Source: Planctomycetota bacterium
GTDB taxonomy: Bacteria > Planctomycetota > MHYJ01 > JACQXL01 > JACQZI01
Assembly: GCA_016207825.1 (NCBI GenBank)
Contig: JACQZI010000007.1
Span: forward strand, 62,001-126,000
DNA: 64,000 bases
Reading direction: 5' to 3'
This document shows positions 1 to 64,000 of this stretch, one piece after another (within the stretch, counting starts at the first letter, position 1; each line of letters opens with the position of its first letter). A model generated the notes under the pieces. The model saw nothing but the letters and a program-made list of their open reading frames with translations. It did no database searches and was not told where the DNA came from. The translations under genes and the position numbers were made by a program.

Positions 1-477
1 ACCATTTTTAATTTTTTCACATAGCCCAACAAAGTTTTCCTCCCCTTCGCCTATACAAATAAAATCAATGAGTTCATTCTTTATAAGCGTCTCGGGAGCA
101 TAAATTGCATGTACCCCCCCTACTGCTATTTTAATCCGCCTCGTTCTTATCACATCTCTAATAGAATCAAGAAGTTTCATACTAAATAAAAACGTCGGCT
201 CAACTATTGAGAATCCGATTAAATCTGGAGAAAATGATTCTATTTTTGACCTAAAAGCCTGATAAACATCGTCATCCATATAAGATATCCTAACCGAAGG
301 GAATTGAAGGTGTTCCATTCTTATCTCCATAGAACTCTTTCTATCCCATTTATAAAAGGTAGTATCAAACAAATCTACGTTAAATCCGGCTTCTCGCAAG
401 GAAGCAATTATTTGCGATACGCCCATGGGAAGCGCATTTTCCTGCATACTGTTGCAATAGACCATCAATATTTTCAT
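1..477 (-). CDS. B12-binding radical SAM protein, N-terminal part (runs off window)
   Basis: An open frame of 159 codons starts at the ATG at 477 and leaves the window at base 1 with no stop. Its residues read as a cobalamin-binding domain: a start like MKILMVY, a DLFDTT element, PDLIGFSIVEPT, AVGGVHA and CIGEGEE, all in the same order as in the complete upstream neighbour at 489-1982. The two are therefore tandem paralogues, 11 bp apart. The CxxxCxxC radical-SAM cluster would lie outside the window. In the family such proteins do methylations or unusual C-C chemistry. Its position at the end of a surface-sugar operon suggests modification of a glycan or lipid precursor, which is inference. 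Confidence is high for the fold and low for the substrate. Confidence 0.85.
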   Translation of the reverse strand, partial: MKILMVYCNSMQENALPMGVSQIIASLREAGFNVDLFDTTFYKWDRKSSMEIRMEHLQFPSVRISYMDDDVYQAFRSKIESFSPDLIGFSIVEPTFLFSMKLLDSIRDVIRTRRIKIAVGGVHAIYAPETLIKNELIDFICIGEGEENFVGLCEKIKNG

Positions 478-488
478 TGTCTTCTTAA

Positions 489-1982
489 TTAATTAAAATA
501 TCTTTCATAATAAGTTTTTCTCAATTCGGCAAAAACCTTATTCCCTTTTTTATCAAAACGCTCTGCTATCTTTATTTTATTCCATTCGCTTTTCGGAAAT
601 CTGGCATAAAGAGGAAATGTCCTCTGCAATCCTTTTAATTTCTCATAACTTATCGGCTGATTCCTCAAAGGCACACTATCAAGTGCCTGATGCACCTTAG
701 CATCTTTGTCAAGATAACCTTTCTTAATGCAATACCAATACAAATCGGTCCCTTTATAGGGAGTAAACAAATAGCAATTTATCGTGGTCGGGTTTATTTG
801 CCGGTTGAGATTAATAGTATCAAAAATCAATTCCCTTGTCTCTTCAGGGAAACCCATAATATTATTTACCGTATAGGCGATTTTATATTTCTCAACTATT
901 TTCAACCCTTCAACAATCTTCTCATTGGAAGAAATCCTTCTTAATATCCTCTTCCTAAAATCTTCGTTGCCATGTTCAATCCCAAACTGGAGATTTTGAC
1001 AACCCATTCCTTTCAATATCCTTATCTTTTCCTCCGTAATAGTCTCCGGCCTTGACTGGCACCAGAAAGGCAAATCGATTGCTTTATATTTATCGGCAAA
1101 CTCCTTTAGTTCGCCGACCGATCTTGCCAAGAAAGATTCTGCATTGAAATTAATATAATCCGGTTTGTATTTCTTTACCAGAAACTCCATTTCATCCATT
1201 ACCCTATTAACATCCTTTTTCCTGTAATAAACACCGCAATTATTCGCCTTGTATAACTTCCTCAACTGAGGCGCCTCGCAATACGTACACTGGTAAGGAC
1301 AACCCCTGTCAATTTCGATATGAAGCATTGTATATATTTTCCCATACATCGGGCGATAAAGCCGTTTCTTATCAAATATATCATAATCTATACAAGGTAA
1401 TTTATTAACATCCGTAAGCGGGCGCATCGAATTCTTAATAACCTTGCCACGCTTTTTCACCCACAAGTTTTGTATCTTGGAATAATCTTCCCTTCTTGAC
1501 ATCTTCCCGCATAATTCCTCTAATGCTTTTTCTCCTTCCCCAATACAAAGCATATCAATCAGATCATTATTAATCACATCTTCGGGGGAAAATGTCACAA
1601 AGACACCGCCCGCAATTACCGGTATATCAAAACTTTTTATGGCGTTAAGCAATGAAATCGCCAGATCATAAGTATCCTCAACAATAGTCACGCCTATCAA
1701 ATCCGGCTTATAAGACTTGACCATTTTTACCAAATCATTGTAAATATCGGCTTCAATGAGCTTCACACCCCGCTCTTTCCAGTTAAACTCCTTAACTTGC
1801 AAAAGCTCCACCTTTTTCTGCTCAAAACTCACTTCCTCGGTTCTATAATACGTCGTATCAAAAAGACTCACCTTAAATCCTTTTTCCTTGAGGCAAGCAG
1901 ATAGTAACGACAAGTTTATTGGCACTAACGTTGCCATCATTGTATTTGGGTAAATAAACAACAATTTAAAATCTCGGCTCAT
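489..1982 (-). CDS. B12-binding radical SAM protein
   Basis: This 497-aa protein has an N-terminal cobalamin-binding Rossmann domain (about residues 5-160, with PDLIGVTIVEDT, IAGGVFVTFSP and CIGEGE). A radical SAM domain follows, with the 4Fe-4S motif CPYQCTYC at C228, C232 and C235. Later motifs NLQFGIEHGNE and NNIMGFPEET are typical of the B12-radical-SAM superfamily (BchE/hopanoid-methylase-like). The reaction is unknown: members methylate, rearrange or cyclise many substrates. It follows the glycosyltransferase-like gene by 2 bp and precedes a paralogue by 11 bp, so it is part of the surface-sugar operon. A role in modifying the exported glycan or a lipid carrier is inferred only from context. 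Confidence 0.9.
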   Translation of the reverse strand: MSRDFKLLFIYPNTMMATLVPINLSLLSACLKEKGFKVSLFDTTYYRTEEVSFEQKKVELLQVKEFNWKERGVKLIEADIYNDLVKMVKSYKPDLIGVTIVEDTYDLAISLLNAIKSFDIPVIAGGVFVTFSPEDVINNDLIDMLCIGEGEKALEELCGKMSRREDYSKIQNLWVKKRGKVIKNSMRPLTDVNKLPCIDYDIFDKKRLYRPMYGKIYTMLHIEIDRGCPYQCTYCEAPQLRKLYKANNCGVYYRKKDVNRVMDEMEFLVKKYKPDYINFNAESFLARSVGELKEFADKYKAIDLPFWCQSRPETITEEKIRILKGMGCQNLQFGIEHGNEDFRKRILRRISSNEKIVEGLKIVEKYKIAYTVNNIMGFPEETRELIFDTINLNRQINPTTINCYLFTPYKGTDLYWYCIKKGYLDKDAKVHQALDSVPLRNQPISYEKLKGLQRTFPLYARFPKSEWNKIKIAERFDKKGNKVFAELRKTYYERYFN

Positions 1983-1984
1983 TT

Positions 1985-3940
1985 TTATTCCACCTTTTTC
2001 TCCAATCTTTGGAGGAATTCATTATCTGAATCAAAAAAACCATAGTAATTACAAACGAAATCACGACATTGCTGATAGGTAATCGGAGCTGTTTTTGAAT
2101 TTACAATGGCATCCACTACTTTTTTCAGTCTTTCAGGACTGTCGACATAAACCGGTAAATTACTCACTCCTGATAAAGGATTCATATCAACCACATCAGT
2201 TAGTCTTGGTATAATAACCGGACATTGACAAGCAATTGATTCAATTGAAGCTGATGATTCATTAACCACTAACGCCTTTGCGGTAGGTAAAAGCTCACTT
2301 AAAGAAGTAGCAACTATCTTAAAAAAGCTATTCTTTAAGTACTTTTCTATTTTATCCAAGTGAAGAAAAGGATGCTTTTTGATAACCACTTGATAGTTTG
2401 GCTTATCTCTAAAAGCTTGTGCCACAAAGCGTAGCAATCCCTTAGATTCTTTTGGCATAATTGATAAAGCAATTACTATTTTATTTTTCCTGTCTTTCCA
2501 AAATATTTCATCCGAAATATACTGGCGCAAATATTGCGTTCGCATGGCGCCCCAAGAAAAAGCGGAATCGTTTTTCCAGCCCATCCGATGAAATATATCA
2601 GCCGGTATATTACCAGCACAAGCCAAGTATTTGGGTTTCGGCATTGTTACTATATTATCTTTATATTCCAATTCTTTGCCGTAATTAAAATACATTAAAT
2701 GCAACAAAGAAACAGTGGTATGCTGAATCCCAATTGTGGTTATTCCGTATTCATTCGCCGCAATATTCAGTGCTTTTTCCCATGCATGATTTTCCGCAAT
2801 ATAAATAACCGCCGTTTTTTTATCCAACCCAGCAAATGTTTTACCGAATATCAAATAATATTTTACGCCCTCTATTAATACCTGACCGCAAAACGAGTCG
2901 CACCAATCCTTCTCGAACAGTCGCCATATTTTATAATGCTTATCTGTAAACTTAAATTTTTTCTGAACGCTTGATTTTGCCGAAAAAAACATGCCTAGAT
3001 AAAACATATATGCCATTGCCAACCTGAAAAAATCGCCGGGTGTAAGCCACTCTTCGCATAAAAACAATGTATTTCCTGTTTCATTGATCTTCTTAGCTAA
3101 TATAAAGCTTTCTTTCAATGTAAAATCATCTCCTAAGATTGACAAACCCTGCCAAGCAAATTTACCGGAATATTTTTCCTCTAGGGCAAATTGCAATGGC
3201 TGATAATACTTATCAATAAACAGCCCCTCTTTAATTTTATTTTTATCTACTAACGGAAAATATGTGACCAAAAAATAAGAAATATTCCGTAAAGTTTTTT
3301 TTCGCCCGCTTAATCTCAAACCTGTTGTTTTTATTAGCGCTACCCATTTAACCATTTGCAAAGCATACTGGACCGCTCTAAAAACCGATTTAATAACAAA
3401 AAACGTCTCTGTTGCCCCTGAATAATCATTTAAATCCTTGAATATAAAACCGTTGTTTTTCTCATTATCCTTTACTGCCAACGACAACTCTTTATCTTTC
3501 AGGTCGAGCACTAATATATCGATTTGATACTTGACCTGTATATCTAAAATCGTAACCAGTTTGACTAATTTATGATAAGAATTTGTTTTAGCGGTATTTT
3601 TTTCCGCAATCAGAGAAAACCACCAAACCGAAAAGTCCTTACCCGGGTACTTGAAATACTTCTTTAATGTTTTATTTTTTGCTATTTTAATATCTCCGAC
3701 ATCAGCAATAAATTTGACATATTCGTCTTTTATCGCAAACGCTTTTTCATGAAAGATCTGAACAAACGGAACACGGACAACTTCTGATTTTACTTTCTCC
3801 CGTATTGTTTTCACAGTATTTTCAATCATGATTTCATCGCTGGTAATAGGGCAAAGATGTATTTTTTCATCTTGAAGATTTTGAGACAGAAATTTCTCAA
3901 TTTTTGCCCCATCATCAAAAACATACAGTATATTATTCAT
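1985..3940 (-). CDS. GT-B-like surface polysaccharide glycosyltransferase-like protein
   Basis: This is a 651-aa protein with no signal peptide. The last ~280 residues look like a GT-B nucleotide-sugar/CDP-glycerol transferase half: GIQHTT, a KPKYLACAG strand, IKKHPF (the common KxHP motif), then a phosphate-binding-like VNESSASIESIACQCPVI followed by VVDMNPLSG. The N-terminal ~350 residues are not recognisable. Its start overlaps the end of the upstream dehydrogenase gene by 8 bp, so the two are likely translationally coupled. It probably transfers a sugar or polyol phosphate during surface-glycan assembly in the cytoplasm. The donor and acceptor cannot be told from sequence. Confidence 0.6.
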   Translation of the reverse strand: MNNILYVFDDGAKIEKFLSQNLQDEKIHLCPITSDEIMIENTVKTIREKVKSEVVRVPFVQIFHEKAFAIKDEYVKFIADVGDIKIAKNKTLKKYFKYPGKDFSVWWFSLIAEKNTAKTNSYHKLVKLVTILDIQVKYQIDILVLDLKDKELSLAVKDNEKNNGFIFKDLNDYSGATETFFVIKSVFRAVQYALQMVKWVALIKTTGLRLSGRKKTLRNISYFLVTYFPLVDKNKIKEGLFIDKYYQPLQFALEEKYSGKFAWQGLSILGDDFTLKESFILAKKINETGNTLFLCEEWLTPGDFFRLAMAYMFYLGMFFSAKSSVQKKFKFTDKHYKIWRLFEKDWCDSFCGQVLIEGVKYYLIFGKTFAGLDKKTAVIYIAENHAWEKALNIAANEYGITTIGIQHTTVSLLHLMYFNYGKELEYKDNIVTMPKPKYLACAGNIPADIFHRMGWKNDSAFSWGAMRTQYLRQYISDEIFWKDRKNKIVIALSIMPKESKGLLRFVAQAFRDKPNYQVVIKKHPFLHLDKIEKYLKNSFFKIVATSLSELLPTAKALVVNESSASIESIACQCPVIIPRLTDVVDMNPLSGVSNLPVYVDSPERLKKVVDAIVNSKTAPITYQQCRDFVCNYYGFFDSDNEFLQRLEKKVE

Positions 3941-4868
3941 TACTGTTTAAACCTTTAATCAAATTATCCACAGCTTCCATTTCCATTTGATTCCGTGATT
4001 CCACGGCATAAGCACCCATATGGCAGGTTAAAATCACATTTTCGAGTTCTTTCAACCTTCCCTGATAAGGTTCTTCTTTATAAACATCCAGCCCGGCTCC
4101 GCCGATTTTTTTATCTTTTAGCGCCTCAAAAAGCGCATCCTCGTTAATAAGCCCGCCGCGCGCCGTATTAATTAATATCGAGGAGGATTTCATCTTTTCC
4201 AGCTCCTTTGCGCCGATAATATCCTTTGTCTCCGTGTTTAAAGGCAAATGAAGCGAAACGATATCAGATTCTGCTAATAATTTAGTTAAACCACTTAATT
4301 TTATTGCCAGTTTATTGGCGACGGCATTGTCCGGATTCTGATCGTAAGCAAGCACCTTTAACCTGAAAGGCATGGTTATTTCAATCAAATGCCTTCCAAT
4401 CCTTCCCAATCCCGCTATGCCAAGCGTCTTGCCATAAAGGAGATTGCCCATATAAGCGGACCATTTACCGTGCCTAATCGTATGGTCTGCCTGCGCAATC
4501 TTACGCAAAACAGCCAGGATTAATCCCAAAGCCAGTTCCGCCACTGCCTCAGTCGGCGCATCGGGAGTATTAAATACTTTTATGCCTAATCCCTTAGCAG
4601 CATCTAAATCCACATTCTCCACCCCTGTCCCGCAACGGGAAATAACTTTAAGATCTTTAGCCGACTCTAGCACATCTTTTGACAAAGACTCCGTGCCGGC
4701 AATGAGCCCGCCAACCCCCTGTAAAAGCGAAATCGTTTCCGACTGATTTAGTTTTCGCCCATATGGATTGAGAACCACTTTATATCCTGCTTTTTTCATT
4801 TTCTCTAAAGAGGTCTTGTCGTATTCGCCAAATGATCGCGTTGATATTAAAATTTTATAACTATTCAT
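3933..4868 (-). CDS. D-2-hydroxyacid dehydrogenase (phosphoglycerate dehydrogenase-like)
   Basis: NAD-dependent D-isomer-specific 2-hydroxyacid dehydrogenase of about 311 aa. The frame can be extended to a GTG at 4886, but the ATG at 4868 gives a start (MNSYKIL) that fits the family better. The nucleotide-binding GLGRIG motif lies near the middle. NTARGG supplies the catalytic Arg, EEP the Glu and TCHMGAY the His, so all catalytic residues are present. The family oxidises or reduces 2-hydroxy/2-keto acids; SerA-type members act on 3-phosphoglycerate. No ACT or regulatory domain follows. Placement between an epimerase and a glycosyltransferase suggests it makes a hydroxyacid for glycan modification rather than housekeeping serine, but this is inference. 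Confidence 0.85.
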   Translation of the reverse strand: MNSYKILISTRSFGEYDKTSLEKMKKAGYKVVLNPYGRKLNQSETISLLQGVGGLIAGTESLSKDVLESAKDLKVISRCGTGVENVDLDAAKGLGIKVFNTPDAPTEAVAELALGLILAVLRKIAQADHTIRHGKWSAYMGNLLYGKTLGIAGLGRIGRHLIEITMPFRLKVLAYDQNPDNAVANKLAIKLSGLTKLLAESDIVSLHLPLNTETKDIIGAKELEKMKSSSILINTARGGLINEDALFEALKDKKIGGAGLDVYKEEPYQGRLKELENVILTCHMGAYAVESRNQMEMEAVDNLIKGLNSNE

Positions 4869-4896
4869 AACAGTTTCTAACAACACAAGTTAATTA

Positions 4897-5832
4897 TTAT
4901 TTTATAAACTTGCTTTTCGCCCAGGTAACCATATATTCTAATCCTTCAGATAGCCCATACCTAGGCTGCCAGTTTAAATCCTTACTAATTTTTGAGATAT
5001 CAGCGTAAAGACCAAACTGGTCTGCTGGAGTGGTCCCTTTGTATATAACAGGGTATTTCTTGTATCCGAACACCTTTATTTCTTCGTCCACCAATTCCCA
5101 TACACACGTTTTTTTACCTGTGGCAAGATTATATACCTCATCAAATGTCTTTGAGTTATCGATTGCTTTTACCCAAGCATCCACTACATCGTCAATGTAA
5201 ATAAAATCACGGAAACGGTCTTTGGAGCCCTTGACCCAAATAGGTTTATTATTCAGAATATACGCCATATAGATACTAGCCATCCCTTGTTTCATATTAG
5301 TCATATCCTGCCCAGGACCGTAAACACTGAACAATCTGAATGCGGTTGCATTAAGGCCGTTATGTGCGAAATGGTGGACGTAGTTTTCGGCTGCTAATTT
5401 GGTTATGCCATAAAACGATAACGGATTACAACTTTGCGATTCGGTAACGGGCAATTTATTAACATTGCCGTAAATTGCCATTGAACTGGCATAGAGAAAT
5501 CTTTTTATCCCCTGCTTCTTTGCCCACTGGAGAAGTAAAAATGTGCCATATGCATTGGTTAATAAATCTAATTCCGGTCTTTCATGGGAGATTTCTCCTG
5601 ATGATTGAGCGGCAAGATGAAAAATGCCGTTAAACTTATAACGGGACAATTCCTTGTATAAAACAGGGGAGGAAATATCACCTTTAATAAACTCTGCTCC
5701 TTTCGGAAGATTGTGTTTATAACCGGTAATTAAATTATCAACAATTACCACTTTATGACCCAATTGAAGCAACCTTTCAGCCATATGAGACCCGATAAAT
5801 CCTGCACCTCCAGTAACTAAATATCGTTTCAT
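4897..5832 (-). CDS. NAD-dependent epimerase/dehydratase (extended SDR)
   Basis: A 311-aa extended short-chain dehydrogenase of the nucleotide-sugar type (GalE/WbpP-like). TGGAGFIGSH at residues 7-16 binds NAD, AASS-like SSM at 116-118 and YGITK (Y141, K145) form the catalytic triad, and FRLFSVYGPGQ is the usual substrate-loop motif. It probably epimerises or dehydrates a UDP- or GDP-sugar for the surface glycan. It lies 1 bp from the aminotransferase gene upstream, an operon arrangement. The exact substrate (UDP-glucose/UDP-GlcNAc 4-epimerisation is the commonest) is not determinable here. Confidence 0.88.
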   Translation of the reverse strand: MKRYLVTGGAGFIGSHMAERLLQLGHKVVIVDNLITGYKHNLPKGAEFIKGDISSPVLYKELSRYKFNGIFHLAAQSSGEISHERPELDLLTNAYGTFLLLQWAKKQGIKRFLYASSMAIYGNVNKLPVTESQSCNPLSFYGITKLAAENYVHHFAHNGLNATAFRLFSVYGPGQDMTNMKQGMASIYMAYILNNKPIWVKGSKDRFRDFIYIDDVVDAWVKAIDNSKTFDEVYNLATGKKTCVWELVDEEIKVFGYKKYPVIYKGTTPADQFGLYADISKISKDLNWQPRYGLSEGLEYMVTWAKSKFIK

Positions 5833-5833
5833 A

Positions 5834-6892
5834 TTATTTAATAGCTAATTTAAACTTAGATAAAAACAACTTCATTACTTTTTTGGGACCTGTCGTAACT
5901 CGGATATAGTTTTCAAAACCAGGGATTTTCAACCCGCTTGCAACGATTATTCCTTTATGAGCAAGCTTATTAACGATTTCACCAGTTTCCCCCCCGCAAT
6001 CAATCAGAATAAAATTGGAATAAGTATCTCTTAAAGCAAATCCTATACTTTTTACCTTACGAATAAGATATTGTTTTCCAATATCCGCATCTTTCACATA
6101 ATTCCAAACAAGGCTATCATTATCAACTATAAACTCGGCAAGCCTAACGGCCAATCCGGAGATTTCAAATATACACTGCCCTTTTTTAAGATTCGAAACA
6201 ATATGCGGATGCGCAACGCCAAAGCCAATCCGAGCTGCAGCTAAACCGCCGGCTTTGGAAAACGTCCGAGTTACGATCAAATTATCAAATCGTTTTATAT
6301 GATCAATCATTGATTTATTGTAAAAATAATAATACGCTTCATCTATCAAGACCAAAGCATTGTTCGCCTTTGCTTTTTTAATAATTCTCAGTAAATCATA
6401 TTCGGCGATAACGGTACCGGTTGGATTATTAGGGTTAGCAATAGCAATAACTTTAATTCCGCGGTTAATCTTCTTAAGAATTTCATCTATCGATACGGTT
6501 AAATCAGGCTTAAAATCCACGGTTATTATTTTAGCCCCCTGCATTTTAGCATAAACTTCATACATTGCAAATGACGGATTAAGGAGCAAAGCTCCATCGC
6601 CTTTATTTACATATACATCAAATATTAATTTTATAACGCCATCGCTACCGGCAGAAATAATAATATTTTTTGGATTCACTTTTAACTGTCTTGCTAACTT
6701 ACTGATCAGGTTATGATATTCCGGGTATGTAGAAATAAATTCCGGAGTAAACAATGACAGCATCTTCTTGACGATAAGTTTATTATATCCGATTACACGC
6801 TCGTGTTTTTCAAGGCGCAGTTTCCCTAATCTTGATTCAGTAGGGACAGGGGCACGATATAATTGTTCAATCTGCTTTTTAGGCCTTATCAT
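5834..6892 (-). CDS. PLP-dependent aminotransferase, histidinol-phosphate aminotransferase-like
   Basis: A 352-aa fold-type I aminotransferase of class I/II. NPNNPTG at residues 153-159, DEAYY from 184 and the PLP-lysine motif TFSKAGG (K213) are clear, and RVTTG near the C-terminus carries the substrate-carboxylate Arg. The closest family by pattern is HisC/CobD. No other histidine gene is nearby, and the flanking genes are a CMP-sugar synthetase-like gene (14-bp overlap) and an epimerase. It may therefore supply an amino-acid-like substituent, or a phosphonate/amino-alcohol group, for the glycan. That context reading is inference. Confidence 0.85.
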   Translation of the reverse strand: MIRPKKQIEQLYRAPVPTESRLGKLRLEKHERVIGYNKLIVKKMLSLFTPEFISTYPEYHNLISKLARQLKVNPKNIIISAGSDGVIKLIFDVYVNKGDGALLLNPSFAMYEVYAKMQGAKIITVDFKPDLTVSIDEILKKINRGIKVIAIANPNNPTGTVIAEYDLLRIIKKAKANNALVLIDEAYYYFYNKSMIDHIKRFDNLIVTRTFSKAGGLAAARIGFGVAHPHIVSNLKKGQCIFEISGLAVRLAEFIVDNDSLVWNYVKDADIGKQYLIRKVKSIGFALRDTYSNFILIDCGGETGEIVNKLAHKGIIVASGLKIPGFENYIRVTTGPKKVMKLFLSKFKLAIK

Positions 6893-7634
6893 ATGGCGTT
6901 TCCTTTTCCGTAAAACCGTGCTGTTTCAGCCAGAATTCGGTCTGCGCAATCTGGTATTCAAAATCAACATCACATCCGCCCCATTGCTTCAATGGGTAAA
7001 TATTTTGACCCATCCATTTTTGGGGAAGCATGCCGTAATCTAAATTATCTAGACATTTCGGCCGGACGACTGAAACCGCCATATCAGCAAACCAAACATC
7101 ACCCTGCGAATCCCTGTCACAATTAAGGGTTTTCGGATCGCCGAATGTCTCAAAAGAAGCAAAAGGTTTAAGCAAACCATCACAATCAATCCTGCGGGCA
7201 CGCAATGGACTCCACATATTATAGCAGGAAACGGTTACCGCCGAGTCATAGGATTGATTTTTACGGAGCGCTTTAATCCCTTCATCAATAGTTTCCGCCA
7301 AAACAGTAGCAGCATTGCAGAAAAGCAATACAACAAACTCTATATTTTGTCCAGAATGGTCTTTAATCCATTTATAACCATGCACAAAAGCATGCTCTCC
7401 CAAAGCCTTTTTGGTCGCTAATTCAGGAGGACGAATAATAATCTCGGCTCCGTGCTTACGGCCTAATTCCATTATTTGCTCATCATCAGTGGAAACATAT
7501 ATCTTATCAACCAATTTGGCATATTTTCCTGCAAGCAATGGATATTCCATTAGCGCTCGCCCTAAAATAGAATATGTGTTTTTACCGGGAAAACCAACAC
7601 TCCCTTTTCGACCTAAAAGCAAAGCAGGTATCAT
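6879..7634 (-). CDS. acylneuraminate cytidylyltransferase family protein
   Basis: This 251-aa protein starts MIPALLLGRKGSVGFPGKN, the NTP-binding loop of CMP-sialic/KDO-type cytidylyltransferases (R9, K10, K18, N19). It also has YVSTDDE, LFCNAATV, and a C-terminal DVDFEYQIAQTEF that matches the metal-binding DxxxD/Q region of NeuA. The family activates nonulosonic acids as CMP-sugars in the cytoplasm. A second, SpsF-like cytidylyltransferase lies at 23.1-23.9 kb, so either two different sugars are activated or one enzyme acts on another substrate. It overlaps the next gene by 14 bp. Confidence 0.87.
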   Translation of the reverse strand: MIPALLLGRKGSVGFPGKNTYSILGRALMEYPLLAGKYAKLVDKIYVSTDDEQIMELGRKHGAEIIIRPPELATKKALGEHAFVHGYKWIKDHSGQNIEFVVLLFCNAATVLAETIDEGIKALRKNQSYDSAVTVSCYNMWSPLRARRIDCDGLLKPFASFETFGDPKTLNCDRDSQGDVWFADMAVSVVRPKCLDNLDYGMLPQKWMGQNIYPLKQWGGCDVDFEYQIAQTEFWLKQHGFTEKETPYDKA

Positions 7635-7643
7635 TTCTTATCC

Positions 7644-8669
7644 TTAAGTAATCGGAATATCTTTTTCTAAATCTTTCCCTTTAATCGGCAGATAAACAGG
7701 CTTATTATTGTTTTCATCGGATATATGGAAAGCAATCACCATTTCTAAGGAACGATAACCATCTTCTCCCCTACAACTTATAAGTCTATCCGATATCAGT
7801 TCTTCAACACCTCGTTGTGTTAAATCAACAATATCCCATAGTCCGTGACTTTCAAAAGGCACATTCGGCATTGATGTGCCATAACGTGTAAAAGGAAGTT
7901 CTTTGTCTTTTTTATTCCTAGCTCTTATCTTCCAGATATTATTAAGTTCATCTATTCTAATTCTCCCGTATTCGCCGACAATATCATACACGTATTGCAC
8001 CCCAGTATCTTCGGATGTATCCACGAATCCGCGAGCATTGTTCTTGAATTTAATTATGCCGTAACCGCCCGGATCTATAAAATAGTCCCCACGGGGATTT
8101 TTAGTCCCTGTTTTATCTATAAATCCGACAATCCATTCCGGCTCGTTCTCAAAGATAAATCTCATCATATCAAAAAAATGTGATACCATATTACCTAAAC
8201 CAACACAACCGCAATGGAAGTAAATATGTCTAATATTTCCTAATATCCCTTCTTTTATGATTTCTTTTATTTTTAGGTGATTGACACTCCATCGCCTTAT
8301 ATGATTGACGGTTAATCGAACATTATATTTTTTGCATATATCTATCATCTCTTGGGCTTTTTGAAGGCTGGTGGTCATGGGCTTTTCGCAAAAGATATTC
8401 TTTACGCCATGTTTGGCCGATTCAACAACAATTTCGTGATGGGTTGGCCCATTTGTGGCGATACAAATAAGTTCAATCTTTTCTTTCGCTAAAATATCCT
8501 TGTAATCTTTATAGATGCGGCCTACGGAAAAACCGGGAACGTTTTTCTTTATCTTATCCGTATCCCAATCGCAAATAGCAACAACATCAATGCCAAGATT
8601 TTGCAGTGCTTTATATTGCCTTTGTCCCATCCCCGCAAAACCGATAATTGCAGCATGAATTTTAGCCAT
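7644..8669 (-). CDS. Gfo/Idh/MocA family oxidoreductase
   Basis: A NAD(P)-dependent sugar oxidoreductase of about 341 aa. I place the start at the ATG at 8669 (MAKIHAAIIG), 10 codons into the longest frame. It has AAAGAAAGG upstream at good spacing and avoids overlap with the methyltransferase gene. The N-terminal GFAGMG binds the cofactor. FCEKPMTT carries the EKP motif with the catalytic Lys, followed by the usual alpha/beta sheet domain. Members oxidise or reduce C3 or other ring positions of (nucleotide) sugars. One of three such genes in the operon; the substrate is unknown. Confidence 0.87.
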   Translation of the reverse strand: MAKIHAAIIGFAGMGQRQYKALQNLGIDVVAICDWDTDKIKKNVPGFSVGRIYKDYKDILAKEKIELICIATNGPTHHEIVVESAKHGVKNIFCEKPMTTSLQKAQEMIDICKKYNVRLTVNHIRRWSVNHLKIKEIIKEGILGNIRHIYFHCGCVGLGNMVSHFFDMMRFIFENEPEWIVGFIDKTGTKNPRGDYFIDPGGYGIIKFKNNARGFVDTSEDTGVQYVYDIVGEYGRIRIDELNNIWKIRARNKKDKELPFTRYGTSMPNVPFESHGLWDIVDLTQRGVEELISDRLISCRGEDGYRSLEMVIAFHISDENNNKPVYLPIKGKDLEKDIPIT

Positions 8670-8686
8670 AAACAATGCCTTTCTTT

Positions 8687-9511
8687 TTATTCTTCCCAAT
8701 CCTGGTAATTATCAGTAAAAGTCGTGTCTTTCTCTAATATCGCTCCCCAAAAACCTTCATAATCAAACCGGCGCCAATATTTGGCAAAAAGCTGACTGAT
8801 AAAAGGGAAATTACGAGGATATTGATAATATATTTTACTATATATTACTTTCCATCCTGAATGTTTTATTAATAACGTCCAGTCCTCCGGGCTAAGTTCA
8901 AATATATGCTCTTCTTCGGCAGTTATTTTTTTAGCTATATTATGCCTAACATGATGCAACCCAACTCGGCTTTGCCGGAGGTAAGGAACTGTAATAAGTA
9001 ATTTATTACAAGGCGTTTTTTTGGCTAAACGGCGAAAGAAAATCGCCGGGTTATGCAAATGTTCAACCATTTCAAATGAGGCAAATAAATCAACCCTCTG
9101 TTCCCCTAAATCCAGCTCTTCTGCACGGCAAAGCATTGCCTTGAGGCCTCGTGCTTTAATCTTTTCTATTGCACGAGGATCCAAATTAACGCTGATGGTA
9201 TCTAAATTAAATTTATCTTTAGTCAGCTCTCTTAAATAAAGCATGTGGGTTCCTGCAGAATCGCCGATATCAACAACAGTCAAATCTCTTGAAGCAAAAT
9301 CATTTATGATTTTAAGCATTAATGAGCATTGAAACGCCTGAAGGCTGCGACGTTTAAGCTCAATATACCCATTAAAATACGGCGTCTCGCTTAATTCTTG
9401 CATGGAAATATCAGGTTCAATTCTCCTGAGTCTTTCAACCAGATTAACAAGATTACTTTGAGCCATAGCTAATTTAATAGAAACCCTGCATATCTTTTCC
9501 CATTTCTTCAT
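8687..9511 (-). CDS. class I SAM-dependent methyltransferase
   Basis: A methyltransferase of about 274 aa. The start at 9511 (MKKWEKICRV) is preferred because AAAGGA lies 8 bp upstream and it leaves 4 bp to the previous stop, while the longer frame from 9538 would overlap it. VVDIGDSAGTH is motif I of the Rossmann methyltransferase fold, and DLFASFEMVEHL is motif II/III as in Methyltransf_11/12 proteins. ELSPEDW, typical of the UbiE/WcaA-like group, is also present. It likely methylates a sugar or glycan end. Adjacent genes are a second methyltransferase and a Gfo/Idh/MocA enzyme. Confidence 0.8.
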   Translation of the reverse strand: MKKWEKICRVSIKLAMAQSNLVNLVERLRRIEPDISMQELSETPYFNGYIELKRRSLQAFQCSLMLKIINDFASRDLTVVDIGDSAGTHMLYLRELTKDKFNLDTISVNLDPRAIEKIKARGLKAMLCRAEELDLGEQRVDLFASFEMVEHLHNPAIFFRRLAKKTPCNKLLITVPYLRQSRVGLHHVRHNIAKKITAEEEHIFELSPEDWTLLIKHSGWKVIYSKIYYQYPRNFPFISQLFAKYWRRFDYEGFWGAILEKDTTFTDNYQDWEE

Positions 9512-9515
9512 CGCT

Positions 9516-10385
9516 TCAATCCTTTGTAATAACCGCAATTAGGCCATCACCCTTACTTGCTTTAACCAAATCTCTCTTATAAGTTTCAACCAATTCCGGG
9601 CTAAAGATATGGTTAAACTTACCAACGCCACCGGGTTTTCCATAACTCATCCAGTGCATATGATTAGAAAGGTCATAACGCTGTATTATCTTTATTTCGT
9701 AGTTTTTACAACTCGCCTTATCAAAAAGCTTGGCGAGCGTGTTTTTCGAATAATAAAACTGGTGTGCCGGCGTATAATAATATATGCGAAATCCAGGAAT
9801 ATCATACAAGGAAAGTAAGGCATCATCTACATTTGGGATTTCAATAAATATTTTACCGCCTTTTTTTAGAATCCTATTAACCTTTTTAAAGAAGACAAAC
9901 GGATCCCCAAGGTGCTCCAAGACAAAGAAAAGGAAAACCATGTCAAAAGAACTTGCGGGCGCGTCATCCAATGAATCATACATTTTTATGCTTATTTTCT
10001 CGCAGTGCTCGCGCAGTATCCTATGCGTTTCAATTCCAGCAACAGACCTTACTTTATCTTTTATCTCTGCAAGAAAATACCCGGAAGCGCAGCCTATCTC
10101 CAGGCAATCAAGATTTGAATTCAAATAGTTTTTGGTTAAATCGAAATAAACCTTAGCGTCTCCCTGGCGGGCTTTGAATAAATCAGCCGGGGTAGCCCCC
10201 TTTTCATGGCTATAAATTTCCCCGTATTCTTTCTCGTAGAATATCCGCTCTTCTTCAGGGGACATTTGCGGATACAAAAACACCAGCGAACAATCCCTGC
10301 ATTTATAAACCTTTCTAGGGCTTTCGTATCTTAATTTTTCCGAAACCAACTCGTTGTTCTCGCTACCGCAAAGATAGCATTTCAT
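9516..10385 (-). CDS. class I SAM-dependent methyltransferase with N-terminal zinc ribbon
   Basis: A 289-aa protein with an N-terminal CYLCG...CRDC pair (CxxC at residues 3-6 and about 29-32) that forms a small zinc-binding head, as in NDP-sugar C-methyltransferase-like proteins. LEIGCASGYFL is SAM motif I, and DMVFLFFVLEHLGDP is motif II. It lacks the C-terminal C-methyltransferase domain of TylC3/TcaB9 proteins, so it is closer to plain Methyltransf_23 members. It lies between a Wzx flippase (16 bp) and another methyltransferase (4 bp). Glycan methylation or capping is the likely job. Confidence 0.82.
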   Translation of the reverse strand: MKCYLCGSENNELVSEKLRYESPRKVYKCRDCSLVFLYPQMSPEEERIFYEKEYGEIYSHEKGATPADLFKARQGDAKVYFDLTKNYLNSNLDCLEIGCASGYFLAEIKDKVRSVAGIETHRILREHCEKISIKMYDSLDDAPASSFDMVFLFFVLEHLGDPFVFFKKVNRILKKGGKIFIEIPNVDDALLSLYDIPGFRIYYYTPAHQFYYSKNTLAKLFDKASCKNYEIKIIQRYDLSNHMHWMSYGKPGGVGKFNHIFSPELVETYKRDLVKASKGDGLIAVITKD

Positions 10386-10400
10386 ATTTATATCCCTTTC

Positions 10401-11918
10401 TCATGTTTTAAATGACCACATTTTTTTAAGTTGTTTCTTTTCCTCGTATTTTAATACAGCGATATAACTAAAAATCAAACCAATGATGTATATTAACCCC
10501 ATTTCAAGTAGCGTAACAACAATATTCTTCGGCGTATACATTAAAAGAGCAAGCACTGAGACTACTATTGTAAAAAAGTATGTAAAAATGTTGCGAGCTA
10601 CCGTAAAGGAATAAAATTCATTTAAAGAAACCCTTAATTCCTTTAAAATAATCCAAATATTTAACGGAAATGCTATTAATATCATTGGAATAGTAGTTCC
10701 TAAAGCAACACCCAAAACACCTAAATAATTAACTAGAATTAAACTTAATATCAAATTTAATAACGCATTAAACATTGTAATCCAAAAAAATATTTTGACA
10801 ATCCCTTTTGCAGTAAGAATCGCACTCCCTAAATTAAAATAAGCCCCAAAAAGCCAAAATAACAATAATATCTGGGCGGGCAAAATACTCTCTTTAAAAT
10901 CCGCCCCCATCCAATTATTAATAAAAGGCTCAGCAAAAATAATAGTAATTAAAATTATGGGAATATAGACTAATGTTGTTAATTTAGTTCCATTTAACAA
11001 TAGGGTTTTTTGTTTATCGTATAAACCCGCCCCTTCCATCTCGGCACTTAATGGCCATGCAGGCTCCAGTAAAACAGGCGAAATTGACCGAATATTTTGT
11101 TGAATTGACCAGGCAATACTATAAATTGCAACAGCCGTTACATTTAAAAATAAACCAATTACCACATAATCGATTTGATAAATCAAAATAGCAAATAACG
11201 ATATTAAAAACAGATAAAAACTGTAATTAAACATTTTTTTGAAGACCGGTTGCCGAAAACTTAAAATGTTGAGTTTTAATTCCCCTAATGAAGAACGTGT
11301 AACGAGATACAAAATAAACGCACTGATGCTATTTAATATCTGATTTACTAACATCACACTAATTATTCCATAACCATTATTTAATAAAATAACAACAGAT
11401 GCAAGTGTTACCAAAAGAGTGCCTATATTCACAAAAACCTCCCAATTATACATCTGTAACCCTCGAGCAACTCCACGAAAAACATTAGTTATCCATGAAA
11501 AGACAGAAAACACTGCCGCAATTAACAATAAATTCCTCATTGTAATACCCTGCTCAGCATTTAAGCCAAACCATTTTCCAACAAAAAAAGAACTAGCAAA
11601 AAGAAGCAAAGCAACTAACATTCCTACTAAAAAAAAGAAAGACAATGAAACATTAACTGATTCTGTTAGAGAATTCTTATCGTTTGCCCCCTTATATTCT
11701 GCAACATATTTCACCAAAGCAGATAACATGCCAAAATCCAATACGCCAAAATAGCCTGTAAAAGTAAGAGCTAAAAGATAAATACCATATGCTTCTTTAC
11801 CAACTTCATAAACAATAAAAGGAGTAAGATATAATTGCACAAAAAAGAAAATTATCTTACTCGCAATTAAAAATTTTATATTTCTCCCTAATTTTTTAAG
11901 CATAGTAACTATTTTCAA
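10401..11918 (-). CDS. Wzx-type oligosaccharide flippase (MATE/MVF superfamily)
   Basis: A 505-aa polytopic membrane protein. Reading the sequence gives about 12-14 hydrophobic segments, beginning with FLIASKIIFFFVQLYLTPF and followed by the charged GKEAYGIYLL loop typical of polysaccharide-biosynthesis (Wzx/RfbX) transporters. It would flip a lipid-linked glycan unit across the inner membrane. Its start overlaps the end of the upstream glycosyltransferase-like gene by 4 bp (ATGA). The gene is visibly AT-rich, as is common for O-antigen/exopolysaccharide flippases. No Wzy polymerase gene is recognisable in the window. Confidence 0.88.
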   Translation of the reverse strand: MKIVTMLKKLGRNIKFLIASKIIFFFVQLYLTPFIVYEVGKEAYGIYLLALTFTGYFGVLDFGMLSALVKYVAEYKGANDKNSLTESVNVSLSFFFLVGMLVALLLFASSFFVGKWFGLNAEQGITMRNLLLIAAVFSVFSWITNVFRGVARGLQMYNWEVFVNIGTLLVTLASVVILLNNGYGIISVMLVNQILNSISAFILYLVTRSSLGELKLNILSFRQPVFKKMFNYSFYLFLISLFAILIYQIDYVVIGLFLNVTAVAIYSIAWSIQQNIRSISPVLLEPAWPLSAEMEGAGLYDKQKTLLLNGTKLTTLVYIPIILITIIFAEPFINNWMGADFKESILPAQILLLFWLFGAYFNLGSAILTAKGIVKIFFWITMFNALLNLILSLILVNYLGVLGVALGTTIPMILIAFPLNIWIILKELRVSLNEFYSFTVARNIFTYFFTIVVSVLALLMYTPKNIVVTLLEMGLIYIIGLIFSYIAVLKYEEKKQLKKMWSFKT

Positions 11919-13612
11919 AATTTCCGACAGTAGTCCTTAATATTTTTCGAATGAATAAACTTTTTTATATAAGAAACAGCCTCTCTCTCCTTATTATAAG
12001 GCATTAAATTCTTCCCCCAAAACGAAAGAGCATCCGGATTCATATCAAACCATGATGGATAAACGCCAAAAACAGGAATCCCGGCAACAGCCGCTTGATA
12101 CATACCTGTAGAAGGATAATCCGTTATCAAGGCGTAACTATCCGGTAATTCATCAAATAAAGACACAAAACTATATTTTATATTTGGAAGATTCAATCCC
12201 ATTATACATTTATCCAAAAACCCACCTCTTTTTATTTCCCGTAAAGATTTCCAAATAAAAACAAAGGACTTTTCATTAATGAAACTATCAATGATTTTTT
12301 TTTGCAACTTATAATAAAAAACATCGGGATATTGAGCTCCATCTAACCTTCTTTCATTTAACATAAAAAATGTTGGCAAATAAATTATTTTTTTCTTCGC
12401 CCCATGTTTTATTTTAAAATTGCGGAACTGACTAAAAAGTATTTTTTTTCGTTTAATAAATACATTTAAGTTATTACCTTCCGCCGTCCTTTGCAACAAA
12501 TTATCGGTCCCCGTTTGCTCACATACCACCTCATCACTAAACAAAAGCTCGCTGTACTTCCAAAGGTTTGAATCAAAAGGACTATCGCCGTGCAACAAAA
12601 TAATTCTTCGGGTGGCTTTATTGTGTTTGTAAAAATACAAATAAAAAGGAAGGAAAGGCGCTGAAACATAGAAAGGAGATACAACTGCGGCAAATTTATT
12701 TAACAGCGTTTTTTTGTTTTTCATATCTTCGTAAACACTCAGAGTGCCCAAAACGTCATTATTGATAATTTCATTAAGCGCCTGCTCAATCAATTCGATG
12801 TCATTTAAGCCTAATTTCACCCCGATATCATTGCATTTTTGCTTGACACTTCGGGAATCAATACTAATTTTTTTTCGTTTTCCGCTTGACGCCATTTTAT
12901 ATTTTCGAAAAGATAGTAATTGCGACAACTGAATAAAATCCGCTCTATTATTGTAGAACCATATTTTCTTCCTTTTTGATTGTTCTTCCCTAATTAATTC
13001 TTTTAAATTATAGCTGTCACTTAAAAACAAAACGTTTCCTTTTTTGTTTATAGAATTCCTGCACGCTACTTGAAGAGGGAAAACGATACGGTTTTTTATC
13101 GCTGCGATTATATTCGACAACGAAATCCGCCATCTATATTTAGTCTTCTTCATATGATTAATAACACTTACTTTAGTGTGTTTAAAATCAATCTCTGCTT
13201 GTTTAGAAAAATATTTTAACAGCCAAGCATCTATATCTTCTTCCGCTGAATAATATCTTATTAAGTCAGGTTTTATCTGTTTAAAAAAACTTTCGTATAT
13301 TACTTTTCTAAGGAAAATATATTCAAATTTAGTCTTTACATGGTACATATATATTAAATAATCATCTGGTTTTAAATCTAACTTGTTTCCATTTAATATG
13401 TCATAGAAAGAACGGCAAATATACTCTTCTAATTCAACAAAAAGACTCTGATGTTTTAGCAGTTCCTGCTCGGAATAATAACTTTCTAAAATGCTATAAG
13501 AAATATTTCGCTTATCGAATTCATAGGCTACTTCCGGATTCAAAACAATGGATACATCTCCGTTATTAATACTATCTTGGGAGAAACTATTATAAAACCT
13601 ATAAATTACCAT
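11915..13612 (-). CDS. large protein with GT-B/CDP-glycerol-transferase-like C-terminus
   Basis: A 565-aa soluble protein. The C-terminal ~200 residues contain FVFIWKSLRE, a phosphate-site-like ITDYPSTGMYQAAVAGIPVFGVYP and then WGKNLMPYNKE, reminiscent of the C-terminal half of glycerophosphotransferases and surface-carbohydrate GT-B enzymes. The N-terminal half has no motif I recognise. The gene is strongly AT-rich and sits directly before the flippase, where glycosyltransferases of such operons are usually found. Assembly of the glycan is likely, but the activity is unproven. Upstream (12 bp) lies the unrelated unknown-family gene at 13625-14617. Confidence 0.5.
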   Translation of the reverse strand: MVIYRFYNSFSQDSINNGDVSIVLNPEVAYEFDKRNISYSILESYYSEQELLKHQSLFVELEEYICRSFYDILNGNKLDLKPDDYLIYMYHVKTKFEYIFLRKVIYESFFKQIKPDLIRYYSAEEDIDAWLLKYFSKQAEIDFKHTKVSVINHMKKTKYRWRISLSNIIAAIKNRIVFPLQVACRNSINKKGNVLFLSDSYNLKELIREEQSKRKKIWFYNNRADFIQLSQLLSFRKYKMASSGKRKKISIDSRSVKQKCNDIGVKLGLNDIELIEQALNEIINNDVLGTLSVYEDMKNKKTLLNKFAAVVSPFYVSAPFLPFYLYFYKHNKATRRIILLHGDSPFDSNLWKYSELLFSDEVVCEQTGTDNLLQRTAEGNNLNVFIKRKKILFSQFRNFKIKHGAKKKIIYLPTFFMLNERRLDGAQYPDVFYYKLQKKIIDSFINEKSFVFIWKSLREIKRGGFLDKCIMGLNLPNIKYSFVSLFDELPDSYALITDYPSTGMYQAAVAGIPVFGVYPSWFDMNPDALSFWGKNLMPYNKEREAVSYIKKFIHSKNIKDYCRKF

Positions 13613-13624
13613 AAAATTAATGCT

Positions 13625-14617
13625 TCATACTTTTATTGCCACCTGAACATCCAAATGCATATCCACCAAAATGGATTGACCGAATCTCCCGATAAAATCC
13701 GCAGGTTTTTCAGCGTAAGCCAAAGACACTGGCTCTATTGTGTTAGCATCTTTCCCCAAAAAATACCGCCGGATCTGATTTCGGATAGCTGTAAGCGCTG
13801 AGCTATTCTTAAACTCCGCTGTTTTCTCATGCACAATAAAGGAAAGATGGGATGAACCACCGCTTTGAAAAGATGCTATATCTACATTTCTATAAGAATC
13901 AATTAACTGATTGGTCCGGTCATTTTCCCGGCTGACCGCCTCCGGGGCGTAATTAGCCGTTTGGATATTGCTGACAGCTCTTCTCAAGCGTGTCCGCAGC
14001 TCTACCTGAAATTTCCGTAATCGGCTGGGGCGTGTAATTAAACATGGCTGGCCTTTGATTAGCCGGTCTTGCTTGCGGAGATATTCCGGAGTAAGCACAT
14101 CACCAGATAACCAACTAATAATAATACTCAATGCTGATTTTCCCGTATAAGGATTAATCGCCAAAAGGTTCGGGCTGGGATTGAGCGCTCCTGCCAGAAC
14201 CCAAGGGCCAAAACTCATTTTTTCCGTATAATCCACCGCGCTGATTGGTAATGATGCTTTGATATATTCTGCAGGAATGCCGTTTCTACCCTGATATTTC
14301 ATCTCAGCGTGCTTTTGATATCGCTTAGCCGCGTCAGCGCTTTTTATCCCATATGAATGTTTCAAAATAATCTCGCGGGCATCCAATTCACTTCTGCTGA
14401 TAAACTTAGGATTAAGGAATTTAGGAAACACTTTCAGGAGCGGGTTGGCTACTTTCCGGCGGTAAGCCTTCAAGTCAGGAATGGCTTCTTTGCGTGCTTC
14501 GTTGATATAGGCTACGCGGTTATAATAGCCCCGCATCCATTTCAAAGCGAGGCTTAAGGGATAGAAATTATATCCCGGTATAAAGACCATAACTCTCGTA
14601 AGTACTTTATCTGCCAT
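13625..14617 (-). CDS. unknown-family protein with SREND and GGxSHL motifs (copy 1)
   Basis: I do not recognise this 330-aa protein. It has no signal peptide or clear membrane helix. Conserved pieces shared with the protein at 39787-40590 are KVL..VMVFIPG at the N-terminus, INEARKEAIPD (residues 38-48), SRENDRTNQLID (229-240) and FQSGGSSHLSF (250-260). The two are therefore paralogues over most of their length. This copy has about 60 extra C-terminal residues. It is preceded by an array of 22-bp repeats (14650-14979) and is inserted between surface-sugar genes, with base use unlike its AT-rich neighbours. It looks like a separate module placed into the operon. The function is unknown, and nothing suggests a carbohydrate enzyme. 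Confidence 0.75.
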   Translation of the reverse strand: MADKVLTRVMVFIPGYNFYPLSLALKWMRGYYNRVAYINEARKEAIPDLKAYRRKVANPLLKVFPKFLNPKFISRSELDAREIILKHSYGIKSADAAKRYQKHAEMKYQGRNGIPAEYIKASLPISAVDYTEKMSFGPWVLAGALNPSPNLLAINPYTGKSALSIIISWLSGDVLTPEYLRKQDRLIKGQPCLITRPSRLRKFQVELRTRLRRAVSNIQTANYAPEAVSRENDRTNQLIDSYRNVDIASFQSGGSSHLSFIVHEKTAEFKNSSALTAIRNQIRRYFLGKDANTIEPVSLAYAEKPADFIGRFGQSILVDMHLDVQVAIKV

Positions 14618-14649
14618 ATATACTTTCCGGCATATGGAGGGGGATAGGG

Positions 14650-14979
14650 TATATGGGTAGCCTACCCCCTGCCATATCTCCGACTACCCTTTGATATTGG
14701 GGATACCCCCCATCAAAAATGGGGCTACCACCCCTAAAGACTACGGATATTATCCCGAAAGGCTGGCAGTAGGTATAATAAAGATTAGAGATAGCCCTCC
14801 TAATGACTACAGGTAATGCGGCTAAGGACAGCGGGTAATAGTTCCAAGCGCAGGGAGTAATACCCTCAAGTGTGTAACGTAGCCTCTTTGTGGACAGAAA
14901 GTAGCCCCCGTCAGGGCTGGGCGCATCCCCTCTAATCCCAAGACTATCACCCCCTGCTGACCGGGGATCCCTCACGCCA
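14650..14979. repeat. array of 15 degenerate 22-bp repeats with palindromic cores
   Basis: The stretch divides exactly into 15 units of 22 bp with no indel. On the plus strand most units follow the pattern: variable 5-6 bases, GGG, TA or TA-like centre, CCC, then CTAA or TCAA at the end. Many centres are palindromic, for example GGGTAGCCTACCC (14655-14667), GGATATTATCC (14744-14754) and GGGATCCC (14964-14971). Units differ from each other in sequence but keep the centre. This fills the only gap of more than 300 bp in the sugar operon (14618-15009). A further partial unit may lie on each side. The period is not a multiple of three, so this is not coding sequence. Confidence 0.8.
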
Positions 14980-15009
14980 GAGAGTGCCCAAAAGTTACTA
15001 TTAATTTGT

Positions 15010-15471
15010 TTACGTTCTTCTGTATTCATAAATTAACTTCCGAGGAGTCTCCTCTTTTAAGACATATCCGGCGCGGGAAAAAACCTTGCTGGACGCAATA
15101 TTATCTTTTTTGATTTCCGCAATAATAGGCTTAGTCGTTTTAGTTTCAGTCATTACTTTTTCTGTACCCAGACTAATAATCTTTGCACCTACACCTTTAC
15201 CGATAAATTTCGGATTAAGATTAACACTTACCTTAACAACTGGCCCTCCTGTCTCAAACCTAATAACCCCGATTTTATTACGTGCCCGGCGAGCCAGATA
15301 CATTTTAGTCGCAGGGTCTAATAGTTTAGAATAAAACCATTTTTTATGTTCTCTCCATAGAATAGGCCTTTGGCTAAAAAAGTTTTTCCTGACCCGAAAG
15401 AAACTTCTCCATAACCATAAATCCTTACAATCTTTTTCATTCACAGTTTTTAATATAATCAATTGATTCAT
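15010..15471 (-). CDS. GNAT-family N-acetyltransferase
   Basis: A 153-aa GNAT fold protein. The N-terminal VNEKDCKDLWLWR and the middle WREHKKWFYSKL match the PseH/RimJ-like branch. VNLNPKFIGKGVGAKII is the acetyl-CoA-binding motif A (variant of Q/RxxGxG/A), and SSKVFSRAGY is motif B. In pseudaminic acid synthesis PseH acetylates the 4-amino group of the PseC product. This gene and the one at 22579-23133 are both candidates. The stop-start overlap with the PIG-L gene (4 bp) places it in the operon. The repeat array begins immediately downstream. Confidence 0.8.
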   Translation of the reverse strand: MNQLIILKTVNEKDCKDLWLWRSFFRVRKNFFSQRPILWREHKKWFYSKLLDPATKMYLARRARNKIGVIRFETGGPVVKVSVNLNPKFIGKGVGAKIISLGTEKVMTETKTTKPIIAEIKKDNIASSKVFSRAGYVLKEETPRKLIYEYRRT

Positions 15472-16145
15472 CGTATTACTCTCACAACCTCAAACACCTC
15501 AGCATAATTAAACCCAACCATACCGCCCCAACGCTTGCCAATAACCCGAATAGTTTCTTCAGAACGGGGATGAGGAAATTGTTTTAATTCGGTCTGATAA
15601 GCTTTTAATCCTTTTATTTTTTTCTCAATCGTTGAAGTAATATCCACAAAAACATTAGGGGCAAATTGGACAGGATAATTCCATTCAGTTGAAGATGGTA
15701 TTTCAAATGAATATATTTCTTTAACCGTCTCCCCTTTAATGGGTCGGCAAGCAGTCAACACTGCATCATAAGTTATTCGATGATCAATATTTAAATCACC
15801 CCTGTGGTGAGTATAGATAATATCTGGTTTAATCTGGTTTTTAACCTTTTCAATCGCTTTCACAATGTTCAACAATGGAACGCTGTCAAATTGATTATCT
15901 GGAAAATCTAAGATAAATGATTTTTCAATCTTAAATATTTTTAAAACTTTATCAATGGAAGCTTTTAACTTCTTCATTTCTTTACTTTTCATCCCAGTCT
16001 CTCTGCGGAGAAACCGTGAGGTCATCCCCTCGCCAAGGATTAAAAGATTCACCTCTGACTCATCGGCAAACCGAGTAATTGTACCTCCACAACCTAAAAC
16101 TTCATCATCAGGATGCGCTGCTACAATTAATATTTTCTTTTTCAT
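15468..16145 (-). CDS. PIG-L/LmbE family N-deacetylase
   Basis: A 225-aa zinc-dependent deacetylase. AAHPDDE at residues 9-15 holds the metal-binding and catalytic H11, D13 and D14; GCGGT follows, and YTHHRGDLNIDH carries the second metal-ligand block. PIG-L enzymes remove N-acetyl groups from GlcNAc-type sugars, as in MshB, BshB and GPI synthesis. It overlaps the formyltransferase upstream and the acetyltransferase downstream by 4 bp each. This suggests an N-acetyl group is removed and replaced with another acyl group (formyl or other) on the nonulosonic acid or an amino sugar, which is inference from gene order. Confidence 0.88.
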   Translation of the reverse strand: MKKKILIVAAHPDDEVLGCGGTITRFADESEVNLLILGEGMTSRFLRRETGMKSKEMKKLKASIDKVLKIFKIEKSFILDFPDNQFDSVPLLNIVKAIEKVKNQIKPDIIYTHHRGDLNIDHRITYDAVLTACRPIKGETVKEIYSFEIPSSTEWNYPVQFAPNVFVDITSTIEKKIKGLKAYQTELKQFPHPRSEETIRVIGKRWGGMVGFNYAEVFEVVRVIR

Positions 16146-16840
16146 TTGTTTTCCTTTCTGCTAATCCGTACTTTTGCCTCAATGTACTTTCTCGTTTTTA
16201 TCGCCTTTGTAAACGATAAATTAAGGTTTTTAGTTTCAATAAAGGCGGCAGGATATCCTTCCCCATCAAGCATACGAATATAATCATATACGCCGTTCAA
16301 ATCAACCTGTTCCGGTATTCTGCTATCCTTTGCGGTACGTCTTTGAAATTTAGCAACGATTCCCTCCTGGGGGTTTGGAACAGGTTCATTTCGCATAATA
16401 TATGGTATCATATTGTTAAAAATAACTTGAGATGCTCTCCGGTATATCTCGTCCGCGGAACCATTTAATGATAAATCCTTTTTCATATAAACGGGGCCTG
16501 CATCTAACGCCTTTACAACTTTGATAGCTGTTATTTTTGTTTGATAAATCTTTCTGACTATTAGGTTTTGAAGAGGACTCCCGCCACGCCCAAACGGTAA
16601 ATCTGTCATATGAAATACAATGCATTCAAAATTATTATGTATCTCTTCTGGTATAATCCAAGACCAATGAGGGAAAAATATATACCTTGGCTTTATTTTA
16701 TTCATTTTTTCATAATTTAACGCGTTCTTATCGCGCACTAAGAAAATCTTACTGTCGGGATTATTTTTAATAAATTCTTTGGCTCTTTTTATATTCCAAC
16801 TTTTTATCGTTGCAACCACATAGCATTTTTTGATATTCAT
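16142..16840 (-). CDS. formyltransferase family protein (sugar N-formyltransferase-like)
   Basis: About 232 aa. I choose the ATG at 16840 (MNIKKCYVV), which gives an ATGA overlap with the synthase gene, over the ATG four codons earlier. FHMTDLPFGRGGSPLQN is the 10-formyl-THF transferase motif (H of the HxSLLP-like block), and VKALDAGPVY carries the conserved Asp, as in methionyl-tRNA formyltransferase, ArnA and VioF. The methionyl-tRNA-specific C-terminal domain is absent and the protein is short, so an amino-sugar N-formyltransferase is more likely than Fmt. Neighbours are nonulosonic-acid synthase and PIG-L deacetylase. Confidence 0.82.
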   Translation of the reverse strand: MNIKKCYVVATIKSWNIKRAKEFIKNNPDSKIFLVRDKNALNYEKMNKIKPRYIFFPHWSWIIPEEIHNNFECIVFHMTDLPFGRGGSPLQNLIVRKIYQTKITAIKVVKALDAGPVYMKKDLSLNGSADEIYRRASQVIFNNMIPYIMRNEPVPNPQEGIVAKFQRRTAKDSRIPEQVDLNGVYDYIRMLDGEGYPAAFIETKNLNLSFTKAIKTRKYIEAKVRISRKENK

Positions 16841-17889
16841 ACCATTTCCCATGTTAAAATATCATCTTGTTCAATATTCTTTTTGGCGACACGGCCGACA
16901 ACAATATCCATCATCTTAGTCGGGATACCGTAACCAGGGCGTTTGACATCTATCATTCCCATGGTAATTTTTGTGCCTTTTGGGATATTGCAAGCGGCGA
17001 CCAAGCTGCGCCTGCCAATCTTATAAAGCTCTTCCTCCGCCCTGGTATGCATTTTTATCGGAGATCCTAAGGATTTTTCAGTGTCCCTGATTGCCTGAAC
17101 CATGCTTTTTAATTCACCAGGCTCTAATGCGAATGGATGGTCCGGGCCGGGTAAACTCCTATCCAATGTGAAGTGCTTTTCTATTACGCAGGCGCCTAAG
17201 GCTACCGCGGCAATATCAGAGGTCATTCCCAAAGTATGGTCGGAAAAACCAACCGGCAATTGAAACGCCTGATTCATCGTTTGCATAGCCCGTAAGTTTA
17301 AATCTTCGTATTTAGGCGGATAGCTGATTGCGCAATGGAGCAAAACAACCTTATGGTTGCCAGCCTTATAAATAACATCAAGGGCTGTTTCAATATCCGC
17401 TAAATCGGCCATTCCGGTTGAGAGAATTATCGGTTTGCCTGTTTCAGCCGTGTGTTTCAATAACGGCAAGTGGGTTATTTCAAAAGATGCTATTTTATGC
17501 GCAGATACCCCTACTTTCTCCAGTTCATCAACAGCTTCCAGGTCAAAAGGGGTGGACATAAAAAGAATGCCTTTCTTCCGGCAATACAACATCAAATCCT
17601 TATGCCACTTTCGCGGTATTTCTATCTTTTTAATAAGATCCCAAAGTGTTTCTTTTCCTTTGACCAGCTTGTTTTTCTTCAGATATGAAGCCATGGGTGT
17701 TTTGCGCGAGTAAATTTTTTCCGCAGAATAGGTTTGGAATTTAACCGCGTCAGCGCCTGCCGCTGCCGCTACATCTATCAGCTTTAACGCCTGTTTAAAA
17801 TTACGGTTATGGTTACTGCCGGCTTCGGCAATAATAAAACAAGGCTCGCCTTCTCCTATCCATCTTTTACCTATTTTTACTTTTTTCAT
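16837..17889 (-). CDS. nonulosonic acid synthase (NeuB/PseI/LegI family)
   Basis: A 350-aa enzyme that condenses phosphoenolpyruvate with a 6-carbon amino sugar to give a 9-carbon acid. IIAEAGSNHNRN at the N-terminus, DAVKFQTY, KIASFEITHLPLL, ILSTGMAD, VGFSDHTLG and IEKHFTLDRSLPGPDHPFALEP are all hallmark NeuB-barrel motifs. The last ~60 residues are a SAF (antifreeze-like) domain, with SLVAACNIPKGT and DIVVGRVAKKNI. With pseB, pseC and pseG in the same operon, pseudaminic acid synthase is the best reading. The GPDH..LEP sequence does not by itself separate PseI from LegI or NeuB, so I leave the symbol empty. Confidence 0.92.
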   Translation of the reverse strand: MKKVKIGKRWIGEGEPCFIIAEAGSNHNRNFKQALKLIDVAAAAGADAVKFQTYSAEKIYSRKTPMASYLKKNKLVKGKETLWDLIKKIEIPRKWHKDLMLYCRKKGILFMSTPFDLEAVDELEKVGVSAHKIASFEITHLPLLKHTAETGKPIILSTGMADLADIETALDVIYKAGNHKVVLLHCAISYPPKYEDLNLRAMQTMNQAFQLPVGFSDHTLGMTSDIAAVALGACVIEKHFTLDRSLPGPDHPFALEPGELKSMVQAIRDTEKSLGSPIKMHTRAEEELYKIGRRSLVAACNIPKGTKITMGMIDVKRPGYGIPTKMMDIVVGRVAKKNIEQDDILTWEMV

Positions 17890-17912
17890 TTTCCACCTCT
17901 TTTAGCCGCGGA

Positions 17913-18965
17913 TTATGCGGATTTAATAAATCGTATTCTATTTAATATAAGTTTGCTTGCCCTTTTCGCCCCCAACCCATCAACTAATTTCTTTCCTTTT
18001 CGGCTCATTTCCCGGCGTCGGGAGGAATCGTTAATCAAGGCTTCCATAACTTTCACAATCTTATTCCCTGTAATTTTCTTAAACCATCCCAAATTAACCG
18101 AAACTCCTGCTTTATCAAGCTTGTCCGCAATTTCCTTTTGATTATCAGCTATGACAATTATAATATTCGGCAAACCCGCACAAGCCAATTCCCAGCAGGT
18201 TGTTCCGCCGGCGCTAATGGCAATATCCGCCTGACTCATTAATTTAGCCATATTATTGATATTGCGAACAATTCGTATCGATTTTTTTGCCTTTGCAACA
18301 AACCTTTTTAATGCTTTCAAATACCGATAGCTTATCCCAACTACAACCGTAATTTTAAAATTTATTTCGGAAACCCCAAGCGCTTTCACTGTTTTTAACA
18401 CCTGATTATCAGGGTCAGCTCCGCCCAATGTCACTAAAACATTATGCACTTTATTAAACTTTCTCTCTTTTGTTACCCGTTGCCGGAATTCTTTCCTTAA
18501 CAGGGCATATCGCGTGCCCAATAATAGTTTTGTGTATGGTTCTATTTTTCCTTTATATTTTTCTCGTGTTGCCGTAATATTCTGGTTCAGGACGATATCC
18601 GCATAAAAATGATTCTTAAAAATATCATCAATACTGACCAAAAGCCCATCCTTAAACCCTGATTTTAATCCGGACAGATACCCGCTTGTCAAATCGTATG
18701 AGTCGGTTATAACTATTTTAGGCGCCTGTTCTTTTATCAACTTAAGCGTTAACTCCAAATCCATTTTTAGATTACAGCCTGCCGGAATAGCCATTACGGA
18801 ATAACCGGCACTTCTAATCCGCTGGATAATCGCCCTGTCATAATCCTTAGTTACAAAAACAGCTTCTCCCCCTTGCTTTTTAAATTCCTCAGCAAGGGTT
18901 AAACAACGCATGATATGACCTGTCCCGATACGTGTCGATCCGTCAACTCTGAATAATATTCTCAT
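17913..18965 (-). CDS. pseG: UDP-2,4-diacetamido-2,4,6-trideoxy-beta-L-altropyranose hydrolase
   Basis: A 350-aa GT-B-fold hydrolase that removes UDP from the bis-acetamido altrose intermediate before condensation. The N-terminal FRVDGSTRIGTGHIMRC has the diagnostic GxGHxxRC motif, with H17 at the position of the catalytic histidine known from Campylobacter PseG. VTLGGADPDN and AISAGGTTCWELACAGLP are the other family blocks. Length is typical to slightly long. It overlaps the aminotransferase gene by 4 bp and is 23 bp from the synthase gene, as expected for consecutive pathway steps. Confidence 0.93.
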   Translation of the reverse strand: MRILFRVDGSTRIGTGHIMRCLTLAEEFKKQGGEAVFVTKDYDRAIIQRIRSAGYSVMAIPAGCNLKMDLELTLKLIKEQAPKIVITDSYDLTSGYLSGLKSGFKDGLLVSIDDIFKNHFYADIVLNQNITATREKYKGKIEPYTKLLLGTRYALLRKEFRQRVTKERKFNKVHNVLVTLGGADPDNQVLKTVKALGVSEINFKITVVVGISYRYLKALKRFVAKAKKSIRIVRNINNMAKLMSQADIAISAGGTTCWELACAGLPNIIIVIADNQKEIADKLDKAGVSVNLGWFKKITGNKIVKVMEALINDSSRRREMSRKGKKLVDGLGAKRASKLILNRIRFIKSA

Positions 18966-20254
18966 ACCACCGTTATTGGCATTTCCCCTTCCAAATAATC
19001 TTTTAAGCGATTTTCATTAAGAGCCTTCCGGCATATTTGCGCCGAAACCTTAAATGCTTCAATCGTTTCCGCCATGTCCTTTCCACCATGGGCAAAGGAT
19101 GGTAAAATATTCCAGACAAAGAATATCTTTCGTTTAACCACTTCCTGCATAAACAGCGTTTTTAACTCCTTGGAATCCTTCCCTTGATTATCCTTAAATT
19201 CAAAACCTAACCTCGGCGGCAGACCGACACAACGGATATTATTGATAATGCCGGCATCTTTTAATATCCGGCTGGTCTTTTCTTTTAATTCCGCACCAAA
19301 ATCCCATATCTTTTTGGCAACGTTGTGGCTTTGCATGATTTTAATGGTGGTCAGGAAAGCTCTTAAAGCAAGGGTATCCCCTCCGAATGTGGTTGAAACA
19401 AATATTTTATCCTTGGCCCCCATGATAACTTTTTTCCGCCCGACCACACAGGAAAGAGGCAGCCCGCCGGCCATGCCTTTGCCAAAGGTAGCAATATCGG
19501 GAATAACGCCGAAGTGTTCTTGTGCGCCTCCTAATCCAAACCTGAATCCGGTAACCACTTCATCAAATATCAAAAGAGCATTATTTCTATGGGCAAGTTC
19601 TTTTATCCGGTGCAAGAACCTGTCCCTAGGCGGCTCAAATTCTATTGGTTCAATAATAACCGCCGCTATTTCGCCTTTGTGTCTGCGGAATATTTTTTCA
19701 TAGGCGTCATAATCGTTATAATTCGGTGTGAACACATAGTTTCTCAATACCTTCGGGATGCCACCATTTTTAGGCGTATCGCAAATGGACCATTCATGCC
19801 AGCCGTGATAATGCCCTTTAATGAGTTTTTCCCTGCCTGTATAAGCGCGTGCCATGCGCACTGCGGTGTTGGTAGCTTCCGAGCCGGTCTTGAGGAACCG
19901 GACCATTTCCGCACAGGGAATAATCTTGCAGAGCAACTCGGCTGCTTCCACTTCTATTGGGTGGGGGAGAGAGAAAATAGAGCCTTTAGCCATTTGCTTT
20001 TTCACCGCGTGATTTACTTCAGGGTTGGCATAACCCAAGATACAGGGACCCAATGCCATGGAGTAATCTATGTATTTATTACCTTCCAGGTCTATAACCT
20101 TTGAGCCTTTGCCTTCAACGAAATAAATGGGGGAGACGCCTTTAATGCTGACCGAGGGCATTTTGCTGTAAAGCTGGGTGCCGTTCATTATTATGTTTTC
20201 CGCCCGTTCCCATAATTTAAGGGATTTATCCAGATTCTGCGTATTATTTGCCAT
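18962..20254 (-). CDS. class III aminotransferase, glutamate-1-semialdehyde aminomutase-like
   Basis: About 430 aa. The longest frame starts at 20308, but the ATG at 20254 (MANNTQNLDKSL) has GGAGG 8 bp upstream and is preferred; it overlaps the previous gene by 11 bp. FLKTGSEATNTAVRMARAYTGR, YHGWHEW, LIFDEVVTGFR and TFGKGMAGGLP (PLP lysine) identify a fold-type I class III enzyme of the HemL/aspartate-aminotransferase-family type. In sugar operons such proteins occur as accessory aminotransferases or aminomutases acting on nonulosonic or hydroxy-acid substituents. No haem genes are near, so HemL itself is unlikely. Confidence 0.87.
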   Translation of the reverse strand: MANNTQNLDKSLKLWERAENIIMNGTQLYSKMPSVSIKGVSPIYFVEGKGSKVIDLEGNKYIDYSMALGPCILGYANPEVNHAVKKQMAKGSIFSLPHPIEVEAAELLCKIIPCAEMVRFLKTGSEATNTAVRMARAYTGREKLIKGHYHGWHEWSICDTPKNGGIPKVLRNYVFTPNYNDYDAYEKIFRRHKGEIAAVIIEPIEFEPPRDRFLHRIKELAHRNNALLIFDEVVTGFRFGLGGAQEHFGVIPDIATFGKGMAGGLPLSCVVGRKKVIMGAKDKIFVSTTFGGDTLALRAFLTTIKIMQSHNVAKKIWDFGAELKEKTSRILKDAGIINNIRCVGLPPRLGFEFKDNQGKDSKELKTLFMQEVVKRKIFFVWNILPSFAHGGKDMAETIEAFKVSAQICRKALNENRLKDYLEGEMPITVV

Positions 20255-21521
20255 GATTTTCGCCTCCTTCAAACTCATTTTTGTTATCAAGTATTTTGTA
20301 GATGGCACTGACGATATTGCTCATGTCTTTAATTGTTGCCGGAGGTCTTGCCATCGCGGTTAATACCAGTTCCTTTTCATATAATTTCTCTGCCACCGGG
20401 CATATTCCCGGCTCATAAGAAGCCTTGCCATGATAATACTGGTAGAAAAACGGTTTATTCTCATGATAGATGGGACTGAAATACAAGGGCCTGATATAGC
20501 CGGCACTAAATGGTATTCCTTCCACATTCAACGCCTTGACAAAAAGGCTTCTGGGAATCTTTATTTTTTTCTCATCATACTTGCAGGCAAAGATATAATA
20601 TACATGTTTCATGCCTGCATCGACTCCGGGGATTTTTAAGCCGTCTATCTTGCTTAGTTTCTTCGCCAGATAGTTCGCCAGTTTGATTCTTTGGTTATTG
20701 AAGTAATCCATTTTCTTAAATTGTTCTATCCCGATTGCGGCATCTACTTCAGTCATCCGGTAATTCCATCCCAAAATAGTCGAGCGGTAACTTCGCGGCT
20801 GAGCTGCAACGATAGCCTCGCCGTGATTTCTTACTAATCTTGCGATTTCAGCAATTTCTTCATTATTGGTAATCAGCATGCCTCCTTCACCGCTCGTAAT
20901 ATTCTTATTTTCCGTAAAAGAGAAAATACCGCAATCGCCTATGGTTCCAACGAGTTTTTTCTTATATACGGCACCGGGAGCCTGAGCGCAATCTTCAATT
21001 ACTTTGAGATTATGCCTTTTGGCTATTTCCATGATTTTATCCATGTCTGCGGGATAGCCGAAAAGATGCACTGGAATAATCGCTCTGGTCAGCGGGGAAA
21101 TGTGCTCCTCAATTTTCTCCGGGTCTATATTGAAATTATCCGGCTCTACATCAATGAAAACAGGAACGGCATTAGCCATTAAGGCGCAGGTGGCTGTTGA
21201 GGTAAAAGTAAACGGGGTGGTTAATACTTCTTCTAACGGCTTTACGCCGCAGGCAACGACAGCCGCATGTAATGCCGCTGTTGCGGAGTTGAAACTGACC
21301 GCATATTTTATCTTATGATAAGCTGCAAAAAGGCTTTCAAACTCCTTGATTTTCTTGCCGCCGAGAAAATACTGGCCCGGTGAGGCGATAAAGGTGGATA
21401 AATTACCGGAATCCAATACTTCCTTAACCGCATTTTTTTCTTCCTTGCCGATGATTGGATGACGAGGAAAAGGGCTGGTTCGCACTTTCTTTCCGCCCAA
21501 TAATGCTAATTTTTTGCTCAT
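20244..21521 (-). CDS. DegT/DnrJ/EryC1/StrS sugar aminotransferase
   Basis: A 425-aa PLP aminotransferase for NDP-keto-sugars. VSFNSATAALHAA, TPFTFTSTA, VIEDCAQAPGA and the PLP-lysine region FSFTENKNITSGEGGML are family signatures, and NYRMTEVDAAIG is the conserved active-site loop. It is distinct from the PseC at 24.9-26.0 kb. It starts 12 bp after a Gfo/Idh/MocA oxidoreductase, a pairing typical of 3-amino or 3-acetamido sugar synthesis (WlbA/WlbC or WbpB/WbpE): the oxidoreductase makes a 3-keto sugar and this enzyme aminates it. That pairing is inference from family knowledge and gene order. Confidence 0.9.
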   Translation of the reverse strand: MSKKLALLGGKKVRTSPFPRHPIIGKEEKNAVKEVLDSGNLSTFIASPGQYFLGGKKIKEFESLFAAYHKIKYAVSFNSATAALHAAVVACGVKPLEEVLTTPFTFTSTATCALMANAVPVFIDVEPDNFNIDPEKIEEHISPLTRAIIPVHLFGYPADMDKIMEIAKRHNLKVIEDCAQAPGAVYKKKLVGTIGDCGIFSFTENKNITSGEGGMLITNNEEIAEIARLVRNHGEAIVAAQPRSYRSTILGWNYRMTEVDAAIGIEQFKKMDYFNNQRIKLANYLAKKLSKIDGLKIPGVDAGMKHVYYIFACKYDEKKIKIPRSLFVKALNVEGIPFSAGYIRPLYFSPIYHENKPFFYQYYHGKASYEPGICPVAEKLYEKELVLTAMARPPATIKDMSNIVSAIYKILDNKNEFEGGENHGK

Positions 21522-21533
21522 ATTTTACTCTTT

Positions 21534-22601
21534 CTATTTTGACTTAATTTCTACGTCGCTGTGAGCCAGCGGCAGATTTATTTTTGCTCCATTTCTCCGG
21601 GCTGATTCATGAACGGCGCAAATCAGTTCCAATGCGGCTTTGCCATCATCTCCCGTAGAAATCAGAGTTTTATTGTTATCTAAACAATCAACCAGATGCA
21701 CAACTATATTTATCATGGTCAGTTTATCAGTAAAATTTTGTGTTTCATTAATTGGTGCTTTTGTTTTAGCTAGTTCTTTATAACCGGGGAAGTATTGGCT
21801 ATCATTGGGCTCATAAAACTCACAACTATAACCGCCGGACATTATTTTCAATCGCCCTTTCATTCCGATTATATCCAATTCAAATATAAGAAACTTGCTT
21901 ACGTCACAGGATTGCAAGGAACAGATAAATCCCTTTTTGAACTTCAGTATACCGTCAATATTCGGGTCATTCGGATTAGGAAATTTGCTGTTGCTGTAAA
22001 TTGCCTGGACCCATTCAACATCTCCGAAGAAAAACCTGAGTAAGTCAAATACATGCGACCCGGTATTGGCAATGCCGGCCGTATAATAAAAGGTCGTTTG
22101 CTGTATGTCACCTAAAACGCCTTTTTCTATTAAGTTCTTAACCTCCTGGTGCGAAGGGTCAAACCTCCGCAGGTGATTTACCGACAGAATGATATTTTTA
22201 TCTCTGCATAGATTGACTATTTTAACTGCATTGGCAAGCGTATCTGCAATTGGTTTTTCACATAGGATTGCCTTTATATTATAGTTGATTGCATTTTCTA
22301 TTATTTCTAAATGCGTTGAATTGTAGGTGCAGACAGAAAGAATATCTATCGCTTCTTTTTCCAGCATCTCCTCATAATTTTGATAAACCCCTTTGACATG
22401 ATATTTTTCTCCATAGCGGCGCAGTTTTTCAACATCCAGATCAGACAATGCCATTAATTCAGTCTGCCTGAAATTAGAATAAGCACCGGCATGAGTGGCA
22501 ATTCTTTTGCTTTTAGGATTATCGTCAAAACCACATCCAATTCTTCCGCAGCCAATTATCGCTGCCCGATATATTTTTTTATCTCCGGCCTTTTTGTGCA
22601 T
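21534..22601 (-). CDS. Gfo/Idh/MocA family oxidoreductase
   Basis: A 355-aa NAD-dependent sugar oxidoreductase. AAIIGCGRIGCGFDD is the nucleotide-binding turn, LCEKPIADT carries the EKP catalytic lysine, and LRRFDPSHQEV plus NTGSHVFDLLRFFFG are the substrate-domain blocks with the conserved H/D. It lies directly before the DegT aminotransferase, suggesting it oxidises a nucleotide sugar to the keto form that is then aminated. Its 5' end overlaps the acetyltransferase gene by 23 bp. Confidence 0.88.
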   Translation of the reverse strand: MHKKAGDKKIYRAAIIGCGRIGCGFDDNPKSKRIATHAGAYSNFRQTELMALSDLDVEKLRRYGEKYHVKGVYQNYEEMLEKEAIDILSVCTYNSTHLEIIENAINYNIKAILCEKPIADTLANAVKIVNLCRDKNIILSVNHLRRFDPSHQEVKNLIEKGVLGDIQQTTFYYTAGIANTGSHVFDLLRFFFGDVEWVQAIYSNSKFPNPNDPNIDGILKFKKGFICSLQSCDVSKFLIFELDIIGMKGRLKIMSGGYSCEFYEPNDSQYFPGYKELAKTKAPINETQNFTDKLTMINIVVHLVDCLDNNKTLISTGDDGKAALELICAVHESARRNGAKINLPLAHSDVEIKSK

Positions 22602-23133
22602 AAAACTCCTTCCTTAATATGCTCATTCTGATGGCGTTATAATACTGGTTGTTGCGATAAATTTCTTCCCGTAAGACACCTTCGCGGATAAAACCGGCTT
22701 TTTCGTAGCATTTAACCGCTGCCAGATTTGATGCGTTAACTCCTAACCAAACTTTATTCAAGTTTAGCTTGCTAAATCCGTATTCCGTAAGTAATTTCGT
22801 TATTTCCACGCCAATTCCTTTATCCCAATATAACGTTTCCCCGATAATAACCCTAAATTCAGCTGACCGGCTAATCCAATTAATCGTATACAACCCTGCG
22901 CTCCCAATTATTTTCTCGCCTTTTCGTGAGACAATCGTAAAAACGATGTCGTGTTCACTCTTTGTTTCATGTTCCCATTGTTCTAATAAACGGTCTAAAA
23001 CAGCCGGCCGGCTGCCCATGAACATATAATGAGTTACTTTTGAGTCGTTAATCCAGCGCGCAAGTATCGGGAGGTCTTCTTTTTCTATCCCTCTCAAGTA
23101 ACTTTTTTTACCTGGCATAAAGGCGTTTTTCAT
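22579..23133 (-). CDS. GNAT-family N-acetyltransferase, PseH/RimJ-like
   Basis: About 184 aa. The start at 23133 (MKNAFMPGKKSYLRG) has AAAGGAG upstream and is preferred to 23172. Features of the RimJ/RimL-type GNAT fold are LRGIEKEDLPILARWINDSKV, VIIGETLYWDKGIGVEI (CoA-binding motif A) and NKVWLGVNASNLAAVKCYEKAGF (motif B). It lies next to the SpsF-like cytidylyltransferase and two reading frames from pseC, so it is the better positional candidate for the PseH step. The other candidate is at 15010-15471. Confidence 0.85.
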   Translation of the reverse strand: MKNAFMPGKKSYLRGIEKEDLPILARWINDSKVTHYMFMGSRPAVLDRLLEQWEHETKSEHDIVFTIVSRKGEKIIGSAGLYTINWISRSAEFRVIIGETLYWDKGIGVEITKLLTEYGFSKLNLNKVWLGVNASNLAAVKCYEKAGFIREGVLREEIYRNNQYYNAIRMSILRKEFYAQKGRR

Positions 23134-23902
23134 TTGTTTGCTTCTCCTTTCCCGCTTTTTTGAGTGCTTCAAAATACGCAGAGTCTCTACTATATTTTTT
23201 ATTAATTTCTATTAATTCAGGATGGGTTTCTAATAAGTTAAGTATATCCCGCATCAAGAAAATCCTCTTTTTATTATAAAGGCATTTAAAAACCTCCGAT
23301 ACAAACTTAAAATCTTCCGGATAATCCACTGTCCATCTTAATGCGGATAGATCTGTTTTGTTTTCTATGTTAGCCAATCGCGATTTGTCATGATATTTTC
23401 TTACATAAGAACTCACCCATTCACGCCAGAATGCATCCTTGAGCTTTAGCCGTAATTTTTCCAACAGGCTACTGGTAAATAATTCAGCATCTAATCCATC
23501 CGGATAGGTCGGTTTTATTACATTGCTTACATAATCTACTTTATTTTTATGTTTCAGGTAATATTCCACAATCTTATCTATTACTTCAGGGTCAATCAAA
23601 GGGCAATCCCCTGTTACCCTGACGACGGCATCCGAAGTAAACTTCTTTGCCGCCTGATATGTCCGGTCTAAGATATCGTTTTCACTGCCGTCATACCAGT
23701 CATAATGATTCTGCTTCGCAAATTTTATAATGACGTAATCTTCTTTTTGCGTGGTGGTGGCTATTACGATTTTGTCAACTAACCGAGCGGCTTTAAGACG
23801 CTGGTACATATACCAAAGCATTGGCTTGCCCATAATTTTCTTTACCGCCTTTTTAGGCAAACGGGTAGAACCCATACGCACTTGCAGAACACACAAAATC
23901 AT
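23108..23902 (-). CDS. SpsF-like cytidylyltransferase (candidate PseF)
   Basis: A 264-aa nucleotidyltransferase. The first residues, MILCVLQVRMGSTRLPKK, are the NTP-binding loop of SpsF/PseF proteins. VDKIVIATTTQKEDYVI, DVVRVTGDCPLIDPEV-like (AVVRVTGDCPLIDPE) and LRWTVDYPEDFKF are the other hallmark blocks. In many pse clusters an SpsF homologue takes the role of PseF, forming CMP-pseudaminic acid. It overlaps the oxidoreductase gene upstream by 4 bp and the acetyltransferase gene downstream by 26 bp. Confidence 0.88.
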   Translation of the reverse strand: MILCVLQVRMGSTRLPKKAVKKIMGKPMLWYMYQRLKAARLVDKIVIATTTQKEDYVIIKFAKQNHYDWYDGSENDILDRTYQAAKKFTSDAVVRVTGDCPLIDPEVIDKIVEYYLKHKNKVDYVSNVIKPTYPDGLDAELFTSSLLEKLRLKLKDAFWREWVSSYVRKYHDKSRLANIENKTDLSALRWTVDYPEDFKFVSEVFKCLYNKKRIFLMRDILNLLETHPELIEINKKYSRDSAYFEALKKAGKEKQTNEKRLYAR

Positions 23903-24885
23903 ATTTTTAACATCTTTCCTGCTAATGCTGATTCCTTAGCGGCTAAGGCTATCATCAATGAGTATCTTCCATCTTCGCAGGTAACGTCAGGAACCTTTTT
24001 CTGCCTGACACAATTAATAAAATGTTTTAATTCTGCTAAATACATTTTATTCAAGTCCTTGTTATAATCAAAAAGATGCCACTTCTGTTGGTGAGCATTA
24101 TACCATTTTACCCTGCACCCGAAAATGTCCCATATAATAGTTCCTGAATCACCGACTAATTCAAACGAGTGAGAGTAAGGCCTTCTGATAAAATCTGAAT
24201 GCAACGTAATAACAGCATGCGACTTGAATTGCAGTAGGATATCCGCACAATCTTCTACATTAAGCTCTAACTTACTTCTTTTATCAGCTAAACAGAATAG
24301 GGATGCTACTTTACCCAAAAGGAAAACAAGGTAATCTATTTGATGGATGATGGCATCTAATATTACTCCCCCGCCCCATTCGGCTTTTGCGCCATATTCC
24401 TGGCGATAATCCCGGTTAGGATGACGTGCCGGTAAATAAGAACCGAAAGAGACATTCCCGCTGATTACCTTGCCGATTTGGTTACGCTCTATTAATTGTT
24501 TTATCTTAATTAAGCCGGCATTAAACCGGAAATTAAAGCCCACCATAAACACTAACTTCTTGCTTTTAACCGAATGGCATAATTGATTAACTTTTAAAAG
24601 GTTATGGGAGATTGGTTTTTCAATAAAGAGAGATTGCCCTTTTTTAATGCCTTCAAAAGCGATTGGTAAATGCAGGTGGGGCGGTGTGCAAATCAGCATA
24701 GCATTTAATGGTTGCTTCAATGCATCCTTAAGGCTCGGAATAACCGTTACCTGATATTTTTGCTTTATTGAATTAAGCCTTGCTTTATCGGTATCGCAAG
24801 CGATTATCTCGTCAACGCCCAGAGCTTTTAAGTTCCTGATATGTCTTTCGCCGATTGAGCCACAGCCAACAACTAATATTTTCAT
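23899..24885 (-). CDS. Gfo/Idh/MocA family oxidoreductase
   Basis: A 328-aa NAD-dependent oxidoreductase. MKILVVGCGSIGERHIRNLKALG is a clean nucleotide-binding start, FIEKPISHN carries the EKP lysine, and VILDAIIHQIDYL supplies the conserved D/H. It lies 3 bp after pseC and overlaps the SpsF-like gene by 4 bp, so it is coexpressed with core pseudaminic genes although it is not one of the six standard Pse steps. A similar oxidoreductase is common in bacterial pse/leg clusters. Its substrate is unknown. Confidence 0.87.
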   Translation of the reverse strand: MKILVVGCGSIGERHIRNLKALGVDEIIACDTDKARLNSIKQKYQVTVIPSLKDALKQPLNAMLICTPPHLHLPIAFEGIKKGQSLFIEKPISHNLLKVNQLCHSVKSKKLVFMVGFNFRFNAGLIKIKQLIERNQIGKVISGNVSFGSYLPARHPNRDYRQEYGAKAEWGGGVILDAIIHQIDYLVFLLGKVASLFCLADKRSKLELNVEDCADILLQFKSHAVITLHSDFIRRPYSHSFELVGDSGTIIWDIFGCRVKWYNAHQQKWHLFDYNKDLNKMYLAELKHFINCVRQKKVPDVTCEDGRYSLMIALAAKESALAGKMLKI

Positions 24886-24888
24886 AAG

Positions 24889-26028
24889 TTACTTACGATA
24901 TAAACCGATCACATTTTTAACAATTTTAATTACGTAATCAACATCAGAATCAGTCATTTTAGGAAACAGGGGTAAAGTCATTGCTTCTTCGTAATATCTT
25001 TCGGCATTCGAACAAATGCCTTTTTTATAACCCAATTTCCGGTAATAAGGGTGATAATAGACAGGGATGTAATGAACATTCACCTGTATTTTCTTCCGTC
25101 GCAATGCTTCAAATATTTCCCGCCGATTTGATTTTACTCTTATAATATAAAGATGCCAGGCTGAATTCACGCCGGATGTTTCATAAGGAATGGTTATTTC
25201 TTTAATCTTCTTAAATGCCTCGTTATATTGCGTTACAATTGATCGACGCCTGGCAAGGAACTGGTTTAACCGTTTCAATTGGTTTAATCCAAGCGCGCAC
25301 TGAAAATCAGTTAAACGATAATTATACCCTAAATGATGCATTTCATAATACCACGATCCTTCATCTTTAGTCAGCAAGTCTTTTCTACGGGTAATTCCAT
25401 GCGTTCTAATCATCAACAATTTCTGATAATAATGGAAGTTGTTAGTAAGAATCATTCCGCCTTCGCCTGTGGTAACATGTTTTACCGGATGGAAACTAAG
25501 GATAGTTAAATCAGATAATCCGCCTACTTTTTTGCCTTTATATATTGCGCCCATTGCATGTGCCGCATCTTCAATAACGACTAATTTATGTTTACGGGCA
25601 ATCTTTTTGATTTCATCCAAGTCCGCCGGTTGTCCTGTAAAATCTACCGGAATAATTGCCCTTGTTTTACTGCTAATTTTTCTCTCAATCTCTTTGGGGT
25701 TAATGTTCCATGTATCCGGTTTGATATCGGCAAAAACTGGTTTTGCCCCGCAATAAAGCACGCTATTAGCCGAAGCGGCAAAGGTAATCGGAGTGGTAAT
25801 TACTTCATCACCTTTTTTAATATCAGCAGACAGACAGGCGCAATGCAATGCCGCCGTGCCGCTTGATACAGCCACGGCATATTTAGCACCTGTATAATCT
25901 GCAACGTCTTTTTCAAATTCCGCAATCTTTGGTCCCTGAGTTAACCAATCACTTTTTAAGACCTTCACCACGGCACGAATGTCTGCCTCATCAACCCATT
26001 GCTGCGCATAAGGAATAAATTTAGACAT
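24889..26028 (-). CDS. pseC: UDP-4-amino-4,6-dideoxy-N-acetyl-beta-L-altrosamine transaminase
   Basis: About 379 aa. The start at 26028 (MSKFIPYAQQWVDEADI) is preferred: AAGGA lies 7 bp upstream and the ATG overlaps the pseB stop as TAATG, implying coupling. DWLTQGPKIAEFEK, VSSGTAALHCACLSADI, TTPITFAASANSVLYCGA and LSFHPVKHVTTGEGGMI (PLP lysine) are characteristic of PseC. It transfers an amino group from glutamate to C4 of the PseB 4-keto product. Position directly after pseB supports the assignment. Confidence 0.94.
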   Translation of the reverse strand: MSKFIPYAQQWVDEADIRAVVKVLKSDWLTQGPKIAEFEKDVADYTGAKYAVAVSSGTAALHCACLSADIKKGDEVITTPITFAASANSVLYCGAKPVFADIKPDTWNINPKEIERKISSKTRAIIPVDFTGQPADLDEIKKIARKHKLVVIEDAAHAMGAIYKGKKVGGLSDLTILSFHPVKHVTTGEGGMILTNNFHYYQKLLMIRTHGITRRKDLLTKDEGSWYYEMHHLGYNYRLTDFQCALGLNQLKRLNQFLARRRSIVTQYNEAFKKIKEITIPYETSGVNSAWHLYIIRVKSNRREIFEALRRKKIQVNVHYIPVYYHPYYRKLGYKKGICSNAERYYEEAMTLPLFPKMTDSDVDYVIKIVKNVIGLYRK

Positions 26029-26987
26029 TATATCATCCTTTTCAGTTCGGCAGCGGTTAACCACCGATTGTTTTTATCGCTTGAATACTTAAACTCTTCA
26101 GATAATTTTTTCCCGCCTTTCCAGTTACCATCGCTCCACCACTTGAAATCAGGTTGAACCACATAAAAATCATGAAACTCCAATGCCCGGCGCACTTCAT
26201 CATCTGTCATCAATGCCTCGTGAAGCTTCTCGCCCGGCCTGATGCCGATAATCTTAATTTTACATTTAGGAGCGATTGACTTTGCCACATCTACCATTTT
26301 CATACTGGGTATTTTGGGTACAAAAATCTCACCACCCTGCATTTGTTCTATACATTCGATGACAAAGTTAACGCCTTGCTCTAACGTAATCCAGAAGCGG
26401 GTCATCCGCTCATCTGTAATAGTCAGAATCCCTGTCTTTTTCATCTCGTTAAATAATGGAATGACACTGCCCCGGCTGCCGACGACATTGCCGTATCTTG
26501 CGACACTGAAGTTGGTGTTTTTGGCGCCGGCATAAGCATTGCCGTCAATAAACAACTTTTCCGCACATAGTTTACTTGCTCCGTAAAGATTAATCGGATT
26601 AACCGCTTTATCCGTGCTTATTGCCATTACCTTGGTAATACCACGATCTATGGCGGAATCAATCACATTCTTGGCGCCCAAAACATTGGTCTTGATTGCC
26701 TCAAAAGGATTATATTCGGCAGTGGGCACCTGTTTCAGAGCAGCCGCATGGACCACGATATCAACTCCTTCAAATGCCCGGCAAAGTCTTTCCGCATCAC
26801 GCACGTCACCGATAAAGAATCTTAATCTGTCATCCGTGAATCGCTGCTGCATTTCGTGCTGCTTCAATTCATCACGGCTGAATATAATCAATTTCTTGAT
26901 AGGACACTTCAAGATGGTTTCTGTAAACTTCTTGCCGAAAGAACCGGTTCCGCCTGTAACTAAAACGGTCTGGTTTTTCCAATTCAT
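26028..26987 (-). CDS. pseB: UDP-N-acetylglucosamine 4,6-dehydratase (inverting)
   Basis: A 319-aa extended SDR that starts pseudaminic acid synthesis by converting UDP-GlcNAc to the 4-keto-6-deoxy-L-altrose form. VTGGTGSFGKKFTE binds the cofactor. FSRDELKQHEM and FIGDVRDAERL are PseB/FlaA1 signatures, followed by AALKQVPTAEYNPFEAI and NLYGASKLCAEKL (catalytic Tyr and Lys). MTRFWITLEQGV is also diagnostic. Length is typical. It is the first biosynthetic gene after the regulator (24-bp gap). Confidence 0.95.
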   Translation of the reverse strand: MNWKNQTVLVTGGTGSFGKKFTETILKCPIKKLIIFSRDELKQHEMQQRFTDDRLRFFIGDVRDAERLCRAFEGVDIVVHAAALKQVPTAEYNPFEAIKTNVLGAKNVIDSAIDRGITKVMAISTDKAVNPINLYGASKLCAEKLFIDGNAYAGAKNTNFSVARYGNVVGSRGSVIPLFNEMKKTGILTITDERMTRFWITLEQGVNFVIECIEQMQGGEIFVPKIPSMKMVDVAKSIAPKCKIKIIGIRPGEKLHEALMTDDEVRRALEFHDFYVVQPDFKWWSDGNWKGGKKLSEEFKYSSDKNNRWLTAAELKRMI

Positions 26988-27011
26988 AAAATCAACTCCT
27001 TATAAAAATAA

Positions 27012-27581
27012 TTATTGGGCTAATAACTCTAATATATTAATAACTCGTCTATTAGGCTTTGACATGTTATTGCTATTCTTAGATTTAATATTTACATTGC
27101 TATCATCATCCGCGATGATTAATGTATATTCGTTATCGTTTTGAACAGAATCGTCAGCCAGCCTGGCTAATGCTACATCTCCTAAGGACAAGTCACGCAT
27201 GGCAATCTCAACCAAGTCAGCCAATTCTCCTTTTCCCTTAATGGCAAACTTTTTATTACCTTGCTCGTATTCCTTCAGAATCGCTTCCTGGATGCGCTGT
27301 TTCATGCCGCGCATGGTATTAATCGTTCGCTTGGTAAACCAATACGACTTCTTGGCTTTTTCCAATATGCCTTTAGGCGTTAAAATATACTGTATCTTCT
27401 TGGGCGTAAGCTGGCGCGCTTTGAGATACCCCTTCTTAATCATCTTCTTGAGGATTAAATTGGTTAACCCAAGCGAAATACCTGCCTCTTTGGCAATAAG
27501 ACGCTGGTTATAATGGCTGTTTTCTTCCAGCGACCGGATAACCTCAAATTCCTTTTCCGAAATGCCCGCTTCATCAATCAT
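27012..27581 (-). CDS. MarR-type EPS-associated transcriptional regulator
   Basis: A winged helix-turn-helix protein of about 189 aa from the ATG at 27581 (MIDEAGISEKEFEVI), or 206 aa from an ATG at 27632. The short version lines up with the EPS-associated MarR family: SLEENSHYNQRLIAKEAGISLGLTNLILKKM is the HTH, GYLKARQLTP..YILTPKGI the wing, followed by a coiled helix. The usual family length is about 105-110 residues, so this copy has an unusual ~90-residue C-terminal extension ending in a polar Asn/Asp-rich stretch and RRVINILELLAQ. It heads the nonulosonate operon and probably represses or tunes it. Palindromes at its promoter suggest autoregulation. Confidence 0.82.
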   Translation of the reverse strand: MIDEAGISEKEFEVIRSLEENSHYNQRLIAKEAGISLGLTNLILKKMIKKGYLKARQLTPKKIQYILTPKGILEKAKKSYWFTKRTINTMRGMKQRIQEAILKEYEQGNKKFAIKGKGELADLVEIAMRDLSLGDVALARLADDSVQNDNEYTLIIADDDSNVNIKSKNSNNMSKPNRRVINILELLAQ

Positions 27582-27601
27582 AACAATAAACACGCGATTA
27601 T

Positions 27602-27638
27602 GTTCAATCTGTGAACCATTTTGTTCAACCATTGAACA
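27602..27638 (-). promoter_or_regulatory. two palindromic operator-like sites at the regulator promoter
   Basis: Two inverted repeats lie 21 bp apart: GTTCA-N5-TGAAC at 27602-27616 and the perfect TGTTCAA-N3-TTGAACA at 27622-27638. The second touches the -10 element and covers the expected transcription start. This is where an autorepressor would sit, with both sites on the same helix face. The bound protein is inferred to be the adjacent MarR-type regulator. Similar TTCA repeats at 29.7 and 30.2 kb are not palindromic and look unrelated. Confidence 0.6.
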
Positions 27639-27665
27639 TTATACTCATAATCTGTATTATGTCAA
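27638..27665 (-). promoter_or_regulatory. sigma-70-type promoter of the regulator/pse operon
   Basis: Reading the minus strand, TTGACA (27665-27660) is followed after 16 bp by TATAAT (27643-27638), a perfect match to both consensus hexamers. The expected start of transcription is near 27631, so an mRNA from here either begins at the ATG at 27632 (leaderless) or carries a ~50-nt leader to the ATG at 27581. Confidence 0.75.
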
Positions 27666-27695
27666 GTAATTTTTTATTCTATATTAATATTTTTA

Positions 27696-27704
27696 TGCTA
27701 CAAT
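27696..27704 (+). promoter_or_regulatory. extended -10 promoter for the beta-propeller lipoprotein gene
   Basis: TGCTACAAT gives an extended -10 (TGnTACAAT), with no convincing -35 upstream. The expected start is about 4 nt before the ATG at 27715 and no Shine-Dalgarno sequence is visible, so a leaderless or near-leaderless transcript is possible. Confidence 0.4.
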
Positions 27705-27714
27705 CCGTTTATAT

Positions 27715-28581
27715 ATGAGAAGATTGTTATTCGCATTAATGCTGGCCTTTTCTCTCATTATACCAGCTTGCCAATCTTCAGACTGGGTTCCAGAATGGCT
27801 AAGAAGACAAATAGCCTTCTCTTCTGATAAAGACGGCGATGAGGAAATATACGTATTTGATGCGGAGAGGGAAGCGACTCATCAGCTGACGGACAATAAT
27901 TCCTATGACGAAAAAGCTTCCTGGAGCCCGGACGGCACGAAAATAGCCTTTACTTCTAACCGTGACGGTGTCAATCAAATCTATATTATGAATGCTGACG
28001 GTTCTAATCAAACACGGCTGACCCATGATAATTTTCCCTCCACACTGCCCTCTTGGAGCCCGAATGGCCAAAAAATCGCCTTCTCATCCAAGCAAAATAA
28101 TCAATATGAAATCTGTACCATAAATACAGACGGCTCGAACCAGATAAAACTGACCTCCGGCAATGGCAATAAATACGCATCGGCATGGAGCCCGGATGGC
28201 ACAAAAATCGCCTACTACCTCCACGACGAAGAAAATAGCGGGATTTATATTATGAATTCAGACGGCTCAAATCCAACACGTATCGTAGCGACACAATCAG
28301 ACGGCATCCGCCCATCATGGAACCCTGCCGGGACTAAATTAGCCTTTGATGTTAGGCAACAGGATAATATCTTTTACATATATATCATTGATGTTGCATC
28401 AGGAAAGAGCAAATTGCTTATAAAAGACGGCGTCAGGCCTGCCTGGAGCACGGATGGAATAAAAATAGCATTCCAATCCGCCCGTAGCGGAAAATACGAG
28501 ATTTATATAGTCGATATCGACGGTAATAACCAGACAAGATTAATCGAAGGATTCTCGGCTTGCTGGAATCCGGCAAAATAG
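27715..28581 (+). CDS. TolB-like WD40/PD40 beta-propeller lipoprotein
   Basis: A 288-aa exported protein. The N-terminus has basic residues, a hydrophobic core and a lipobox ending in PAC at residue 19, indicating a lipoprotein anchored after signal peptidase II. The rest is six PD40/WD40-like blades of about 42 residues with the recurring pattern WSPDGTKIAFTS..DG..QIYIMNADGSNQTRLT, as in TolB. No other Tol-Pal gene is nearby, so it is probably an independent propeller rather than TolB. It is transcribed away from the sugar operon. Its ligand is unknown. Confidence 0.85.
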   Translation: MRRLLFALMLAFSLIIPACQSSDWVPEWLRRQIAFSSDKDGDEEIYVFDAEREATHQLTDNNSYDEKASWSPDGTKIAFTSNRDGVNQIYIMNADGSNQTRLTHDNFPSTLPSWSPNGQKIAFSSKQNNQYEICTINTDGSNQIKLTSGNGNKYASAWSPDGTKIAYYLHDEENSGIYIMNSDGSNPTRIVATQSDGIRPSWNPAGTKLAFDVRQQDNIFYIYIIDVASGKSKLLIKDGVRPAWSTDGIKIAFQSARSGKYEIYIVDIDGNNQTRLIEGFSACWNPAK

Positions 28582-28583
28582 AT

Positions 28584-29705
28584 TTAGCTCACCTTATGTT
28601 TGGCAACCCACTTCCTGATTGATTGCAAAATCCTCACTGAGGTTTTTCCGTCCCAATATGATGGAATCTTCGTTTTCTTGTAATTGCGCTTTGATTTCAA
28701 TATCCGCGAGGCCGCTGAAACAATGCGCGTGGACTCTGTCCCGACCAGTTGATTAGTCCCCTGCCGCAAGGTCTCTGTCCACTCCGTCTCATCCCGCAAG
28801 GTCAGGCACGGAACATCCAGAACAGATGTCTCTTCCTGCACCCCGCCGGAATCGGTCAGGACTAAACGCGCATTCATCAATAAGTTTATGCTATCCAGAT
28901 AACTCACCGGCTCGATAATAATAATGCCCTTCTCTTCTCTCAATAACCCATCCAATTTAAACGCCTTCAACTGCTTCTTTGTCCTCGGATGTATTGGGAA
29001 AACAACCGGGATAACGCGGCTGATATCAACCAACGCCTTAACCAATCCGGTCAAGACTCTCTTATTATCCACGTTCCCGGCACGATGCATCGTCACCACT
29101 GCATAGCCATTTTTCTTAATACGCAACGATTTGGTTATTTGGGATTTCCTTACCGCGGACAAATATTGCTTTAAGGTGTCTATCATGATATTGCCAACGA
29201 CGAATATATTCTTCGCCGGAATGCCTTCGTTCTTCAGGTTTAAAACGGCGTTCTTTCCCGGCACGAAAAGCATATCCGAAAGTGAGTCTGTAATGACACG
29301 GTTAAGCTCCTCGGGCATGGTCCGGTCAAAGCTTCTCAACCCCGCCTCAATATGCGCCAGCGGGATACAAAGCTTGGCCGCCACTAACGCCCCGGCTAAG
29401 GTTGAATTGACGTCACCGACCACAACGATGACATCAGGTCGCGCTTTCAGGACCACTTTTTCCAGAGCTATCATTATCTCGCCGGTCTGAGAGGCGTGCG
29501 AACCGGAACCGATACCAAGATGGATATCCGGGCGGGGAATCTTCAAGTCATTAAAGAACACCTTGGACATGTTATAATCGTAATGCTGTCCGGTATGGAC
29601 GAGGGTGATTTTTATATCGGGAAACCCAACGGTGGCGGCTTTGATAAGCGGAGCAATCTTGATAAAATTAGGCCTGGCTCCGACCACGCATAAGAGATTG
29701 TTCAT
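28584..29705 (-). CDS. wecB: UDP-N-acetylglucosamine 2-epimerase (non-hydrolysing)
   Basis: About 373 aa from the ATG at 29705 (MNNLLCVVGARPNFIK); the frame extends eight codons further but those lie in a repeat tract. GARPNFIKIAPL, TGQHYDYNMS, VVGDVNSTLAGALVAAKL, HIEAGLRSFDRTMPEELNR and LTDSGGVQEE are the complete set of WecB motifs. It converts UDP-GlcNAc to UDP-ManNAc for surface glycan synthesis. It faces the lipoprotein gene with only 2 bp between their stops. It may serve the same glycan as the operon at 1-27 kb, but is transcribed separately. Confidence 0.94.
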   Translation of the reverse strand: MNNLLCVVGARPNFIKIAPLIKAATVGFPDIKITLVHTGQHYDYNMSKVFFNDLKIPRPDIHLGIGSGSHASQTGEIMIALEKVVLKARPDVIVVVGDVNSTLAGALVAAKLCIPLAHIEAGLRSFDRTMPEELNRVITDSLSDMLFVPGKNAVLNLKNEGIPAKNIFVVGNIMIDTLKQYLSAVRKSQITKSLRIKKNGYAVVTMHRAGNVDNKRVLTGLVKALVDISRVIPVVFPIHPRTKKQLKAFKLDGLLREEKGIIIIEPVSYLDSINLLMNARLVLTDSGGVQEETSVLDVPCLTLRDETEWTETLRQGTNQLVGTESTRIVSAASRILKSKRNYKKTKIPSYWDGKTSVRILQSIRKWVAKHKVS

Positions 29706-29773
29706 TGGTTCAATAGCTCGATAGTTCATTAGCTAATCAGTTCAACGGTTCACCAGTTCATTAGTTCAATAGA
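29701..29773. repeat. short direct-repeat tract (TTCA-based, 9-10-bp period)
   Basis: GTTCATTGG, GTTCAATAG, GTTCATTAG, GTTCAACGG, GTTCACCAG, GTTCATTAG and GTTCAATAG follow one another with small spacers between wecB and the four-helix-bundle gene. The tract covers the 5' end of the longest wecB frame. A tract of the same type, in opposite sense, lies at 30163-30232 on the other side of the four-helix-bundle gene. Confidence 0.7.
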
Positions 29774-29776
29774 CCC

Positions 29777-30151
29777 TTAATCCTGTTCGGATGATTTTAT
29801 CAGCCGTAAAGAAGATTTTATTAAGCCGCTGATAAGCTTGCTGACCGCAATCGTTTGGTTATAGGCATTATCAAAGGCTTCTTTTTCCAGATATTTCCGG
29901 TCCAATAAAACATACAAATGGCTTTGCAATTCCAAAACAGAACCCCGCGCATGTAAATAGAATGTCTTTTGGTCTTTGGATGAATACCTGCCAAACCCTT
30001 CGGCGATATTTGCCATGACAGAAACCGCTGTCCGGCGCACGTGGCGTTTTAAATCCGGGTCTTTGGTATCTGATGTAATGTCGTATGTAATGTTCATCAG
30101 TTTTCTTGCCTCCTGCCAGGCAATCAAATCCTCAAACCGTTCAATTTTCAT
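29777..30151 (-). CDS. four-helix-bundle protein (23S rRNA intervening-sequence protein family)
   Basis: A 124-aa protein. FEDLIAWQEARKLMNITYDIT, the helical RRTAVSVMANIAEGFGR signature, DQKTFYLHARGSVLELQSHL and the final DNAYNQTIAVSKLISGLIKS match the IVP/S23 four-helix-bundle family throughout, at the usual length. Members occur inside 23S rRNA intervening sequences or, as here, free-standing. Their role is unknown and they form pentamers. It is flanked on both sides by TTCA-type repeat tracts, as though the gene and tracts moved together into the rplJ-wecB space. Confidence 0.9.
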   Translation of the reverse strand: MKIERFEDLIAWQEARKLMNITYDITSDTKDPDLKRHVRRTAVSVMANIAEGFGRYSSKDQKTFYLHARGSVLELQSHLYVLLDRKYLEKEAFDNAYNQTIAVSKLISGLIKSSLRLIKSSEQD

Positions 30152-30162
30152 AGTATTGTATT

Positions 30163-30232
30163 ATGAACTTCTGAACAAATGAACTGGTAAACTTCTGCCC
30201 CATTGAACCAATGAACAATTGGACTAATGAAC
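30163..30232. repeat. short direct-repeat tract (TGAAC-based)
   Basis: Units such as TGAACTTC, TGAACAAA, TGAACTGG, TGAACCAA, TGAACAAT and TGAACTTA recur about every 9-10 bp between the four-helix-bundle gene and rplJ. They are the reverse-strand equivalent of the tract at 29701-29773, so the two tracts bracket the gene as degenerate inverted arrays. Confidence 0.7.
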
Positions 30233-30775
30233 TTATTTCTTCTTCTCCGCCAGAGCGCCGACAAGCCTTGCCATTTTCTGAGGCAGGGCATCAAGCGCCC
30301 AGGCAAGCCTGGTGAGCGGCGATTTGAATCCGCCGGCGAGCCTTCCGAGCAACGCTTCGCGCGGAGGTATGCTGGCAAGCTGGCTGACTTCCGTAGCCGA
30401 GACATAACGCCCTTCGGTATAGCCGCCGCGGAAAACGAGCATTTTACCGGCATCGGCGTTCTTGGTTTTCCATGTGACCAGGGATTTGGAAATAGTGATG
30501 GGGTCATCGGATTTGCTTCCGGGCTCTCCGTAAACCAGGGCAACCGGTCCCTGGATGATTTCCTTGGCTTTTTCCCAGCCGACATCCTGGAAAGTAAAGC
30601 TGATTACGGCGTTCTTTGCCATATTCATCTTGACGCCCTGATTACGCAGGTGGGAGCGCAAATCGCTTGCTTCGCGGGCTTTCAAGCCCTGATAATTGAC
30701 CATGACCCAGTTATTAAGGCTCTTATACTTTGAGCTTAATTCCTTAATCATCTGTTTCTTGACGACTTTTGACAT
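30233..30775 (-). CDS. rplJ: 50S ribosomal protein L10
   Basis: A 180-aa ribosomal stalk base protein. MSKVVKKQMIKELSSKYKSLNNWVMVNYQGL, AREASDLRSHLRNQGVKMNMAKNAV and the GPVALVYGEP and LLGRLAGGFKSPL blocks match L10 over its whole length. The C-terminal helix binds L7/L12 dimers. In most bacteria rplJ lies in rplKAJL-rpoBC. Here none of those genes is adjacent: pbpC is upstream and a four-helix-bundle gene downstream. It has its own promoter, and AAGGA is a good ribosome site before the start. Confidence 0.93.
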   Translation of the reverse strand: MSKVVKKQMIKELSSKYKSLNNWVMVNYQGLKAREASDLRSHLRNQGVKMNMAKNAVISFTFQDVGWEKAKEIIQGPVALVYGEPGSKSDDPITISKSLVTWKTKNADAGKMLVFRGGYTEGRYVSATEVSQLASIPPREALLGRLAGGFKSPLTRLAWALDALPQKMARLVGALAEKKK

Positions 30776-30823
30776 AAATTAATTCCTTATATAGATACTA
30801 TTTCCAGAATATTGAAAACGGAT

Positions 30824-30852
30824 AGTTTAACAAAACGGATTGAATAAGGCAA
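30824..30852 (-). promoter_or_regulatory. promoter of rplJ
   Basis: On the minus strand TTGCCT (30852-30847) and TAAACT (30829-30824) are separated by 17 bp, about 50 bp upstream of the rplJ start. The match is moderate at the -35 and good at the -10, and it supports independent expression of rplJ. Confidence 0.5.
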
Positions 30853-30877
30853 GAAAAATATTATATGCTTTATATGA

Positions 30878-33262
30878 CTACTCTTCCACCGATATGGCCA
30901 CGGAATTATTTCTCCCCTCATTATCAACACAGGTAATAGTATGACGCCCGGGCTGAAGCGGCCAAAAAAGCCTTTCTGAAACACCAGCCTGCCTATAGAA
31001 ACAACCATCTATAAACCAAAAAATATCATTGACCCCACTGGCGGCAACCACCTGAAGTTTAAGTTGTTGCGCTGAAAGCATGTTATCATTAATTAGGCTA
31101 TATTTCTGTTTATTAGGAGGTGAAATAATATGCAATCCGCCATTATCCTTAACGGTTAAACACGCTGAGAAATGAGCTGGAACACCAGTAAATTGGCCGC
31201 TTTTCGCTAACCAACTATTTATCTCCGGAGACCAAACCTCAAAAACCTTATAATGATACTTACGGCCAGACATACAATTATAACACAGCCGATTACCAGT
31301 TCCATCATCCACCATCAAACGCTGATGAACGGTGCATGTTTTATATCTCTCTTTGGCAATGACTAAACGTGATTCAACCTGCGGACAATCTTTTCCCGCC
31401 AACATTCCACTGCGAACACAAACAGGTTTAGCTCCAAAACCGGATGGCGGCTCAAACCAGGTAACGGGTTTCCCATCATATATCTGTTTAAATATTTCAA
31501 ATACAGCCGGAGCCGCTGAATTAACCGCGACTAACCCACGGCTTGGCTGGCTGGAAAAATTACCGAGCCACACTCCGACCGTATACTCCGGAGTATATCC
31601 AATAGTCCAGGCATCGCGGTGCCCGGAAGAAGTCCCTGTTTTCCAGGCGATTCTCGGCAACCGGTAAGATGAAGTGGAAACAACGGGAATATTCGGCTTA
31701 ACCAAATCGTAACCGGGCAAAGGGATAATACGTTGCGGATCGGAAAGAATATCGGCAATCAAATAAGCCGCTTCAGGTGATATTACCCATCTTTGTTGCT
31801 GAACGCCTTTCATTATCTCTGAATCTAATAAGCAATAAGGCTGATATTCCCCTAATCGCGCTAAGGATGCATATGCGTTGGTTATATCTAACAAATTTAC
31901 TTCTGCTGAACCTAAGGTCAAACCTAAACCATAATAATCAGCCGATTTAGTCAAGTTAGAAAAACCAGTCGCTTTAAGTAATTGATACAACTCTTTGCCT
32001 CCAACCCGTGTCAGTAAATGTAACGCTGGCAAATTAAGGGAACTGGTAAGCGCTTCACGGGCTGAGACCATACCTTCAAAACGATGCTCATAATTTTCCG
32101 GGTCATAATCCCGATAAGGGGTCGGCACATCAGGCAGAATCTCATCAGGAAGGCATAAACTCTTATCGAAAGCAAGCGCATAAGTAAATGGCTTAAGAGC
32201 CGAACCGGGCGAACGTGACGCAAGCGCTCCGTTAACCTGCCCGGAATGAGCCACATCAAAGAAATCATACGAGCCGACCAGCGCCCGCACCGCGCCTGTT
32301 TTATTCTCGATAACTACCACCGCGCCATTGCTTACGCCTTTTGCCTTAAGGACATCAACGGCAAAGGTGAGAGCATTTTCGGCGCTTCTTTGTATTTGCC
32401 GGTTTAATGTCGTAATAACCCGCGCGCTGGAAGTTCCCTCTACGGAACCTTTAACCAACTCGCAAAAATGAGGAGCAACAAACGGGGAAACAACCTTTTT
32501 ATCCGGAACAATCGGCTCGTTCCGCGCTTCGGCGAATTCTGATTGGGTTATCAAATCCTCATCATACATCCGCTTCAGGACATAATCCCTTCGCTCCCTG
32601 GCACGCCCAGGATATTTATCAGGCCGGAACCGGCTTGGCGAAGCCGGCAAACCGGCTAAAACAGCCGCTTCGGAAAGGGTTAACGCGCAACTCGGCTTGC
32701 CGAAATATCTTAATGACGCCGCTTCAACACCATAAATATTACTGCCGTAAGGGGCGTAATTAAGGTAATATTCCAGTATCTCATCTTTAGACAGCCTAGT
32801 TTCTACTTGCAATGCCCGGAATGTTTCGATTACCTTTGCTTTAAAGGTTCTCTCTCTGGGCCAGGTTAACCGAATCGTTTGCATAGTCAGGGTGGAAGCA
32901 CCGGATGTGCGGCGCCATTTTGTAATGTTATTCCACATGGCACGGCTGACCGCCAGCGGGTCAAATCCATGGTGCGAACGAAAACGCTTGTCCTCCACGG
33001 CAATCGTTGCCGAAGCCAAATACGGGTTCATCTGCGAAAGTTTGACCGGAAAACAATAATCCTCGCGCTCGTTAAGGTAAACCCTTAGGATATTTCCTTC
33101 ACGGTCGCAAACGATTAGACCGCCTCTATCCCGAACAAACTCTTCTTTCGGGAACGGGAAGGCAAACCAAAGAATAATGAAACTAACCACAAAAAGGATA
33201 AATAATTCCCCGGCATATTTAAGCAGCCGCCTTCTCCACTTTTTGGTCAATCTTAATTTCAT
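30878..33262 (-). CDS. pbpC: penicillin-binding protein 1C (bifunctional glycosyltransferase/transpeptidase)
   Basis: A 794-aa inner-membrane peptidoglycan synthase. An N-terminal membrane helix is followed by a GT51 domain: VEDKRFRSHHGFDPLAV has the catalytic Glu, and SGASTLTMQTIRLTW follows. The transpeptidase domain has SALK (SxxK), SSLN (SxN) and WKTGTSSG (KTG). The C-terminal ~90 residues match the PbpC-specific Ig-like domain (FWFIDGCFY..PLQPGRHTITCVDNEGR). It starts 7 bp after the alpha-2-macroglobulin gene; the same pairing occurs in E. coli (yfhM-pbpC) and suggests joint periplasmic defence and wall repair. Confidence 0.94.
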   Translation of the reverse strand: MKLRLTKKWRRRLLKYAGELFILFVVSFIILWFAFPFPKEEFVRDRGGLIVCDREGNILRVYLNEREDYCFPVKLSQMNPYLASATIAVEDKRFRSHHGFDPLAVSRAMWNNITKWRRTSGASTLTMQTIRLTWPRERTFKAKVIETFRALQVETRLSKDEILEYYLNYAPYGSNIYGVEAASLRYFGKPSCALTLSEAAVLAGLPASPSRFRPDKYPGRARERRDYVLKRMYDEDLITQSEFAEARNEPIVPDKKVVSPFVAPHFCELVKGSVEGTSSARVITTLNRQIQRSAENALTFAVDVLKAKGVSNGAVVVIENKTGAVRALVGSYDFFDVAHSGQVNGALASRSPGSALKPFTYALAFDKSLCLPDEILPDVPTPYRDYDPENYEHRFEGMVSAREALTSSLNLPALHLLTRVGGKELYQLLKATGFSNLTKSADYYGLGLTLGSAEVNLLDITNAYASLARLGEYQPYCLLDSEIMKGVQQQRWVISPEAAYLIADILSDPQRIIPLPGYDLVKPNIPVVSTSSYRLPRIAWKTGTSSGHRDAWTIGYTPEYTVGVWLGNFSSQPSRGLVAVNSAAPAVFEIFKQIYDGKPVTWFEPPSGFGAKPVCVRSGMLAGKDCPQVESRLVIAKERYKTCTVHQRLMVDDGTGNRLCYNCMSGRKYHYKVFEVWSPEINSWLAKSGQFTGVPAHFSACLTVKDNGGLHIISPPNKQKYSLINDNMLSAQQLKLQVVAASGVNDIFWFIDGCFYRQAGVSERLFWPLQPGRHTITCVDNEGRNNSVAISVEE

Positions 33263-33269
33263 AGGTTAA

Positions 33270-36200
33270 CTATTTCTTCACTTCCACGATTCCCGCGCCA
33301 TTAACGCTCTTAATTGAAGGCTGGTACATGCAAAAAGCATTTACCGGCGCCAACATGAATTTACCTGCCGTAACCGCCCGAGTAACATAGTAATAGCACA
33401 TGGATTTACTGCCCGGCAAATCGGTAAACAATATTAACCGGTCATCCCGCATTTCCACCCGGTCCGGGAAAAGTTTGTTTTCTCTTGCGGAACTCATCCA
33501 TTCCGTCTGTTCGCTGGTTACCAGGCGCGGATTCTCTATTTCCAGCCCGGCAGGCAGTGCATCAACCACGGCAACATTATCCCGGTTATCAGGTGATTCG
33601 ATAATCAATTGCACGATGACTATCTCGCCGGACTTGAATTGGCCGGGAGCAAGTTGCTTGCCATCGGTGGACAGGAAACTCCGCCGGATTTTTAATCCTT
33701 TATCATCTTCATCAACCTTTTTACTTAACGGAACTCCCTGCGCCGTCCAATAATAATAAAGCCTTCCTTCTCCTTTAACACTAACGGTAATTTCTTTGCC
33801 TCCGCCAGAAAGTATGTCCAAAGAAGGCGATTCTTTATGGGCAAATGACGCTATTTCTTTTCCATCAAACCTGACTTCGGCGGTAAAATCGTTTACTATA
33901 TTAGCCTGCGCATGCGCGTATTTCCCCAAGGCTAACAGGGCAAAGGCATTTTCCTGAGTATTATACCAACACCCGTTTTCCATCGCCTGATTCAAGCGGT
34001 TTACTAAAATAGGAATAGCTGCGCTTTCCGGCGCGGTATCTGCCAGCACGGAAAGGATTATGGCTGTTTCCCTTACCGGCGAAGCAAGTATCCCGCCTGT
34101 ATCCTGCCGTTTGCCCGGCTCAGGCACAGGCGTGCCGATTAATTCCGAAAGCGCCTTCGGCTCGCCAGCAAGCGCCAACGCAGACGCCAATTGGTAACGG
34201 GAATAAACCGGCAATTTATCCCAATAATTGCGCAGTGTTTTCATCAGGTTTATTTCCGGCTCGCCGGCCAGGGCAAGGACAAAATGCGCGTATGCCTTAA
34301 TCGATAAATTATCGCTTTCCTCATCGCGTGAAGAACGGCTCATTTTAACCAGCTCTTTCAGGTAATTAATAAGCGCCTTAAGCTCTTTTTCCGGCACGGA
34401 GTAACCGTTTTTCTTCGCCTCGACCAAAAGATGCGCTCCATAGACACTGCCCCATTCATACGGCGTAGTCCCGCCGGGCCACATGCTCAAACCGCCGTTA
34501 AAAGTCTGCATGGAAAGCAGGCGGTAGATTCCGGATTGCACGTATTCGGCTACCTCTTGCTTAATGAAACAATTCGGCATGGTTTGCTTGGCAATATCCG
34601 CCAGATAAAGCAAGGGGAAAGTGCCGGAAGCCGTTTGCTCGACGCAGCCATATGGATAATGTAAGAGGTAATTTATCGCGCCGCCCAAGCGCAAGGACGG
34701 TTGCACAGAAAAATTGAGCGTATAAGTATCCGTTCCGCTCATCAATCCTGAAGGAAACGAAAATACGGCGGATTTGCCGGCCGGGATTGAACCGCTGCCG
34801 ACAAACTGAACCGGAGGCGCCAGCGGCCTGACCGGCAACTCAGTTTCCTCTTTGAGCGTTTCACCGTTTACCTGTGCAGAAAAAGTTATATGCGACACCC
34901 CAGGCGAATCACTCGCATTAAACGTAAAATAAATAGTCTGTTGCCCGTTCGGAGGAACTATAACACTTGTTTCATTTGCTCCGGCCAAGCCTAACGGACC
35001 ATCCACGGAAATTCTTATCAAAGCCGAGGTTTCCGACGCAATATTATTATAAAGCGTTAATGGCGCGCTGAAACTATCGCCCGTGGAAAGGAAACGCGGC
35101 AGGCTGGATGAAATAATAAAGGGACGGCGAACCAGGAGATTACGGCTGTCACAACCGTATTTATCACGAGTTACGGCAACCACCATCAGGCGCAGGCTTC
35201 CGATAAATTCCGGCACATCGAAAACGATTTCACCCGTGCCGTCAGGATTTGTCTTGACGGTTCCGGACCAGAGCGCAACTGATTTTACCCGCTTGGCGTT
35301 AATCGGATTAAGCAACGACTGCATCAGACCGGGTTCACCGCTTCCGCCTTCCTCTGAATCAGAACCAACGTTCTTCTTTTCATATTCGGGCAATAACAGG
35401 GAATAAAAATCAAACATCTCGGTTGACAAACGCTTCTTGGCGAAAAAGAACGAATACGGGTCCGGGTTTTTAAAATCGGTCAAAAGGCAAATCCCTTCAT
35501 CCAGCGCGGCAATGACCACTTCAGCCTCAACGCCTTCCCCTTTTTCATTCTTAACCGTAATCGGAATGGTTAATTTCGTCAACGGCACAATTTCATTAGG
35601 GATTTCCAGGGACACTTTCAGCCGGTTGCCCGGCGCATCTACATTTAACGGGACAACGCCATAAGCCCGATGAGCCGACCAAATCCCGCCCTTTTCCACA
35701 CCTTTTACCACCGTCACCGAACAATAAACCGTAGGCGCAAAGCCTTCCCCGATGGGAATCCTAAGCTCTGCGGTGTTTCCATCCAGCTGAATGGACTGTG
35801 AAGAAAGCACCCGGTCGCTTTCCACGAAAACCAGCATCTGACCTGAACAGGGAGATTTTACCAATACCTTGGCAACTTCGCCTACTTGATATAAGCCTTT
35901 ATCCGGCACTAAATCTATCTGTTCAGGCTTCTCCATTGACCAGGCAAGATACCCTTGGGGCGAATTATAAAATTCCAAAGCGGTGACGACATTATCTTTC
36001 GGTCCGCTCACCCGCACAATATATGAACCGCTTTCTTCAGGATTGAGCGTAAATTCAATTTTACCATCATCAGTAGTTATCATTTGGGGCTTGCCGACAT
36101 CAACTTCCGTCCGCACGGATTCGTAACGATACCGATCACCGGAAGATTTCTTAAGCACGGTATTCCAAACGACCTTTTTCAAAACAATGTTAAGCGCCTT

Positions 36201-38657
36201 TTCCCCGCTGATTAATTTGCCTTCGGGCGTTACGGCAATAGCTTCAAATCTTATTCCGCTGCCCGCCACCTCGCTTGCCTGCTTCAACCCGATATAATAA
36301 GGATAAGGGTCCATTCTTATCCGCGTGCCGGTGGTTACACCCCGACCGCCTACTTCTTTAACAGTCGCATATACCGTCAAAAGCAACCCTGAAGGAGGCT
36401 GTAGTTTTTCAGGCACTTTTATAGCAAACGACCCTTCGCCATTTGCGCCCAATTTTAGGGGCGCTATTTTCTCCTTAATATTTGTGAATCCCTTAGTCTG
36501 GTCTCCGAATGTATAATCTTTCCAGAGCGCATTATCCGGCGGCTGGTAATTATCGGGCTTTACCGTATAATTAGCCGAGACATTTAAGCCCGATGCAGGC
36601 TGTCCAAAAAGATAATTGCTCTTTACGGTAAAAGTAATGGTTTCACCCGTATGGAAACGTTCGGCAGGAGCTTTGACTTCCGCCTTGAGCCGAACCGGCA
36701 TATATTCTTCAACGCTAAAACTGCAGTACCCGATTGGCTTAGACTCGCCCGGAATATATAAGGATGTGGTATAATAACCTGTCGGGGCATAGTCCGGTAT
36801 GGTAAAACCAAACTCTACCGTGGCGAAATCAGAAAGCACTGCTTTCAGCCGTCTTAAGGGGCGTTTATCCGGCTTTTCAATCTGAAGTTCCAAAGGCAAC
36901 CCGGCGGGCAACTCATTATTCGCCGAACGGACGATAGCCCGCAAGTGCATCTCTTCCCCGGGCCGGTAAACACCGCGGTCGGTATAAAGATAGGCTTCGT
37001 ATCCTTTGCTTAAATAAGAACGGCCGCCTACGTCAAAATCCGTATCAGAAAGCTTACATTGCTCTAATTTAAGGTAAGACATATCATCACCATGCGTGAC
37101 AATGACTATATACGGTTCATTATCCTTTGCCCAATCCACTTCCATAAAATGCATTATCCCGTCGCGCGCCGTTTTCCCTTCAAGGATGACCTGGTTTTTG
37201 CGGTTATAGACGCTGACGATTGCGCCTTCCACCGGCTGGACATCGGACAAGGAATTCACCCAGACAAGGAAATCATTGCCCGATTTTTTTACGCATACCC
37301 CAAGGTCGGTGACTAAAATTAATTTCCTCTGGGAATCCCATTTGTATTCGGAATTATACACCTTAATAACCGTCGGACCGGTCAATTTATCCCCAAGTAA
37401 CGCCTTTAAATCAAGCGGGATTTCCACGGCTTTGTTCTTTTCTGATTTAATCGGGATATTTACTTCTGCAATTTCATAACTAAAATCAACTATACTAGAA
37501 TATTCTTCCCGGAAATTACGGGCGAAATGGATGACATTATTCGGATAGACCCTTTCCGCTTTAACTACTATAGAATCATTATTCATCGAGACAATCGGCA
37601 GGATAAGGTTGCCTTTCAGCGAGGCATAGATGCCGTTTGACTTGAAGCTGATATTACGCGGGCAATCCGGAATCTCGACAATCCGGCTGACATCTTCGGT
37701 CAATACCATATTATTCAATGCGGTTAAGCCTTTAGCAAACGTAAGCTTATAGACCGATGACGGGTTGAACTCCCCGTGCAAGGCCAGGTTATTTTCATAA
37801 TAATGTTCTTCCACCAAGAACTTAACGGGCGGCTCTATTGATATAAAATCTGCGGCAACATCCGGCGACACCGGCGTGGAAAACTCCACTCTTATCCAGC
37901 CGCTCTCGTATTCTTCGAGCGGATACGCCGTGACGTCCGTAACGGCTAATTTCATTTCTATATTTAACATCCTCTCAACGTCTTCGTCCAGCCCGAGCGG
38001 GCCGCTTTTGCCCGTAAGCCCTTTGGCAACCTTTATTTTGACCGTCTCGTTCTGGGCAACCTGTATTTTCACCTTGGGTGTTTTGTTATTCACCAATCCG
38101 GCTAAGCTATAATCAATATTTATGCCCTGCGCATTTTCAATCTTGAGATGCGTTGCCAGGTCTGCGGGAGCAACCTCGTCACTAAATTCCAGGGCGATGA
38201 CCACCGTTCGATTATTTTCCACAGCGACTTGCCAGACCCTTTCTAATCCCAGCGCGCCGGTCGAGAACGTATATACGGCCTTTTCAGGCAGAGGAGAATT
38301 ATCCAGCGCACGCAAAGAGGACAAAAGTTCCGCCGTATATTCTGTTGCCTGGCAAAGCGGTTCAGACGGAGTAAACTCCAGAGTCCGAGTATCTGTCCAG
38401 CGGCATTGTCCGGCGATTTCCGGGGTAAACTTAACCGGATAAGGCTGCGGCAAATCCTTTCCTGCCGCGGTTGAATCCACAACCTCCTTATTAAACCGGA
38501 TAATGACGTGTTCGTTCCGGTCAGCCGGACCATCCGGCGTAAACGACTTTACCACCAGGAACTTCTGCTCCCGTTCTATCACGGAAATGATTTTCCAGAT
38601 ACCGAATGCATTGATAACCAGGAAAGCCGTTATGAAAATTGTCCACATCTTACGCAT
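33270..38657 (-). CDS. bacterial alpha-2-macroglobulin (YfhM-like protease trap)
   Basis: A 1795-aa exported protein. An N-terminal hydrophobic segment (residues ~7-25) serves as signal/anchor; no lipobox Cys is evident. Several beta-sandwich macroglobulin domains follow, then a RSYLSKGYEAYLYTDRGVYRPGEE block, which is the MG/bait hallmark. After an unstructured acidic piece (SDSEEGGSGEP), the A2M core begins with VKSVALWSGTVKTNPDGTGEI. YPYGCVEQTASG is the intact CxEQ thioester motif in the alpha/alpha barrel. The receptor-like C-terminal domain ends at VVDALPAGLEIENPR. It probably traps proteases in the periplasm together with PBP1C, with which it is cotranscribed. Confidence 0.94.
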   Translation of the reverse strand: MRKMWTIFITAFLVINAFGIWKIISVIEREQKFLVVKSFTPDGPADRNEHVIIRFNKEVVDSTAAGKDLPQPYPVKFTPEIAGQCRWTDTRTLEFTPSEPLCQATEYTAELLSSLRALDNSPLPEKAVYTFSTGALGLERVWQVAVENNRTVVIALEFSDEVAPADLATHLKIENAQGINIDYSLAGLVNNKTPKVKIQVAQNETVKIKVAKGLTGKSGPLGLDEDVERMLNIEMKLAVTDVTAYPLEEYESGWIRVEFSTPVSPDVAADFISIEPPVKFLVEEHYYENNLALHGEFNPSSVYKLTFAKGLTALNNMVLTEDVSRIVEIPDCPRNISFKSNGIYASLKGNLILPIVSMNNDSIVVKAERVYPNNVIHFARNFREEYSSIVDFSYEIAEVNIPIKSEKNKAVEIPLDLKALLGDKLTGPTVIKVYNSEYKWDSQRKLILVTDLGVCVKKSGNDFLVWVNSLSDVQPVEGAIVSVYNRKNQVILEGKTARDGIMHFMEVDWAKDNEPYIVIVTHGDDMSYLKLEQCKLSDTDFDVGGRSYLSKGYEAYLYTDRGVYRPGEEMHLRAIVRSANNELPAGLPLELQIEKPDKRPLRRLKAVLSDFATVEFGFTIPDYAPTGYYTTSLYIPGESKPIGYCSFSVEEYMPVRLKAEVKAPAERFHTGETITFTVKSNYLFGQPASGLNVSANYTVKPDNYQPPDNALWKDYTFGDQTKGFTNIKEKIAPLKLGANGEGSFAIKVPEKLQPPSGLLLTVYATVKEVGGRGVTTGTRIRMDPYPYYIGLKQASEVAGSGIRFEAIAVTPEGKLISGEKALNIVLKKVVWNTVLKKSSGDRYRYESVRTEVDVGKPQMITTDDGKIEFTLNPEESGSYIVRVSGPKDNVVTALEFYNSPQGYLAWSMEKPEQIDLVPDKGLYQVGEVAKVLVKSPCSGQMLVFVESDRVLSSQSIQLDGNTAELRIPIGEGFAPTVYCSVTVVKGVEKGGIWSAHRAYGVVPLNVDAPGNRLKVSLEIPNEIVPLTKLTIPITVKNEKGEGVEAEVVIAALDEGICLLTDFKNPDPYSFFFAKKRLSTEMFDFYSLLLPEYEKKNVGSDSEEGGSGEPGLMQSLLNPINAKRVKSVALWSGTVKTNPDGTGEIVFDVPEFIGSLRLMVVAVTRDKYGCDSRNLLVRRPFIISSSLPRFLSTGDSFSAPLTLYNNIASETSALIRISVDGPLGLAGANETSVIVPPNGQQTIYFTFNASDSPGVSHITFSAQVNGETLKEETELPVRPLAPPVQFVGSGSIPAGKSAVFSFPSGLMSGTDTYTLNFSVQPSLRLGGAINYLLHYPYGCVEQTASGTFPLLYLADIAKQTMPNCFIKQEVAEYVQSGIYRLLSMQTFNGGLSMWPGGTTPYEWGSVYGAHLLVEAKKNGYSVPEKELKALINYLKELVKMSRSSRDEESDNLSIKAYAHFVLALAGEPEINLMKTLRNYWDKLPVYSRYQLASALALAGEPKALSELIGTPVPEPGKRQDTGGILASPVRETAIILSVLADTAPESAAIPILVNRLNQAMENGCWYNTQENAFALLALGKYAHAQANIVNDFTAEVRFDGKEIASFAHKESPSLDILSGGGKEITVSVKGEGRLYYYWTAQGVPLSKKVDEDDKGLKIRRSFLSTDGKQLAPGQFKSGEIVIVQLIIESPDNRDNVAVVDALPAGLEIENPRLVTSEQTEWMSSARENKLFPDRVEMRDDRLILFTDLPGSKSMCYYYVTRAVTAGKFMLAPVNAFCMYQPSIKSVNGAGIVEVKK

Positions 38658-38732
38658 AACCTGTCTCCTTTTTTGAGAAATGATTTATTATCAGATTATT
38701 GTAGAACAACCAATCCCCAAAAGCAATAAAAA

Positions 38733-39191
38733 TTAGATGCTTGCTATTTTAAATCTATACCAATGCGCCAGTTCTTTGGGAGGAATATTCTTAAGTTCGG
38801 CAGGCTGGATAACGATTGCTTCTTCACCATCCGCCAATCTGATTTTGTTATAAAATACCTCGGCGAATTTATCTTTAGCTTCTTTATTGCCGACCTTGCC
38901 GCAAAACGCCTCATCATGGACATAGTATTTCAAAGGGCTCTTCTTGTATTTATTCAGGACAGGGCTTCGAAAGATAAAGGGCTTTGTCGCCAGCATCCCT
39001 TTTGTCGTCAGCCGTTCAGAGACAAATCTCTCCAAATCATCTAAGCGAAACCGCAATACCTTCCCTATCCTGACCGCGGGCAATTCATGATTCTTAATCA
39101 GGCGAAATATCGTCCGACGGCTTATCTGTAAATAATCCAAGGCCTCATCTAACGCCATTAAACGGTCGTATTCTCTCATGGATTCAATCAT
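38733..39191 (-). CDS. HTH (excisionase/MerR-like) domain protein
   Basis: A 152-aa protein. Residues ~10-65 are a winged HTH of the excisionase/helix_turn_helix_17 type: LMALDEALDYLQISRRTIFRLIKNHELPAVRIGKVLRFRLDDLERFV. The C-terminal ~80 residues have no recognised domain. It is read away from the repeat array at 39253-39539 and is divergent from the unknown-family gene at 39787. It is thus a possible DNA-binding partner for the array, which is speculation. It lies 75 bp upstream of the alpha-2-macroglobulin gene and may also regulate that pair. Several near N-terminal Met codons make the exact start uncertain. Confidence 0.8.
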   Translation of the reverse strand: MIESMREYDRLMALDEALDYLQISRRTIFRLIKNHELPAVRIGKVLRFRLDDLERFVSERLTTKGMLATKPFIFRSPVLNKYKKSPLKYYVHDEAFCGKVGNKEAKDKFAEVFYNKIRLADGEEAIVIQPAELKNIPPKELAHWYRFKIASI

Positions 39192-39252
39192 ATCAAATCA
39201 TACCGCTAAAAGCAAGAAAAGTGCCAGAGAGTGCCACAGACCCGGGGGGAGT

Positions 39253-39539
39253 AGCCCACCCCTCTATACCTTACAGGGGATACCCTTTTAAGCAATATAG
39301 GCGTCTTTTACACCTTAATCTCCCCTATATTGCGCCTTAATAGGCACCCTCCTGAACGGACGAGGCAGGTATCTTTGGTCCCTAATGCGCACCCGCCTGA
39401 ACGGACGGGCAGGCATCCATTTGCCGTATAATCGTATATTTTCCGCCTATATCCCATTACTTTTATGCCTTAATCAGGATATCTTTAGCCCCTAATGGGA
39501 ATACGATTTTACCCTGATGAACATACTTTTAGTCCCTAA
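39253..39539. repeat. array of 13 degenerate 22-bp repeats
   Basis: Reading backwards from 39539, the sequence falls into 13 consecutive units of 22 bp with a single extra base at 39341. Most units end on the plus strand in CCCTAA, CCTTAA or a near match (for example 39474-39495, 39518-39539 and 39364-39385), and many have ATAC or TATC plus CTTTTA in the middle. Four units (39342-39429) form two copies of a 44-bp pair that contains the hairpin-type element CCTGAACGGACG..GGCAGG. The array shares the 22-bp period and the terminal CTAA with the one at 14650-14979. Confidence 0.75.
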
Positions 39540-39786
39540 AGCCGGCTATCCTGTAAGAAATCTGAGAAATTTTCAGATATTTATACGATTTTCTGTAACA
39601 TTTGCCTCACTCCTGCATTTACTTATGGAGGGAGAGAAGAGGCTTACTATGTAAAAAACAGGTGGTTTTTAAGAGTTTCCTGTGACATGTACCCTGCTTC
39701 CTTATTTATTAATGGAGGGGGAGAGGAAGTGAATTGGTTAAATAGTTAATTAGTAGTTAAGAAAACGATGAAAGGAGGTGATAAAT
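39540..39786 (+). other. leader region between repeat array and unknown-family gene
   Basis: No gene is seen here. An imperfect direct repeat of about 26 bp (around ATGGAGGG, 39617-39640 and 39704-39729) is spaced by about 87 bp, and there is a small inverted repeat ATCTGA/TCAGAT near 39561-39579. No strong sigma-70 promoter is obvious. The end of the region holds AAAGGAGGTGA, a complete match to the anti-Shine-Dalgarno, just before the ATG at 39787, so the gene should be translated very efficiently. Confidence 0.5.
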
Positions 39787-40590
39787 ATGAGTAAGGTTAT
39801 TTCAGCCATAGACCTATGGATACCGGCGCATGTGCCGCCCAAACCGGATATGAGCGATAAGTGGGAACAGGTTTTCTATGCGGTTGCCCGGATTATCAAC
39901 CAGCGCCGTAAAGAGAAAATACCGGATGAAAGCGCTTTTAACGACAAGCTGGCAGAACCGGCCATCCAGGCATGGAACGGTTTCTGGCAACACGTTGACG
40001 CGTCTTTCCGCTCCAAGCACGGCAGGACCGCGGCGGATATCAGGCACAAGCATAATACGAACCTGCAAGGCGCTTATAACAAATGGAACAATAAGCTTGA
40101 TTATGTCTTTGGTACCGTTGACGGGATTGAGGCGAAAGAGTTTAAAAGGCGGATTACGGAAACCAAAGGCAACTGGGCTCAAGGCATTGGCTACGGGATA
40201 CTGCGACTGACCGGGGATAAAATCCGGGGAAAGGGCGCGGCGACCATTGCCACCTATTGGTTAATCGGCGAGCCGACCACAGTCGGCATGGTGCGCGAGC
40301 AGGATACCGGACTGCAAGGCGGCCCGTATCAGATTTGCCCGGATGAGTTTATTCAGGCATTCCAATCAGCCCTGATGGAAAGGCTGATTCAGGCCGGGAT
40401 GAAAATCTTCCAGAGCAGATACGACGCGTCGGTTATCAGCCGGGAAAACGACGTGACCAATCTTCTGGTGGATAAGTTTGTGGATAGTGGATTGTCACTG
40501 GCGGGTTTTTCCACGGGAGGCGCTTCGCACCTTGATTTTGTCAAGGAAGGCGCGCTCCTGAAGCTTTCGCTGGCGGTATCGCAGATGTAA
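39787..40590 (+). CDS. unknown-family protein with SREND and GGxSHL motifs (copy 2)
   Basis: A 267-aa protein of unknown function. The ATG at 39787 is chosen because a perfect ribosome site (AGGAGG, 8-bp spacing) precedes it. No signal peptide, membrane helix or known domain is visible. It shares with the 13625-14617 protein the blocks KVISAIDLWIPA, INQRRKEKIPD (residues 37-47), SRENDVTNLLVD (218-229) and FSTGGASHLDF (241-251). The middle is rich in Trp, Lys and Gly (for example KGNWAQGIGYGILRLTGDKIRGKG). Downstream is a terminator shared with the convergent gene, so it is a single-gene unit behind the repeat array. Function unknown. Confidence 0.8.
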   Translation: MSKVISAIDLWIPAHVPPKPDMSDKWEQVFYAVARIINQRRKEKIPDESAFNDKLAEPAIQAWNGFWQHVDASFRSKHGRTAADIRHKHNTNLQGAYNKWNNKLDYVFGTVDGIEAKEFKRRITETKGNWAQGIGYGILRLTGDKIRGKGAATIATYWLIGEPTTVGMVREQDTGLQGGPYQICPDEFIQAFQSALMERLIQAGMKIFQSRYDASVISRENDVTNLLVDKFVDSGLSLAGFSTGGASHLDFVKEGALLKLSLAVSQM

Positions 40591-40594
40591 GGAC

Positions 40595-40633
40595 AGGCAA
40601 AACCCCGGCTTCTCTCGGCTGGGGCGATTGCCT
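40595..40633. terminator. bidirectional terminator between convergent genes
   Basis: AGGCAA..CCCCGGC pairs with GC.GGGG..TTGCCT around an 8-base loop, immediately after the stop at 40590 and touching the stop of the convergent gene. A weak T-rich tail follows on the plus strand. Confidence 0.6.
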
Positions 40634-42336
40634 TATTTATCCTCAACAATCCTCAGGCGGTAATAGACTTCCAAGGTAAGGACGCAAATGGCGGTGGAAT
40701 AAACCCGGCCGCCTTCCGCGCTCCAGCGGTCTACCGGCTCCCAGCTTCCATTGGCACAGCCGTCTTTTTTGCCCCGCTGGTTTTTAATAATCGCGGGCAA
40801 CATCTCTTTCTCCCACTTGCTCCAGCAGGAGGAGGCATTCTTTGGGGTGCCGTCAAACTGGTTCAGGGCATAGGTGCCGTAGAACCAGTAATAATAATCC
40901 ACCTTGCCGTAATTATCAGGCAGCCATTTGGGAAGGTTGCTTTCCTCAACCAGCATTTGGGCGCTGTTGGCGATTGCCGCGTCTTTCCGGTTCTGCCCCA
41001 TGAAGATGCGGCACATGACGCCGATGGCGGTAAGCGAGGGAGGCGTATAAAGCTTCCCGCTATCCCATTTATCTTTTTCTGCGGCGAGGATGGCAACATT
41101 GCCTCTTTCGCGATAGCCGACTCCGCCGTAAGCAAGGTCGGTAACATCATCCAGGTGTGATTTGACCCCCGCCCAGACATTTTGCGGAACCGTCAGCAAT
41201 TCGGCATCTTCCGCGGTTTTCAGCGCCATCATGCACCAGCCGCTGACGGACATATCGCTATCCCCGTCTTTAGGCTTATAGCGCCACGCCTTGCCGTTGT
41301 TTTGGGAATCTATGATAAACTGGGCACCTTTAAGCGCGGCGTCCTTAAACATATATGCGGATTGCTCCTTCTTATCCTTCATCACGCAATACAAATCCGC
41401 CATGGCATAAGCACAGATTGCCTGGTTATACATGAATTTAAGCATGGCGCCGTCGCCATACATACCATTCTCTTTTTGGATTGATTTGAGAAAAAGAGCG
41501 GCTTTCCTGACTACGTCGCCAAACCTTATCCCATTAAAGGTATCATATTTGCTCATTGAACCGGGGCTATAATTAGCTCCGGTAAAAGCCAGGAGCGCCA
41601 GTCCGGTAAGCCCTAAATCAAAGTCTTTTTGGCCCGTGCCCTGGCAAAGAGGACTTCCGTGATTGGCACACTGATTCTGGAAAGAAACCGCGCCCCAGGA
41701 ACCATCCGGATTCTGGTGCCTGGCAAGCCATAAAAGGCCTGAGCTAACCACCTTTTCCCGTTCACCCGGCTGACCGCCACCGCCAGGAGCAACTGTTTCA
41801 ATACGGCCTCCGCGCGGACCGCCGTAACGACCAGAGGCACCGCCACCAAGGCCGAGCGCATCAAGAACACTGTTTGCATTAAGCGGTTTATCAGAAACAA
41901 AGTCATAGCTTTCCCCCAAGGCTTCACGTGCATCATCTTCATCAGCTGTTTCGGTGCGTTCCGCAACCTCGGCATCTTTCCAGACAGGCTGGTTTTCGGT
42001 AATTTTATCGTCTTTGGGCAGTTTGTCACTGGTTATCAAATCCTCAGGTATTTCCATCTCCATTTCAGGCTTTATATCCGGCGGCTGGTAGATAATAGTT
42101 TTTCCCCCGTCCGCTACAACCACCGGGTCCTGGATGAAAAGCATGGTCAGGATAATGAGACCCAATACATGGATAAACAAAGAGATTACCACGGGAATTC
42201 CCATTGCATTGATATTTGCATGGAGCCAGGAACCGAAATCGAACTTTTCCGTTACGAGGTGTTCGGCAACCGACCCTTCGGTTATTTCAATTTCATCTTT
42301 TGCCTGCGCTTTTGGGATATGGTTATTGTTTGTCAT
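40633..42336 (-). CDS. membrane-anchored protein with squalene-cyclase/prenyltransferase-like alpha-toroid domain
   Basis: A 567-aa protein. A cytoplasmic N-terminal ~45 residues is followed by one membrane helix (about 47-68), an acidic and then Gly-rich linker (to ~185), and a C-terminal alpha/alpha-barrel of terpene-cyclase type. The toroid shows QNPDGSWGA (a QW-like motif), LTGLALLAFTGA, AICAYAMADLY and a final STAICVLTLEVYYR. The acidic DxDD of true cyclases is not seen, so it is probably not a squalene cyclase but one of the planctomycete-type proteins that use the fold for binding. Role unknown; likely at the membrane facing the periplasm. Confidence 0.75.
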   Translation of the reverse strand: MTNNNHIPKAQAKDEIEITEGSVAEHLVTEKFDFGSWLHANINAMGIPVVISLFIHVLGLIILTMLFIQDPVVVADGGKTIIYQPPDIKPEMEMEIPEDLITSDKLPKDDKITENQPVWKDAEVAERTETADEDDAREALGESYDFVSDKPLNANSVLDALGLGGGASGRYGGPRGGRIETVAPGGGGQPGEREKVVSSGLLWLARHQNPDGSWGAVSFQNQCANHGSPLCQGTGQKDFDLGLTGLALLAFTGANYSPGSMSKYDTFNGIRFGDVVRKAALFLKSIQKENGMYGDGAMLKFMYNQAICAYAMADLYCVMKDKKEQSAYMFKDAALKGAQFIIDSQNNGKAWRYKPKDGDSDMSVSGWCMMALKTAEDAELLTVPQNVWAGVKSHLDDVTDLAYGGVGYRERGNVAILAAEKDKWDSGKLYTPPSLTAIGVMCRIFMGQNRKDAAIANSAQMLVEESNLPKWLPDNYGKVDYYYWFYGTYALNQFDGTPKNASSCWSKWEKEMLPAIIKNQRGKKDGCANGSWEPVDRWSAEGGRVYSTAICVLTLEVYYRLRIVEDK

Positions 42337-42517
42337 ATTCTCACCCTCCTTTCTCCATCTATATAAACGTATGAAAAAGGGAATGGTTCATGAAAAATAC
42401 AAATATATTAAAAATTTATTTGTTTTTTTTCGTGGTCACTTCAGGGTCAAAAATAATGTAAAATGATGAAAATAGTCCGCTTCGCATTTGGGATAATCAG
42501 GGGCAAAATGATGTTTC

Positions 42518-43663
42518 TTAACCGATGACTTCTTTTATCCAGCCGCCACCCAAGACAGTATCGCCGTCGTAAAAGACAGTTGCCTGTCCGGGAGTGATGG
42601 ACGCTTGTGGCTCGGAGAATTCTATACGCAGTTCGTTATTAGTTGTTAGTTTTTCGTTGTTAGAAGTTATTTTCGCCGGGCATGCTCTATGGAGATAGCG
42701 GATTTTGACATCGGCTTGGAGACCCTCGCCTTTTGCCAATCCTTCGCGGGAAATCCAGTTCACCCCCTCCGCAATAAAGGCATTATTAAAGACATCCTTT
42801 TTATCGCCAACCACAATGGTATTAGTCTGGGATGTAATCTTTACCACATAGACGGGCCTGCCTAACGCTATTTTGAGATGGCGCTGTCCGATGGTGAAGA
42901 ACTGGTAACCCGGATGCCTGCCGATAACTTTGCCGGATAAATCCGTAATCACACCCGGCTTTATCTTTTCCGGAATTCTGCTTTTCAGGAATTTCTCCAG
43001 CCCGCCTGCCTTGCCGGTAGGCAGGTCCGAAGGGACAAAGCAAATTTCCTGGCTATCCAGTTTATCCTTGACGTGCAAGGGGATATCCGAGGCGATTTTA
43101 CGGATTTCCGTCTTAGTATAACTGCCCAGAGGCAGGATGGTGCGCGAAAGCTGTTCCTGCGTCAGGAGCGAAAGCATATAGGATTGGTCTTTGGTCTGGT
43201 CAATGCCCTTCTTCAGGATAGTGCGGAGTTTAGAGTTTGGAGTTTGGGAGTTGGGATTTGGGATTTGCCGCTCAATGCGGGCATAGTGACCGGTGGCGAT
43301 ATATTCCGCGCCGAGTTTGGCCGCATAGTCCCAGAGCCGGCCGAATTTTAGGAGCTGGTTACAGCGGACGCACGGATTCGGGGTCCGGCCTTTATCGTAT
43401 TCTGAGCAAAAGTATTCGATGAGTTTTTCGAAATCCGCCTTGAAATCGAGGACCGAGAAATCAATCCCGATTTTATCCGCCACTGCCTGGGCGTCTTTGG
43501 CATCAAAGATGCTGCAACATGCCTTTCGCTTGGGAGCAAGCCGCTCCAGGCACGTGCCCAGGCTCATAAAAAGGCCGGAGACATCATATCCTTCTTTTTT
43601 CAGGAAATAGGCGGCGACGGATGAATCCACCCCGCCGCTCATGGCTACGACTACTTTTTTCAT
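42518..43663 (-). CDS. mnmA: tRNA-specific 2-thiouridylase
   Basis: A 381-aa enzyme that thiolates U34 of tRNA-Lys/Glu/Gln. SGGVDSSVAAYFL (residues 9-21) is the PP-loop; CNQLLKFG has one catalytic Cys and SQEICFVPS the second; GHYARIE, KDQSYMLS, FFTIGQRH and TPGQATVFYDGD are further signatures. Three family-foreign low-complexity loops interrupt it: NPNSQTPNSK after GHYARIE, PTGKAGG after CFVPSDL, and TSNNEKLTTNNE in the C-terminal beta barrel. All three coincide with short DNA repeats yet keep the frame open, so the protein should still be active. Confidence 0.93.
   Translation of the reverse strand: MKKVVVAMSGGVDSSVAAYFLKKEGYDVSGLFMSLGTCLERLAPKRKACCSIFDAKDAQAVADKIGIDFSVLDFKADFEKLIEYFCSEYDKGRTPNPCVRCNQLLKFGRLWDYAAKLGAEYIATGHYARIERQIPNPNSQTPNSKLRTILKKGIDQTKDQSYMLSLLTQEQLSRTILPLGSYTKTEIRKIASDIPLHVKDKLDSQEICFVPSDLPTGKAGGLEKFLKSRIPEKIKPGVITDLSGKVIGRHPGYQFFTIGQRHLKIALGRPVYVVKITSQTNTIVVGDKKDVFNNAFIAEGVNWISREGLAKGEGLQADVKIRYLHRACPAKITSNNEKLTTNNELRIEFSEPQASITPGQATVFYDGDTVLGGGWIKEVIG
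42630..42670. repeat. short repeat tract inside mnmA (C-terminal loop)
   Basis: GTTCGTTATTAGTTGTTAG..GTTGTTAGAAGTTA is a run of degenerate GTTRTTAG-like units, in frame, coding for the loop TSNNEKLTTNNEL that normal MnmA proteins lack. Confidence 0.55.
43004..43026. repeat. REP-like hairpin inserted in frame in mnmA
   Basis: CCTGCC (43005-43010) and GGCAGG (43020-43025) form a hairpin around TTGCCGGTA. On the coding strand it reads PTGKAGG, inserted just after the catalytic-Cys block CFVPSDL. The same CCTGCC..GGCAGG stem type recurs at 49883-49908 and in the array at 39342-39429. Confidence 0.65.
43225..43267. repeat. short repeat tract inside mnmA (GAGTTTGG units)
   Basis: Degenerate 7-8-bp units such as GAGTTTAG, GAGTTTGG and GGGATTTG run in succession. 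On the coding strand they give the loop NPNSQTPNSKLR, which is absent from ordinary MnmA. Confidence 0.6.
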
Positions 43664-43685
43664 ATTATAACCGACACCCCCCTAA

Positions 43686-43703
43686 CCCCCTTTACTAAGG
43701 GGG
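43686..43703. repeat. GC-rich hairpin between mnmA and the upstream gene
   Basis: CCCCCTT-TACT-AAGGGGG is a perfect 7-bp stem with a 4-base loop between the mnmA start (43663) and the end of the next gene upstream. It may act as a terminator for that gene or be a dispersed element; no T-run follows. Confidence 0.45.
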
Positions 43704-43732
43704 ACTTTCCGTTTCGCAAGGATTCCCAGAAA

Positions 43733-44293
43733 TTATAAGGTTGTTTTCTTATGCCGCCTGATTAGCGACAGCACAAAAGCCATTATGACGGATAAGGAAA
43801 GAATTGCAAGATAAAATATATTCGGTTTGGAAGAACCCAGCTGGAAGGGAATGGTCGCGGTGACTTTATTAAAATCGCCTTCAAGTTCGATGGTTGCTTC
43901 GTAAGAGCCGGGAGCAGGATCAATATAGCGCATTTCTGAAATCATGCTATCATCCGTGGTTTGGATAACCGGAGCCGGCATATCCGTTTTTGAAATGGTA
44001 ATATTTTTCGACCGGATATAAGGGCGGCGCGTCTTGGGATTCTGGGCGTAGACCAAGAGTTCAAAGCTTTCCGGGGCTATTTGGACCGCGGTCAGGAAAA
44101 CCTCATATTCACCGGAAATGATTACTTTTTCCTTCATCGGGAAAGAGGCGTAGATATCAAGGTAAGAACGTTTCTGGAAGACGAGCAATTGCGACCAGCA
44201 ACCGCATTCCGGGCAGGGAATGGCAGAAAGCGGAATAAAAAGAATAAGCATTATGCCGAGGAGGATTTTCAGTTTGATATCGGTTTTGAACAC
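43733..44293 (-). CDS. exported membrane protein of unknown function
   Basis: About 186 aa. The frame opens at an ATG (44329) that lies inside a strong hairpin, so I suggest the GTG at 44293 (VFKTDIKLKILLG), which gives a normal signal sequence with basic residues and the hydrophobic run ILLGIMLILFIPLSA. Mature residues begin IPCPECGCW, a CPxCGC cluster that could bind metal or form a disulphide. The middle is beta-rich (FELLVYAQNPKTRRPY, YEATIELEGDF), reminiscent of a CopC/FixH-like sandwich, and a C-terminal helix (FYLAILSLSVIMAFVLSLI) anchors it. It follows the HEAT-repeat gene and may belong to that operon. Confidence 0.6.
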   Translation of the reverse strand: MFKTDIKLKILLGIMLILFIPLSAIPCPECGCWSQLLVFQKRSYLDIYASFPMKEKVIISGEYEVFLTAVQIAPESFELLVYAQNPKTRRPYIRSKNITISKTDMPAPVIQTTDDSMISEMRYIDPAPGSYEATIELEGDFNKVTATIPFQLGSSKPNIFYLAILSLSVIMAFVLSLIRRHKKTTL

Positions 44294-44310
44294 AGCTATA
44301 CGGGATGCAT

Positions 44311-44339
44311 ACCCACCCCGAAAAATCATCGGGGTGGGT
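44311..44339. terminator. strong hairpin between HEAT-repeat gene and next gene
   Basis: ACCCACCCCGA (44311-44321) and TCGGGGTGGGT (44329-44339) form a perfect 11-bp stem with a 7-base loop, 13 bp after the stop of the HEAT-repeat gene on the minus strand. The loop is T-rich on that strand but no T-run follows the stem, so it may be an attenuator, an mRNA stabiliser or a dispersed palindrome. Confidence 0.5.
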
Positions 44340-44351
44340 GCATTGGAACGA

Positions 44352-46445
44352 TTAATCCGGTTTACTAAAGAATATATGGTCCTGAATCAGCATTTTCACC
44401 TTGAAATTCATATCCGCGGTAATTTTGTAGAGAGGGTTAATCGTATCTTTATCAAGGATAAACCCGATGGCCAGTATGGAGTAAAACCGCAGCTCATCAT
44501 TTTTTTCGCTATCATAGTATTTTACCAGATGGTCAATGGAGCCTTTATCCCCGATATAAGCGATGCCGTTAAGGGCACGGCTTTTTATATCCGTAGGAGT
44601 GAGTTTGTCTTCAATCTTCTTGTATAAAGTATCCAGGACTTCCTGCCTTTTGCCAAGCATCGCCAGCGCCACGGTCAGGTTGTTGTAACCGACTTTCGCC
44701 AAATCTACACGGTCCTGCACCTTTTTGAAAGCTTCTTCCAAAGCGGGAATCGCTTTCTTATCGCCAATCATACCCAAAGCAAGAACCGCATAATCCCAGC
44801 TGACCGGGTCAGAAGTAACTTCTTTCTTGACGATATCAATCAAGATGTTAACAGAAGTCGAATCCTTCATCAATCCCAATGCCAATATGGCTGCGCCGCG
44901 TGACAGGGGCTTGGTCTTTTTAACGACTATTTTTTGGATATCCGGCAAAGCGGATTTATTGCCCAAAAGCCCCAGCGCGATAAACGACATTCCTTCTATA
45001 TTGAAATCACTCTTTTTGGTAAGTGCGTTAAGGTCGTTATAAACACCGTTATCACCCAACTGTGCCAGGGCAACGGCGGCAAACGCCTGCACTTCCGTTG
45101 ATTTATCCCTCAATAAATTAAGCAAGTCCGTTTTTGCCTTAGGTAACTCAAGCAAGCCTAACGCTATGGCCACTCCGGACCTTACGGAAATATCACGGGA
45201 ATTCATGGCTTTTTTCAGGTACGGCAAAACCGATTCATCTTTAATACGGCCTAGAGCAATCGCGGCGTATGAGCGGACGGCCTCATCGTATGATTCATTG
45301 GTAAGCACCTTACCGATAAACTCGACAAGAGACTTGTCCTGAAGATTGCCTAAAGACAATACGGCCGATGCCTGGACTTCCTTATGCAGTTTCTTATTAA
45401 GGTTCAAGGATTCTTTAAGCGCATTAATGGAGGCTTCTGTTTTTATGTAGCCGAGAGCTAATGCGGCATACGCCTGGCTAATCATTTGTGATTTCCGGTC
45501 TGTTTCGTTTAATAAAATCGCTTTTAAATCGTTGACCACTGATTCCTCACCCATGATACCCAATGATAAAGCCGCAACATTTCTCACATCGGGTGTTTTA
45601 TCATCGAGCATTGCGCTTTTCAAAGCCGCCACCGCATTCTTATGTTTAAACTTTCCTAATGCTAAAGCAGCATTCGCCCTCAGGAACGGGCTGACATCTT
45701 CTTTTAGACACTTTATCAAATTATCCAGAGCCTGTTTGCTGATAGAATTCATCTCTACCGATATGGTACCGTCCTTTTGGGTTTGATCTTCCTCATTCCA
45801 TTTAATAGGCTGCTTGAAAGGAAGATAATGAAGGCGATTCCTTGCCCACCAGTTTTCCCACATAGGAACGGAAACAACCGGATTAAAAACTAAAGGCTCT
45901 AATCCCGTACCGGCCGGCGGCCTTGGAGGAGGAGCCGGCGGCTTGGGCACAGCAATTTTATTATCAGGAGGGTTAACCCCCGGATCCTGTTTTGGGGGGG
46001 TAGGTGTCGAATTCGGAGTTTCTACCGGCGGTTGGGTTGCACCCGGATCCGGAGTAGGAGCCGGGGTCGGCGTTGGCTCCGGCTGAACCGGTTCTACCGG
46101 GGCAGGTTGCACGGGAGCAGGTTGGACCGGTTCCGGTTGAGGAGCCGGCGTAGTCTCAGGCGGTGTTGGTTCAGGTTGAGGATCCGGTTGCGCCGGTTCC
46201 GGCTCTGGAGCGGGTTGCTGGGGTGCCGGTTGCTGCGGGGCCGGTTGTACAGGCTTTGGCGCAGGCTGAACCTTGGGTGGCTGTTCACCAGGACGGCCAG
46301 CATCCTGCCACTTCCTCACCTTATCCCAAAATCCAGGCTCCCATGGGTCACCACACGGACACCATGCCATAACAGGAATTACCATTAAAGCCAATAAGGC
46401 AATTCCCAACAAAACCGTTATTTTATATGCCTTTTTGCTTCCCAT
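44352..46445 (-). CDS. exported HEAT-repeat protein with proline-rich linker
   Basis: A 697-aa protein. A signal peptide (residues ~1-27, ending near VMAWC) is followed by WCPCGDPWEPGFW and a ~120-residue linker made almost entirely of Pro, Gln, Ala and Glu (QPAP repeats). From about residue 235 there are roughly ten HEAT/PBS-lyase-type repeats of ~36 residues, with the pattern ..ALGxIGDESALPxLKxAL..D.xxxVRxxAAxALG. It probably spans the periplasm with the linker and binds proteins through the HEAT superhelix. It lies 33 bp after the anti-sigma-like gene, so it belongs to the sigma-factor operon and may be its target or sensor. Confidence 0.85.
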   Translation of the reverse strand: MGSKKAYKITVLLGIALLALMVIPVMAWCPCGDPWEPGFWDKVRKWQDAGRPGEQPPKVQPAPKPVQPAPQQPAPQQPAPEPEPAQPDPQPEPTPPETTPAPQPEPVQPAPVQPAPVEPVQPEPTPTPAPTPDPGATQPPVETPNSTPTPPKQDPGVNPPDNKIAVPKPPAPPPRPPAGTGLEPLVFNPVVSVPMWENWWARNRLHYLPFKQPIKWNEEDQTQKDGTISVEMNSISKQALDNLIKCLKEDVSPFLRANAALALGKFKHKNAVAALKSAMLDDKTPDVRNVAALSLGIMGEESVVNDLKAILLNETDRKSQMISQAYAALALGYIKTEASINALKESLNLNKKLHKEVQASAVLSLGNLQDKSLVEFIGKVLTNESYDEAVRSYAAIALGRIKDESVLPYLKKAMNSRDISVRSGVAIALGLLELPKAKTDLLNLLRDKSTEVQAFAAVALAQLGDNGVYNDLNALTKKSDFNIEGMSFIALGLLGNKSALPDIQKIVVKKTKPLSRGAAILALGLMKDSTSVNILIDIVKKEVTSDPVSWDYAVLALGMIGDKKAIPALEEAFKKVQDRVDLAKVGYNNLTVALAMLGKRQEVLDTLYKKIEDKLTPTDIKSRALNGIAYIGDKGSIDHLVKYYDSEKNDELRFYSILAIGFILDKDTINPLYKITADMNFKVKMLIQDHIFFSKPD

Positions 46446-46478
46446 TTTAAATACCTCCTTTTATATTCTATTAATTTA

Positions 46479-47192
46479 TTATTCTGAAAATAAAATACTA
46501 ACCAAACGATTTTTCACTTCCGGATCAGATGTTTTTTCCAGTTTCTGGACTAAAAACGGATACACTGTTACCCCTAGTTGGATTATTTGCTCCTGGGCAA
46601 ACTCTTGCTTTTGTATTTCTTCATCTCCCAACTGCTGTATTAATTGTTCTATCTCTGATTCAGTAATTCTATTCCCGTATCTTTGAATGCTATATTCAGA
46701 CCCTGCTTCGTCTGTTTTTCCAGAATCATCCTGATATCCGGTATTGACAGTGCTTGGTTCATTATCCTGTTTATTAGTGGTATATTCAGCTACCAAGCCA
46801 GATGCAGGGTTTATCTCCTGATCACGTTCGGCAGAATATTTCCAGTAAAACACCAACCCCAAAACCAGAGGTAAAATAATCGTTGCGGCGAATTTCCATT
46901 GCCCGTGGTTTTTATAGAGCGGCAAGAAATAACGCCAGCGACCACCGGCTGCTTTGGCTTCAGCAACCCTGATATTTTCCTCCTGGATATTAGCAATGAT
47001 TCTATCGCACAAATCTACGGAAGGCTCCTCAACCGGAGAAACCGGAAGAGAAGTTATCTTTTTAAGCATAGCCCAATGATTGCGACAATCAGAACATTCA
47101 TCCAGATGTTTACTCACAAGCGCGTTATGCTCGCTGGAACATTCCGCATCAAGATAATATTGCAAAAGAGATTTTATTTTATCACAAGTCAT
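46479..47192 (-). CDS. zinc-finger anti-sigma factor-like membrane protein
   Basis: A 237-aa protein. The first ~45 residues (MTCDKIKSLLQYYLDAECSSEH..HLDECSDCRNHW) have the HxxxCxxC zinc-binding anti-sigma (zf-HC2/ZAS) motif. One membrane helix lies at about residues 100-117 (FAATIILPLVLGLVFYW). The C-terminal outside part ends in a region (ESEIEQLIQQLGDEEIQ..KNRLVSILFSE) that resembles a single HEAT-like pair. It starts 4 bp after the sigma-factor gene and is expected to hold that factor at the membrane until a signal arrives. Confidence 0.85.
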   Translation of the reverse strand: MTCDKIKSLLQYYLDAECSSEHNALVSKHLDECSDCRNHWAMLKKITSLPVSPVEEPSVDLCDRIIANIQEENIRVAEAKAAGGRWRYFLPLYKNHGQWKFAATIILPLVLGLVFYWKYSAERDQEINPASGLVAEYTTNKQDNEPSTVNTGYQDDSGKTDEAGSEYSIQRYGNRITESEIEQLIQQLGDEEIQKQEFAQEQIIQLGVTVYPFLVQKLEKTSDPEVKNRLVSILFSE

Positions 47193-47196
47193 ACAC

Positions 47197-47736
47197 TCAC
47201 TCCTTCGGATTCATAATATTATCGATAACCGCCCTTCTGGCTTTATGAACAAAGGTTTTAAAGCTTCCAATGGGCAAATCCATCTGTTCAGCCGCTTCTT
47301 CATAAGAACAGCCTTCCTGATAAACCAGGACAAAAGCCATTTTATATTGCGGTTTCAAAGAATCCAGTATATAATTCACGGCGTTCTTTAAAGTCGGAAT
47401 ATCACATCGGGCATAATCCTTGCCTTTTACTAGATTTTCATCAATCAAAGGAGCCGGTTTCATTTTAAGCTTTTTAAGATAATTAAGGGTTACATTCGTA
47501 GCTGTTCTTAAAATCCAGCTAGAAACCCTGTATTTAGGATTATATTGTTTCAAAGAACGATATACGTTTAAAAACGTTTCCTGGGTAATATCTTCGGCAT
47601 CAGCCTGGTTATTAGTCATTCTAAAGGCAATATTATAAATACGCCGATAATAACGGCGGACTACTTCATTAAAGGCCTCCTTGCCCGAAAGAGACAATTC
47701 AACCAGCTTTTCATCGGCAATATGGGTTAATTCCAT
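47197..47736 (-). CDS. ECF RNA polymerase sigma factor
   Basis: About 179 aa from MELTHIADEKLVELSL (47736); the frame can start eight codons earlier. Region 2 is clear in FNEVVRRYYRRIYNIAFRMTNNQADAEDITQETFLNVYRSL, with WILRTATNVTLNYL (2.4), and region 4 in LKPQYKMAFVLVYQEGCSYEEAAEQMDLPIGSFKTFVHKARR. Length and domains are those of RpoE-like ECF factors. The cognate anti-sigma gene follows within 4 bp, and the HEAT-repeat gene after that. Promoter targets are unknown. Confidence 0.92.
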   Translation of the reverse strand: MELTHIADEKLVELSLSGKEAFNEVVRRYYRRIYNIAFRMTNNQADAEDITQETFLNVYRSLKQYNPKYRVSSWILRTATNVTLNYLKKLKMKPAPLIDENLVKGKDYARCDIPTLKNAVNYILDSLKPQYKMAFVLVYQEGCSYEEAAEQMDLPIGSFKTFVHKARRAVIDNIMNPKE

Positions 47737-47812
47737 AGTCTTCTCTACTATATAATACAATAGAAATGAGCAAAAGTTTCAGAAAAAATATTTTTTATTA
47801 AATATTTTTTGG

Positions 47813-48667
47813 CTATTTATTGTATGTATAAAACCCCTGACCTGTTTTCCTGCCCAAATGGCCGGCAGAGACCATTTTCTTAAGCAGCGGGCAAGGACGG
47901 TATTTCGGGTCACCCAACCCATCATGCAAAACATTTAGAATTGCTAGGCAAACATCAAGCCCGATTAAATCAGCCAAGGCCAGAGGCCCCATAGGATGAT
48001 TCATCCCAAGCTTCATCACTTCATCAATGGCTTCTTTGGTAGCCACGCCTTCCATCAGCGAATAAATGGCTTCGTTAATCATGGGCAATAAAATACGGTT
48101 GGCGACAAAGCCGGGATAGTCATTAACAAGCACCGGTGTTTTTTCCAGCTTAACGCAAAGTTCTTTTACAACATTAACTGTTTCATCATCGGTAACCAAT
48201 CCCCGCACTATTTCCACAAGTTTCATTACAGGCACCGGATTCATAAAATGCATGCCTATAATCTTGCTCGGGCGTTTAGTTACGGCGGCGATTTCCGTAA
48301 TGGAAATGGAAGAAGTGTTGCTTGATAATATCACGCCGGGCTTGCAAAGATTATCCAGCTTGGTAAATATATCCAGTTTAAGTTTCTTATCTTCCGTAGC
48401 GGCTTCAACCACAAAATCGACATCTTTAAGTTCGTCAAGAGATAAAGCAGTTTTTAGGTTATACAAAGCTGCGGATTCCTTTTCCTGAGTGATGGCGCCT
48501 TTAGTCCGCATGCGTTCAAGACTTTTACGGATAGTATTCATTCCCCGATCAATAAATTCCTGTTTGATATCCATCATCAAAACCTTATAGCCAGCTACCG
48601 CAAAAACCTGGGCAATCCCCGATCCCATCGTACCGGCGCCGATAACACCAACCTTTGATACTTGCAT
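47813..48667 (-). CDS. 3-hydroxybutyryl-CoA dehydrogenase
   Basis: A 284-aa NAD-dependent enzyme of the Hbd/PaaH family that interconverts acetoacetyl-CoA and 3-hydroxybutyryl-CoA. [21 protein letters not shown] binds [16 protein letters not shown] and [17 protein letters not shown] hold catalytic Ser and His, and [16 protein letters not shown] plus [17 protein letters not shown] complete the C-terminal domain. Length is standard (about 280-285). It follows the thiolase gene by 16 bp; together they give acetyl-CoA to 3-hydroxybutyryl-CoA (or the reverse). Confidence 0.94.
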
Positions 48668-48683
48668 GATAATCTCCTTATTT

Positions 48684-49868
48684 TTATATTATTTCAATAC
48701 TCATGGCAACGGCATTTCCACCGCCTAAGCAGAGCGAAGCCATTCCTTTTTTTAACTTCCTGTCTTTCAAAGCATATATCAAGGTCGTCAGGATACGGGA
48801 CCCGCTACAGCCGATTGGATGCCCGATAGCCACCGCTCCGCCATTAACATTCACCTTGGAAGGATTAAGTTTAAGCGCCTTGGTTAATGCAACGCCTTGA
48901 GCGGCAAAAGCTTCATTGAGTTCTATTAAATCAAAATCTTCCGCTTTCATCTTAGTTTTTGCGAGAAGGTTTTTAATCGCTTCAAGAGGTGCCGCCATAA
49001 CCCATTCCGGAGCCATCCCGCCTGTGGCATAACCGGTAATGCGGCACAGAGGCTTTATCCCGTTTTCAGAAGCGGTTTTGGCATCCGTCACCACCACAGC
49101 AGCCGCACCATCGCTTATCTGGGAAGCATTGCCAGCGGTCACGGTCCCGTCCTTTTTGAATGCCGGTTTCAGGGTCGTCAGTTTTTCCACGGTTGTATCT
49201 TCGCGAGGACCTTCATCTTTATCAAAGATAATCGGCGGCTTGCCTTTGGGTTGCGGTATTTCCACGGGAATTATTTCCTGTTTAAACCTTCCCTCTTTAG
49301 TGGCTTTACAAGCCCTTTGATGGCTGTTAAACGAAAATTCGTCCTGCAGTTGGCGAGTAGCCCCGTATTTTTCCGCAACGAGTTCAGCCGTCATGCCCAT
49401 ATGGAAATCATTATAAATATCCCAGAGTCCGTCATTAACCATGGAATCAACCAGCTTGCCATGGCCGAGCCTTTGCCCGACACGGGCTTCCGGTAAAAGG
49501 TAAGGAGCATTGGTCATACTTTCCATTCCGCCGGCTACGATAATTTTGGAGTTTTCCGCCTTGATTTCGGTTGCCGCCAGCATTACTGATTTAAGTCCGG
49601 AACCGCAGACTTTATTAACGGTAAAAGCCCCCTTGCTGTTAGGAATACCGCCCCACAAAGAAGCCTGTCTTGCCGGATTTTGGCCCAAACCGGCGGTGAC
49701 AACACATCCCATTATTGTTTCATCAACCATTTCGGGTTTTATACCGGCGCGTTTGACCGCTTCGCGTATCACAAAGCTTCCTAATTTCGGAGCGGCAAAA
49801 GACGCTAATGCCCCCTGGAATTTCCCAACAGCTGTACGCACCGCGCTGACAATCACAACTTCGTTCAT
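48684..49868 (-). CDS. atoB: acetyl-CoA acetyltransferase (thiolase)
   Basis: A 394-aa thiolase [17 protein letters not shown] has the nucleophilic Cys, [18 protein letters not shown] the His-containing block, and [11 protein letters not shown] the second catalytic Cys. ELNEAFAAQ is also present. It condenses two acetyl-CoA to acetoacetyl-CoA or the reverse. It is cotranscribed with the hydroxybutyryl-CoA dehydrogenase gene. No PHB synthase or butyryl-CoA genes are nearby in the window. A hairpin lies directly before the start. Confidence 0.93.
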
Positions 49869-49882
49869 AAAAAGCCTCTCTC

Positions 49883-49908
49883 AAACCTGCCTATCTCGAG
49901 GCAGGTTT
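49883..49908. repeat. REP-like hairpin upstream of the thiolase gene
   Basis: AAACCTGCC (49883-49891) pairs perfectly with GGCAGGTTT (49900-49908) around an 8-base loop. The inner CCTGCC/GGCAGG stem is the same as that of the element in mnmA (43004-43026), suggesting a dispersed family. Confidence 0.6.
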
Positions 49909-49956
49909 ATATTGACTAAAATAAAAAATTAGTTATAGTTATCTAAAAGCCCCTAA

Positions 49957-50028
49957 GCTGGGATAGCTCAACAGTGGAGCTCCGGTTTCGTAAATCGGAG
50001 GTTGCGGGTGCGAATCCCGCTCCCAGCT
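49957..50028 (+). tRNA. tRNA-Thr (anticodon CGT), with atypical D- and T-loops
   Basis: A cloverleaf can be drawn: acceptor GCTGGGA/TCCCAGC, D-stem GCTC/GAGC, anticodon stem CCGGT/ATCGG with loop TTCGTAA (anticodon CGT, reading ACG, Thr), five-base variable loop AGGTT, and T-stem GCGGG/CCCGC. Two features are unusual. The T-loop reads TGCGAAT instead of TTCGAAT, so position 55 is G. The D-loop AACAGTG lacks the normal consecutive GG. Both affect the same D-loop/T-loop contact. It may be a functional variant or a decaying copy. No CCA is encoded. Confidence 0.8.
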
Positions 50029-50132
50029 TTATTTTAAAATAACAAGATTGAAAATACGGATTAAAAAGATTTGCAAACGGGCGAATAGACGGAACTAGCT
50101 TTTCAGAATCATGCATAAACACAAAGGGTTAA

Positions 50133-51095
50133 TTACTTCTTTTTGGTTATCCGTCCGGAAACGCCTACTTTTTTAAACATTTCCAGGCATTCATTGGCCT
50201 CTGTTTCGGGGACATCTTTTAAAACCGGAACAAGCACGCGGTTTGTTAATTCCTGTGCTTTTTCCAATGGTATGTTTTTTATTTCAGAAATTATTTTTGC
50301 CGCTTTTTCTCTCTTTTCAGCAGAACTAAGGCCGGAAAGGAATACGGTACAATTGGCTTCTTCAACCGGCGGCTCTTCAATCATCTCCGGTTCAGCAATT
50401 TCTTCAGCCCCCTGCACAGAAGAAGCACCTCCTTCTTCAGTAACCGCTTCCGGCTGCAGGATATCAATCGGTTCAGAAGCGTTTTCATCCGCCCATTCGG
50501 ATTGAGCCTCAACAGGTTTTAACTCAAGAACCTCCCCTTCCGATTCGACAGTCGGTTCTACCACCGGAGATAAAACCATAACATCCTCCTCTTCCGTCAC
50601 TTCTGCCGCTAAAGGAAGAGATTGCGCTGGCTGACGCTGAGGCATTTGCTCCTTAACTTTTTGATATGTATTAAAAGGATTACCTACTCTTTGAAAGACA
50701 AAAGTTTCCCCGCAATTAGGGCAAACAAATGCGTTTCCCTTCCACTGAAAATCAACATATTGCACGATATTGCCGGCCGGGCCATCCTTATAATGCGGCT
50801 GGGTCGGCCAGATAACCCTAGGAATAGATTGTGCTAGCTGGGGAGAAATCGTAAATTCCATGCCTATCTTTGATAAGTCAAACAGCTTAGGCTTAATCGT
50901 TTTTATTTCGTTTTTAACCAAGTTGCTTAAGAAAACAACTGGAACGCTTTTTAGGATTTGTCCGGTTGAATCAGGGGAAATATTAAATAATTTAGAAAAC
51001 TGCTCCACCACATTATCGAATTGTGTTTCATCCACCCGGCTGATTATTATATGATACGTTATCCCAAGTTGCGAAGCGCTTTTTTCATCTGCCAT
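50133..51095 (-). CDS. protein with two L7/L12-C-terminal-like domains and a zinc ribbon
   Basis: About 320 aa from the ATG at 51095 (MADEKSASQ), which has GGGAG upstream. The N-terminal ~100 residues (YHIIISRVDETQFDNVVEQFSKLFNIS...) and the C-terminal ~75 (FLSGLSSAEKREKAAKIISEIKNIPLEKAQELTNRVLVPVLKDVPETEANECLEMFKKVGVSGRI) both follow the pattern of the ribosomal L7/L12 C-terminal domain. Between them are FVCPNCGETF (one half of a zinc knuckle) and an acidic ~110-residue disordered linker. The role is unknown; binding a translation or GTPase factor is a guess from the fold. Confidence 0.6.
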   Translation of the reverse strand: MADEKSASQLGITYHIIISRVDETQFDNVVEQFSKLFNISPDSTGQILKSVPVVFLSNLVKNEIKTIKPKLFDLSKIGMEFTISPQLAQSIPRVIWPTQPHYKDGPAGNIVQYVDFQWKGNAFVCPNCGETFVFQRVGNPFNTYQKVKEQMPQRQPAQSLPLAAEVTEEEDVMVLSPVVEPTVESEGEVLELKPVEAQSEWADENASEPIDILQPEAVTEEGGASSVQGAEEIAEPEMIEEPPVEEANCTVFLSGLSSAEKREKAAKIISEIKNIPLEKAQELTNRVLVPVLKDVPETEANECLEMFKKVGVSGRITKKK

Positions 51096-51161
51096 ACGAA
51101 CTCCCTTCAAACCCTACTTCCCCGTCGTTACATCGGGTGATCAGGGCATACCTGTAAAACT

Positions 51162-51189
51162 TTTACTCTGTAAAATATTGTGTTATACT
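51162..51189 (+). promoter_or_regulatory. possible promoter of queA
   Basis: TTTACT (51162-51167) and TATACT (51184-51189) are separated by 16 bp, about 65 bp before the queA start. The -10 is good and the -35 only moderate. Confidence 0.4.
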
Positions 51190-51255
51190 CACAGATATTA
51201 TTTAATTAAACACTGCTATTTTCATAAATCAAGTATTTTATGTATAAATTTTAGA

Positions 51256-52314
51256 ATGTTGCCCACTGAAGATTTTAATTACGAATTGCCGGCATCTTTT
51301 ATCGCACAGTTGCCCTATGAACAACGCGATTATTCCAGATTAATGGTCATTTCCCGTTATGATGAAAAAATATACCATAAACATTTTCTCGAAATAGTCG
51401 ATTACTTATCGGAGGGAGATGTACTGGTATTAAATAATACAAAAGTCCTGCCTTTAAAACTAATCGGCAAGAGAAAAACCGGCGGAATTACCGAGGTATT
51501 GCTGGTAAAAGAAATCGAACCGGGATTATGGGAATGCCTGGCTAATAACAGAGGCAAGACAAAAGAAAATGAACCTCTGGAATTTTCTTCAAAAGAAACG
51601 ACAAAAACCATAACCGGAATGTTGCATTGTAAAAACCGGGAAAAGCTTATCAGATTCGTCCAACCGGATTCCCGTGATATTGTTTTACAGCTTGGCAAGG
51701 CTCCGCTGCCGCCTTATATCAAGCGACGGAAAGACAATGATACTTATGAAAAACTCGACAAAGCGCGCTACCAGACTGTCTACGCGCTGAAAGACGGCTC
51801 TATCGCAGCACCAACAGCCGGCTTGCACTTCACCGAAGATTTGTTGAAAAAGATAAAAAGAAAAAATATCCACATAGCATATATTACCCTTCATGTCGGA
51901 CGCGGGACTTTCGAACCGATTCGCACAGATGACATATCAAAACATATAATGGGAAAAGAATATTATGAAGTTCCGCCTGAAACAATCAGCATTTTACATA
52001 ACGCCTTCACAAACAAACAAAGAATTATTGCAGTGGGAACAACCGCCTGCAGGACACTGGAAACAACAGCTGATTACATTATAAAAGGGAGTGGGCCAAA
52101 ACCGCTTACCGGATGGACAGATTTATTTATCTCCCCGCCTTATCAGTTTAAAATAATAACTACATTGCTTACTAATTTCCACCTTCCTAAAAGCACCCCT
52201 CTTATATTAACCTGCACTTTTGGCGGGAAAAATAATATCTTACGCGCATACCGAGAAGCCATAGCAAACGGATACCGTTTTTACAGCTACGGCGATGCTA
52301 TGTTAATCCTATAG
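51256..52314 (+). CDS. queA: S-adenosylmethionine:tRNA ribosyltransferase-isomerase
   Basis: A 352-aa enzyme of queuosine synthesis that moves ribose from SAM to the preQ1 base of tRNA. The ATG at 51256 (MLPTEDFNYELP) gives the normal start; the frame is open further upstream. ASFIAQLPYEQRDYSRLMVI, LVLNNTKVLPLKLIG-like, YQTVYALKDGSIAAPTAGLHFTEDLL, VGRGTFEPIRTDDI and TNFHLPKSTPLIL are complete family motifs. It is a single gene in this window, ending at a shared terminator with the pilin gene. Confidence 0.94.
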   Translation: MLPTEDFNYELPASFIAQLPYEQRDYSRLMVISRYDEKIYHKHFLEIVDYLSEGDVLVLNNTKVLPLKLIGKRKTGGITEVLLVKEIEPGLWECLANNRGKTKENEPLEFSSKETTKTITGMLHCKNREKLIRFVQPDSRDIVLQLGKAPLPPYIKRRKDNDTYEKLDKARYQTVYALKDGSIAAPTAGLHFTEDLLKKIKRKNIHIAYITLHVGRGTFEPIRTDDISKHIMGKEYYEVPPETISILHNAFTNKQRIIAVGTTACRTLETTADYIIKGSGPKPLTGWTDLFISPPYQFKIITTLLTNFHLPKSTPLILTCTFGGKNNILRAYREAIANGYRFYSYGDAMLIL

Positions 52315-52322
52315 GCATAAAA

Positions 52323-52357
52323 AAATCCCGCCCTAACTTTACGCCAAGGCGGGATTT
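52323..52357. terminator. bidirectional rho-independent terminator
   Basis: AAATCCCGCC pairs with GGCGGGATTT (10-bp stem, 15-base loop), with an A-run before and T-rich sequence after the stem on the plus strand. It lies between the convergent queA and pilin genes and can serve both. Confidence 0.85.
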
Positions 52358-52377
52358 AAGGTTATGCCAAAAAACTA

Positions 52378-53076
52378 TTAACTCCCACTCGGAGCCCAAG
52401 CCTTACCACCAGTTACGATTGGCCAATCCGTGGTGTTGGTCGGGTCGGCTGCATTCCAACGTAAAGATGTTCCAGCGGTTGTAAACCATTTGCTGGCATC
52501 TGCACCGGTGTCTGCAGTATAGACAGTACCTTTTTCATTCATGATGAATGAACGGTCGCCGGATGAACCATAAGAAGCAGGAGCTGCCATGAAACCAAAA
52601 AGGTAATCATTAGCAACCATTACTGCTGTCCCGGCATAAACATTCACGTTATAATCATCTCCGGCAGAATTGTAATCAACCAATGCCTGCACATAATACC
52701 CTGCTTTTGCACCCAGCGTGGTGCTGATTGCGTTCCAGTCCTCGCTGATATTAGCAGAAATACTATCATCAGCATCCCAAGAAGCATCTGATTTTGCCAG
52801 ATCAAGGTTAATATATGCAGAAGGAGTTCCACCTTTTAACATACGATACAGGTGTGAAACATCTCTTGTCCAAAAATCGGTCTTTCCTGTTCCGGACATA
52901 GATGTCTGTCTCCATGTGGCTTCTGCCGCATGGATGGCTTTTAAGCTACCGATAGCCGCTGTTTCGTTAGCAGCCTTTCTTGAAGCCAAAAGGTTAGGAA
53001 TAGCAATGGCGGCGATGATAGCAATAATAGCCACCACGATCATCAGTTCTATCAGTGTAAAACCTTTGTTCTTCAT
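52378..53076 (-). CDS. type IV pilin/pseudopilin-like protein
   Basis: A 232-aa prepilin. A short basic leader MKNKG is followed by FTLIELMIVVAII: cleavage before F by a PilD-type peptidase, with the conserved Glu at +5. The hydrophobic spine continues into AIPNLLASRKAANETAAIGSLKAI. The globular part is rich in Gly, Ala, Asp and Ser, and lacks the C-terminal Cys pair of classical PilA. It is preceded by a consensus sigma-54 promoter and two palindromes, the arrangement typical of major pilin genes. AAAGGAG is its ribosome site. No other pilus genes are in the window. Confidence 0.9.
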   Translation of the reverse strand: MKNKGFTLIELMIVVAIIAIIAAIAIPNLLASRKAANETAAIGSLKAIHAAEATWRQTSMSGTGKTDFWTRDVSHLYRMLKGGTPSAYINLDLAKSDASWDADDSISANISEDWNAISTTLGAKAGYYVQALVDYNSAGDDYNVNVYAGTAVMVANDYLFGFMAAPASYGSSGDRSFIMNEKGTVYTADTGADASKWFTTAGTSLRWNAADPTNTTDWPIVTGGKAWAPSGS

Positions 53077-53190
53077 TTCTTTTCTCCTTTTTTATTTATT
53101 ATACTACTTTTCCCTTGTTTTAACTTACTTGTTTTCACCTCCTTTCATAATTTAAAACAAGGTCTTTTCTTAATTTACTTATATTATATA

Positions 53191-53205
53191 GCAAATATCG
53201 TGCCA
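53191..53205 (-). promoter_or_regulatory. sigma-54 (-24/-12) promoter of the pilin gene
   Basis: On the minus strand TGGCACG-N4-TTGCT is an exact match to the RpoN consensus. The expected start of transcription is near 53179, giving a leader of about 100 nt before the pilin ATG at 53076. Confidence 0.85.
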
Positions 53206-53216
53206 CCCTGAAAATC

Positions 53217-53244
53217 AATATATTGAGATATAACTCAATATATT
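53217..53244. promoter_or_regulatory. palindrome 1 upstream of the sigma-54 promoter
   Basis: AATATATTGAG and CTCAATATATT form a perfect 11-bp inverted repeat with a 6-base centre, centred about 50 bp upstream of the predicted pilin transcription start. It is a candidate activator-binding site (PilR/NtrC-type) or IHF-like bend region. Confidence 0.55.
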
Positions 53245-53278
53245 AAAGCAATGACAAAATTGCGCACTAAACTTTGTA

Positions 53279-53303
53279 AATAGTGACAAAAATTGTCACT
53301 ATT
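53279..53303. promoter_or_regulatory. palindrome 2: enhancer site or rpsG terminator
   Basis: AATAGTGACAA and TTGTCACTATT form a perfect 11-bp stem with a 3-base centre, about 110 bp upstream of the predicted pilin start and 9 bp after the rpsG stop. A bacterial enhancer-binding protein site is one reading and an rpsG terminator (without T-run) the other. Confidence 0.5.
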
Positions 53304-53311
53304 CTGCTTGA

Positions 53312-53785
53312 TTACATGGCAAAATGGGCGAAGGCTTTATTGGCTTCCGCCATCTTATGCACATTTTGCTTGGTAAGAATTGCTTCGCCTTCGCCTTTAT
53401 AGGCAGCGGCTAACTCGTCGGCTAATCTCAGATGCATCGGCTTGCCTTTTTTCTTCCTGGTCGCCTGAAGGATCCATCTTAACGCCAAACTTATCTGGCG
53501 CTTCGGAGGAACGCTTACCGGAACCTGGTAGGTTGCTCCACCGATTCTTTTTGATCTGACTTCTATTTCCGGTTTTACATTATCAATGGCTTTATTAAAT
53601 ATATCCAAAGGAGAGGCATCGGTTATCTTTTTGCCCACCTCGTCCAGAGCCTGGTAAAATATTCTTGAAGATGTGCTTTTCTTGCCATCCCACATCATGG
53701 AATTAATGAATTTGCTCGCCAATTTTGAACTGAACTTGTGGTCCGGCTTAACAAATTTCTCGAATGATTTAAACTTCTTTCCCAT
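53312..53785 (-). CDS. rpsG: 30S ribosomal protein S7
   Basis: A 157-aa protein of the small subunit head. PDHKFSSKLASKFINSMMWDGKKSTSSRIFYQALD, NVKPEIEVRSKRIGGATYQVPVSV and RQISLALRWILQATRKKK are S7 signatures. It follows rpsL by 6 bp as in the str operon. No fusA or tuf gene follows: the next downstream gene is a pilin behind its own promoter. The operon here is therefore only two genes. Confidence 0.95.
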   Translation of the reverse strand: MGKKFKSFEKFVKPDHKFSSKLASKFINSMMWDGKKSTSSRIFYQALDEVGKKITDASPLDIFNKAIDNVKPEIEVRSKRIGGATYQVPVSVPPKRQISLALRWILQATRKKKGKPMHLRLADELAAAYKGEGEAILTKQNVHKMAEANKAFAHFAM

Positions 53786-53791
53786 AGTATA

Positions 53792-54160
53792 TTATTTCGA
53801 TTTCCTTCCGTATTTTGACCGGCTTTGCTTGCGGTTATCAACTCCGGCACAATCCAAAACCCCGCGCAGGATATGATACCTGACGCCCGGTAAATCGCGG
53901 ACCCTTCCGCCACGTATCATCACAATAGAATGTTCTTGGAGGTTATGTCCTTCGCCCGGGATATAAGCGGTAACTTCTTTATTATTGCTTAAACGCACAC
54001 GCGCTACTTTTCTTAAGGCTGAATTAGGTTTTTTAGGCGTCATGGTTTTAACTATAACGCACACGCCTCTTTTCATGGGATTACTGTCTAAAACCGGAGA
54101 TTTTGATTTATAAACCGGCGCCCGCCTCCCTGATTTTATCAATTGGTTTATTGTCGGCAT
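53792..54160 (-). CDS. rpsL: 30S ribosomal protein S12
   Basis: A 122-aa decoding-centre protein. [78 protein letters not shown] and [10 protein letters not shown] are unmistakable. The residues equivalent to K43 and K88 of the streptomycin-binding site are present in TPKKPNS and GGRVKDLPG-like (here GGRVRDLPG, with Arg at the second site). That Lys-to-Arg at the second position is a natural variant also associated with streptomycin resistance in other bacteria; here it may simply be lineage-typical. Confidence 0.95.
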
Positions 54161-54207
54161 ACTGTCTTTACCTCTTTTATCTTTTCTATATTAACCAAAA
54201 CGTTTAA

Positions 54208-54235
54208 GTATACTACTTTTCCCTAAAGGGTCAAG
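54208..54235 (-). promoter_or_regulatory. sigma-70-type promoter of rpsL-rpsG
   Basis: On the minus strand TTGACC (54235-54230) and TATACT (54213-54208) are 16 bp apart, about 50 bp before the rpsL start. Confidence 0.65.
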
Positions 54236-54277
54236 AAAAATCACACCTCACTTAAAAATTATTTATACATTAAAGTT

Positions 54278-54306
54278 TTGACAATCCGCTAATCATCTGT
54301 TATCCC
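54278..54306 (+). promoter_or_regulatory. possible promoter of the MFS gene
   Basis: TTGACA (54278-54283) is followed after 17 bp by TATCCC, a weak -10. A small hairpin (CCCGG/CCGGG, about 54314-54333) lies in the leader, and no clear ribosome site precedes the ATG at 54348. Confidence 0.4.
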
Positions 54307-54347
54307 TAACAATTCCCCGGTGTGAAAACCGGGAAAATATCACTTTT

Positions 54348-55673
54348 ATGGCAGGAAAAATATTCCCGTTTGAAGGCAAGGCAAAAAGGAACCTCGGCGC
54401 TTTTGCCGCAGGGGCCGCCTGCAACGATACCGGCGAGGAGATGTATTCGCCTTTTTTAAGCTATTACGCCGGCAATATCCTGGGCGTAACCCCGGCCCAA
54501 TATGGCTTTATCGAAGGCATCTCGGAAGCAATCAACCGCATCCTTAAAGGGTTTACCGGCTCACTTTCCGACCGCTGGGGCCGTAAAGGCCCGGTCGTCC
54601 TGGGCTATATCCTCATCGTCACCTCGCGCCTCTTATTAAGCTTGGTAAGAGGTTGGGCAGGATTCGTTCCTGTCCGGGGCTTGAGGCAAGTCGGACGAGC
54701 ACTGCGCGACCCGGCTCGTGAGGCTTCCATTGCTGATTCCGTCCCCAAGGAACAGCGCGGGCGGGCATTCGGATTCCTCAACGCCGTTGATACCGTTGGC
54801 TCAGTCTTCGGACCGTTCCTCGGACTCTTTATCCTTTATTCGGCTACAAATGGATTTATAGATTTTTCCTTTATCACCAACCTCTTCACCCCTTCAAAAC
54901 TACAGAGTGAATTCACGCCGGAGGCCTATAAATGGCTTTTTATGTGGGCGGGCATTCCGACAATCATAAGCGGGTGGATTATCTGGCTCTTCCTTAAAGA
55001 AACAGTCAAGCCGGAACCACTCCTGAAAACGCCCCTCTTATACGAAAAGCCCTCTATTCTCGCCAGGATGATTTCCGTGTTTAAAAATCAATACGCCGCG
55101 GTCCGCACCTATTTCAGCCATAAAGAACTGCGTTTAGTCACCATCGCCCATATGGTCCTGGCAATCAGCGCCGTCCCCATGCAAATGATACTTTTCTATG
55201 TCTATTCCAAAGAATCGGGATTGGAAGCACCCATCTCCGTGGGCGCGTTGCTTTTCATCACCTTCTCACTTGTCGAATTTATATCATCCTATCCGGCAGG
55301 TATTATAGTGGATAAGCTCGGCAGGTTTAAAAGCCAGGTCCTGGCGAACGGCCTTTGCATCATCGCGCTATTCCTGCTTGCTTTTATAAAATCACCCGGC
55401 TGGCTTCTTTTACCCATAATACTTTATTCGGTTTTCCAGTCTATGTGGATGGTCTCAAGAAGGAGCATCATTGCGGATTTAGCACCGCAGCACGCCCGCG
55501 GGGAAACGCTTGGGACATTCTCCATGCTCTACGGAATAACCTCGCTTCTTTCCCCGATTCTGGTCGGCATATTATGGGATAGTATTTCAGCAACCTTTGC
55601 ATTTATGGCAATGGCATTTATCGCAGTTGGCGCCACGGGATTGCTTTTCATGGCGGAAAGGAAGAAGCGATGA
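54348..55673 (+). CDS. major facilitator superfamily transporter
   Basis: A 441-aa inner-membrane transporter with about 11-12 hydrophobic segments. SLSDRWGRKGPVVLGY is the MFS signature between helices 2 and 3 (DRxGRK), RQVGRALRDPAREASIADSV is a well-conserved helix-4/5 block, and IIVDKLGRFKSQVLA repeats the signature in the second half. The start MAGKIFPFEGKAKRNLGAFA is short of a long cytoplasmic tail. The substrate is unknown. It overlaps the following phosphatase gene by 4 bp, so the two are coupled. Confidence 0.88.
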   Translation: MAGKIFPFEGKAKRNLGAFAAGAACNDTGEEMYSPFLSYYAGNILGVTPAQYGFIEGISEAINRILKGFTGSLSDRWGRKGPVVLGYILIVTSRLLLSLVRGWAGFVPVRGLRQVGRALRDPAREASIADSVPKEQRGRAFGFLNAVDTVGSVFGPFLGLFILYSATNGFIDFSFITNLFTPSKLQSEFTPEAYKWLFMWAGIPTIISGWIIWLFLKETVKPEPLLKTPLLYEKPSILARMISVFKNQYAAVRTYFSHKELRLVTIAHMVLAISAVPMQMILFYVYSKESGLEAPISVGALLFITFSLVEFISSYPAGIIVDKLGRFKSQVLANGLCIIALFLLAFIKSPGWLLLPIILYSVFQSMWMVSRRSIIADLAPQHARGETLGTFSMLYGITSLLSPILVGILWDSISATFAFMAMAFIAVGATGLLFMAERKKR

Positions 55674-56416
55674 AACTACTCCGGAAATTCCTCAATTTGA
55701 GATTGTCACGCTCCTTCGGAACTCGTCCCGCCTTGCGGGAACGTCATTACGACCCCGATGGATATCGGGGGAAGCAATCTCAACTCGCAGGACGAAAACA
55801 AGTTGGGAAATTTCTCCGCGTAATCTGCATAATCTGCGTCACCGCCCTGCTTTTAGCCGCGCCCTGCTGCTGCAAGCGCGACCCTGCTGAATCGCTTAAA
55901 GCATATCCGGACCTGGTACAGCCTCAAAACGATATAGCCGGCTTAAGCAATTTCGCAAAGTTATCGGATAATGTCTGGCGCGGCGCCCAGCCGGAAGAAG
56001 AAGGCTTTATCCAGCTTAAGAAAATGGGCGTTAAAACCGTCATTAACCTGCGCAATTTCCATTCGGATAAAGATGATATTGCCGGATTAGGACTGCAGTA
56101 TGTCGAAATACCCTTAAACGCCGGCGATACGGACGAAGCCAACGTGGTTAAATTCCTCAAAGCCGTAACGAATTCAGATAACCTGCCCGTCTTTTTCCAC
56201 TGCCAGCACGGCAGCGACCGGACCGGCATGATGGCCGCCATCTACCGCATATATGTAGAGGGTTGGGATAAGGAAAAAGCAATTGCCGAACTGCCTGTCT
56301 TCGGCTTCCACGAAATATATGACGATATCCGCGACTACATAAATAAGCTTGATATCGAATCGCTCCGCAAAAAGGTAGAAGCCGCCCCGCCGATTAAGGC
56401 GAAAATTATCCCTTAA
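55670..56416 (+). CDS. lipoprotein dual-specificity/tyrosine phosphatase-like protein
   Basis: A 248-aa protein with the HCQHGSDRTG active-site loop (HCx5R) of DSP/PTP phosphatases, plus DNVWRGAQPEEEGFIQLKKMGVKTVINLR, the standard start of the DSP fold. The N-terminal ~65 residues contain a late hydrophobic segment (VICIICVTALLLAAPCC) with a lipobox-like end, preceded by an unusually long basic stretch that is encoded by a dispersed repeat (55699-55781). The true start may lie after the repeat. If exported, the phosphatase would act in the periplasm on phospho-sugars or lipids. It is coupled to the MFS gene by a 4-bp overlap. Confidence 0.8.
   Translation: MKLLRKFLNLRLSRSFGTRPALRERHYDPDGYRGKQSQLAGRKQVGKFLRVICIICVTALLLAAPCCCKRDPAESLKAYPDLVQPQNDIAGLSNFAKLSDNVWRGAQPEEEGFIQLKKMGVKTVINLRNFHSDKDDIAGLGLQYVEIPLNAGDTDEANVVKFLKAVTNSDNLPVFFHCQHGSDRTGMMAAIYRIYVEGWDKEKAIAELPVFGFHEIYDDIRDYINKLDIESLRKKVEAAPPIKAKIIP
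55699..55781. repeat. 83-bp dispersed palindromic repeat within the phosphatase 5' region
   Basis: The element is bounded by GAGATTG (55699-55705) and CAATCTC (55775-55781). It contains the inner inverted repeats CCCGC/GCGGG and CCCCGAT/ATCGGGG. This resembles the widespread GAGATTG...CAATCTC dispersed bacterial repeat. It keeps the phosphatase frame open and adds about 27 residues. Confidence 0.7.
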
Positions 56417-56582
56417 CGCCAGATTCCCATCACAATAGCTCCGGAAACTTATTATAAGTAAAAACATTTTGCTTGACCACGAAAGCTTATTCCGTTATAA
56501 TCTCTCTATAAACACAACAAGAGTTCGCCTGCTTTGAGATGACAGCAACCGATCAAATACTCTTTAAGGAGCAGAATATCTT

Positions 56583-57812
56583 ATGAGGAAAATTTATCTC
56601 TGCCTGCTGGTATTGATTGTTTTATTGCCTGTCGCTGCCCTTGCAGAGCAAAAAGATCAAGTGCAAAAGGCGCAGCAGGAAAAACTGGAAAAGCTCTGCG
56701 CAGATGCGACCGCACTCTATCAAGAGCAGAAATATAAAGAAGCGTCCGAACTATATCAACAAGCCGGCAAACTGCAATACACCAGAAAAGATGACGTCAC
56801 CGAAGCTTTTTATAATTTAGCCTGCTGCTATGCCCTACTGGATGAAAAGCCCAAAACGATTGATTCTTTAGCTAAGGCGATTAAAAACGGGTTCGACGAC
56901 CTTGACAGGATAACCGATGAAAAAGCCTTCGAAACCATTAAAGATAACGAGAAGTTCAAGGCGCTCCTGGAAAAACTCCCTAAACCGATAGTCGTATCGG
57001 ACATAAAAGTGACCAAAACCAAGAAGCTGGAAAAAGACCTGGCGAATGACCCCTGGGAAGAGGCATATGAACTGGAAACGGAGCATTTTAGGATAGCCCT
57101 TGATTTGCCAGAAAAAGACGGGATTGCCTTGGCTCAACAGATGGAGTATCTTCTTGAAACAATCTGCCGGGTTTTTAAGTTTGACAAAGCTCTTTGGAAG
57201 AAAGTCAAAAGGAATTGTTATTTATTCAAAGACCTGGAACACTTTAAGAATATCAGGGATAAAACCAATGGTGATAAAGGTGCGGCCGGCGGCTATGTCG
57301 GTGGAGAAACCCTGGTGGCCTGTTCGACGGTCCATGGTTACGGTTTCCTCGACTTGATTCCCTTGCACGAGAGCACACATTTAATCATGAATGTAATGCT
57401 GGCCGGTGGCAATCGCGGTATAAATAAAAACTTCTGGGCGGTTGAAGCCATCGCGGTTTATATGGGAAGCATGAAAGATGAGGGAAATAATAAATTCAGC
57501 TTCGGCAACGCTCCGCTTTGGGAATTGAAAAAGGTCTTCAAAGAAAGAGGAAATGAAGTGGCGGACCTTATCGATTGGGATAAACAAACCCTTTACAGCG
57601 GCGCCAATAAAAGCAACGCTTTCATATTGTCATACGGGGTCTGCCATTACCTTTTCAATGCGGAAAGAAAACGCTACCGGAATTCTTTTTGCGAATATAT
57701 CAAGCTGGTTTATAAGAAAGCCACTATCGATAAATCTTTTGAGGACATGGTAGGCATTACGCCTAAGGAATTGCAGGAAAAGGTAACCGCGCATATAGAC
57801 AGTTTAAAATAA
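56583..57812 (+). CDS. exported TPR protein with HExxH (peptidase MA-like) domain
   Basis: A 409-aa protein. A signal peptide (residues 1-21, VAALAEQ cleavage) is followed by a helical TPR-like region (residues ~33-130, ALYQEQKYKEASELYQQAGK, EAFYNLACCYALLDEKPKT). A domain with HESTH (H262, E263, H266), the zinc-metalloprotease HExxH motif of the MA/gluzincin group, then follows; the third ligand is not obvious (EAIAVYMG at ~288 offers a Glu). DUF1570-type planctomycete proteins have this layout. It is probably a periplasmic metallopeptidase or a degenerate binding relative. It stands alone with no operon partner. Confidence 0.75.
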   Translation: MRKIYLCLLVLIVLLPVAALAEQKDQVQKAQQEKLEKLCADATALYQEQKYKEASELYQQAGKLQYTRKDDVTEAFYNLACCYALLDEKPKTIDSLAKAIKNGFDDLDRITDEKAFETIKDNEKFKALLEKLPKPIVVSDIKVTKTKKLEKDLANDPWEEAYELETEHFRIALDLPEKDGIALAQQMEYLLETICRVFKFDKALWKKVKRNCYLFKDLEHFKNIRDKTNGDKGAAGGYVGGETLVACSTVHGYGFLDLIPLHESTHLIMNVMLAGGNRGINKNFWAVEAIAVYMGSMKDEGNNKFSFGNAPLWELKKVFKERGNEVADLIDWDKQTLYSGANKSNAFILSYGVCHYLFNAERKRYRNSFCEYIKLVYKKATIDKSFEDMVGITPKELQEKVTAHIDSLK

Positions 57813-57858
57813 CCACAATCAGGCGCCGCAAATTAACCCGTAGCCATCGCCTCTGCTG

Positions 57859-60800
57859 CTAATTCTTCCTCAACGGGAAGCGGCTGACCACCACCGCCTC
57901 CTCCGGCACGATTACCTGGTCGCCCTGGCTCAATTGCCGCTTCTGTTTTTCCGGCTTCTCTTTTTCTATCGGCGGCAAGGGATAAATACGCAGGACCGTC
58001 CCCTTTTTGGCGTCATCCTTGTTATTGACTAGGACCAATCCGGTCTGGACAGTCCCAACTAATGTGCAGGAAGTGACCACGCCCAGGTATTCGCCCCTGC
58101 GGCTGACCACCGGGTCGCCCGGCTTTATCGAACGCGCGCCGGCAGAGGTAATCTGGAACCGGGCAATCCTCCGCTTGGTCTTGGCTTCCTTTTCCAGATA
58201 GGCCTTGCGCCCGATAAAGAACGGCTTGTGGCGCTTGACAAACGAGCCGTAAACCGCCTCGGTCGGTATTACATTATTGCCTCCGGACAGCTCATGCCCG
58301 TAAAGCGGCAGACCGGCTTCTGTCCTCAATGAATCGCGCGATGCCAGCCCGCATGGCTTTAATCCGAACGGTTTCCCCGCTTCCAAAAGCATCTGCCAGA
58401 GTTTTACCGCCTGGTTATAATCCACAAACATCTCAAAGCCGATGTCTTCTCCGGTGTATCCGGTCCGCGCCGGGGTTATCTTTACGCCGCCTTTCAGCAT
58501 AAAATCGGCGAATGAAGAACGCTTAAGATGCACCAGCCGCTCCTTGTCCTTCTCGCTTTCCATCAAAGACTGCAGAATCTGTATCGAGTTCTTTCCCTGC
58601 AGAGCGATATTGGTCAGTTTTCCGTCCCGTAAATCGGCAAGCTGAACCGTTCCTTCCAGCTCCATATTCGGGTTATCGCGGTCGATTATCACCTTGCGCT
58701 CATTTACCGCTTTGAACCACTGCATAATCTTTTCCGCATTGGAGGCATTGACCACTATAATGTAATAATCCTCTTTGACCTTGTAAAGGAAGGCATCATC
58801 CAGCACATCCCCGTCCGGAGAAAGTATGTAAGAATAATGCGCCTGGCCATTACGCATCTTCGGTACGTAATTAGTCGTTACCAAATCCAGGAACCTCGTG
58901 GCATAGGGTCCTTTGATTTCAATCTTCCCCATATGGGAAACGTCAAAGAGCCCGGCCGCCTCGCGGACTGCTTGGTGCTCTTCGCTCGCGCGCGTGTACC
59001 AGACCGGCATGGACCATCCGGCAAACGGAATCATAAAGTTCTTCTTGGTAAGCTTGAGGTGCTCCTCATAAAGCGCCGTCTTTCTCTCCCCTTCATAAGG
59101 CTTCTCCTGGAATTCCGACTTTTTACTTGTTACTTGTGACTTGTTACTTTTTATTAGCTCCTTCTGACCGATGAAATAGGGCTTGTTCTCATTAAACATC
59201 AGGTTAACTTTTGCACCCTCAACCCTTAAACTCTTAAACTCTTCATCTCTTAAACTCTTAATGACCACCGGTCCTTCCACTTTTGAATAAATATCCGCCT
59301 CATCAAAGAAGATATAGCCGTCTGACAGGCCCTTTAGCAAGGTCATCAGCTTATCCGCCTTGGAGCCTTCCGGCTTCACGAGATAATGCTGGTAGCCTTC
59401 GGGCGTATCAAGCAGGCGCTGGATGGTGGAATCGGAAATCGTGGCGCCTTTTTCATTAAGGAAGGATGCCGCGACTTCTGCGTTTTCCTTCAACTCATAC
59501 ATATTAATGCCCACCAGGCTCTGCAGGAACGCCGTGGCGCGCTCCCCGATAATTTCTATCGCCTCTGTCTTATGGGCCTTTGAACTGCCGGCTTTATTGA
59601 CCGGGAACTTCCTGGCCAGCTCTTCCACTTCCTTCCGCGCCTCTTCCATTATTTCCAGCTTTATCTTTCCGCGCGTTATCCTGCCGGAAGAACAAATAAT
59701 CTTAAACGGTTTTATATTGGTCAGGACTTTATGGACAATCGCGGCGACCTTTTCCATCTCCGCTTTGCCCATCCCGCGCTGGGAAAGTATCGGCGTCCCC
59801 AAGCGGATGCCTCTGGGCCTGGTGCCGGTCTCGTCTCCCGGCAGGGCGTTTTTATTACAGGTGATTCCGCATAAATCAAGAATGTTGGATGCCACATCGC
59901 CGTCAATGTAAATATCGCCCGGCATTTTGGATAAATCAATCAATAGCAAATGAGAATTCGTCCCGCCGTAGGCAAGCGTAAAGCCGAGCTTCTGGAGCGC
60001 CGCGGCAAGCGCCTGGCAGTTATCCACTATCCGCTTCTGGAGCTCCTTGAATTCCTTGGTCGCGGCAAGCTTGAAAGCGACTGCCTTGGCAAGTATGTTA
60101 TTAAGGTGCGGTCCGCCCTGCTCTCCCGGAAATACGCCGAAATCTATCCGCTTGGCGACTTCTTCGCTGGTGGAAAGGATGATGGCGCCCCTGGGCCCGC
60201 ACATCGTCTTGTGAGTGGTCAGCGTGACGACATCAGCGTGCCCGACCGGATTCGGGAAAAGGCCGGCAACGACCAATCCGGATGGATGCGAGATATCCGC
60301 CAGGAGCACCGCCCCCGGACGGGAGAAATTCGGTATCTGGACCGGCACCGCGCGCGCGATTTCCGCCAGCTTCTTCCAGTCTATTGACCATGGATACGCG
60401 CTCGCCCCGGCGATAATCATCTTTGGCTTGTGCTCCATTGCCAGTTGTCTTATAAGTTCATAATCCATCTTGCCGGTTTTCATATCCACCGTGTACGGCA
60501 CCACTTTATATTGGCGTCCGGAACGGTTAAAAGGGCTTCCGTGGGTCAGGTGCCCGCCGTAGGAAAGCGCCATGCCCATGACTGTATCGCCCGGAACGAC
60601 AAAGGCATTATAGACCGCGTTGTTGGCGGCCGCGCCGGATAATGACTGGACATTCACGGATATCTTATCCGCCGGGACATCGCTCGTGGCGAATATCTCC
60701 GCCGCCCTTCTTTGGGCAAGGACTTCGACGATATTGCAGAATTCCGCGCCCTTGTAAAAACGCCTGTCCCCGTAACGGCGGTGGAAGGCAAGGTAGCGGT

Positions 60801-61086
60801 CGTGGTCTTTATCTATCAGGTTACGCTCGTAGGTAGTCATGCGGATGGAGGGGTAGCCTTCGGCATATTTATTGGAATAAGGGTTATTGAGCGCGTCCAG
60901 CACCGGCTGGGGGCAGATGCTTTCGGAGGCAATCATAATGAGCTTATCCTCCTGCCGTTTGGCCTCTTCGCTTATCAGGGAAGAAACCTCGGCATCCAGC
61001 TTGGAAAGCTCCTCATCAAACAGGAAATTGTCTTTGGTCTTCATGGCTTTTTTTCTCCCGTCAATTCGTTGCGTTGTTGATTCCAT
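57859..61086 (-). CDS. fused serine hydroxymethyltransferase-aminomethyltransferase (GlyA-GcvT)
   Basis: A 1075-aa protein; the start at 61086 has AGGAG 7 bp upstream. Residues ~15-500 are SHMT (LIASES-like IMIASESICPQPV, KYAEGYPS, PLP lysine in TTHKTMCGPRG at K293). Residues ~505-640 are a partial GcvT-like segment (IEIIGERATAFLQSLVG). Residues ~660-1075 are a full aminomethyltransferase (FAGWSMPVWY, EAAGLFDVSHMG, ARTGYTGEDIGFEMF, SRDSLRTEAGLPLYGHEL). Both use tetrahydrofolate: SHMT interconverts serine and glycine, and GcvT passes the glycine methylene to THF. Fusion would channel C1 units. Two linkers carry short repeats. Other glycine-cleavage genes are not in the window. Confidence 0.92.
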   Translation of the reverse strand: MESTTQRIDGRKKAMKTKDNFLFDEELSKLDAEVSSLISEEAKRQEDKLIMIASESICPQPVLDALNNPYSNKYAEGYPSIRMTTYERNLIDKDHDRYLAFHRRYGDRRFYKGAEFCNIVEVLAQRRAAEIFATSDVPADKISVNVQSLSGAAANNAVYNAFVVPGDTVMGMALSYGGHLTHGSPFNRSGRQYKVVPYTVDMKTGKMDYELIRQLAMEHKPKMIIAGASAYPWSIDWKKLAEIARAVPVQIPNFSRPGAVLLADISHPSGLVVAGLFPNPVGHADVVTLTTHKTMCGPRGAIILSTSEEVAKRIDFGVFPGEQGGPHLNNILAKAVAFKLAATKEFKELQKRIVDNCQALAAALQKLGFTLAYGGTNSHLLLIDLSKMPGDIYIDGDVASNILDLCGITCNKNALPGDETGTRPRGIRLGTPILSQRGMGKAEMEKVAAIVHKVLTNIKPFKIICSSGRITRGKIKLEIMEEARKEVEELARKFPVNKAGSSKAHKTEAIEIIGERATAFLQSLVGINMYELKENAEVAASFLNEKGATISDSTIQRLLDTPEGYQHYLVKPEGSKADKLMTLLKGLSDGYIFFDEADIYSKVEGPVVIKSLRDEEFKSLRVEGAKVNLMFNENKPYFIGQKELIKSNKSQVTSKKSEFQEKPYEGERKTALYEEHLKLTKKNFMIPFAGWSMPVWYTRASEEHQAVREAAGLFDVSHMGKIEIKGPYATRFLDLVTTNYVPKMRNGQAHYSYILSPDGDVLDDAFLYKVKEDYYIIVVNASNAEKIMQWFKAVNERKVIIDRDNPNMELEGTVQLADLRDGKLTNIALQGKNSIQILQSLMESEKDKERLVHLKRSSFADFMLKGGVKITPARTGYTGEDIGFEMFVDYNQAVKLWQMLLEAGKPFGLKPCGLASRDSLRTEAGLPLYGHELSGGNNVIPTEAVYGSFVKRHKPFFIGRKAYLEKEAKTKRRIARFQITSAGARSIKPGDPVVSRRGEYLGVVTSCTLVGTVQTGLVLVNNKDDAKKGTVLRIYPLPPIEKEKPEKQKRQLSQGDQVIVPEEAVVVSRFPLRKN
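59119..59154. repeat. short repeat tract in the GlyA-GcvT linker (ACTTGTTA units)
   Basis: ACTTTTTACTTGTTACTTG and TGACTTGTTACTTTTTA are degenerate 7-8-bp repeats. On the coding strand they specify SNKSQVTSKKSE, just before the GcvT domain. Confidence 0.6.
59221..59261. repeat. short repeat tract in the GlyA-GcvT linker (CTTAAACT units)
   Basis: ACCCTTAAACTCTTAAACTC and TTCATCTCTTAAACTCTTAA are degenerate 9-bp repeats coding for IKSLRDEEFKSLRVEG, between the partial and full GcvT parts. Confidence 0.6.
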
Positions 61087-61268
61087 TGTGTATCTCCTAA
61101 AAGCGGATACTATACACCGATAATAATTTTATATCAAAATATTTCGGGGATATTTTATGGGTTATCAAAAACTTTTCTCTTGACTATTGATTAGGAGAAG
61201 ATATAATCGGCGGAAAGGATGATGCTACCAGCGAAAGAAAAATAGAGCCCAAATTAGGAAAATAAATT

Positions 61269-61910
61269 ATGTCAGAACCACAGGATGATATTAAGAGATT
61301 GTTACAACAAAACGGCTTAAGCTCGAGCGACTTAGTAAATTTAATGTCAAAAACAAGGCAGCTAATCGAGAAAAATAATTTTAAAAATAAGCACCAAACT
61401 TTAAATTTATATTGCAATTGGTGTTTACATATTAAACTTTCAGAATCTATAAATGGTTATCGCATTTTAGAAGGCATTGCCGATGCTTTTTTAGAACATG
61501 ACAAGCATGGTAGCAATGTTAATGCGTGTGATCGCATATGTGAAATTATATCACTTAAAGAATTGAGGCATGAATTCATTTCTTTGTATAAAACGTTTGG
61601 GATTAATCTTTCCTTATTTGAAAGTAAGCAAATATGGAGAGGCTTTTGCGGGTTGCTTTTAAAAGAATTGATAGAAAAACCCATTGAATTTCCTGATAAA
61701 CAAAAAATAGACAAATCTCCTAAAATAAAATCAATCCTTGATTCCATTATGAACAAGACTAAAGGAACCGATTTAGCACCAACTAAACTTTATTTGTCTT
61801 GCGACGCAGACCATTTATACTGGAATGTAGAATTACTAACTAAAAAACATGTGACAATTAAAGGGCCTCTTGCGTTGACAGAAAAAGATAAAGATTTTCG
61901 CAACCCATAA
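61269..61910 (+). CDS. orphan protein of unknown function
   Basis: A 213-aa soluble protein with no recognised domain. It is clearly more AT-rich than the genes on both sides. It is mostly helical by appearance (LLQQNGLSSSDLVNLMSKTRQLIEK, LRHEFISLYKTFGI) with a C-terminal beta part (LYLSCDADHLYWNVELL). The ribosome site is weak (AGGA). It lies between the GlyA-GcvT gene (divergent) and the third repeat locus, which begins soon after its stop. Possible recent acquisition or a partner of the repeats; nothing shows function. Confidence 0.6.
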   Translation: MSEPQDDIKRLLQQNGLSSSDLVNLMSKTRQLIEKNNFKNKHQTLNLYCNWCLHIKLSESINGYRILEGIADAFLEHDKHGSNVNACDRICEIISLKELRHEFISLYKTFGINLSLFESKQIWRGFCGLLLKELIEKPIEFPDKQKIDKSPKIKSILDSIMNKTKGTDLAPTKLYLSCDADHLYWNVELLTKKHVTIKGPLALTEKDKDFRNP

Positions 61911-62080
61911 AAATGACTCTTTTGTAGTCAGTGACTCTAGGTGAGTGCCTCACACCGCCCGATAAAAACCGCTGTTTTCTTCCCCCCTGTTGGCACCTTT
62001 GAGGACCCAATTATCTCCTCCGAAGGGGTTTTTACTACCTTGAAGGGGGTTTTTACCCGCCCATAAGGGCGATATTTCCC
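61911..62080. other. gap before the 21-bp arrays: irregular repeats, no gene
   Basis: No coding potential is seen. From about 61990 to 62078 there are irregular units of 20-22 bp around GAAGGGG..TTTTTAC (GAAGGGG at 62022 and 62042) and CGCCCATAAGGGCG, which look like a more degenerate start of the adjacent arrays. Confidence 0.5.
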
Positions 62081-62081
62081 T

Positions 62082-62203
62082 GAATATAACCCATATTCAC
62101 TGGAATATGACTCATATTCACCGGAATATAACCTGTATTCACTGGAATATAACTTATATTCACCTAAATATAGCTTATATTCACTCCCCTTCGGCTTATA
62201 TTT
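62082..62203. repeat. 21-bp palindromic array A (GAATAT-N5-ATATTC)
   Basis: GAATAT (or AAATAT) begins at 62082, 62103, 62124, 62145 and 62166, and ATATTC (or close) at 62093, 62114, 62135, 62156, 62177 and 62198: a strict 21-bp period over about 5.5 units. Each unit is a 17-bp inverted repeat GAATATnnnnnATATTC with a 4-bp spacer ACTG or ACCG. Confidence 0.88.
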
Positions 62204-62221
62204 ACTTCCCTACAACTCGTA

Positions 62222-62441
62222 GGTATGCCCCCAGACTTTGGGGATAGATACCTTTTCTTTTGGGATGAATACCTTTCGCTTTGGTATAAATACCCTTTCA
62301 GTTGGTATCTATACCATTCCTATCGGTATGAATACCTTTTCCGTTGGGATGAATACCTTTCACTCTGGTATGTATACCTTTTCGGTTGGTATCGATACCT
62401 TTTCAATAGGTATGAACACCTTTTTCGTTGGTATGTATCCC
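62222..62441. repeat. 21-bp palindromic array B (GGTATnnATACC), ten units
   Basis: After a half unit at 62222, GGTAT or GGGAT starts at 62241, 62262, 62283, 62304, 62325, 62346, 62367, 62388, 62409 and 62430, exactly 21 bp apart each time. Each unit carries the 12-bp palindrome GGTATnnATACC (two units GGGATnnATACC) followed by a T-rich spacer (CTTTTCnnTT). The two central bases vary freely. Because 21 is a multiple of three, frames stay open and give false 85- and 110-residue readings. Confidence 0.92.
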
Positions 62442-62478
62442 GATACTGCCGCCTCGCTCCCCGCTTGGTTCAGGGAGC

Positions 62479-62964
62479 TTAGTCTATCCGGGCGAAAAGG
62501 ACCACGTAATTCTTACCATACGCCTTGGCGCATTTCGGGCAGGTGGTGTAAGAGAAATACATTTTCTTAAGCGTCTTGCCCTTGGACTTGACATACTCCG
62601 CCATCTCTTTCGCCCACTTGCCGGCATGGTGATACGGGCCTTCAAATACCTTTGTCATAAACGTCCCGGAGAGCTTCGCCATCTCGGCACCCGGAACATC
62701 CCCGGCAACATCAATATAGATATCCGCTCCCCAAAGCGATTTCTCATCCGTCAGCATCAATTGATGCGGCGCCTGCGCCTTGGCTTTCTCAATCAGTTCC
62801 AGATTCTTAACTATCTTTTTGCCCATGTTCAAAGGGATATGCAGGAAGCTCGTGACATGGTCTTTGACGAAGGCCTTGTCGCGCCAGCTGATTTCTTTAT
62901 CCTGCCACGGTTCGGGATTAAACGGTTCGCAGCACCCGGTTGGTTTTATTGTTTGCGTTTCCAT
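62479..62964 (-). CDS. conserved protein of unknown function with CC and CxxC motifs
   Basis: A 161-aa soluble protein. GCCEPFNPEPWQDKEISWRDK near the N-terminus and TTCPKCAKAYGKNYVVLFARI at the C-terminus contain Cys pairs that could bind a metal. The middle (FLHIPLNMGKKIVKNLELIEKAKAQ.. SGTFMTKVFEGPYHHAGKWAKEMAEYV) resembles a GyrI/SOUL-like beta-alpha fold. I do not know a function. It is 16 bp from the nuclease gene and likely cotranscribed with it. Array B ends 37 bp beyond its stop. Confidence 0.7.
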   Translation of the reverse strand: METQTIKPTGCCEPFNPEPWQDKEISWRDKAFVKDHVTSFLHIPLNMGKKIVKNLELIEKAKAQAPHQLMLTDEKSLWGADIYIDVAGDVPGAEMAKLSGTFMTKVFEGPYHHAGKWAKEMAEYVKSKGKTLKKMYFSYTTCPKCAKAYGKNYVVLFARID

Positions 62965-62980
62965 CTTTTATCCTCCCGCC

Positions 62981-63712
62981 TTACTTAATGTTTAACAGCG
63001 ACTTATGATACTGGCAGAAATCACAGTCTTCCGTGTAATCCGGAATCTTATCTCCGTCCAGGCACTCCTTCGCCTTAATAAGCTCCTTTTCCACCCAGCC
63101 GTCATCGCCTTTATATGAGTGTATCTCTATCACGAATTCCAGACGGCAGTTGAACGCCTCTTTTTCCTTCTGTCCGTTGCAATAGACAAAGTATCCGGTA
63201 TCCGCCACCTTAAAGCCGTTCTTCCGGAAAAGCCACTGGTAAATTTCCATCTGCCGCTTCCAGCCCGCGTGCCATTCCTCATTCAAGGAAAGCTCTCCCT
63301 TTTTCGCGGTTGATTTGTAATCGACGATGCTTAACTCGCCGCCGTCATTCGCCCAGACATCGTCAATAGCGCCGAAGACCAGGAAGTTTGTCTTGGCGTG
63401 GTGGTGCTGGATGCCCTTGAAATTATTGCGCCAGTCGTCCATATCTTCGTGGCGGAAGGGAATCGCCTTTATGCCGTATTTTTCCATCAGGGGATGGGCT
63501 TTCGCATCTTTGCGGTAGATATCGAACTCGTTTTTCAGGAGCCCGTCCACCGCCGTATTTAATGTAAAGGGGGGCCCGTCGGGCTGTTTTACCCCCAGCC
63601 GCCGGTCCAGATAAAAACACCGCGGGCAGGACATGAAGTTTTCCAGCTTGGTCCGGCTGAATTTAAACGGTTCCTTTGATTTCGGGTCGTAGAGACTTGA
63701 TTTCCTCGGCAT
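62981..63712 (-). CDS. PD-(D/E)XK nuclease family protein (RecB/Cas4-like, Fe-S type)
   Basis: A 243-aa protein. SRTKLENFMSCPRCFYL (C29, C32) starts the fold and CDFC near the C-terminus completes a probable 4-Cys iron-sulphur site. GAIDDVW (D117/D118), IVDYKST (D131, K133) and RQMEIYQWLF (QxxxY) are the catalytic and helical motifs of the RecB/AddB/Cas4 nucleases. No CRISPR array or cas gene is present, so it is not evidently Cas4. It may act in DNA repair. It lies in the same unit as the CC-motif protein. Confidence 0.85.
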   Translation of the reverse strand: MPRKSSLYDPKSKEPFKFSRTKLENFMSCPRCFYLDRRLGVKQPDGPPFTLNTAVDGLLKNEFDIYRKDAKAHPLMEKYGIKAIPFRHEDMDDWRNNFKGIQHHHAKTNFLVFGAIDDVWANDGGELSIVDYKSTAKKGELSLNEEWHAGWKRQMEIYQWLFRKNGFKVADTGYFVYCNGQKEKEAFNCRLEFVIEIHSYKGDDGWVEKELIKAKECLDGDKIPDYTEDCDFCQYHKSLLNIK

Positions 63713-63741
63713 ATTATTTCCTTCTATTTTATTTAATTCGC

Positions 63742-64000
63742 TTAATCACCAAAGCAGATGCCCAGTTCCCTGCCGGACTGTATCACGTCGGAGTCCAGAG
63801 GCACGGTATTAAGCGCCTTGACCGCTTCTTCCAGCGGGACCGAGGTGATATTGGGCGGACGCAGGCAGACCATCTGCCCGAATTTGCCTTCGGCAATTAA
63901 TCTCACCGCGGCAGTGCCGAAACGGGTTCCAACTAATCTATCAAAGGTAGTCGGGTTTCCGCCCCTTTGCAAATGGCCCAAGACCATTGAGCGTGTTTCA
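63742..64000 (-). CDS. pfkA: 6-phosphofructokinase, C-terminal part (runs off window)
   Basis: The frame is open to base 64000 and ends at 63742. It reads ETRSMVLGHLQRGGNPTTFDRLVGTRFGTAAVRLI, closely matching the ETRxxVLGHxQRGGxPxxxDR block of bacterial phosphofructokinases, which binds fructose 6-phosphate. The final ~45 residues are a typical C-terminus. Whether it uses ATP or PPi cannot be decided from this part. Confidence 0.88.
   Translation of the reverse strand, partial: ETRSMVLGHLQRGGNPTTFDRLVGTRFGTAAVRLIAEGKFGQMVCLRPPNITSVPLEEAVKALNTVPLDSDVIQSGRELGICFGD

Follow-up and report, generated by a model that had tools for sequence, protein, structure and literature searches.

The focal region is a degenerate representative of a class of satellites that are polar, intergenic and built of 22-bp units. 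Each of these arrays may act as a DNA platform with one putatively bound protein per unit, an interpretation to which we give slightly less than an even chance. The region lies in a window of 64,000 nucleotides (the whole stretch of DNA that was analysed; C7:62001-126000) of a groundwater planctomycete's 2.89-Mb genome in 42 contigs, of which 2.42 Mb (84%) was scanned, with plain ORFs serving as gene calls. The favoured reading of the focal copy itself is that it is an old, eroded member of the class, situated in front of a gene of a paralogous family designated fam330.

Period, extent and surroundings of the focal array

The focal region was examined by autocorrelation against dinucleotide shuffles. 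Over window positions 14650-14979 the match at a lag of 22 was 0.484, compared with 0.249 in shuffled sequences (z 9.1), and the higher multiples were also periodic (lag 44, 0.423, z 6.3; lag 66, 0.436, z 6.7; shuffles about 0.25); across lags of 10 to 59, none of 1000 shuffles reached the focal match at lag 22. An exact 22-bp period with drifting sequence, which a sequence-only reading of this DNA had described, is thus confirmed. That reading also counted fifteen units over 330 bp, of which the period stands but the count does not, approximately 10 to 12 units being recognisable by leave-one-out scoring. The fit was p<=0.03 in 10 of 11 core units (14694-14935), the exception being the unit at 14870 (p 0.12), and no fit to the focal unit pattern was obtained for rows 14650, 14672 and 14936 (p 0.29-0.38). 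The genome-wide period scan called the array at C7:76662-76944 (window 14662-14944). On the + strand the core has the loose consensus ...C......TA...CC..TAA; the polarity of the array (- strand) was assigned by the motif at its terminus (Table 1), which was caught by an earlier scan for array-end patterns and missed by a later expression.

Table 1. Features at and around the focal array (window coordinates)
Feature	Position	Strand	Evidence and remarks
fam330 gene directly behind the array, 330 aa	13625..14617	-	No Pfam/NCBIfam match; 36-member family; tree
One-sided terminal G/C motif, gene-proximal array end	14638..14671	-	CAGGGGGTAGGCTACCC then ATATACCCTATCCCCCTCC; array-end pattern scan
22-bp array core	14694..14935	-	11 degenerate units; leave-one-out scores, lag-22 autocorrelation, genome scan
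Weak isolated unit, far end of array	14958..14979	-	p 0.006; neighbour at 14936 misfits
GNAT acetyltransferase gene, other side of array	15010..15471	-	Pfam Acetyltransf_3, E 8.7e-9

Standard repeat finders failed to detect the focal array, including TRF, for which this copy is too degenerate, and a hairpin-chain scan, retuned after its first versions had linked chance hairpins, recovered arrays of 21 bp but not the focal one. A search for the same array in five relatives found no match to the DNA of the focal locus. The units are contiguous and degenerate along their whole length rather than identical repeats with unique spacers, so the array is not a CRISPR, and the earlier view that it is not a recent expansion of one unit was likewise borne out. 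The GNAT gene on the far side closes a cluster of sugar-modification genes. An overlapping ORF (14607-15029) was rejected as a coding explanation because 22 bp is no multiple of the codon and the ORF has no family match. Phage origin was rejected as well: the array has no match in phage DNA, no viral contig with fam330 was found, and no PHROG corresponds to fam330.

A genome-wide class of polar 22-bp arrays

The lag-period scan of 2.42 Mb identified 57 loci with a period of 22 bp, 4 of 44 bp and 14 of 21 bp, the remainder being multiples of three, and shuffled sequence yielded no loci of 21, 22 or 44 bp. (A 7.8-kb tandem-like or low-complexity stretch at the start of contig C1, C1:2-7759, also emerged from the lag scan and was left out of the counts.) The 61 intergenic arrays of 22 or 44 bp have a median of 12.5 units, with a unit sequence that is particular to each array and largely unrelated to the others. 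No gene proxy contains a 22-bp array; three arrays do lie in coding sequence, all of them with the 21-bp period. A second genome of this order, assigned to a different family, was scanned over 400 kb and contained 16 arrays with a period of 22/44 bp and 5 with one of 21 bp. The period is common to 61 arrays of unrelated sequence, and the best physical reading remains that of two helical turns per unit with all sites on one face of the DNA, as had been proposed for the focal copy.

The mean unit is G-rich after its anchor and ends in T/A, without a fixed word. A G-run/C-run motif such as GGGGTAnnnTACCCCC is present at one end of 42 of 69 arrays (61 of this genome and 8 from relatives) and at both ends of none, and some array families whose units differ have a terminal module in common. 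An exact palindrome, GGGGTANNNTACCCC, was located six times in this genome and six times in the related genome G003, and once among the other 21 genomes searched from this taxonomic class. Where linked loci can be oriented, the terminal motif is mostly proximal to the gene, as it is at the focal locus, with exceptions on contig C8; the orientation of arrays is not strictly bound to the gene.

Co-inheritance with clades of the fam330 family

The part of the genome that was read encodes 36 divergent fam330 paralogs, without match to Pfam, NCBIfam or a known fold; named relatives belong to the Planctomycetota, where some bear the label Brocadiia or Brocadiaceae and some are isolates from groundwater. 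A 22-bp array is located within 300 bp upstream of 11 of the 36 genes (p 1.6e-12). On a tree of 57 proteins, upstream arrays are found in 5/5 members of the focal clade, in 9/11 of a second group (the other two being at contig ends) that is weakly supported (80/20) with firm subgroups, and in 3/41 elsewhere; thus, all 14 assessable members of two clades, across genera, have an array. Labels of array presence change 5 times on the tree as against 14.7 when shuffled, and no shuffle of 500 was as low. The orthologs of the focal gene in G003 and G007 are also preceded by 22-bp arrays, and the arrays of fam330 relatives have units with unrelated sequences (compare ATAGGGGGTATCCCGATACGAC, TATGGGATTGTGCGATACCGGG and TGGACTACTGACCGGCGAGGGG). 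Position and period are therefore inherited while unit sequence is not, which is the strongest argument against neutral decay.

Four fam330 paralogs appear by eye to be fused behind a trypsin-like serine-protease domain (loci given: window 39778-40590 on the + strand, C5:114482, C23:118582, C23:168969 and C27:41156).

Stand-alone HTH proteins as candidate binders

Clustering of array-side genes indicated one further family enriched for the 22-bp class, consisting of stand-alone HTH proteins of about 145-169 aa. Eight such ORFs were counted, including an 87-aa fragment, and 7 of them, for instance that at C10:115255, are preceded by a 22-bp array at a distance of no more than 520 bp (p 1.2e-11, for an association spotted and tested in the same genome); a broken copy (C7:176932) follows the array at C7:175844-176424 by about 0.5 kb. 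The only intact member without a detectable array (C17:626) has a terminal-type motif, GGGGTACCCCTACCCCC, upstream at C17:140-165, which may be what is left of a lost array or may reflect an assembly break. Intact HTH genes are also present in G003 (C18:29070, C33:110241 and C26:25440) and G007 (C75:18492 and C75:20789). Similarity of these proteins to the IS630 transposase model is confined to its DNA-binding part (model positions about 2-107 of 299), and they also match HTH_23/29/32/33; a domain search of the genome found no DDE_3 or IS630 DDE domain. The predicted structure (pLDDT 82) has a weak similarity to the end-binding domains of TnsB, of SETMAR/Mos1 and of Pax, and a still weaker one to CENP-B (E 0.06-2.4). 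Domains of the TnsB/SETMAR/Pax/CENP-B type contact sites of roughly 17-22 bp, which would fit one HTH protein per 22-bp unit. There is no HTH gene beside the focal array, and about 40 of the 61 arrays have no gene of the linked families nearby.

Symmetry and folding of the 22-bp arrays

The conserved palindromic centre that the sequence-only reading had seen in the focal units did not withstand testing: the best symmetry axis gave p 0.61 against column-wise shuffles, in which columns are shuffled among units as a test of covariation, and p 0.27 against shuffled column order, a test of palindromic arrangement. By the first of these tests, compensatory change within units was equally unsupported. 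Among the sequences cited for it, GGGTAGCCTACCC is the terminal motif beside the array, and GGATATTATCC and GGGATCCC are isolated palindromes, the latter in a marginal unit. In the permutation test the 22-bp class as a whole is not palindromic (p<0.05 in 5/61 arrays, where some 3 would be expected; mean z 0.06). A first count of covariation (z 12), in which axes had been picked post hoc and two classes mixed, is superseded by the permutation test. Folding of the focal array by RNAfold resembled that of shuffled sequence on both strands (z -0.33 and -0.47), and an Rfam search of the window returned only a tRNA, the array being without match.

A possible role at the DNA level

The best promoter-like sequence is situated between the array and the gene at several of the linked loci, and ahead of the array at others (C10:146931 and C27:7021); a universal promoter preceding the arrays was rejected, oriented 5' flanks being no better than controls. 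Since promoter-like sites occur on either side, a role in leader RNA is not general, and this placement and the lack of folding both favour DNA as the level at which the arrays act. Selection would act on the spacing because the array would work as double-stranded DNA: with sites two helical turns apart, one protein per unit could be aligned on one face of the DNA, forming a row near the promoter region of the linked gene, of which the terminal motif may mark the boundary. The likeliest binders would be the stand-alone IS630-type proteins with their bipartite HTH domain, whose own genes are also behind arrays. Each might recognise its own variant of the site, which would explain why arrays vary in sequence and not in unit length.

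An extension of this model, speculative and itself unlikely, is that the bacterial lineage has many orthogonal pairs, in each of which a domesticated DNA-binding domain of IS630 type is matched with a 22-bp satellite of its own, as a prokaryotic counterpart of CENP-B and alpha satellite. A footprint on two turns would fix the unit length, protein and array would diverge together, and orphan arrays would be dispersed copies.

Dispersal of arrays and alternative explanations

Several arrays have further copies, 83-96% identical over about 315-345 bp, whose flanks are unrelated. One pair of copies (C10:146931 and C27:7021, 90% over 1.1 kb) includes the gene, with a third, array-only copy at C38:63749; C10:93212 is likewise an array-only copy of a gene-linked array. 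The copies show duplication and dispersal, with gains and losses of individual units. It is conceivable, if fairly unlikely, that the arrays are selfish or passively mobile satellites, each array being copied as a whole with sharp edges and tolerated between genes, whose spacing and terminal motif serve copying and not the host. Besides the array-only copies, their intergenic location, often between convergent gene pairs (which are over-represented as hosts), and a one-sided terminus like that of a polar element would agree with such an origin. No target-site duplication was found at the copies, however, nor a mobilising enzyme: the genome lacks an IS630 DDE domain and has a Y1 transposase domain just once (C32:46583). 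Co-inheritance with two gene clades (14/14) would also be left unexplained.

A host regulatory or chromosome-structuring array bound by something other than the HTH family, such as a nucleoid protein or the fam330 protein itself, would account for the same facts as the favoured DNA platform, and for the majority of the arrays, which have no HTH gene nearby; polymerisation of nucleoid proteins has been proposed for comparable repeats in the account of Subirana and Messeguer that we draw on (PMC8161180). We regard this as distinctly improbable, one general binder being a poor explanation for a different unit sequence in each array family.

The strong degeneracy of the focal units (48% identity between adjacent units) and the unit gains and losses between copies are what would be expected of neutral minisatellites that arise by replication slippage and diverge by random decay, but slippage does not set one unit length across 61 unrelated sequences, does not place a terminal motif at one end only, and does not retain arrays with unrelated units upstream of orthologs, so that this origin is very unlikely.

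Relation to known repeat systems

In the accounts of Subirana and Messeguer on which we rely, bacterial tandem repeats have a constant size of 20-23 or 52 nt and a variable sequence, several families occur in one species, and the involvement of nucleoid proteins or of small RNAs is proposed (PMC6749651, PMC8161180). Their class is also delimited by detection with the SATFIND search, at least 60% of the repeats being equal in length. The present arrays fit this class: the unit length, within 20-23 nt, is near two turns of DNA, and the arrays are non-coding, variable in sequence, represented by several families per genome, and patchy across species. Unlike the repeats as described there, they have a terminal motif on one side, recur as sharp-edged block copies, are co-inherited with clades of genes and are linked to an HTH family; of these features the polarity, terminal motif and gene co-inheritance, together with a candidate binder, appear to be new additions to the published class. 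Repeats of constant size and changing sequence have, in those accounts, been catalogued without function or binding partner. An array that is retained before orthologs despite turnover of its sequence, with a defined end and an HTH family behind such arrays, opens the function to direct testing.

REPs are described in the sources drawn on here as palindromes of 20-40 bp processed by a Y1/HUH enzyme (PMC3733652, PMC8266576). The present arrays are similar to REPs and their TnpA-REP (RAYT) proteins in being dispersed intergenic repeats, in their tie to a transposase-type gene that has become domesticated, and in having orphan copies at other sites. They differ from the REP/REPtron system in not being palindromic (5/61 at p<0.05, about 3 expected) and in having no linked Y1/HUH gene, the single Y1 match (C32:46583-46789) being remote from any detected array.

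The CENP-B box of alpha satellite and the end repeats recognised by TnsB consist of directly repeated sites for a bipartite HTH domain that derives from a transposase. The present arrays resemble satellite systems of the CENP-B type in their linkage to a stand-alone transposase-type DNA-binding domain (7/8 HTH ORFs), the predicted structure of which weakly resembles those of CENP-B and TnsB; unlike alpha satellite, many different arrays are present per genome.

Plasmid iterons are direct, non-palindromic sites spaced about two turns apart. The statement in the sequence-only reading that the focal array is unlike iterons was accordingly too strong, though nothing else about it is plasmid-like. 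Unlike iterons, the arrays are present as dozens of chromosomal copies with unrelated sequences, and no Rep initiator was seen beside them among flanking genes that were clustered into families, some of which were searched against Pfam/NCBIfam.

A separate class of 21-bp arrays

The 14 arrays with a period of 21 bp are different: 7 are palindromic and 7 have within-unit covariation (p<0.05, permutation test). One is in the window (about 61930-62445), with palindromic units GAATATA..TATATTC and then ATACC..GGTAT and a predicted fold of z -6.1. Of the 8 members of a small-protein family that begins MKKDYLP..., 7 have a palindromic 21-bp array just upstream, the linked loci in this genome being C5:1084, C5:24215, C8:105677, C8:292548, C10:33217, C23:18198 and C33:14976; in the stretch of G003, another genus, the sole member (C3:293316) is also behind a 21-bp array. 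The view that the focal region is an array of RNA hairpins maintained by compensatory changes is thus true in form for the 21-bp class, but is extremely improbable for the 22-bp class and the focal array, which have no symmetry, covariation or fold, and even in the gene-linked 21-bp arrays sense-strand G.T and A.C mismatches are about equally frequent (23 vs 27), an absence of G.T excess that gives no pointer to RNA. Also in the window, at 57859-61086 on the - strand, is a 1075-aa ORF that appears by eye to encode a fusion of serine hydroxymethyltransferase with the T-protein of glycine cleavage.
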